Positions 1 through 24,651 of a stretch of DNA of 24,651 bases are shown piece after piece. Both the position numbers and the translations under genes were made by a program. How positions within the stretch are numbered: position 1 is the stretch's first letter; the number at the start of each line of letters is the position of its first letter. This stretch comes from a virus. The stretch spans positions 1-24,651 of IMG/VR virus record IMGVR_UViG_3300009610_000087; one strand, written 5' to 3'. The notes beneath the pieces were generated by a model. It did not search any database. It saw only the letters and a program-made list of their open reading frames with translations, and was not told the origin of the DNA.

Positions 1-655
1 CGCCCTCGGCACGATCACGGCCGACAAAAACTACGATGTCTTCCTGTACGACAACGCCGGCACGTTGACCTTGGAACTTTCAGCGGCGTGGACGAACGAC
101 ACGACGCGGGCCGATGCGCTGACGACTCAGGACGGGGTTTACGTGAAGAGCGGCGCGACGACGCGGCGGTATCTCGGCACGATCCGAACGACCGCAACGA
201 CGACGACGGAGGATTCAGCGCGTCGGCGGTTCGTGTGGAATGCGAACAATCGGGTTCTGCGGAAGCTCCGCGTCAGTGACGCAACCGTGTCATGGACTTA
301 CGCTACTGTCACTTGGCGACAGGCACGGGCGACGGTCACGAACCAAGCGGAAGTGGTGATAGGTCTGGCCGGGCCGGCAGTGGACTTGACGTTGATTCAG
401 GGAGCGGACACCACGGCGAGCACAGGGCCTCACCTGTCGATCGGTGCCGATTCGATCACTGTGCCAAGCGCGGACCTTGCGCCGGCGATTTACATGGCTG
501 CGAACGGCGCGTATATAGTCAGCACCATCCGCGAAGTGTTCGTTCCGGCGCTGGGATACCACTACTACGCATGGTTGGAAAAGGCTGGGACGACATCGAG
601 CCACACGCTCTACGGCGCGCCGGCGTCTGGAATGCAGGGGATTGTCGATGCTTAA
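1..655 (+). CDS. Virion surface/tail-fibre-like protein, 5' partial
   Basis: This gene enters the window already open. The frame starting at base 2 reads ALGTITADKNYDVFLYDN before the first in-window start-like codon (TTG at 65), so the true start lies upstream. The visible part is about 217 residues and ends in TAA. It is rich in Thr, Ala and Ser, with a stretch reading DGVYVKSGATTRRYLGT near the start. From memory, that pattern recurs in phage tail-fibre or virion-decoration proteins; no enzyme motif is visible. The stop overlaps the next gene's start, so the two are probably translated together. The gene is GC-rich (34-37 GC per 60 bases in counted lines), above most of the window. The role is inferred from composition, position and remembered family resemblance. 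Confidence 0.6.
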   Translation, partial: ALGTITADKNYDVFLYDNAGTLTLELSAAWTNDTTRADALTTQDGVYVKSGATTRRYLGTIRTTATTTTEDSARRRFVWNANNRVLRKLRVSDATVSWTYATVTWRQARATVTNQAEVVIGLAGPAVDLTLIQGADTTASTGPHLSIGADSITVPSADLAPAIYMAANGAYIVSTIREVFVPALGYHYYAWLEKAGTTSSHTLYGAPASGMQGIVDA

Positions 656-1286
656 TCGTCTACACGAGACCGTCGCCGCCGTCTGCCCGATTCACGGTGT
701 GTCGGGCGTGCAGGGCGACATCACGATTTCTTTCAACGGCGCGACCGCTCCGCAGCAAACGGCGGCGAACTCGGCCGTCTCGTCCTTCGACTGGTCGCAG
801 GCAGCGCATGATATTTGGTTGGCTGCTCGAACGGGCAATCCGGTGTTGCGGCACGCGATGGTGAGGCTGTCGGCGAATCGGCAAACGACGAGCAACGCAC
901 TTAGCGATGTGGCTGGGCTCGAATTTCAACTGAAACCGAACACGCATTATTCCTTTGCTTTCGTCGGCGCATATACGGCTGTCGGAGCGACAACAGGAAT
1001 CAGTTTGGCTGTGAATGGACCGGCGTCTCCGAGTTTAGTCCGCGTGGTCGGCTGCATCGCTGAGTCGGCGACAACCACACGCAATGGAGCGACTGGCGCG
1101 TACAACACGGCGATAGCTGGGTTGGCGAGCGGTGGCGCGACGGCGATGACGTTCTGGATCGACGGTAACATATCGACAGGCGCGGCTGGCGGCACATTCA
1201 TTTTGCGATTTGCAAGCGAGACGAATGGCAATGCGGTCACGATTTTGTCAGGTTCGATGGGCGAACTGAAAGAAATTGGAGCGTAG
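648..1286 (+). CDS. Virion surface/tail-fibre-like protein
   Basis: This 212-residue protein starts at ATG 648, chosen because GGGG at 637-640 is well spaced before it and the start overlaps the upstream stop by 8 bases. A TTG two codons earlier is a weaker alternative. The N-terminal part is a short lead with CPIHG. The rest looks beta-rich and Ala/Gly/Thr-rich, with LKPNTHYSFAF, an AVNGPASPS segment, and a tail reading GTFILRFASE then GSMGEL. That arrangement recalls a structural domain common next to fibre-like phage genes. No catalytic residues are recognisable. Composition is GC-rich like the preceding gene, and the gene ends in a 17-base sequence repeated at the end of the following gene. 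Confidence 0.6.
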   Translation: MLNRLHETVAAVCPIHGVSGVQGDITISFNGATAPQQTAANSAVSSFDWSQAAHDIWLAARTGNPVLRHAMVRLSANRQTTSNALSDVAGLEFQLKPNTHYSFAFVGAYTAVGATTGISLAVNGPASPSLVRVVGCIAESATTTRNGATGAYNTAIAGLASGGATAMTFWIDGNISTGAAGGTFILRFASETNGNAVTILSGSMGELKEIGA

Positions 1287-1471
1287 AGATGACCGAACCA
1301 GACTTTGAACGTGTTTGTGGCGTTGCAATAAAAACGGACGATGACGGATCAATCTATGCAGAAATTTACGGTCCAGAAGGAATGTCCTACGCTTCGCTCA
1401 AGGACATTCGGCTCATAGCAGCAATGCTAGAAGACGCTGAAAAATCTAGGGCGGAAGAAATTGGAGCGTAG
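1270..1471. repeat. 17-bp direct repeat bracketing the 60-aa gene
   Basis: The sequence AAGAAATTGGAGCGTAG occurs exactly at 1270-1286 and again at 1455-1471. Each copy encodes a C-terminal (K/E)EIGA plus the TAG stop, and each carries the GGAG that can act as ribosome-binding site for the next gene. The pair encloses the 60-residue gene, suggesting duplication or homologous insertion of that gene. Confidence 0.8.
1289..1471 (+). CDS. Small hypothetical protein (60 aa)
   Basis: This 60-residue acidic protein starts at ATG 1289, two bases after the previous stop. The GGAG within the end of the previous gene (1278-1281) serves as ribosome-binding site. The protein contains IYAEIYGPEGMSYASLKDIR followed by an acidic helix, and its C-terminus EEIGA nearly repeats the KEIGA end of the preceding protein. 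I do not recognise the family. Its base composition is clearly lower in GC than the two genes before it (26 GC per 60 bases at 1321-1380), so it lies on the other side of a compositional step. Being intact and tightly spaced, it is probably real. Confidence 0.6.
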   Translation: MTEPDFERVCGVAIKTDDDGSIYAEIYGPEGMSYASLKDIRLIAAMLEDAEKSRAEEIGA

Positions 1472-1474
1472 TCG

Positions 1475-2422
1475 ATGGCCGGCGCTTTTTCTAGTGCGTT
1501 CAGTTCGGCCTTCGATGCGGGGTCAGGAGCAGCTACAGCTACTACAGGAGCAGCAACCGCACCCATTACTGCGGTTAGTCCTGCAGCATTGGGATCAGGT
1601 AGTGGCAGTGTTGATACTAGCGCGGCTATTGTTTCCATAACGGCAATAGCTCCAACAGCATTGGGTGTCGGTTCTGTCAGTGTTGATTCAAGCGCCGCGA
1701 CTATAAATATAACGGCAGCCGCTTCGATAGCTGCAGCATCTGGTTCCGTTTCAGTCGATTCTGGTGTGGCATTAGTAGTCATATTAGCGGCATCGCCGAT
1801 AGCTGTTGGGGCTGGAGTTGTCGAGTCGGTTAGCGGCGCAGCATCTGTTGCTATAAGTGCGACAGCATCAATATCAACAGCAACAGGATCATCGTCGGCG
1901 GATGCAGGTTTTGCGACGGTATCTGTGTCTGGATTATCTCCAACGGCTGCAGCTACAGGATCAGCACCGATAAACTCTGGCGCTGCTGTGGTGATTGTGT
2001 CAGCAGAGTCACCGTCGGTTTCTGTTCCTGGAGAGGCTGAGACTGGCATCGCATCGATATTAATAACGGCAGCATCACCAACATCATCAGGTGCTGGTTC
2101 TGTTAGTGTTGATTCTGGAATTGCAAATGTGCAGGTGGATGCGTTTAGCAACGACGCAACTCCATTTGGAAGCGTTTCAGCCTTTCCAGGAGCCGCTGTT
2201 GTCAATTGTTTGGCTGTCGCTCCATCCGCGTCGGCATTGGGTATAGGTAGTGCCGATACTGGTATTGCTGGTGTTAATGTATCTGCTGTATCTGCTGCTG
2301 CTTCCTTGCCTGGATTTATAGTTGGTCCTTGGCAGAGATACACTGTGCCTGAACGAGAAACTCTATTCACTGTGCCGGAACGTGAGACTTTGTTTACTGT
2401 GCCAGACCTTTACGATGGTTGA
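1475..2422 (+). CDS. 24-residue tandem-repeat virion protein
   Basis: This 315-residue protein is very rich in Ala, Ser, Val and Gly. After a short lead (residues 1-24) it consists of about ten and a half tandem units of 24 residues from residue 25 to about 280. One unit (169-190) is two residues short. The loose consensus is G-A-A-x-V-x-I-x-A-x-S-P-x-A-x-G-x-G-S-V-S-V-D-S. Alternating hydrophobic residues suggest a beta-stranded, possibly beta-helical or fibrous fold. The C-terminus holds two exact TVPERETLF units and a third truncated to TVPD. No signal peptide or cysteine cluster is present. The start ATG 1475 uses GGAG in the upstream repeat. Position among fibre-like genes suggests a virion fibre or spacer; the specific function is unknown. 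Confidence 0.7.
   Translation: MAGAFSSAFSSAFDAGSGAATATTGAATAPITAVSPAALGSGSGSVDTSAAIVSITAIAPTALGVGSVSVDSSAATINITAAASIAAASGSVSVDSGVALVVILAASPIAVGAGVVESVSGAASVAISATASISTATGSSSADAGFATVSVSGLSPTAAATGSAPINSGAAVVIVSAESPSVSVPGEAETGIASILITAASPTSSGAGSVSVDSGIANVQVDAFSNDATPFGSVSAFPGAAVVNCLAVAPSASALGIGSADTGIAGVNVSAVSAAASLPGFIVGPWQRYTVPERETLFTVPERETLFTVPDLYDG
1547..2314 (+). repeat. 72-bp (24-codon) degenerate tandem repeats
   Basis: About 10.7 in-frame units of 72 bases (one of 66) encode the 24-residue repeats at residues 25-280 of the surrounding gene. The units are conserved as protein pattern (SVSVDS recurs) but strongly diverged in DNA, pointing to old duplications. Confidence 0.75.
2342..2395 (+). 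repeat. Two 27-bp units encoding TVPERETLF
   Basis: Two adjacent 27-base units encode identical nonapeptides TVPERETLF, followed by a third start TVPD. The DNA copies differ only at synonymous positions (CCT/CCG, CGA/CGT, GAA/GAG, CTA/TTG, TTC/TTT). Confidence 0.85.
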
Positions 2423-2428
2423 TAAAGT

Positions 2429-2758
2429 ATGATTGCCGTCCGCATTGAAAAAACGCCAAGCGAAGACCTACTATTTGAATTCGACGTAGGTGGTTGGCGG
2501 ACGTATGTAACGAGTCCACCTATTACGGCATCAGCAGTTACGGATTGGGATGGCGGTGCATTGCCTGCTGATATCACTGCCGGCGCTCCTGTAATCAGTG
2601 GTTCGATTGTGCAATGCCGAATTACGGGTGGGTTACTTACAGGCGGACCTGACGGTGATGGCAAATACTACATGAAGATTCTAGTGACCACAACTGCTGG
2701 TGCTTACATTGGCGAGATCAGCATAGTTTGTCATGTGAAACGCCCTAAGAAAACTTGA
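2429..2758 (+). CDS. Small Ig-like virion protein, possible fibre-tail adaptor
   Basis: This 109-residue protein starts at ATG 2429, seven bases after the previous stop. It reads as a single beta-sandwich-like domain. An N-terminal IEKTPSEDLLFEFDVGGW leads into WDGGALPADIT and a GSIVQCRITGG segment, and it ends in a basic VCHVKRPKKT. The order of a W-rich strand, a thiol-containing strand and a GKYYMKILVTT strand resembles small Ig-like phage proteins sometimes annotated as fibre-tail adaptors. That assignment is by overall shape only. It lies between the repeat protein and the head protease gene. Confidence 0.55.
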   Translation: MIAVRIEKTPSEDLLFEFDVGGWRTYVTSPPITASAVTDWDGGALPADITAGAPVISGSIVQCRITGGLLTGGPDGDGKYYMKILVTTTAGAYIGEISIVCHVKRPKKT

Positions 2759-2771
2759 GCGGAGGGTAATA

Positions 2772-4124
2772 ATGGATGAGGAACTGACTCAGCTTTTGAC
2801 TTTCAACGTGTTTGGAAAAGCCACGATTCATAAGTTCAAAGGCAGGGATCACTTTGTGGTGCCGATTGCAATGTTGCCAGAAGGCGTGTTCATCGGCGAC
2901 AAAGGGCCGGTTCTATATGAAGAAGGTCCGCTGGAAGAATCAGTAATTGCTTGGAACAATATGCCGAGCATCGTTTATCATCCAGGCGCTGACAAATCAG
3001 CAAGAACTTTCAATATTCTCAACGCTCAGGATATAGGACCGATTCTTGATACTGTTTGGGACAAGAGAGCAAAGAAACTACGCACCAAAGGCTATTACGA
3101 TTGTGAGCGCACAAGGGAGGTCGATCCTCGCGTTTACGATGCTATCAAAACTGGCAAAAGGATGAATGTTAGTACAGGCATCAAAGCTCTCGTACTAAAA
3201 AACGAGAATGGTGCTACGTGGCGAGGCAAAAGTTATCTGTATAAATGCCTCAAAGTCATTCCAGATCATCTTGCGATTCTGCCGGACATGCAAGGAGCAT
3301 GTTCTATTGAGCAGGGTGCTGGTATGTTTGTAATGAACCAGGAAGGGATAGAAATTCAGGATGTGAGTCCGACACATGTGATCTATGTACAAAATGGCAG
3401 CATGATGCGCCAAGAGTACATAGTTAATGCGGATGGCAAATTCGTTCTCGATGGCGAGGCTTTGCCAATCAAACGTGAAGTGACGTATCAGTTGGTTGAT
3501 GGTGATGCTGCTGTAGCTGTCACCGATCCTGTTCTCGAAACCGAGGTACATAACATGGACCCGAAGAAGGCGCTCATCGACCAGCTCATTAGCAAAGGTC
3601 TATGCGCGGAAGAAGATCGTGCTGAGTATATGAAAATGGGGGAAGCACAATTGAAAAAGCTTTCCACCATTCAAGTCAGCAATGCCAATCCGCCTGTGGT
3701 TAATCCACCGCCGGTAGTTCCACCCGCGGTCATCACTCCACCTGCGGTGCGGCCAATGACGTCTCAGGAATGGCTTGATGCTGCTCCTGCAGACATGCGC
3801 AACGATCTGCTCAATAAGCGGAAGGCGGATGAGACTGAGAAGAATCATTTGGTCGAGCAATTGGTTGCTAACGCCAAATGCCCGTTCGACAAGCCGTACT
3901 TGGATGAACGATCAATCGAAGAATTACAGGGTCTTATGCTCATGGCCGGCACTGATACGACTGATGTTCATAATGCCGCTACGGCACGACGCCCGATCTT
4001 CAAGGGAGCGTCTGGCGCTCCTTCGGCTGGTCCTGCTGCGCAAGTCACGGTATTGGAACTGCCGGCGACTCCGAAGTTCGGCGAACGGTTGAATGGAATT
4101 ATTGGCAAAAAAGTCACGGCGTAA
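2772..4124 (+). CDS. DUF2213-like prohead protease with scaffold-like C-terminus
   Basis: This 450-residue protein starts at ATG 2772 behind a strong GGAGGG at 2761-2766. Residues 1 to about 190 match the pattern of DUF2213 phage proteins, usually placed as capsid-maturation proteases: VVPIAMLPEGV (29-39), MNVSTG (131-136) and HLAILPDMQGACS (166-178). After residue 260 the protein changes character. A lysine/glutamate-rich helical segment is followed by a proline-rich linker (about 310-330) and more helices, as expected of a scaffold fused to a protease. The next genes encode decoration and major capsid proteins, which fits. The catalytic residues of this family are not certain, so none are assigned. 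An internal start at codon 262 could give the scaffold alone. Confidence 0.75.
   Translation: MDEELTQLLTFNVFGKATIHKFKGRDHFVVPIAMLPEGVFIGDKGPVLYEEGPLEESVIAWNNMPSIVYHPGADKSARTFNILNAQDIGPILDTVWDKRAKKLRTKGYYDCERTREVDPRVYDAIKTGKRMNVSTGIKALVLKNENGATWRGKSYLYKCLKVIPDHLAILPDMQGACSIEQGAGMFVMNQEGIEIQDVSPTHVIYVQNGSMMRQEYIVNADGKFVLDGEALPIKREVTYQLVDGDAAVAVTDPVLETEVHNMDPKKALIDQLISKGLCAEEDRAEYMKMGEAQLKKLSTIQVSNANPPVVNPPPVVPPAVITPPAVRPMTSQEWLDAAPADMRNDLLNKRKADETEKNHLVEQLVANAKCPFDKPYLDERSIEELQGLMLMAGTDTTDVHNAATARRPIFKGASGAPSAGPAAQVTVLELPATPKFGERLNGIIGKKVTA
3543..3557 (+). promoter_or_regulatory. Internal ribosome-binding site and in-frame ATG (possible nested scaffold)
   Basis: GAGGT at 3543-3547 lies seven bases before an ATG at 3555 that is in frame with the protease gene (codon 262). 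Starting here would yield a 189-residue protein with only the helical C-terminal part, as in the lambda C/Nu3 nested arrangement. The spacing is seen; its use is inferred. Confidence 0.4.
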
Positions 4125-4179
4125 TTAATTACGCTAAGCGTTTTTGGTTTTGATTTCTTAACACTCGGAGATTACTGCA

Positions 4180-4632
4180 ATGGCTTTCCCTGATTTCAAA
4201 ACCCCAAGCACCATCCGCCTCAAAGGCAGGGGTGGTAAATGGGAGGAGCGGCCGGCATTCGATGGAAACATCAAGCCGGGTCATGCTCTTATTGGCAATG
4301 CTGATGGTACTTGGAGAAAGAACAACGCCACAAGCGGTACGGACAATCCTGTGATTGTCGCGCTTGAGAACTCGCTTGGCGGTCAACCGATTACGGTTGC
4401 CTACACGACAGGTACAACGGTGTTTGGTTATATCGCTGAGAAGGGCGATAGGCTATATGTTCGTGTGCCGGCATCTGCTACAGCGATTGTGGCAGACGAC
4501 TCGCTCCAAATGGATGCTGGTGGTTGTTTCATTCTGCAAACTGGCGCAGGAATTCCGGTAGTTAAAGCGCTTGAATCGCTTGACAACTCCGCCGGTGGTT
4601 CCGAAGCTTTTATTCGGGTCGAAGTGAAGTAA
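4180..4632 (+). CDS. Putative capsid decoration protein
   Basis: This 150-residue protein starts at ATG 4180 after CGGAG. It has no catalytic motif and is beta-rich. Repeated valine-rich segments include IKPGHALIGNADG, a VIVALENSLGG stretch, YIAEKGDRLYVRVPASATAIVADDSLQ (split here across about residues 84-110) and a C-terminal AFIRVEVK. Such a PGHAL, then GDRLYVR, then DDSLQ order is typical of small head-decoration or head-fibre proteins. The position between the protease and the major capsid gene strongly favours this role, as in lambda gpD-type modules. It would bind the outside of the capsid. Exact family not identified. Confidence 0.65.
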   Translation: MAFPDFKTPSTIRLKGRGGKWEERPAFDGNIKPGHALIGNADGTWRKNNATSGTDNPVIVALENSLGGQPITVAYTTGTTVFGYIAEKGDRLYVRVPASATAIVADDSLQMDAGGCFILQTGAGIPVVKALESLDNSAGGSEAFIRVEVK

Positions 4633-4653
4633 TTTTGCCTTCGAGTGACACAA

Positions 4654-4674
4654 CCGTACGGCAAACGGCCGTTT
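4654..4674. other. Two short palindromes between decoration and capsid genes
   Basis: The 72-base gap holds CCGTACGG (4654-4661) and AAACGGCCGTTT (4663-4674), both perfect palindromes without a loop, followed by ATCTTT. They could fold weakly or bind a dimeric protein; neither is a convincing terminator. Confidence 0.3.
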
Positions 4675-4704
4675 ATCTTTACATAACTAAGGGAGCATCC
4701 AGAA

Positions 4705-5787
4705 ATGGAGCCGAACTACATTCTGGGCGGCCAAGCCTTCGGTAGCGTTGCCGATCGGTTGGCGTCTGTAAACTGGGACACTGGCGCTCTTCGCCCATAT
4801 TTGGGTGAGGATGGAAAGCCTTATGTTGCCAGAATAGTCGGGTACAAGCCCGACGGCACAACAGTCAGAAAACCATTTAGGATCGACGTTGCTAATGCTG
4901 CGACGTTGATGCCTGCCGGGTACTGGCAGAAATGGGACGATGCTGTTCTTGAGGCATCGAACATTCGTATGCAGGTTTGGGACGATCTAGCAGCCCGAAC
5001 TCCATACGTCATTCCTGATGGTTATAGCATCACTGAGTTGCGGACGGTCAAAGCGTCGCACTTCGGTAAGGCTATTGTGAGCATGAATCCGATTCGCATA
5101 GGCGAGCGGGATCGTCAACAGATCGACTTCGACTACATGCCCATTCCGATCATCCATGCTGACTTTGACAACGATGATCGCGACATGCGTGTATTCGAGC
5201 GTGCTGGATTGCCTCTCGATACGTCACAGGCATCTGAAGCTGGCTACAACATCGCTCAGCAGGTCGAAGCGTTAGTTCTCGGTACTGGAACAGCATACGC
5301 TTATGGTTCCGGTGCCGTCTACGGTTATCTGAATTGGCCGTCTCGGCTAACTTACACCATGACCGATCCGTCTGGTGCTGGTTGGACGCCTAATGATTCG
5401 GTCAAGGAATTTTTGGATATCAAGAAGCTGTTGCGCAGCAAGAAGCGATACGGGCCATTCATCGTTTACACAGCACCGGATTGGGATTTGTATCTCGAAG
5501 ATGACTACAGTGATATGTACGGCGGGGCGACGCTGAAGGATCGTTTGATGCGTGTTGGCGGTGTGGCAGATATCCGCTCACTCGATACGCTGACCGGCTT
5601 CAAGTCGATTTGGGTTCAGATGGACCCGCGGGTTGCTAGGGCAATTATCGCACTTCGGATGCAAGTCGTTCGATGGGAAGAGCAGGGCGGATTCTTAAAG
5701 TGCCAAAAGGCAATGTGCAGCTACCTGCCGCAGTTGCGTGCGGACGCCGATGGCAACACTGGCGTTGTGGACGTGTCAGTGGCGTAA
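4705..5787 (+). CDS. Major capsid protein (HK97-fold type)
   Basis: This 360-residue protein starts at ATG 4705 behind AAGGGAG. An N-terminal arm leads into a helical region, QKWDDAVLEASNIRMQVWDDL (about 76-96). PIPIIHADFD, the central ERAGLPLDTSQASEAG helix region and a VEALVLGTG segment follow. A C-terminal core contains FIVYTAPDWDLYLEDDYSDMY, DRLMRVGGVADIRSL and MDPRVARAIIALRMQVV. That sequence of features fits HK97-fold or encapsulin-like phage coat proteins. The length is usual for a coat with a separate scaffold or protease. It sits between decoration and connector genes as expected. The protein forms the icosahedral shell; a terminator-like hairpin follows it. Confidence 0.85.
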   Translation: MEPNYILGGQAFGSVADRLASVNWDTGALRPYLGEDGKPYVARIVGYKPDGTTVRKPFRIDVANAATLMPAGYWQKWDDAVLEASNIRMQVWDDLAARTPYVIPDGYSITELRTVKASHFGKAIVSMNPIRIGERDRQQIDFDYMPIPIIHADFDNDDRDMRVFERAGLPLDTSQASEAGYNIAQQVEALVLGTGTAYAYGSGAVYGYLNWPSRLTYTMTDPSGAGWTPNDSVKEFLDIKKLLRSKKRYGPFIVYTAPDWDLYLEDDYSDMYGGATLKDRLMRVGGVADIRSLDTLTGFKSIWVQMDPRVARAIIALRMQVVRWEEQGGFLKCQKAMCSYLPQLRADADGNTGVVDVSVA

Positions 5788-5826
5788 GTCGCTGTCGCGG
5801 TGGGGAGCCGTGGTCGTTATTACCAC

Positions 5827-5862
5827 CCGGCAGTTCTGCTGTCACTCCTGCCGGCCCCTTTT
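5827..5862 (+). terminator. Likely intrinsic terminator after the major capsid gene
   Basis: CCGGCAG (5827-5833) pairs with CTGCCGG (5848-5854) over a 14-base loop and is followed by CCCCTTTT. A smaller stem GTGGT/ACCAC (5810-5826) lies directly before it. It is leaky at best, since late genes continue downstream. Confidence 0.55.
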
Positions 5863-5893
5863 AACAAATTCAAAACCGAGAGAGGATCATAAC

Positions 5894-6445
5894 ATGCCAG
5901 TGTATCGACTGAGTGGGTATCACAATGTCAAAGGTGGGACTCACTATGAAGGTGTTGGAACGGACCGCCGAGGTCCGTATGAGCATGGGGATATCTGCAA
6001 ATCAGATCGCGATTTGATTCTTGAATATCCAAACAAGTGGGAATTTGCTCCGCCTGGTTCGGTGGACAAGTTTGAGGCGTTGGATGCCCTAAATGAAAAG
6101 AAGAAAGCATCGCTTGATGCCGATGCCATCCGAGCAGCCAAGCTTGCAAAGAAGAAGAAAGGCAAGAAAGCCGAAGAACTTGACGAGATCGAAACGACGA
6201 AGGCTGCAAGGGCTGCGGCGGATGCTGCAGAACTAGCAGAGATCGAAGACGATGAAGAGGAGGCAGTCGATGAAGATGAAGATGTCGAAGAAGAGGATGA
6301 AGACGACGAAGATGCTGAAAAAGCAGATGCCGAAGACGAAGATGTCGAAGACGACGACGAAGACGAAGATGTCAAAGTACATGTGAAGAAGGCAAAGAAG
6401 GGCAAAAAGAAGTCCAAGGTTACGGTTAAGCACAAGAAGCACTAA
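5894..6445 (+). CDS. Post-capsid protein with acidic tract and basic tail
   Basis: This 183-residue protein starts at ATG 5894 behind AGAGAGGATC. The open frame extends upstream to 5738, but that would overlap the capsid gene, and only 5894 has a ribosome-binding site. Residues 1-60 form a small folded part with GTHYEG, a GPYEHGDICKSDRDL stretch and NKWEF. This pattern is often found in the gene after a major capsid gene. A Lys/Ala-rich helix follows, then about 50 nearly all Asp/Glu residues with three EDEDV units, and finally a lysine-rich tail. Acidic then basic low-complexity segments could contact capsid or DNA. The function is unknown. Confidence 0.6.
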   Translation: MPVYRLSGYHNVKGGTHYEGVGTDRRGPYEHGDICKSDRDLILEYPNKWEFAPPGSVDKFEALDALNEKKKASLDADAIRAAKLAKKKKGKKAEELDEIETTKAARAAADAAELAEIEDDEEEAVDEDEDVEEEDEDDEDAEKADAEDEDVEDDDEDEDVKVHVKKAKKGKKKSKVTVKHKKH

Positions 6446-6462
6446 CCATCTAGTGAGCGGCA

Positions 6463-6930
6463 ATGCCATTTAGAACTACCCAGCCGCTGGTTCGTGGGAT
6501 CATCAAGATCAAGTCAACCATTGATCTTGATCCCTACATAGAACCGGCAAATGAACTGGTGACTGAACTTTGCGCTTCTGCCACAAAGGGCGATCCACCA
6601 GTGTCATTTCATACGGACGTTCGGTTGGAATTGATTGAACGATGGCTTGCCGCTCACTATGTTGCTGTTGCTTACAGACGGGCTATTCAGGAATCGGTCG
6701 GTTCAGTGCAGGTAACGTATGAAGGTAAAGTTGCTTTGTTGTTGCATGTTACTGAATATGGACAGAAAGCCATCCTTCTTGATACGTCAGGCAGATTGGC
6801 TGCCTACAACAATACACTACTCACTGTGAAAACACAGTTGCCTATAGGCGCTAACGCAGAGGGAAAGAAGCGTGTGCATTTCCTAGGCAACCAATATGGC
6901 ATCGGTCGATCTGGCAGAGGCGGTGATTGA
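6463..6930 (+). CDS. Head-tail connector-like protein
   Basis: This 155-residue protein starts at ATG 6463. It has an N-terminal PFIE-like strand (DPYIEPANELVTELC), then a helix core DVRLELIERWLAAHYVAVAYR. Next come SVGSVQVTYEGKVALLLHVTEYGQKAILLDTSGRLAA segments and a basic Gly-rich end. The order helix (ERWLAAHY), then GSVQVTYEGKV, then YGQKAILLDTSG is characteristic of phage head-tail connector or adaptor proteins of the gp6/DUF4054-like class. It would join the portal ring to the neck. Its position directly after the capsid gene cluster supports this. Its stop overlaps the next gene's ATG. Confidence 0.7.
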   Translation: MPFRTTQPLVRGIIKIKSTIDLDPYIEPANELVTELCASATKGDPPVSFHTDVRLELIERWLAAHYVAVAYRRAIQESVGSVQVTYEGKVALLLHVTEYGQKAILLDTSGRLAAYNNTLLTVKTQLPIGANAEGKKRVHFLGNQYGIGRSGRGGD

Positions 6931-7304
6931 TGCAAATTCTTGAAGATATGCTGGAAGGCGGATGGTTGGTCTATTGGGCTCCGCTTCAAGATGATGAAGG
7001 CAATCCAATCACAGACCCTCAAGGCGATCAGTTATATGATGACCCTGTGGATTTGCCTTGCCGATGGGAAGATTCTGTGGAGTTATTCGTCACTAAAACA
7101 GGCACTCAGATAACTTCCAAATCGAAGATATACGTTGGTGTGGATTTGAAGGAAGATGGAATTGTTCATAAAGGCAAAAAGGCAGATGTGCTTGATTTGG
7201 ATGATCCGCTTCAAAACAAATATTCCCATGTGATTATTCGATTTGATAAATTGCCTACTATGCATCAGGAAGATGAAGAGTTCCTTAGAACGGCATATGT
7301 CTAA
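6930..7304 (+). CDS. Head-closure/neck protein
   Basis: This 124-residue protein starts at ATG 6930, which overlaps the previous stop by one base (TGATG). A TTG one codon earlier is unnecessary. It reads as a beta-rich small protein with VYWAPLQDDEGNP, DLPCRWEDSVELF, IYVGVDLKEDG and a C-terminal VIIRFDKLPTMHQEDEEFLRTAYV. The combination of CRWED, then a YV strand, then FDKLP and RTAY is a recurring pattern in phage head-closure or minor-capsid neck proteins. It would seal the connector after DNA packaging. The stop overlaps the next ATG (TAATG). Confidence 0.65.
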   Translation: MQILEDMLEGGWLVYWAPLQDDEGNPITDPQGDQLYDDPVDLPCRWEDSVELFVTKTGTQITSKSKIYVGVDLKEDGIVHKGKKADVLDLDDPLQNKYSHVIIRFDKLPTMHQEDEEFLRTAYV

Positions 7305-7783
7305 TGGCACGAATTGTATTTGGAATGGACCGTTCCGTTGAGACGAAAGTACGTAACACCATTGGCGTGCTGCACGATATTAGGCAGAAACTGCCGGTTG
7401 AGTATTTTAAGTTAGTTAATACAGCTGCTGATTTAATAGGCGAACTGGGCGATCACTATTGCCCAAAAGATACTTTGGAATTGGTAAGAAGCAAATCTGT
7501 GCATATACTTAAAGGTCAAAGCATTGCTTCTTTCAGTATGATGAGTGATATTGAAATCATAATTCAATATGGGGGTGCGTCTGCTCCATACGCCGTGTAT
7601 GTCCATGAGAATCCGCCGGATAGACAACAGCACAAACCTCCAACTTGCTACAAATGGTTAGAACGAGCCAGCAGAGAAGCCATGCCTGATATAAGCAGCA
7701 TGATAGCTGCCGATCTTGATTCTTTCATACATTCATCTGGTCCTAAGTTCATTGGTGGTGGATTCAATTTTGGAGCAAGATAA
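7304..7783 (+). CDS. HK97 gp10-like neck/tail-completion protein
   Basis: This 159-residue protein starts at ATG 7304 in a TAATG overlap. It has an N-terminal helix pair (VLHDIRQKLPVEYFKLVNTAADLIGE) and an ILKGQSIASFSMMS turn. Next is the hallmark strand and loop YGGASAPYAVYVHENPPDRQQHKPPTCYKWLERA, near residues 88-125. Glycine-rich residues close the C-terminus. The APYAVYVHE then KPPT...WLERA order is typical of the HK97 gp10 family, which acts at the head-tail junction and in tail completion. Its place between head-closure and tail-terminator genes agrees. Confidence 0.75.
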   Translation: MARIVFGMDRSVETKVRNTIGVLHDIRQKLPVEYFKLVNTAADLIGELGDHYCPKDTLELVRSKSVHILKGQSIASFSMMSDIEIIIQYGGASAPYAVYVHENPPDRQQHKPPTCYKWLERASREAMPDISSMIAADLDSFIHSSGPKFIGGGFNFGAR

Positions 7784-8227
7784 GTGAGTCAATCGCTAAT
7801 TCCATCGCCGGCATGTTTTATAATTCAGACTGCTTTGCAGAATCTGACTTTGGCTGGTGGTGTGACTGGATGGGGTTTGTCTCACAGCAAAATGCCAGAC
7901 ACGCCAGACAAATATGTCACGGTGTACGATACCTCTCCAATCATTGGCTTTAGACTCAAGCAGCTTTCGTTTTATCAAACTCGATGGTTTGGCATAATGG
8001 CTATGGTGCGATCCACCATAGACTACGATCTAGGTTGGCTAAAGATCGAGACAATGCGGGACACCATGGCAGGAGTTATCAATCAAGTCTTCACAGTCAA
8101 TGCCATTGATTACAACATCAAGAATATGAAGTTGTCGTCTGGTCCGGTTTGGATTGGGCCTGAAATGAACGAACGAAAGCGTGAGCAGTTTACGATCAAT
8201 TGGCTTGTAAAACTCAAGAGGGAATAG
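7784..8227 (+). CDS. Tail-terminator-like protein
   Basis: This 147-residue protein starts with GTG 7784, immediately after the previous TAA; GGAG a few bases upstream supports it. The sequence shows PDKYVTVYDTSPIIG, then IMAMVRSTIDYDLGWLKIETMRDTM, a YNIKNMKLSSGPVWIGPE strand, and a C-terminal QFTINWLVKLKRE. The order VTVYDT, then VRS with a following helix, then GP...G and a final hydrophobic strand matches phage minor capsid/tail-terminator proteins. These form the hexameric ring that ends tail polymerisation. The position before the tail-tube gene fits this role. Confidence 0.65.
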   Translation: MSQSLIPSPACFIIQTALQNLTLAGGVTGWGLSHSKMPDTPDKYVTVYDTSPIIGFRLKQLSFYQTRWFGIMAMVRSTIDYDLGWLKIETMRDTMAGVINQVFTVNAIDYNIKNMKLSSGPVWIGPEMNERKREQFTINWLVKLKRE

Positions 8228-8228
8228 C

Positions 8229-8840
8229 ATGGCTACTAAGCAGATGGTTATCAATCAAAGCGTTTCCAAGGATGGTCGGCAATACCCAGCCATCCAAAAG
8301 AAGATTCCTGCCGAGTCTATGATTGATATTGTGGTAGAACCGACTGCTGCTAAAACCGGACAGTTGACTACGCGAACTAGTGATACGGTCGGTACACTTA
8401 CAATGACCGCGGGCCACGGCATTGTTGACGCCAATCGTATTGATTTGTTTTGGTCTGGCGGTGCAAGGATTGGAGTAATTGTGGGGGTGGTGTCCGTTAA
8501 TTCTGTGCCGATCACTGGCGGCACAGGCGATAATCTGCCGGCAAATTTAACTCAGATAACAGCAAAGGTCGCTGAAGCTTTCGGACCTGCATTTGTCGGT
8601 ACTGATGCTCAAGGTTTGTTCTTAGTCGCTCCAGCGAATGCCGACGCTGTGTTTGCATTTACCCAAGCAGATAATACGTTGATTTTTGCTAAGAGAGTTG
8701 CTGCTGGAGATATGTACGCTTGGGATGTGCAGAGTGGCGTGACAAACCCCATCACTGGACAGACAGTGGGTAAGATATACATAAGCCATGCCGCTAGTGA
8801 TGCCGTGCGTGAAGTGACTGCTGTTACTTACATCAACTAA
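8229..8840 (+). CDS. Virion structural protein of unknown role
   Basis: This 203-residue protein starts at ATG 8229 after GAGGG. The N-terminus carries QKKIPAESMIDIVVE. The central part reads GQLTTRTSDTVGTLTMTAGHGI, then DLFWSGGARIGVIVG and TGGTGDNLPA segments. These resemble a beta-rich structural protein seen in similar phage gene clusters, as I recall. No enzyme motif or membrane segment is present. Its place just before the tail-tube gene suggests a tail or neck component. A second tube-like or decorating protein is possible but not shown. Confidence 0.5.
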   Translation: MATKQMVINQSVSKDGRQYPAIQKKIPAESMIDIVVEPTAAKTGQLTTRTSDTVGTLTMTAGHGIVDANRIDLFWSGGARIGVIVGVVSVNSVPITGGTGDNLPANLTQITAKVAEAFGPAFVGTDAQGLFLVAPANADAVFAFTQADNTLIFAKRVAAGDMYAWDVQSGVTNPITGQTVGKIYISHAASDAVREVTAVTYIN

Positions 8841-8867
8841 CCCCAATTCTCGCAGGAGATAACTGTA

Positions 8868-9314
8868 ATGGCCAATCGACTGTATGATGGATTTCCAGCC
8901 ATGGTTACGATGGCGGATTTCCCCAACTTTGCTTTCTACATCAAGGATGTGACTGTTCCTGCTGTTACTGGTGGTGGTCCGCTGGACAGATCGTGGATGG
9001 GCACAGTAGGCTTTCGCAGAGCGACACCGAAGAAACTCAAAGCCATCGGTCCTATGACTTTGATCGGTGCTTACAAAACAGACATCTTCGACCCGACCAC
9101 CGGCATGTATGCTTTGATAAATCACAATCAGCTATTCACCATCAAATATGCTGATGATGCAGAAACGGATATGTGGATGTATGTCAACGATTGGAGCAGC
9201 AGCACATACTCCGAGAAAGAGATGGAAGAAGCTAATGCTACGTTGGTTGTTATATTCACCGGAATCAACAACAGTGATGTTGAAGTCGATCCAGTGTTCC
9301 GTGCTGCCCCATAA
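8868..9314 (+). CDS. Major tail tube protein
   Basis: This 148-residue protein starts at ATG 8868 behind AGGAG. It begins YDGFPAMVTMADFPNFAFYIKDVTVPAVTGGGPLD, then has TVGFRRATPKKLKAIGPMTL. A strand set YDALINHNQLFTIKYADD-like and SEKEMEEANATLVVIF follows, with a C-terminal NSDVEVDPVFRAAP. The sequence of a GGGPLD turn, the TPKKLK loop, the linker and the final NSxVEVxPV motif is characteristic of siphovirus tail tube proteins. The protein stacks as hexameric rings. Neighbours fit: terminator upstream, frameshifting chaperones and tape measure downstream. Confidence 0.85.
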   Translation: MANRLYDGFPAMVTMADFPNFAFYIKDVTVPAVTGGGPLDRSWMGTVGFRRATPKKLKAIGPMTLIGAYKTDIFDPTTGMYALINHNQLFTIKYADDAETDMWMYVNDWSSSTYSEKEMEEANATLVVIFTGINNSDVEVDPVFRAAP

Positions 9315-9340
9315 TTGCCCTTTCTTTTTGGAGAAGCAAA

Positions 9341-9811
9341 ATGAGTGACAAAGAAGAAGTTGCTGAGGTAGAGGCAGAGGTTGAACAGCCCGATCCTCCG
9401 CCAGACGAAGTTCTTGTAGTCAAACTGGTCAGGAAGCACCGCAAGATTCATTTGTACGACGAAGATGGGACAGACCTCGGCGTGCATACGATACGTGAGT
9501 TTGTTGGACCTAATCGGTCGGAATGGCAGATGAAAAACAACAAGCGGTATCAGTATGATGAAGCAGGCAATCGATATCTTCACGATCTTCGCGACTTTCA
9601 GGAATCTTTGATATCCCAATGTCTTCACGATCCAGAAGGCAAGCAAGTCAAGCTGGAAACTATTCGTCCTTGGCCGGTGACTATCAAGCAGGATTTGTTT
9701 TTGATCTGCTTGGAACTAAATGCCATGACTGAGAAGGCAGAGGATCAGGAAAAAAAAGGGTCAGGGGGGAAGAAAAACTCTGGCTCATCCTCTGCGAAAG
9801 ACTCGGACTGA
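9341..9811 (+). CDS. Tail assembly chaperone, gpG-like
   Basis: This 156-residue protein starts at ATG 9341 behind GGAG. The N-terminus is acidic and proline-rich; the middle holds the LVRKHRKIHLYDEDG, VGPNRSEWQMKNNKRY and LHDLRDFQESLISQCLHD segments. The end is a low-complexity Lys/Ser/Gly tail. It lies between tail tube and tape measure, the position of lambda gene G. Close to its 3' end is the run of eight adenines followed by GGG, at which ribosomes can slip into the -1 frame to make a GT fusion. Without slipping, translation ends at 9811. It would bind the tape measure during tail assembly. Confidence 0.8.
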   Translation: MSDKEEVAEVEAEVEQPDPPPDEVLVVKLVRKHRKIHLYDEDGTDLGVHTIREFVGPNRSEWQMKNNKRYQYDEAGNRYLHDLRDFQESLISQCLHDPEGKQVKLETIRPWPVTIKQDLFLICLELNAMTEKAEDQEKKGSGGKKNSGSSSAKDSD

Positions 9812-9824
9812 CAGAGAGTGAGGC
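9750..9824 (+). promoter_or_regulatory. Programmed -1 frameshift site
   Basis: Eight adenines (9750-9757) followed by GGG give an A AAA AAA heptamer in zero-frame codon register (9751-9757). A potential stem downstream pairs CTCA at 9784-9787 and CTCTG at 9790-9794 with CAGAG (9812-9816) and TGAG (9819-9822), with one T-G pair and one mismatch. The stem lies further away than usual for a stimulator, so its role is uncertain; the slip sequence itself is strong. Confidence 0.8.
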
Positions 9825-10212
9825 AAAGAGCTCTATTCCCGAAACAGAGTTCATTCGGTGGATAGAGCATTTTCGGCAGAAATGGAATGAGCCGGATTTG
9901 ATTTGCCACTATCTAGCTCAGATCGCTTTTGAAATATTCCGCCTGCCACTTCGGATGTTTAGCAAGCAAAAACACAATGTGACCATCAAGGATTTTCTGC
10001 TTAAGTTCAAGGAAGTCGTACCTGAAAAGGTTGAGCAGAAACCTGGTGGTCCTAAGTCGCTTCCGAAAGCAAGGATTGAGTTCAATCAGCGATTGGATAA
10101 GATCAAAGGCGCTTTTGCTTTGTTTGGGCATATTCCGAAAGTGGACGGTCATCGGACTTCCAAGATGTATATTCCTAAGCGAAGTCTTGATAACGGTAGG
10201 AAGAAAAAATGA
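9757..10212 (+). CDS. Tail assembly chaperone frameshift extension, gpT-like
   Basis: This -1 frame continues the chaperone after a slip at 9751-9757. It is open without a start codon from the slip point and reads RVRGEEKLWLILCERLGLTE and onward for 151 residues to the stop at 10212. It includes a W-rich helix region RWIEHFRQKWNEP, then HYLAQIAFEIFRLPLRMF, DFLLKFKEVVPEKVEQ and a basic end. No good start codon or ribosome-binding site exists, so expression as a fusion (about 290 residues from 9341) is the natural reading, exactly as lambda GT. Its stop overlaps the tape-measure start (ATGA). Confidence 0.8.
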   Translation, partial: RVRGEEKLWLILCERLGLTESEAKSSIPETEFIRWIEHFRQKWNEPDLICHYLAQIAFEIFRLPLRMFSKQKHNVTIKDFLLKFKEVVPEKVEQKPGGPKSLPKARIEFNQRLDKIKGAFALFGHIPKVDGHRTSKMYIPKRSLDNGRKKK

Positions 10213-12866
10213 ACATTGAACCCATCGAGCAGCGGCTGATAGCGCACTCTACGGAATGGGTTACTGGAATGGAACGGGCTGAGAGAGCTACAAAAGCTTT
10301 CGAGGCTCGTGTTGCGCATTTGTTGACAACAGCTAGAAGCCCTATCGACATAAAGGTCAATTACACAGCATTAGATGCTGCTAATCGTGCGCTATTGCAA
10401 TTTGAAGCGCAATACGAAAGGACCGCAACCAAAGTTGCGATGCAGGGACTCAAAGTATCTATGGGGTTGGCAGGAGATTGGAGGGGTGCTGATCCTAATT
10501 TGGTACGGCAGATGCAGTATTTTGGATTGATCCCGCCTGGAGCATCTGCATCGCCCATGCACGTTCCAGGATTGCCTGAAAATTTTAGACCAAATACGTT
10601 TCGAGGCGCTGCTCCTTTTATATTGCAGGATTTGCGTCAAAGAGGACTGCTGCCGCCTCTTCCACCAATTCAGTCCGCTTCATCCATGCACATTCCAGGA
10701 CTGCCTGATCAATATCGACCAGATGTGTTCGGCAGGCAGTATGAGTTAGATAGGCGAATGATTCGCGCTACTGCTGATATGGTGGGATCGGGTCGAGGTA
10801 GAGGAGGCGGTGCAGTCGGCGGCGGAGGCTCATTTGCTAGTAGTGCATGGGGTAGTAATATCATCAGTGCTATTCTTGGTGGAGTTGGCGGAAGGTTTTT
10901 TGGTGGACAAGCTGCTTCCCAATTTGGCGCTGCTGGTGGATACTTAGGTTCTGCTATTGGCGGACCTGCTGGTGGGTTAGCAGGCGCTGGTGCTGGTGTT
11001 GCTGTTGGTGCTGGATTCAACATCGTGTCGAGTGTTATCGACAAGGTGAAGGATGTAGGCATAAGCGCCTTCCATATGCTCGCAAAAGCCATTATGGAGG
11101 CTGGCGAAGCTGCTGTGCATCTAGGTGTGGAATTCCAGAAGTCTGTTGTGATGTACGGCATTCTTACTGGCGACAAAGCAAAGGGGTCGCAACTATTCGG
11201 TCAGCTAAAGGCGATGTCTACGACCACCCCTTACGGGTTGGAGGGGCTGTCTTCCAATGCTCAAGTTCTGCTCGGATATGGTGTCAAGTCCGAGCAGATT
11301 CCAAATATGTTGTCTAGGCTTGGCGATCTTGCTGTAGGCAATCCAGACAAACTAAGGCGACTGTCGTTGGCTTATGGCCAGGTGTTGACTCACGGAAGGT
11401 TGCTAGGACAAGAAGCAAGACAGCTTGCTGAACTTGGTGTAGGTGTTAAAGACATTGCTGGTGCTGGTGGTATGTCCACTGCTGAGTTGCGTGAGTTGAT
11501 GCGTGGTGGCGGTGCCAGTCCTAATCTGGTTACGGGAGCAATCAACGCACTCACCAATCCCGTAGGTCGATTCTTTGGCGCTTCAAAAGGATTGATGGAA
11601 GACACTATATCGGGTCAGTGGAAGAATCTAATGGCTAGGGGAGGCATAGCGCTAGGAGAATTCGGTGAGAAGGGCATGGGGCAGCTTGGAGTTAGTGGCG
11701 GTATCAAGGATTTAGGTGATGTTCTTGATGCTCAGAAGCCGAGACTCGATGCCTTTTTGGATTGGCTTGAAAGGGCAACAAACGCCGCCGATCCATTTAT
11801 CACCACACTCCATTTAATTCGAGATTCTGCCACCGATGCTTTTAGCCGCATAAGTGACGCTACTCCTAAGTTTGAAGAACTGCAGGGGGAGATTAGGGAA
11901 TTTGCTATAACAACTGTCACTTTGTTTGACATGATGAAAGAAGCGATATTGGCAATCCCAGAGGCGGTCAGCTTAGCTGCTAAAGCATTCAGAATAGTGA
12001 ATCCAGCCGCAGCTGTAGCTTTAGGTAATCTCGGACTTGCCGTCCCTCCACATGTGAGAAAGTCATATTTCGAGATGCGAGAGGCAAATGAAAGGGCTTT
12101 TGATATAGAGCAAGGACAGAGAAATCGTGGCAGGAATTTCAGGAAGGGAAAATCAATTTATGACTCGATGGTCCGATCCATTTGGGGTGGTGAAACATCG
12201 GTGACGCCTGAAATTGCACTAGGCGATTATCCTGGCCTTGGCAAAGAAGATGAAGATGTAGTGCGGTTTAGAGAGCAGATGGAACGACAGTCAAGAAGCT
12301 TCGGTGGACGCACCCCGTCCCCATATGCTGCTTATCAGTATGGAATGGGAATGACCGAGAGGGCATTTCCTAAGGCATTCGGGGTTGGCAGTCCAATCGG
12401 AATGTTTCCGGAAGCTTTGTCTGGCTACATGAGGGGGATGATCCCAAGGGGGCCAGAGTATACGCTGAGTGGGCCTGCCCTATCTACTGATTCTAATTTT
12501 TCTGTTCCTAAAGCTGCTAGATGGAGTTCTTTTGGGGCAGGACAAATCAGCAGCTTGATGGGAGCCATACTGCCTGGTGTATTCCAAGCTGTGCAAGGAT
12601 TCAGAGATCAAGCCAATCTTATCCAGTTCAAGGAATTAGAAAGATCACTGCCTAAAGTATCTGAGCGTTTGACACCTGCGATGGAATTTGGATCGTCTGA
12701 GGCAATGGATGCAATCAATCGATCCAGTGATGCGCAGTTGTCTGTTTTGGAGCAGGTGCGATCTGTGCTGGAACAAGCAAACACATATCATCAGCAGATA
12801 GCTGAACGAAATGCTGAGATAGTTGAAGCTTTGAAAGCATTACAAAACCCGCAGGCGATTAAATAA
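10209..12866 (+). CDS. Tail tape measure protein
   Basis: This 885-residue protein is the longest in the window and starts at ATG 10209, overlapping the chaperone stop. It sets tail length; about 1.5 angstroms per residue would give a tail near 130 nm. The helical N-terminus (1-105) is followed by two copies of an SASxMHxPGLP motif. A glycine-rich hydrophobic zone from about 193 contains GGGAVGGGG and many GG pairs, suited to channel or membrane interaction. The conserved tape-measure domain has TTTPYGLEGL, then LLGYGV, LGDLAVG, LSLAYGQVLTHGRLLGQEARQL and IAGAGGMSTAEL. The C-terminus is helical, ending in VLEQANTYHQQIAERNAEIVEAL. No lysozyme or peptidase domain is visible. Confidence 0.9.
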   Translation: MNIEPIEQRLIAHSTEWVTGMERAERATKAFEARVAHLLTTARSPIDIKVNYTALDAANRALLQFEAQYERTATKVAMQGLKVSMGLAGDWRGADPNLVRQMQYFGLIPPGASASPMHVPGLPENFRPNTFRGAAPFILQDLRQRGLLPPLPPIQSASSMHIPGLPDQYRPDVFGRQYELDRRMIRATADMVGSGRGRGGGAVGGGGSFASSAWGSNIISAILGGVGGRFFGGQAASQFGAAGGYLGSAIGGPAGGLAGAGAGVAVGAGFNIVSSVIDKVKDVGISAFHMLAKAIMEAGEAAVHLGVEFQKSVVMYGILTGDKAKGSQLFGQLKAMSTTTPYGLEGLSSNAQVLLGYGVKSEQIPNMLSRLGDLAVGNPDKLRRLSLAYGQVLTHGRLLGQEARQLAELGVGVKDIAGAGGMSTAELRELMRGGGASPNLVTGAINALTNPVGRFFGASKGLMEDTISGQWKNLMARGGIALGEFGEKGMGQLGVSGGIKDLGDVLDAQKPRLDAFLDWLERATNAADPFITTLHLIRDSATDAFSRISDATPKFEELQGEIREFAITTVTLFDMMKEAILAIPEAVSLAAKAFRIVNPAAAVALGNLGLAVPPHVRKSYFEMREANERAFDIEQGQRNRGRNFRKGKSIYDSMVRSIWGGETSVTPEIALGDYPGLGKEDEDVVRFREQMERQSRSFGGRTPSPYAAYQYGMGMTERAFPKAFGVGSPIGMFPEALSGYMRGMIPRGPEYTLSGPALSTDSNFSVPKAARWSSFGAGQISSLMGAILPGVFQAVQGFRDQANLIQFKELERSLPKVSERLTPAMEFGSSEAMDAINRSSDAQLSVLEQVRSVLEQANTYHQQIAERNAEIVEALKALQNPQAIK
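10545..10730 (+). repeat. Imperfect internal repeat in the tape measure
   Basis: Two 19-residue segments, SASPMHVPGLPENFRPNTF (residues 113-131) and SASSMHIPGLPDQYRPDVF (156-174), match at 12 of 19 positions. Each follows a GL(I/L)PP stretch, so the duplicated unit is about 43 residues long. Confidence 0.7.
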
Positions 12867-13876
12867 TGTCAGCACCTGATTGGTGGAGAGCGACCGAAGA
12901 ATTGTTTGATGAACGTCCAGGCACACCATTCGATGATACTGGTGGTGATGCCAAGCGTGAGTACGTTCGTAAGTTCCGCATGATGGTTAATTCGCCGTTG
13001 GTGGATCAGGTGACTGTTGGATTTGGTCCAGGCATCCCACGACCATATTCACCAATGCAGCGGGCTGATGGATTTATAGTTGATCCGTTGGCTTTGTTGT
13101 TGAGAATATCGGCAGACATGGAGGTCAAGGATGATTGGCAATCTTGGATTGTGATTTGTTTTTATTCTACCAAAGTTCCGCCAGGCGGACCGCGACCTGG
13201 CTCTGCTAACAAACCAGGACACAGTGACAAACCAGAGTCCGATCCGCCAGATGTTGAATGGGATAGTGAAGTGATACGGATGGCTTTGCAGTATGATTCG
13301 GAAGGCAAAGCTTTCCTGAATTCTGCACAACAACCGTTTACTCCAGCACCTACGTTTGAAGTCGGCTTTCGTGTTGCTATGATATCTCGCAATGAGTTGC
13401 AATACGATAACGACAAAGCAGAAGAGTATCAGTTTGCTGTCAACAAGGATGATTTCAGAGGCAAGAAGCCGGGTCAATGCTTGATGTATCCTTGGAAAGC
13501 CAAGAAGATATACAAGGGTCCATATGAGTATTGGCGAATTACATACAAGATTAGATTCATCACTCATTGGAAGAACTTGCCTGGTAATCTTGTATTGAGA
13601 ACTTGGCAGCCGCGGTTCCTAGATGCTGGTCTTAACGAGTTGCGGTTGAAGTTTTTCTTTGGGGCTGCCGGTCCTGCAATTCCTATTCCTAAAATGGTGT
13701 TGGTGCCGATCTACAACAAAATGGGACAGCCGATATCCCAGCCGGTTTGTTTGGACGGCGCTGGCAAAGAAGCAAAACCCGATCTGGTTACTGGTAAAGT
13801 TTTGCCGACGTGGCTGACGTTCAAAACTCATCTTGAGCAGCCTTTCAAGCCGCTCAATTTAGAAGGTCTGCTATAA
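12866..13876 (+). CDS. Distal tail/virion protein
   Basis: This 336-residue protein starts at ATG 12866 in a TAATG overlap with the tape measure. The sequence lacks enzyme motifs. Features are an N-terminal DWWRATEELFDE, then DPLALLLRISADMEVKDDWQ and a proline/glycine-rich insert about 102-125. A conserved-looking PTFEVGFRVAMISRNELQYDN follows, then YWRITYKIRFITHWKN and a C-terminal QPVCLDGAGKEAKPD. The last parts (RITYKI, W...R.LDAG, PVCLDGAG) resemble a structural protein I recall from related phage clusters right after the tape measure. Distal tail or baseplate hub is the likely site. The fold is not identified. Confidence 0.55.
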   Translation: MSAPDWWRATEELFDERPGTPFDDTGGDAKREYVRKFRMMVNSPLVDQVTVGFGPGIPRPYSPMQRADGFIVDPLALLLRISADMEVKDDWQSWIVICFYSTKVPPGGPRPGSANKPGHSDKPESDPPDVEWDSEVIRMALQYDSEGKAFLNSAQQPFTPAPTFEVGFRVAMISRNELQYDNDKAEEYQFAVNKDDFRGKKPGQCLMYPWKAKKIYKGPYEYWRITYKIRFITHWKNLPGNLVLRTWQPRFLDAGLNELRLKFFFGAAGPAIPIPKMVLVPIYNKMGQPISQPVCLDGAGKEAKPDLVTGKVLPTWLTFKTHLEQPFKPLNLEGLL

Positions 13877-13886
13877 GGAGCAAGTC

Positions 13887-14387
13887 GTGTCGCAATCATT
13901 AGGAACGCCTGGCGAGAATTTCAATGCTAGAGGTAATTGGATATTCGACCAGACGAGCCTTCCTGCTGGTTCTGTAGGTAATGCATCGGCGGATGCAGCC
14001 GATCCGTTTGAACCAGACAAGTCAGTACAACAGCATACTATTCCATATGCGGAGGCCCGCGCTTCTTCACCAGCAGCAAAACGAATTGCTCTTAGAAGGG
14101 CGCTTGCTGCTGGCACTATTGAGGACTTCACTTGTGGGTTGAGTGATAGCAATAGCACTGGCACTGTGACGATTGATCTGCTGAAGAACGGAGCTACTGT
14201 ACTAAGCGCCACAATTACATTGAATTCCACACCAGGCACAGGTGGTACGGATTTCGATGACATTTCTGCTGGTATTGCATCTCCTAACTATGTGGCTGGT
14301 GATTGGCTTGAAGCCAACATTACTGTATCTGCTCCAGATGGTAAGGGGTTGTTGGTTCAACTCACGGTCAATGAGCAGCCATTCTAA
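13887..14387 (+). CDS. Beta-rich virion structural protein
   Basis: This 166-residue protein starts with GTG 13887 behind AAGGAG at 13875-13880, which decides this start. The N-terminal half is loop-like. The C-terminal half has a clear beta pattern: TIEDFTCGLSDSNSTGTVTIDLLKNG, a TVLSATITLN strand, then VAGDWLEANITVSAPDGKGLLVQLTVNEQPF. This GTxxDFT...TxDLxKNG...GDxLxxxxTV sandwich is common in tail-associated proteins of siphoviruses. It may be a tail-tip or fibre component. No receptor-binding or enzymatic motif is visible. Confidence 0.5.
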   Translation: MSQSLGTPGENFNARGNWIFDQTSLPAGSVGNASADAADPFEPDKSVQQHTIPYAEARASSPAAKRIALRRALAAGTIEDFTCGLSDSNSTGTVTIDLLKNGATVLSATITLNSTPGTGGTDFDDISAGIASPNYVAGDWLEANITVSAPDGKGLLVQLTVNEQPF

Positions 14388-15026
14388 ATGTCCTTAATCA
14401 ATCTATCCAATGACGATTTCGACAGACTTTGTGCTAGCATAAGGGCAACAGAAGCTAACACAAAGTCTGAAGGCAGACATACGCCTCAGCCAACCGCGCC
14501 TGCTGGTTTGGTAAAAACCATTGTCAGGGTCATAGATGGTACGCCTGATGCTGATGGTTATTATAATGCGGTGTTCATAACTAAAGGTTTCCATCCTGGC
14601 AATGATACAGGCGATCCTGATCTCGAATGTGACTTTGAAGTAACCAAAGATGCTGACAACGATGATGATGCGCTGAAAGTAAAAGGGTACAATGGAAGCA
14701 AACTAGGCGTGGATCAAAACTACGAATGCTCCATACTTGGATTCAAGGACAAATTACCTAGAGGATTTATAGACGATGGTAGTAGAAGCAAGGCAAGATT
14801 TGTTATGTTCACACTACCTAGTGCTCTAGTTGTTACTGATGCCAGCAAGGCTAGTTGTACAGTAGGCGGTTATTGGGATGGTCCGAGTCCTGGCTCTACT
14901 ATCACTGTTTATAATATACCGGCAAGTACGAACTATATATTTTTTGGAGCAAGCGGAAACACTGGATTGGCCAGCTATGATCCTACCAATGACAAATATT
15001 GGATTATCCAAGTAGAATGTCCTTAA
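14388..15026 (+). CDS. Hypothetical distal virion protein
   Basis: This 212-residue protein starts at ATG 14388 directly after the previous TAA. It opens MSLINLSNDDFDRLCASIR, a short helix, then has a long beta-like part: LVKTIVRVIDGTPDADGYYNAVFITKG, a DDALKVKGYNGSKLGV stretch, FVMFTLPSALVVTD and YWDGPSPGSTITVYNIPAS. The composition suggests a virion protein with a beta-barrel or sandwich fold. I do not recognise a family. Its first 12 DNA bases around the start recur at the start of the next gene. Confidence 0.5.
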   Translation: MSLINLSNDDFDRLCASIRATEANTKSEGRHTPQPTAPAGLVKTIVRVIDGTPDADGYYNAVFITKGFHPGNDTGDPDLECDFEVTKDADNDDDALKVKGYNGSKLGVDQNYECSILGFKDKLPRGFIDDGSRSKARFVMFTLPSALVVTDASKASCTVGGYWDGPSPGSTITVYNIPASTNYIFFGASGNTGLASYDPTNDKYWIIQVECP

Positions 15027-15541
15027 TTTCAACATTACTATTGTCGTTTCTTTCTGTAGTATTGATTGCTTTCGGTTGGATGCCATGCTGCTGTCCATCT
15101 GGCGGCATCATCACTGATTGTTGCAGCTCGATTGCGATTCCGGAAACTCTGTATCTTACGCTGACTCATGTCAGCGGATCATGTACGTGTTTCGATGGCA
15201 CCGTTGTAACTTTGACTTGGATCGTCGATTCTGGTCCGTTATGGGGACCTGGATATTGGAAGGGTTCGGCAACCGTTTGTACTGACCAAACTTGGGTAGT
15301 GAGGTTCTATTGCAATCAGACGTTTGATGCTACTTGGGATTTAGAAGATGGAATTTCCGGCGACGGTGGCACGTGCTTTATGGTTGGGCATGGAGCTGGC
15401 ACTTCAACCACGGGAACTTGTTCGCTACCGTTTTCAGTGACGTATTCTAGTTCAGTGTTTTTTAGCTCAAATATCAACTCGGCCCCTTTGTGTTGCGCGG
15501 CCGTGAGTTCCGGAACATACACGGGCGTTATAACGGAATGA
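15017..15541 (+). CDS. Cysteine-rich exported or membrane-anchored protein
   Basis: This 174-residue protein starts at ATG 15017, overlapping the previous gene's stop by 10 bases. A TTG at 14999 would add six residues and hide the hydrophobic start. Residues 3-20 (LISTLLLSFLSVVLIAFG) form a signal or membrane segment. The rest has 13 cysteines, mostly in pairs (CCC near 24, CC near 35, SCTC, CC near 158), and serine/threonine-rich strands such as LYLTLTHVSG and FDGTVVTLTW. An exported disulfide-rich protein within a tail gene cluster is unusual. It could be a host-surface protein, a virion tip component or part of lysis. No lipobox is evident. Confidence 0.55.
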   Translation: MSLISTLLLSFLSVVLIAFGWMPCCCPSGGIITDCCSSIAIPETLYLTLTHVSGSCTCFDGTVVTLTWIVDSGPLWGPGYWKGSATVCTDQTWVVRFYCNQTFDATWDLEDGISGDGGTCFMVGHGAGTSTTGTCSLPFSVTYSSSVFFSSNINSAPLCCAAVSSGTYTGVITE

Positions 15542-15693
15542 TACTGCCTTGTGGACATCGATGCGACAAGACGCCAGTTGAAGGGTGTCCTTATTGCTCG
15601 ATCCGTCACATCGAATTCCATTGGCAACGATGGTGCGGCAAAGGCAAAAAGAAAATGACATTCTCCGAAGTTGCCGCCGCGAAGCGCCACTGA
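15538..15693 (+). CDS. Small zinc-knuckle protein (51 aa)
   Basis: The gene starts at ATG 15538 in an ATGA overlap with the previous stop and ends at 15693. The sequence has C5-x-H7-x-C9 and C17-x2-C20, with H24, H28 and C33 near. Two or three of these sets could hold zinc. The tail is basic (GKGKKK). It is too short for an enzyme. A regulatory or structural role is possible. It is the last rightward gene, and a hairpin follows it. Confidence 0.5.
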   Translation: MILPCGHRCDKTPVEGCPYCSIRHIEFHWQRWCGKGKKKMTFSEVAAAKRH

Positions 15694-15694
15694 C

Positions 15695-15720
15695 AAGAAA
15701 AGAAAGCGGCCGGTCGGCCG
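15695..15720 (-). terminator. Intrinsic terminator ending the leftward operon
   Basis: CGGCC (15707-15711) pairs with GGCCG (15716-15720) over GGTC. Reading leftward, the stem is followed by CTTTCTTTTCTT, a T-rich tract. Reading rightward no T run follows, so it mainly serves the minus strand. Confidence 0.6.
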
Positions 15721-15736
15721 TGCTTGGATTGAATGA

Positions 15737-16333
15737 TTATAGTTGGATTACCTTTCCTATTTGCAAGTTCTCGTTGTGAGTGACAAGGATAATTTGCAGT
15801 TTCAATTCTTCCGACAATGACATAAGCAAATCACCGATTCTGGCTGCGTTATCTGCATCAACCATCTTGAACGGTTCATCGAGGCAGAGTAATCTTCTCT
15901 TCGCCGGTTTGGCGAATATCAAACAAGCAAGTCTCAAAGCAAACGCAGCTACATCTACCACCCCTCCGCTAGTTTCATTAAGCGGGTCTTCTAGCAACAA
16001 CCCATCTCGATACAGAACTAGATTAGCTTCTGTCTTCCCGCGCTTACGCTCGAAGATGATTTTGAACGTGTAGGGATCAGGGAAGATCGCCCTAAGGCAT
16101 TTAGTCACCACACTAGCTATTTGCTTGTGTGCCTGTTGCTGGACGTTCTTTGCCAGTCGCTGCAGGATTTCTTGAGCCTGAAGGGAAGAATCTAGCCGCT
16201 TCTTGCGAGATATTAAGGCGGTGCGTTCCTGATTTCGTTGTGACAACAACGAGATGTACTTCATCTTCCGGCCAGAGACAATTTGTTTGATTAGTTTCAG
16301 TTTCATTGACAGGCTCGGCAAAAGAGATTTCAT
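15737..16333 (-). CDS. Rad50/SbcC-like ATPase, C-terminal half
   Basis: This 198-residue protein holds the second half of a Rad50 ATPase head. After a coiled coil (residues about 24-70) it has the signature motif ETSGG (120-124), Walker B LLCLDEPF (148-155) and the H-loop VTHNE (184-188). There is no Walker A; that lies in the separate protein at 17759-18805. The two together sum to about 546 residues, close to phage T4 gp46. They would assemble into one ATPase controlling the Mre11 nuclease at DNA ends. The start is uncertain: ATG 16333 directly follows an in-frame stop, and ATG 16306 or 16264 are possible, none with a strong ribosome-binding site. Confidence 0.85.
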   Translation of the reverse strand: MKSLLPSLSMKLKLIKQIVSGRKMKYISLLSQRNQERTALISRKKRLDSSLQAQEILQRLAKNVQQQAHKQIASVVTKCLRAIFPDPYTFKIIFERKRGKTEANLVLYRDGLLLEDPLNETSGGVVDVAAFALRLACLIFAKPAKRRLLCLDEPFKMVDADNAARIGDLLMSLSEELKLQIILVTHNENLQIGKVIQL

Positions 16334-16445
16334 CTAAGCGATTTTCTAAATCCCTTATCTTACTTAGGCATCGACTGTTCATTTTGTATAAAGCAAGGCA
16401 ACAACAGGACAAACCTATAAAGCTAATAGCGATATATTCAATCAT
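16113..16445 (-). CDS. Possible membrane-anchored protein overlapping Rad50-C
   Basis: This 110-residue frame starts at ATG 16445, overlapping the upstream stop, with GGGAG nine bases before. Residues 3-20 are hydrophobic (EYIAISFIGLSCCCLALY), followed by a short coiled-coil-like stretch and a loop-rich end. Residues beyond about 37 are read in a different frame over the first 221 bases of the Rad50 C-half gene. Evidence for it is the good start and the membrane segment. Evidence against it is the long overlap with a recognised gene. If it is false, 16334-16437 is non-coding. Confidence 0.35.
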   Translation of the reverse strand: MIEYIAISFIGLSCCCLALYKMNSRCLSKIRDLENRLDEISFAEPVNETETNQTNCLWPEDEVHLVVVTTKSGTHRLNISQEAARFFPSGSRNPAATGKERPATGTQANS

Positions 16446-16692
16446 CTTTCAACTCCCGTAAGATTTGCTTCCAGCGTTTATCGAACTTCTTCCGCTTGGT
16501 ATTGTATCTACTCAACGCCTCGATCTCTTGTTGTTGCAACTCAGCTAACTTGGCTTCTGCGTCTCGCAATGTTTTGCATCCGAACTCATCTCGAATTCGT
16601 TTTAGCAATTGTTCGTAGGCACCTGCTGCTTTGTCGGACTCCGTTCGGAGCCGCTCTACTTGTCGTTTCAATTTAGGCAGATCATCGAACAT
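16438..16692 (-). CDS. Free coiled-coil protein in the Rad50/Mre11 cluster
   Basis: This 84-residue protein starts at ATG 16692, overlapping the upstream stop by 11 bases; GAAGG lies before it. Almost the whole length is charged helix with heptad spacing: LKRQVERLRTESDKAAGAYEQ, a short turn FGCKTLRDAEAKL, then a second helix LQQQEIEALSRYNTKRKKF. The two helices would fold as a hairpin. Coiled coils link the ATPase halves of normal Rad50, so this piece may belong to the split Rad50, but that is inference. I recall similar small proteins beside phage Rad50 halves. Confidence 0.6.
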   Translation of the reverse strand: MFDDLPKLKRQVERLRTESDKAAGAYEQLLKRIRDEFGCKTLRDAEAKLAELQQQEIEALSRYNTKRKKFDKRWKQILRELKDD

Positions 16693-16888
16693 AGAAAGTA
16701 CCTTCGTGGAAGTTCTTGTATGTTACTCTAATTGAATCTCCGATGTACCAGCCAGGAGGGCCATTCGTCAGCAATTTGATTATGTATTCTTTTCTGCCGC
16801 GGACGTACACAATCCTGCCATATGCTTTCGTAAAGTAATTGCTGTTTGGTTTATTAATAAGCAATTCAACTTGTGTGCCGACTTCCAT
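16682..16888 (-). CDS. Small SH3-like hypothetical protein
   Basis: This 68-residue protein starts at ATG 16888, one base after the Mre11-like gene's stop, with GAGGAG seven bases before it. The longer reading from 16912 would overlap that gene and lacks this spacing. The sequence VGTQVELLINK, then AYGRIVYVRGRKEYIIKLL and GWYIGDSIRVTY looks like a five-stranded SH3/KOW-type barrel. This suggests binding to nucleic acid or protein. No family assigned. Confidence 0.55.
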   Translation of the reverse strand: MEVGTQVELLINKPNSNYFTKAYGRIVYVRGRKEYIIKLLTNGPPGWYIGDSIRVTYKNFHEGTFYVR

Positions 16889-16889
16889 T

Positions 16890-17789
16890 TCAAATCTCCT
16901 CGATTGCTTCAAGTAAGAGTCTTCTCACATCCTCGTTGATTGTTCCATCTTTGCTGTAACGACGAACCGCACTTGTGAAGTTGATTCCTTGTTCTGCCAA
17001 CTTTGTCAAAGAATCAATCAAGTTCTTTGCATCGGCATGATCTTCTGCTTCACGCAATGTACCGCCATCCTCTTCCCATTTATCTTCTGACGTGTCGAGA
17101 TAGTACGGCGTGATCCCGCCATCCGCATGAATCATACCAATGATCGGTCGGATTTCCCGCTCGTCGATCTTTCGGCGAATGAAGCAGCCGCAGTTGATGA
17201 TGCTAGTGCCGGCTCGTTTGTGAATGAACGGATGGTGATTGTCGCCGAAGACACCTACATCAATTTTATCTCGCTTCATGCTTCTGTTGTACTTCGATGC
17301 ATGCGTTCGATTATCCATTCCCGGTACTTTGGTTTTGGCATCCTTCCAGATGTATTGATGATTCAATGCAATTCGTAGGGTTCCTAAACTCGCCATATCG
17401 CAACCGTTGAACAAATCAGCACGGATCATTGTATTGTATGCTGATTTGTCTATCAATTCTGGATTGTGATACGGTAAATCATGATTGCCAGGAACCGTGT
17501 ATGTCCATTTACCATCGAAGCTTTTGAACACATCCATTGCAAAGTTGATCACTTCTGGGCTTGGATTCCATTTGTCGAATATGTCACCTGGAATTAGGAT
17601 AGGCAAATCACCATCAAATTGTGAATTAAGCCATACCAACTCTTTGAATGGACGGCGCATAGCTTCAAACCAATCAGGTTCTAATGATCTTGCTACTGGT
17701 GCTTTCGCCGAGAAGTGAATATCCGAGATTGCAAGTGCTACCACATCTTCCACTTTTCCTATTCGTATTTCCTGCCGCAGACGGGGCAT
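16890..17789 (-). CDS. Mre11/SbcD (T4 gp47)-like nuclease
   Basis: This metallophosphoesterase shows the standard dimetal motifs: SDIH (D23, H25), PGDIFD (68-72), PGNHD (101-104) and GDNHH (about 192-196). It is the nuclease partner of the Rad50-type ATPase and resects DNA double-strand ends. ATG 17789 gives 299 residues with a 31-base overlap with the Rad50 N-half. ATG 17858 would overlap by 100 bases, and GTG 17753, right after that gene's stop, is also plausible, because the conserved domain begins just beyond it. The C-terminus (ITPYYLDTSEDKWEE onward) is the expected cap region. The gene lies between the two Rad50 halves. Confidence 0.85.
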   Translation of the reverse strand: MPRLRQEIRIGKVEDVVALAISDIHFSAKAPVARSLEPDWFEAMRRPFKELVWLNSQFDGDLPILIPGDIFDKWNPSPEVINFAMDVFKSFDGKWTYTVPGNHDLPYHNPELIDKSAYNTMIRADLFNGCDMASLGTLRIALNHQYIWKDAKTKVPGMDNRTHASKYNRSMKRDKIDVGVFGDNHHPFIHKRAGTSIINCGCFIRRKIDEREIRPIIGMIHADGGITPYYLDTSEDKWEEDGGTLREAEDHADAKNLIDSLTKLAEQGINFTSAVRRYSKDGTINEDVRRLLLEAIEEI

Positions 17790-18805
17790 CGTTTCTTTGC
17801 ATACTTCAAAAGGGACTTCTCCGACGTTCTCAGCGACCTTTTCTTTTCGATGGCGCATGTCTCTGCCTCCTTTAATTCAGCAACAAGGTAATCCAATGCT
17901 CTTCTGTCCTCGGCATACTTGAACATTTCACCATTCACTTCGAGCAACGAATCAAAGTCTGCCAAGAATTCTGTTGTGGTTTTCTTCACTAGGCGCTTGT
18001 ACTTTTTGGCCTTTTCGATCAGATCGGTCAGTGTCCGGGCCGATTCCTGGCGTTTCTCGGCTCTTTCCCCTAGACGGACCACCCTACCGATCTCCCCAGC
18101 GATTCGTACAGACTCGATCTCCCTTTGTCTGGACTTCCGAGCGGTCTGGACTAAGATCGCAAGTCTGGAGCGATTTAATACAATGTCGCTATGTCGCTCT
18201 TTTGCTGCTTCTAACTCGGCAAGGTCCATTTCGCACTTCCTTATCCATTTCGCTCTGGCAATTTCGATCTTGATTGACTTTAGCCGCTCTCTCGATACGG
18301 CAATTTCAGATTTGGCTGTTCTTACTTTCTTGCCTATGAATTCGAGCGAGTTGTCAATCGCATCGAGGTTGATGATTTGATTGAGTTTCTTTGAGACTTG
18401 ACCTGCTGAATCTGAGAACCAGAACGGCGTTTCCATCTGCCGTTGGAAGTTTACTTCGCTGATGTTGAGCAGTTTGTCTACTTCGTCTGGGACTTTGCCT
18501 CTACCAAATGCGGCGAATCGGCGTCCGTCGAGTCTGTAGGTGTTGGTTCTTTCCCCGCGAATACGTTTGACGGTATGCCCATCGACCGTAAGGTTTGCTT
18601 TAAGGTTCCTGGATAATTTACTGTTGGATCGCCTAACAAATCCCAACCCGCTTGGTTGATTGGCGGCGATAAAGCGTAAGGCCCTAATGATGGCGGACTT
18701 GCCGGCATCGTTGGGTCCGATGAGAGTTGTAACGGTTGGGCTGAATCTGATGGTGAGTCGCTCATGGCATTGAAAATCCTTAAGTGTTAGTTTGCTGATT
18801 GTCAT
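17759..18805 (-). CDS. Rad50/SbcC-like ATPase, N-terminal half with zinc hook
   Basis: This 348-residue protein starts at ATG 18805 in a TAATG overlap; a start ten codons earlier is less likely. The N-terminus KLTLKDFQCHE is typical of SMC-like ATPases. Walker A is GPNDAGKS (30-37). A coiled coil spans about 160-330, with charged heptads. The protein ends CPVCGRKYE, so the zinc-hook pair C340/C343 lies eight residues from the stop. No Walker B, signature or H-loop is present; those are in the separate protein at 15737-16333. It should bind ATP, dimerise through the hook and work with the Mre11-like nuclease. Confidence 0.85.
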   Translation of the reverse strand: MTISKLTLKDFQCHERLTIRFSPTVTTLIGPNDAGKSAIIRALRFIAANQPSGLGFVRRSNSKLSRNLKANLTVDGHTVKRIRGERTNTYRLDGRRFAAFGRGKVPDEVDKLLNISEVNFQRQMETPFWFSDSAGQVSKKLNQIINLDAIDNSLEFIGKKVRTAKSEIAVSRERLKSIKIEIARAKWIRKCEMDLAELEAAKERHSDIVLNRSRLAILVQTARKSRQREIESVRIAGEIGRVVRLGERAEKRQESARTLTDLIEKAKKYKRLVKKTTTEFLADFDSLLEVNGEMFKYAEDRRALDYLVAELKEAETCAIEKKRSLRTSEKSLLKYAKKRCPVCGRKYE

Positions 18806-19110
18806 TAGTGCATCCAAGCGCTTAGACCGAACCATGTCGAAAACGTGTCATGCCACTTCTCTTCTATCTTCTCGTGGAAGTGAACGACACGCCATCCTGA
18901 TCTGCCTCCACTTCCGCTTGATTCTTTCTCAAAGTATATTTCAGTTTTGTTCCAATCAAGTTTGCAAAGGAAATCCATGAATGATAGAAAAGCAATTGTC
19001 CATCTATCATACTCTCCCAATTCTGATATAGCTTTGTCCAGTTCTGCTTTAACTTCGTCTATGCTGATTTTCTTTCTTTCGAACTTTGGGGCTGCTCCGG
19101 TGTCACGCAT
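18805..19110 (-). CDS. Hypothetical protein (101 aa)
   Basis: This protein starts at ATG 19110 with GAGGAG upstream, overlapping the previous gene's stop by eight bases. Its own stop overlaps the Rad50 N-half start (TAATG), so translation is coupled. The sequence has a basic start, an acidic helix IDEVKAELDKAISEL, a W-rich middle (DRWTIAFLSFMDFLCKLDW), GSGGRSGW and HEKIEEKWHDTF. I do not recognise it. Coupling suggests a function linked to the repair genes. Confidence 0.5.
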   Translation of the reverse strand: MRDTGAAPKFERKKISIDEVKAELDKAISELGEYDRWTIAFLSFMDFLCKLDWNKTEIYFEKESSGSGGRSGWRVVHFHEKIEEKWHDTFSTWFGLSAWMH

Positions 19111-19345
19111 TTGGTTTCTCCTCGTTGTCGTCGATTTCTTCTGTCATTGCTAGTATGGTGTCCCATGCACTTTGGATTTGCGCGTCGCCTGGTTTGTTCA
19201 ATCCTATTTTGATCCGCTGTCGAATCCATTCTCTGATTGCTGCTGGCGCTGCTGCGTCTCGCTCCAACAACACAAATAAAACCTCGTCATCTTTTGCTTT
19301 GTTGAAACAGCTGTTTGGATTGCTGATCTCTTCGGATTTCTTCAT
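19103..19345 (-). CDS. Hypothetical phage protein (80 aa)
   Basis: This protein starts at ATG 19345, with GGAG seven bases before it; a TTG two codons upstream is weaker. The sequence has DDEVLFVLLERDAAAPAAIREWIRQRI, followed by an amphipathic QSAWDTILAMTEEI helix and an acidic tail. The DDExxFVLxxRDAxAPAAIRxW pattern recurs in small phage proteins I remember, of unknown function. It overlaps its downstream neighbour by eight bases. Confidence 0.55.
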   Translation of the reverse strand: MKKSEEISNPNSCFNKAKDDEVLFVLLERDAAAPAAIREWIRQRIKIGLNKPGDAQIQSAWDTILAMTEEIDDNEEKPNA

Positions 19346-19357
19346 TCTCAATCTCCG

Positions 19358-19648
19358 TTAGAGCCATCGTTTGATCCCTATTCTAGCACAAGCATCTTCA
19401 CTTGCTCTTCTATATTCCGCGTCAGGATAGCATTCTTTGATAGTTGCCGATCCGACGTATTGTAGAAGTCCCTTCATCACACGAACCGCAACTCGTTTTG
19501 GCATGCATGGTGCGGATTTATATAGTTTAGCTGCTGGATCGCCGGACCACACCATCGTCACACCAAAATTAAGGAACACTCCACGACTCTCACTGAATAT
19601 GACGTAGTGTGGCGTTTCTACTCCCTCAGCTTCTTTTCTTTTTGCCAT
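19358..19648 (-). CDS. Hypothetical protein (96 aa)
   Basis: ATG 19648 is chosen over more upstream starts because those would overlap the nuclease gene heavily; it overlaps by 31 bases. The sequence includes PHYVIFSESRGVFLNFGVTMVWSGD, then APCMPKRVAVRVMKGLLQYV and an acidic/basic end CARIGIKRWL. Two cysteines near the end are not in a CxxC pair. The YVIFSxSRGVFL start is a pattern I associate with small phage proteins of unknown function. Confidence 0.45.
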   Translation of the reverse strand: MAKRKEAEGVETPHYVIFSESRGVFLNFGVTMVWSGDPAAKLYKSAPCMPKRVAVRVMKGLLQYVGSATIKECYPDAEYRRASEDACARIGIKRWL

Positions 19649-20265
19649 AACTTCTCGATGTCCTTTCTGGATACGTTGGCAAGAAAATGATCCAATCTCA
19701 TAGCAACAAACGAAATTGGAATGCAATCTCCATTAGCAGTCACACGTTTAGCATTCATCGCTAGAAACGGTTTTGTCGGTTTGGTATATATGAAGCAGCC
19801 TTTAACGCACAAAGCCATATATAACTTCAGTGGAAAGTAAACTATTGCTTCATGATTGTCCCTTCGTATAATCAGCATCCAGTATGGTGTGTTGGCGTTG
19901 TTTCTTGCCGTAATCGTTTGATCCAAAAATTTCTCGAACTGAGTCATGTTTGATTTGGCTTTCATCTTGCGAGGCCGGTCTAGTAGATCGTGAATGCCTG
20001 TTCCATATCCACGTTTGGCTTCTACGGTGATTAATCTAGTGAATGGCTCGGCACAAGGATGCGTAGCAGACACATCCCCACATTTGCCTGTAGTTCTCAT
20101 TCCCTTCTTGCGTCTAGTAGTTGCTCGTGCGCCTGAGTTGTCTGTGCGCCAGAAGCACGAATCTTCTTCATGACCCAACCACCAGGCAGAAAGTATGTAG
20201 CACAACTCCCGTTCAAATTTGCCGCCCTTTTGAGATTTGCGATGCTTCTTGCGTTTGCGTTTCAT
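19618..20265 (-). CDS. PD-(D/E)XK nuclease, possible Holliday-junction resolvase
   Basis: This 215-residue protein starts at ATG 20265 in an ATGA overlap. A very basic N-terminus (KRKRKKHRKSQKGGKFERE) leads to the nuclease core. E18/E20 lie in the first helix, FWRTDNSGARATTRRK follows, then GD at 63-64 and VEAKRG at 81-86, giving the D64...E82-x-K84 pattern of PD-(D/E)XK enzymes. The C-terminal half has no clear motif. In a recombination cluster such a nuclease probably cuts branched DNA, as resolvases do. A host-DNA-degrading nuclease is an alternative. The basic head should bind DNA. Confidence 0.65.
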   Translation of the reverse strand: MKRKRKKHRKSQKGGKFERELCYILSAWWLGHEEDSCFWRTDNSGARATTRRKKGMRTTGKCGDVSATHPCAEPFTRLITVEAKRGYGTGIHDLLDRPRKMKAKSNMTQFEKFLDQTITARNNANTPYWMLIIRRDNHEAIVYFPLKLYMALCVKGCFIYTKPTKPFLAMNAKRVTANGDCIPISFVAMRLDHFLANVSRKDIEKLWQKEKKLRE

Positions 20266-20450
20266 TTGATAGGCTCCGCGATGGCGTACTCATTAGATTG
20301 TCGAGTCAGAAGGATATGGACCTTCGGTTTTTGCTGATCGAACACATGCTCGACTAACCAACCAACAGTGCCAAGTTCCTTCATTTTTGATTCGATTACT
20401 TCTGGCATGAAACATTCAAATTCGACCATCATGTATTCGTATGGTGTCAT
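20262..20450 (-). CDS. DUF4177-like small protein
   Basis: This 62-residue protein starts at ATG 20450, with AGGAG just upstream. It follows the DUF4177 pattern: YEYMMVEFE at the N-terminus, a helix ESKMKELG, then GWLVEHVF and a closing strand KVHILLTRQ. The family forms a small alpha/beta fold of unknown function and is common in phages. Its stop overlaps the nuclease start (ATGA). Confidence 0.6.
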   Translation of the reverse strand: MTPYEYMMVEFECFMPEVIESKMKELGTVGWLVEHVFDQQKPKVHILLTRQSNEYAIAEPIK

Positions 20451-20462
20451 TTGTCAAATCTC

Positions 20463-21155
20463 CTATTTTGATTCTCTTGGAGGATCGAATTTGAATTTAT
20501 CCGCACCAGAAAGCCAAGCATCGAAGACAGTAGACGTTACCCACCCGGATTTGCCGGGCCGCTGAGTATAATTTGATTGGTCGAAATCGTATTCGTGTTC
20601 TCGAAATATTCGTATTACTTCTTCTGCTGCTTTGATGGTGTTGTCTGTATAGGTGATTTGATGTTTGAGTCTGTCGATTTGATGCTCGATCACCTGTTTG
20701 ATTTCGCTAGGTTTATCTTTCTTCTTTTTGCCACGCTTCCATCGCTTCAGCATCTTCTGAAAACCTTTCAACTTCTTCTGGAAGGATGATTTGCTTTCAG
20801 ATAATTGATTCAGAACTTGAACCATACCAACATCCATATGTTTGGCGAGGTCCACCTTGTCGAGATCGTAACCTTGTTCCACTAATTGCTCAACTACCTG
20901 ATCCAGCGCCTGAGCAAGAATACCCATCACATCGTTGAAGGTATTGAATTGGGGTTCTTCTCCATACTCGTCGTATCGTTGCCTCTTCTCTGGATCGGAT
21001 AAAGTGCTGTAGGCAACTACAGCCCGCTCGAACACCTTTCGATCTCCACCACGATCAGGGTGATGCTGCTTTGCCATTTTGGAATACGCCTTTTCGATTT
21101 CTTCTGTTGTGGCAAGTTTAGAAACGCCCAGGAATTCATAGTGATCTTTTGACAT
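20463..21155 (-). CDS. J-domain (DnaJ-like) protein
   Basis: This 230-residue protein starts at ATG 21155 with AGGA upstream and one base after the exonuclease stop. Residues 4-66 are a J domain: DHYEFLGVSKLATTEEIEKAY, then the diagnostic HPD (32-34) and FERAVVAYSTLSDPEKRQRYD. J domains stimulate Hsp70 ATPases, and the HPD makes this plausible. There is no Gly/Phe linker, zinc-binding domain or client-binding domain as in DnaJ. The C-terminal part is basic and helical (KKLKGFQKMLKRWKRGKKKKDK), then an acidic helix, then TQRPGKSGW. It may recruit host DnaK to phage replication or repair complexes, but that is inference. Confidence 0.8.
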   Translation of the reverse strand: MSKDHYEFLGVSKLATTEEIEKAYSKMAKQHHPDRGGDRKVFERAVVAYSTLSDPEKRQRYDEYGEEPQFNTFNDVMGILAQALDQVVEQLVEQGYDLDKVDLAKHMDVGMVQVLNQLSESKSSFQKKLKGFQKMLKRWKRGKKKKDKPSEIKQVIEHQIDRLKHQITYTDNTIKAAEEVIRIFREHEYDFDQSNYTQRPGKSGWVTSTVFDAWLSGADKFKFDPPRESK

Positions 21156-21156
21156 A

Positions 21157-21984
21157 TTACCATCCTGAAAAGAGATGCCTAGATGCAGCAGATGGGTCGT
21201 GATCTGCCATTGAAGCCATCCCCAGCTTATCCATCAACTCCATCCATGCTTCTTTGGTTGGAGGTTTGTGTTCGGTTAGTTTGAATTTTTTAGTTTCTGG
21301 ATGGGGCAAAGCAACAAGTTCCATATTGATCTTGTATTGCTTACTGCGCACCCACTTATCAATCTCTGCATGTTGTATCTTATTACGAATCCATTTGATT
21401 GCAGTCTTCTCGCCGACCCCTTTAATGCCGGGGATATCGTCTGAGACGCAACCAGCTATGGCTTTCACTTGAATCCATTCGTGAGGACTTATGCAATACT
21501 CGCGCACGAACTTTTCTTTTGTCAAATACTGTTGTGATCTGGGCTGATAGATCGAGATTCGATTACTTAGTAACTGATACAAATCCTCGTCGCCTGAAAC
21601 AAGAATGGCGTCCTGATTCATGTTGAGATAGTCACAGGCTGACGCCATAATGTCATCTGCCTCCATCCCTTCTTGATAAAGGATGTTTGGGTAGCCTAGC
21701 TGTTCAAGATAATTCCGACGCAACGATTCAATTTGCTCTTTCATGACGCTTATAACTTCGCCTTTTTTAGGATCACGATTCTTTCGACGTGTGGATTTGT
21801 ACCAATCAAACTGATCTGATCGTCTGCTCTTGCCTAGATCGAATGCAAAGGCAGACAGATGCGTTCCAAACTTCTCTTGCACTTTGACGATCTCTCGGAA
21901 CACGCCGTACAAGACACCTGTAGGTCCGCCCTCATGGGATAGATCGCCAGTAGTGAACAAGGCACGATAAGCAAGATTGTACAT
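21157..21984 (-). CDS. 5'-3' exonuclease (FEN/PolA-like), N-terminally interrupted
   Basis: This ORF of 275 residues resembles the 5'-3' exonuclease of phages and PolA. It begins YNLAYRALFTTGDLSHEGG. The second metal Asp lies in AFDLGKSRR (D49). EADD is at 108-111, SGDED at 130-134 and the H3TH motif SDDIPGIKGVGEKTA at 181-195. Family members start VDGxxLAYR with a catalytic Asp; here the codon before ATG is GAC (Asp), three codons after an in-frame TGA. No start codon lies between, and no good ribosome-binding site is near. So the ORF as readable lacks that Asp. An HNH gene lies directly upstream, suggesting that the gene was split. Confidence 0.85.
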   Translation of the reverse strand: MYNLAYRALFTTGDLSHEGGPTGVLYGVFREIVKVQEKFGTHLSAFAFDLGKSRRSDQFDWYKSTRRKNRDPKKGEVISVMKEQIESLRRNYLEQLGYPNILYQEGMEADDIMASACDYLNMNQDAILVSGDEDLYQLLSNRISIYQPRSQQYLTKEKFVREYCISPHEWIQVKAIAGCVSDDIPGIKGVGEKTAIKWIRNKIQHAEIDKWVRSKQYKINMELVALPHPETKKFKLTEHKPPTKEAWMELMDKLGMASMADHDPSAASRHLFSGW

Positions 21985-22011
21985 GTCGAAAGATCAACCA
22001 CGTTTCTGTTT

Positions 22012-22608
22012 TCACGGTACGTGCCTCCATATCTCTTTAGAAATGATTTTGCCAATAAGTGCATGACACACATCAAAAAGCCGACTCAATTCAGATTTAG
22101 ACCATCTTCCTGTTTTCCACAATCGGCGAATTTGGTATATGGATTTTTCGTGCAGTTTACTATTCCAATGCTCTTCTCCAAAAGGCACCTTATGTCTGCC
22201 TTTGCTCATCATGTCGTTCGTGTTATCTTGTGCTGTGCCTATCCATAAATGATTGGGGTTGCAACATCTAGGATTATCACAATCATGAAGCACCCATTCA
22301 GTATCTTCCAGCCATCTACCTAGATGCAATATCATAGCAAATCTGCTGGTGCTTGTTGCAAAGGTTCTTCCTATGGAGAAAATCCCGCGACGCTTTGTGC
22401 CTTTCCAATTCCAACAATCATTAGGCTTGCCAATATTTACATTGGTCCAAAATCTACGAGCGATCCATTTATTCGTAGGCCAATTCTTTTGTTTTCCAAA
22501 GTCAGCGAAGCATTTCCTAGAACATAGTCTTGCTTTCTTGCGTACTTTGTTGGAATAGTATTGGAATTCTTTCCCACACCGCTCGCATACGGCAGATTCC
22601 CTAGGCAT
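22012..22608 (-). CDS. HNH homing endonuclease
   Basis: This 198-residue protein starts at ATG 22608, with GAGGAG five bases upstream. The N-terminus is a zinc finger (CERCGKEF, then a CSRKC pair). The HNH core reads DCWNWKG, then LHDCDNPRCCNPNHLWIGTAQDN, with the expected His and Asn ligands. The end is an HTH-like segment (SIYQIRRLWKTGRWSKSELSRLF) that should bind DNA, close to NUMOD-type modules. Together these indicate a complete, free-standing homing endonuclease. It sits at the 5' end of the exonuclease gene. It leaves almost no room for a group I intron core. The endonuclease probably cleaves the uninterrupted exonuclease allele. Confidence 0.85.
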   Translation of the reverse strand: MPRESAVCERCGKEFQYYSNKVRKKARLCSRKCFADFGKQKNWPTNKWIARRFWTNVNIGKPNDCWNWKGTKRRGIFSIGRTFATSTSRFAMILHLGRWLEDTEWVLHDCDNPRCCNPNHLWIGTAQDNTNDMMSKGRHKVPFGEEHWNSKLHEKSIYQIRRLWKTGRWSKSELSRLFDVCHALIGKIISKEIWRHVP

Positions 22609-22645
22609 GATTACTCCTCAGCCAAGTCTTAGTCTTCATCATCAT
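22601..22645 (-). pseudogene. Stranded start of the exonuclease gene
   Basis: Three tandem ATG codons (22645, 22642, 22639) follow AGAGGGG (22652-22646), an excellent ribosome-binding site. The frame reads MMMKTKTWLRSNHA and stops at 22601, inside the HNH gene. MKTKTWL resembles the N-terminal segment that precedes VDGxxLAYR in 5'-3' exonucleases; the continuation (FDMYNLAYR) lies beyond the HNH gene near 21985. This is probably the severed 5' end of that gene; the identity is inferred. Confidence 0.5.
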
Positions 22646-23066
22646 CCCCTCTGAAATCATCGGACTCCGCAGCAAATGCCTTTTTATCCTGCTCAGATAA
22701 AGGCTCGTCTTCCGCTTCCACTAAAAAGGCGCAGCTGTCTTTGTGCAATATGCCAGAGTCTAAAGACAGCACTCCGTACTTATGCTCATCATCTACCATC
22801 ACATGTTGTCCTTCATTGAAAAAGGATGCTCGTTTTCTTTTGCCTTTAGATACTGATTTCTCCATCAGCTTTTCACCGCAAATCACGCAGCGTTGGATCA
22901 CTCTTGTCTCTTCTTGATCGGCTTCAAAGTACAAACCGACAGCAGGACCGGCAAGATGTATCACTGGCATTTTCTTTTTCTCCGCTAGGTGTGCTAGAAT
23001 CTCGTAACGGAAGTATATTGCTTCAGCAAGAGATAGAACAAACTCTTGCAATTGTTTCTTAGTCAT
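22629..23066 (-). CDS. Small zinc-binding hypothetical protein
   Basis: This 145-residue protein starts at ATG 23066 in an ATGA overlap with the recombinase stop. After a helical N-terminus (KKQLQEFVLSLAEAIYFRY) it has CVICGEKL, a basic SKGKRKR stretch and an ILHKDSC segment. One CxxC plus HxxxxC or HxxC could form a treble-clef-like zinc site. The C-terminus is acidic (DDFRGDDDED). Its last codons overlap the strong ribosome-binding site and the ATG run of the severed exonuclease start. No family recognised. Confidence 0.55.
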   Translation of the reverse strand: MTKKQLQEFVLSLAEAIYFRYEILAHLAEKKKMPVIHLAGPAVGLYFEADQEETRVIQRCVICGEKLMEKSVSKGKRKRASFFNEGQHVMVDDEHKYGVLSLDSGILHKDSCAFLVEAEDEPLSEQDKKAFAAESDDFRGDDDED

Positions 23067-24157
23067 TCGTATTTGCTCTTTCGGTGAATTGATAACTGCT
23101 CGTCAATGGACTTCCAGACTTTCAGAACAAGCATTTGCAATTCACGCTCCATGCCACGCTTCTCGATCTTGCGAATCAGTTTGGATTTTGTCGTGGACAA
23201 GCCGAAGTCTTCTGCGTGGATGTTCGATCCTTTCTTACTCCAATGACCTCGCTCGATTAGAAAGTCAACGCACGATCCAACATCATCTATGCCGAACGAC
23301 CAATAGATTGGAACATCGACTTTCTTTTCTCGTCCGGTATGTCGAGACTTCTCAACTTTGATCCTGGCAATTATTCCTTGCTGTTCTCGGCTTTTCTTGC
23401 TTCCTATTTTGATATCCTTCTCAATGTCTTTTTTGATCGAGAGCCAGCATTCAATGTGGGCATAGAATTTCATTGCACGACCGCCGCCTCTAGTCTTCTG
23501 GTTTGGAATTAACCCTCCGACTTTATCGCGGGTCTGTGCTATGAAAACGACAATTGAACGTGTCTTGCGCAGCTTGCGTGGAATGGATCGAATCTTTCCG
23601 CTGTTGGCTTTGGCCTTGGCCATACCGTAAGAGCCGGTCGTTTCTTTGCCTTTGCGATGCGCTCGCTTCTCTTTGTCGAATTGCTCGATATCCTCTTCAG
23701 CGTCCAAGGCATCCATACTATCTAGTACATAGATGCATGGTTTCTTGGCGCTTAGAGCATCATCAAGATTGTAATAGAGTTCTTGTACTGTCTCGCTGTA
23801 TACCGGCTCGTCTCGTGTTCCAGCTGGTGGGCGGATTCGTTTTGCCATTTTGGAACCGAAGAATCGCTCCAGTTCCATCTTGGCACCGTTCTCCACATTG
23901 TCGTAGATCAGTTCGTAGTTGTCGAAGTGTTTGTTGTTGGCAGCCTCAGCCAAAGCAGTCAAACCTATCCATGTCTTGCCGGCTTGTGAATCTCCTACCA
24001 CCAATACATAATCGGACTTTGCTATCCCGCCTCGAATGCGTCCGGTCATGGCGAGATTGAGCAGAGTCGATCCTGTGGATAGCAAATCCTCAGCTTTGGT
24101 TACGTGTTTGGTTTCTTTTGATTTCATTGCTGCCTTTATTCGTTTTACAATGGACAT
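23063..24157 (-). CDS. RecA/UvsX/Sak4-like recombinase
   Basis: This protein has 364 residues from ATG 24157 (AGG nine bases upstream), overlapping the preceding small gene by 13 bases. A TTG start at 24202 would add 15 residues without a good ribosome-binding site. STGS lies at 27-30, Walker A GDSQAGKT at 55-62, Walker B IYVLDSMDAL around 133-141, and VFIAQTRDKVG at 195-204 resembles RecA motif/loop 2. A basic C-terminal stretch (KKSREQQG, then EKSRHTGREKK) may bind DNA. The protein should pair homologous DNA during phage recombination. Family is RecA-like; the choice between UvsX-type and Sak4-type is not settled. Confidence 0.85.
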   Translation of the reverse strand: MSIVKRIKAAMKSKETKHVTKAEDLLSTGSTLLNLAMTGRIRGGIAKSDYVLVVGDSQAGKTWIGLTALAEAANNKHFDNYELIYDNVENGAKMELERFFGSKMAKRIRPPAGTRDEPVYSETVQELYYNLDDALSAKKPCIYVLDSMDALDAEEDIEQFDKEKRAHRKGKETTGSYGMAKAKANSGKIRSIPRKLRKTRSIVVFIAQTRDKVGGLIPNQKTRGGGRAMKFYAHIECWLSIKKDIEKDIKIGSKKSREQQGIIARIKVEKSRHTGREKKVDVPIYWSFGIDDVGSCVDFLIERGHWSKKGSNIHAEDFGLSTTKSKLIRKIEKRGMERELQMLVLKVWKSIDEQLSIHRKSKYE

Positions 24158-24267
24158 TGCAGGCACCTGGATAGATTGATTCCTGGTGATAGTATTAGCC
24201 AAATCAGATTGGCGATTTCATCCTGCCAATCACCTTTCCAATCACAACACAAAGCAACAGCAGTCAT
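24145..24267 (-). CDS. Very small protein (40 aa) before the recombinase
   Basis: The frame starts at ATG 24267, overlapping the upstream stop (ATGA), with AAGGA six bases upstream, and ends at 24145. It reads MTAVALCCDWKGDWQDEIAN then a hydrophobic LIWLILSPG and RCLQCPL. It holds a CC and a CxxC pair. It overlaps the recombinase start, so it could couple its translation. I do not recognise it. Confidence 0.45.
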   Translation of the reverse strand: MTAVALCCDWKGDWQDEIANLIWLILSPGINLSRCLQCPL

Positions 24268-24440
24268 TTGTGTTCCTTCAAAGACTTGAGTATCTCAGCA
24301 CTTGTTTTTGCCTTCTCGGCATCTATTTTTTTCTGCTCATCAAAATATTCTTGGAACGCCTTGCGATAGAGAATGTACTCGAAGAACACCCCACCAGCGC
24401 GTGTTCGTTTAGTCCAGAAGTTCAAAAGGCACAGGAACAT
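24264..24440 (-). CDS. Small helical membrane-associated protein (58 aa)
   Basis: The frame starts at ATG 24440, 32 bases inside the preceding small gene, and stops at 24264. Residues 1-9 are hydrophobic (MFLCLLNFW), followed by a basic TKRTRAGG turn, FFEYILYRKAF, and a long charged helix with DEQKKIDAEKAKT. No ribosome-binding site is clear, so it probably relies on translational coupling. The function is unknown. Confidence 0.45.
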   Translation of the reverse strand: MFLCLLNFWTKRTRAGGVFFEYILYRKAFQEYFDEQKKIDAEKAKTSAEILKSLKEHK

Positions 24441-24528
24441 ACCAGTAGCTAAGCATAAGCATAATCAAGATGCCGAATATGGCGCAGACCCAAACACAAA
24501 CTTGTTCCATATGTACGCTGATTGTCAT
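24409..24528 (-). CDS. Small membrane protein (39 aa)
   Basis: The frame starts at ATG 24528, with AGGAG six bases upstream. The 39 residues include one membrane segment (CVWVCAIFGILIMLMLSYWY). It is the first gene after the terminator at 24540-24567. The size and single span suit a small membrane regulator or a phage membrane peptide; nothing more can be said. Confidence 0.5.
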   Translation of the reverse strand: MTISVHMEQVCVWVCAIFGILIMLMLSYWYVPVPFELLD

Positions 24529-24539
24529 TTGATGCTCCT

Positions 24540-24567
24540 AAAAACAGGTGCCGTCGCACTCGGCACC
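24540..24567 (-). terminator. Intrinsic terminator after the poly-Asp gene
   Basis: On the minus strand GGTGCCG pairs perfectly with CGGCACC (24561-24567 and 24547-24553) over a 7-base loop, followed by TGTTTTTA. It would end or attenuate transcription coming from the right before the small genes. Confidence 0.75.
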
Positions 24568-24587
24568 AGACCCCACACCAGACCCCA
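24564..24587. repeat. 12-bp tandem duplication beside the terminator
   Basis: CACCAGACCCCA occurs twice in direct contact at 24564-24575 and 24576-24587. The terminator-proximal copy supplies part of the hairpin stem, so the duplication may have arisen by slippage next to it. Confidence 0.85.
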
Positions 24588-24594
24588 TCGTGGA

Positions 24595-24651
24595 TCAGTC
24601 ATCATCATCATCATCGTCGTCGTCGGCATCATCATCGTCATCGTCATCGTC
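24595..24651 (-). CDS. Poly-aspartate C-terminal tail of a gene cut by the window edge
   Basis: The minus frame from the window end reads 17 Asp and one Ala in 18 codons, then TGA (24597-24595). The protein itself lies outside. Acidic C-terminal tails are usual in single-stranded DNA-binding proteins, and one next to a recombinase gene would fit. Here the tail lacks the hydrophobic last residues of typical SSB tails, so this is only a guess. Confidence 0.5.
   Translation of the reverse strand, partial: DDDDDDDDADDDDDDDDD

Follow-up and report, generated by a model that had tools for sequence, protein, structure and literature searches.

A phage exonuclease gene with a duplicated start and an HNH endonuclease gene between the two copies

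Homing endonucleases split phage genes, or they sit in introns or between genes. In the uncultured phage analyzed here, an HNH endonuclease gene lies directly 5' of the body of a 5'-3' exonuclease gene, and the codon for the catalytic Asp stands before the first in-frame ATG of that body. This raises the question of where the exonuclease now starts and whether a protein with a full N-terminus can still be made from it. The sequence under study, referred to as the window, is an IMG/VR virus record of 24,651 bases, and the analysis draws on assembled sequences throughout. On its minus strand, a UvsX-like recombinase gene, an unknown gene, the HNH gene, the 5'-3' exonuclease body, and a DnaJ-domain gene follow one another in this order, with the following features.

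23063 to 24202, minus strand: UvsX/RecA-like recombinase gene (PHROG 97), which in relatives usually adjoins the same exonuclease
22629 to 23066, minus strand: upstream gene of unknown function, whose 3' end overlaps the stranded exonuclease start
22646 to 22652, minus strand: AGAGGGG, Shine-Dalgarno sequence of the apparent original exonuclease start, within the 3' end of the upstream gene (read from the sequence)
22601 to 22645, minus strand: apparent original exonuclease 5' end, stranded; MMMKTKTWL, then RSNHA and a stop just beyond the HNH start codon
22614 to 22619, minus strand: GAGGAG, Shine-Dalgarno-like site for the HNH gene (likewise from the sequence)
22012 to 22608, minus strand: HNH endonuclease gene, 198 amino acids, C-terminus ...IWRHVP and stop; Pfam HNH_3, PHROG 1872 (E 1.1e-22)
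22024 to 22028, minus strand: GGAGG, Shine-Dalgarno sequence of the apparent replacement exonuclease start, within the HNH codons TGG AGG and 8 nt 5' of the GTG
21932 to 22015, minus strand: apparent replacement 5' end; GTG start, MKTETWLIF, then the wrong frame to a TGA (27 amino acids)
21985 to 21994, minus strand: AUC UUU CGA C, frame error of one base, also a candidate site for a +1 slip from UUU to UUC
21157 to 21984, minus strand: 5'-3' exonuclease (FEN-like) body, 275 codons from the first in-frame ATG; Pfam 5_3_exonuc_N (E 2.2e-22) and 5_3_exonuc
20463 to 21155, minus strand: DnaJ-domain gene

A sister contig, IMGVR_UViG_3300027533_000667 (77,625 bases), matched all 24,651 bases of the window with 4 mismatches and no gap. 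Two of these four differences, at window positions 21193 and 21162, fall within the last 12 exonuclease codons, and one of them changes the last residue from Trp to Arg. No cultured phage matching the region was found. Elsewhere in the window, two opposite-strand ORFs of 327 and 315 amino acids, rich in Ala, Ser, and Thr, overlap nearly totally at positions 1387 to 2422, and it is likely that only one of the pair is a real gene.

The HNH protein scored 26.5 bits against Pfam HNH_3 (cut-off 24.8), and its PHROG matches were 1872, 6254, and 59. Its HNH domain and predicted DNA-binding region point to a free-standing HNH homing endonuclease. The presence of the HNH gene varies between relatives, and in a scan of the HNH protein across viral contigs the sister contig was the only match. 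Its start codon sits near the end of the stranded exonuclease leftover, which is 14 residues long, and judging by this layout the original exonuclease ribosome-binding site can now feed the HNH gene by way of the leftover. The HNH and exonuclease frames are identical, with two TGA codons between them. Readthrough of TGA as a means of joining the two genes was rejected; TGA ends 56 of the 115 ORFs called on the sister contig.

A first-pass annotation of the window had described the exonuclease ORF from ATG 21984 (MYNLAYRALF, preceded in frame by TGA TCT TTC GAC), a complete HNH gene directly upstream of it (22608 to 22012, minus strand), and AGAGGGG with three ATGs reading MMMKTKTWL at about 22645. 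All of these were confirmed, as was the lack of a Shine-Dalgarno sequence at 21984. The annotation was wrong in stating that the Asp precedes any start codon, as GTG 22015 lies upstream, overlapping the HNH stop (GTGA) and with GGAGG at 22028 to 22024, 8 nt before it. The sequence 3' of this GGAGG is cacgtacc GTG AAA ACA GAA ACG TGG TTG ATC TTT CGA C ATG TAC. From the GTG, MKTETWLIF is read up to the Asp codon, which is reached in the wrong frame, one base off at ATC TTT CGA C (21994 to 21985); the GAC that ends this string in the exonuclease frame is the codon of the catalytic Asp. Skipping one base after UUU would give MKTETWLIF-DMYNLAYRALF, in which the D aligns with Taq Asp18.

Two similar starts thus flank the HNH gene, AGAGGGG ATG ATG ATG AAG ACT AAG ACT TGG CTG upstream and GTG AAA ACA GAA ACG TGG TTG downstream. 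They are identical at 6 of 7 residues, counting start codons as Met, and at 15 of 22 bases, and the differences are mostly third-position or silent. Among 73,962 six-frame 7-mers (37 kb of the sister contig), MKTETWL was matched at 6 or more of 7 residues at these two places only. Shuffling at the nucleotide level gave no significance for the duplication by itself (p about 0.12), which is expected because the downstream copy is recoded; given this result, the case for a duplication rests on the peptide scan together with the relatives.

Relatives were found via the recombinase, as contigs with an exonuclease nearby, and an exonuclease scan added more. Insert-free relatives carry an uninterrupted start in a single copy and in one frame, as M-x-x-T-W-L-I-L-D. 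Typical starts are MKRTWLILDVSNLCYRAFYTTG (L029), MPRTWLVFDCDYLCHRAFFSTG (L022), and MNKTWLILDCNYLCHRAKHSIG (L020). The Asp of the exonuclease aligns with Taq Asp18, as had been proposed, and occurred in 59 of 59 distinct relatives, while the residue two before it was L, I, V, F, A, or M in all 59. In a larger set, 114 distinct N-termini carried Asp in the aligned column, a count that leaves out rows without this column. Across these approximately 114 distinct relatives, an Asp-containing N-terminus is in frame wherever it is alignable, with the exception of the window phage. An exonuclease relative on a Deltaproteobacteria MAG contig (L119:2141-3000) lies in two frames, with a break near profile position 109, and is thus a further case of a frame error in the family.

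The stranded TWL matches MKRTWLILD, MPRTWLVFD, and MNKTWLILD in relatives. Because relatives carry such starts, both copies in the window are regarded as genuine exonuclease N-termini. The old start is stranded upstream, and the recoded start, with a ribosome-binding site of its own, now stands downstream of the HNH gene. The earlier proposal that the HNH gene had split off the exonuclease 5' end is therefore kept in part: the HNH gene entered and MMMKTKTWL appears to be the stranded original start, but this start was not simply lost, as the first 9 codons are found again, recoded, downstream.

Duplicated exonuclease starts were also found in three other phages (L044, L177, and L166), in all of them in frame. 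At L044:3952-4500, a stranded MNKKYLLLDCNERI with a stop is followed by an HNH-AP2 gene and then by GGTGG...ATG and MDKKWLLLDVNYLCHRA in the exonuclease frame. The copies MNKKYLLLDCN and MDKKWLLLDVN are identical at 25 of 33 bases and 8 of 11 residues, and the HNH protein of L044 showed no significant match to that of the window. At L177:39-1489, an HNH ORF opens with MKLRNLILIDAHNL, which is the exonuclease N-terminus fused in frame (first 14 residues), contains NUMOD4 and HNH_3 domains, and ends in VWTHVV and a stop. A second exonuclease start overlaps this stop (ATGA; MKLKQFILHDTHSL / MKLKQFILHDTHSLCWRAF). The HNH of L177 is related to that of the window (BLASTP 2e-9), and the contig ends 38 bases 5' of the HNH ORF. 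The profile-scan score of L177 was within the control range, and the case rests on the position exactly at the start of the HNH ORF. At L166:2136-3030, a stranded MGRRWLILDVKPKREKCDG with a stop is followed by three small ORFs and then by MSRRWLVLDVSNLAY; the copies MGRRWLILDV and MSRRWLVLDV are identical at 23 of 30 bases and 8 of 10 residues. The three small ORFs had no Pfam match and no HNH gene was found among them; they are perhaps cargo, or the endonuclease has perhaps been lost from the site. As L166 lacks a recognizable HNH gene, duplicated starts need not all come from homing.

When the DNA upstream of 112 distinct exonucleases was scanned with their own N-termini, L166 scored 42 and L044 36, and none of the downstream controls (n=112) exceeded 26. 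Counted in codons from the Asp, the ends of the stranded copies fall at -3 in the window, +2 in L044, +1 in L166, and +4 in L177. All four junctions therefore fall between three codons before and four codons after the Asp, and the extra T of the window falls in the same zone. These positions suggest that a single short zone, where the exonuclease gene is most conserved, was the target, and the duplications of L044, L177, and L166 appear to be independent of that in the window. The further candidates L136 and L176 were judged to be chance or artefact, as were L146 and L110, the latter two from score and position only. HNH-AP2-like genes also lie between recombinase and exonuclease at L116:6053-6502 and L152:2282-2761, about 230-290 bases 5' of the exonuclease start; no stranded start accompanies them, and the arrangement is possibly of the donor type.

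A structure model of the L029 exonuclease (pLDDT 87, pTM 0.84) has a fold that matches T5 FEN, plastid exonuclease 1, ExoIX, and Taq, and its residues 3-9, ending at the Asp, form the first strand (block pLDDT 92). According to this model, the first strand and the Asp would both be missing from a protein that starts at MYNLAYR. Such a protein would be produced if ribosomes reinitiated after the HNH gene at ATG 21984, which is in frame and 28 bases past the HNH stop. This is very improbable, as the ATG has no Shine-Dalgarno sequence, strand 1 and an invariant Asp would be deleted, and a much better start, GTG 22015, is found just upstream. The acidic set of FEN / 5'-3' exonucleases is completely encoded in the DNA; the Asp is reached only after a +1 shift and the others lie in the open ORF. 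In all other respects the exonuclease body is intact, and its acidic residues are conserved. No second exonuclease of this type was found on the 77.6-kb sister contig, and every relative found keeps one.

Alternatively, a group I or other self-splicing intron could remove the HNH region and join MMMKTKTWL to SFDMYNLAYR. A join between CT and A does restore the frame, and the HNH_3 endonucleases of phage ICP1 lie within spliced introns (PMC10448857). However, Rfam scans of 20500-23500 and 21900-22700 matched no intron family, with E values of up to 5 or 10 allowed, in agreement with the first-pass observation that the HNH ORF leaves no room for an intron core. The join had been thought to rebuild a normal N-terminus from MMMKTKTWL and FDMYNLAYR; it gives WLSFD instead, with Ser, which occurred in 0 of 59 relatives, at the L/I/V/F/A/M position. 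Moreover, the second copy MKTETWLIF, of coding quality and with its GGAGG, would be left unexplained. Splicing is unlikely because no intron model matched and the proposed join contains Ser, and such an intron is given scarcely any probability. The intron-borne HNH genes of ICP1 were also considered as an analogue and do not fit.

Among the lineages, the extra base occurs in the window only, and L044, L177, and L166 are in frame. The sister contig carries the same extra base and the same TTGATCTTTCGACATG, and because this base is shared an assembly slip is unlikely, with the qualification that the two assemblies may stem from related samples. A sequencing or assembly artefact would mean that the true gene is in frame as in L044 and L177, which share the architecture without the frame error. 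This is extremely improbable, as two assemblies differing at 4 sites agree on the base and short-read errors are not usual in a run of three T. An in-frame allele was searched for by DNA patterns, and the matches were unrelated genes (L004, L005).

The frame error could also be overcome by the ribosome. UUU_CGA is a candidate slip site that allows pairing in two frames (UUU to UUC); UUU_Ynn is reported to be especially prone to +1 shifts in bacteria (PMC5009743), and UUU_CGU is the PA-X shift site, with a shift of about 1% (PMC3498833). If the 5' end was replaced in the same way, programmed or selected +1 frameshifting at this site might yield enough full-length exonuclease, and the extra base would possibly also shield the exonuclease gene from its own HNH nuclease. 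The shift from UUU to UUC keeps a Phe that is present at the same place in some relatives, GTG 22015 has a strong ribosome-binding site and stop-start coupling, and the intact body belongs to the one gene of this kind found on the sister contig and to an allele seen in two assemblies. Against this, the motif is largely automatic, as any T added to TTC GAC produces UUU_CGA. CGA is the commonest Arg codon in the phage and not a rare A-site codon, UUU_CGA was seen 6 times with 5.3 expected, and UUU_CGN elsewhere in phage genes was not clearly avoided (12 seen vs 16.4 expected). No stimulatory signal was found at the slip site and no RNA structure 3' of it, the region being less structured than shuffles (z = +2.0). 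Since UUU_CGA is not avoided, CGA is common, and 3' structure is absent, the site bears no mark of a specialized, efficient frameshift site. L044 and L177 need no shift, and the site is not conserved across lineages, being confined to the window phage and its near-identical sister. Productive frameshifting is thus considered unlikely, with a chance that is small but not negligible.

The most probable explanation is that entry of the HNH gene replaced the exonuclease 5' end and that the exonuclease is now largely lost or poorly expressed. It is favored over productive recoding because the motif is automatic, CGA is common, UUU_CGN is near expectation, 3' structure is absent, and the error is confined to this lineage. 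Against it, an intact body with conserved acidic residues would be a coincidence if the gene were long dead, and the gene is the single one of its kind found on the sister contig, with one kept by all relatives found.

The duplication, the ribosome-binding sites, the frame error shared by two assemblies, and the recurrence in other phages are observed, and from them we infer the following order of events and a donor. A free-standing HNH homing-endonuclease gene would have entered the exonuclease gene at codons 7-8, near the catalytic Asp motif. A break near the Asp codon would leave the first codons of the recipient (MMMKTKTWL) stranded on the left, while the right side would be repaired from a donor with an endonuclease gene directly 5' of its exonuclease start. 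The simplest source of the second start would be this donor, whose exonuclease 5' end (GTG 22015, MKTETWLIF) would arrive along with the HNH gene. The ribosome-binding site of the recipient would now direct ribosomes to the HNH start, and the new exonuclease start would borrow its own from the last codons of the HNH gene and be coupled to the HNH stop. Exonuclease with a full N-terminus could then be made only through a +1 slip from UUU to UUC, presumably by a minority of ribosomes at most; otherwise the gene would be inactive. Speculatively, repair may have left the extra base as a scar, which would also shield the restored target from the HNH enzyme.

The closest described arrangement appears to be that of the mobile endonuclease-ORF hybrids of fungal mitochondria, known from atp6 of Allomyces macrogynus and from atp6, atp9, cox2, and nad3 of Glomus sp. 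(PMC3630166), of which the phage case would be the N-terminal mirror image. In both, an endonuclease ORF lies in a gene with a terminus present twice and the native one stranded, and the attached copy is divergent in DNA (64-81% identity in the fungal genes) and conserved in protein (PMC3630166). The attached copy is one base off in the window and in frame in L044, L177, and L166. The fungal hybrids involve the C-terminus, mitochondria, and LAGLIDADG or GIY-YIG enzymes, whereas the arrangement described here involves the N-terminus, phages, and HNH enzymes. It leaves only 7-14 codons stranded and redistributes the start signals.

The nearest case tying a homing endonuclease to a frame break corrected by the ribosome would be T4 gene 60. 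At T4 mobA and genes 39-60, a phage gene was likewise invaded by a homing endonuclease, and the ribosome has to overcome an insert that is out of frame (PMC5009743); this insert has been suggested as protection against cleavage (PMC5009743). T4 bypasses 50 nt with demonstrated efficiency (PMC5009743), whereas here a single base is concerned, slippage is putative, and the gene end was replaced and not split off. The split nrdA with mobE of phage Aeh1, which the first-pass annotation had put forward as an analogue, also has a free-standing HNH gene within a phage replication gene, but it makes two complementary proteins (PMC2988022). Two complementary fragments are not encoded here, where a 14-residue leftover lies upstream and a separate start serves the gene downstream, and the analogy does not fit. 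The putative slip resembles influenza PA-X and bacterial UUU_Ynn in moving from UUU to UUC in the P site 5' of a CGN codon. Unlike in these cases, the motif arises automatically from one T, is not conserved, and has no stimulator that was found, and its function is putative. BUCT566, with an HNH gene beside an exonuclease, was set aside, as it lies next to a Bet recombinase and thus in a different gene context.

Replacement of a gene 5' end, in which the endonuclease is fed by the old ribosome-binding site and its last codons hold a new one, did not turn up in a search of open-access papers. With HNH genes it has occurred at least three times in one exonuclease family, always at the same Asp-coding site, and so has the look of a repeatable route of invasion and not of an accident. 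Exonuclease genes of this kind will be labeled as truncated or split by gene callers. The one-base frame error provides a direct test case for the rescue of homing scars by slippage. It is rather doubtful that the extra base represents an indel by which the restored target resists the HNH enzyme, and that it is tolerated through a shift-prone UUU_C at which slippage makes enough exonuclease. If true, resistance indel and slippage together would form a counterpart, one base long, to the bypass in T4 gene 60 and would link homing endonucleases to ribosomal recoding.
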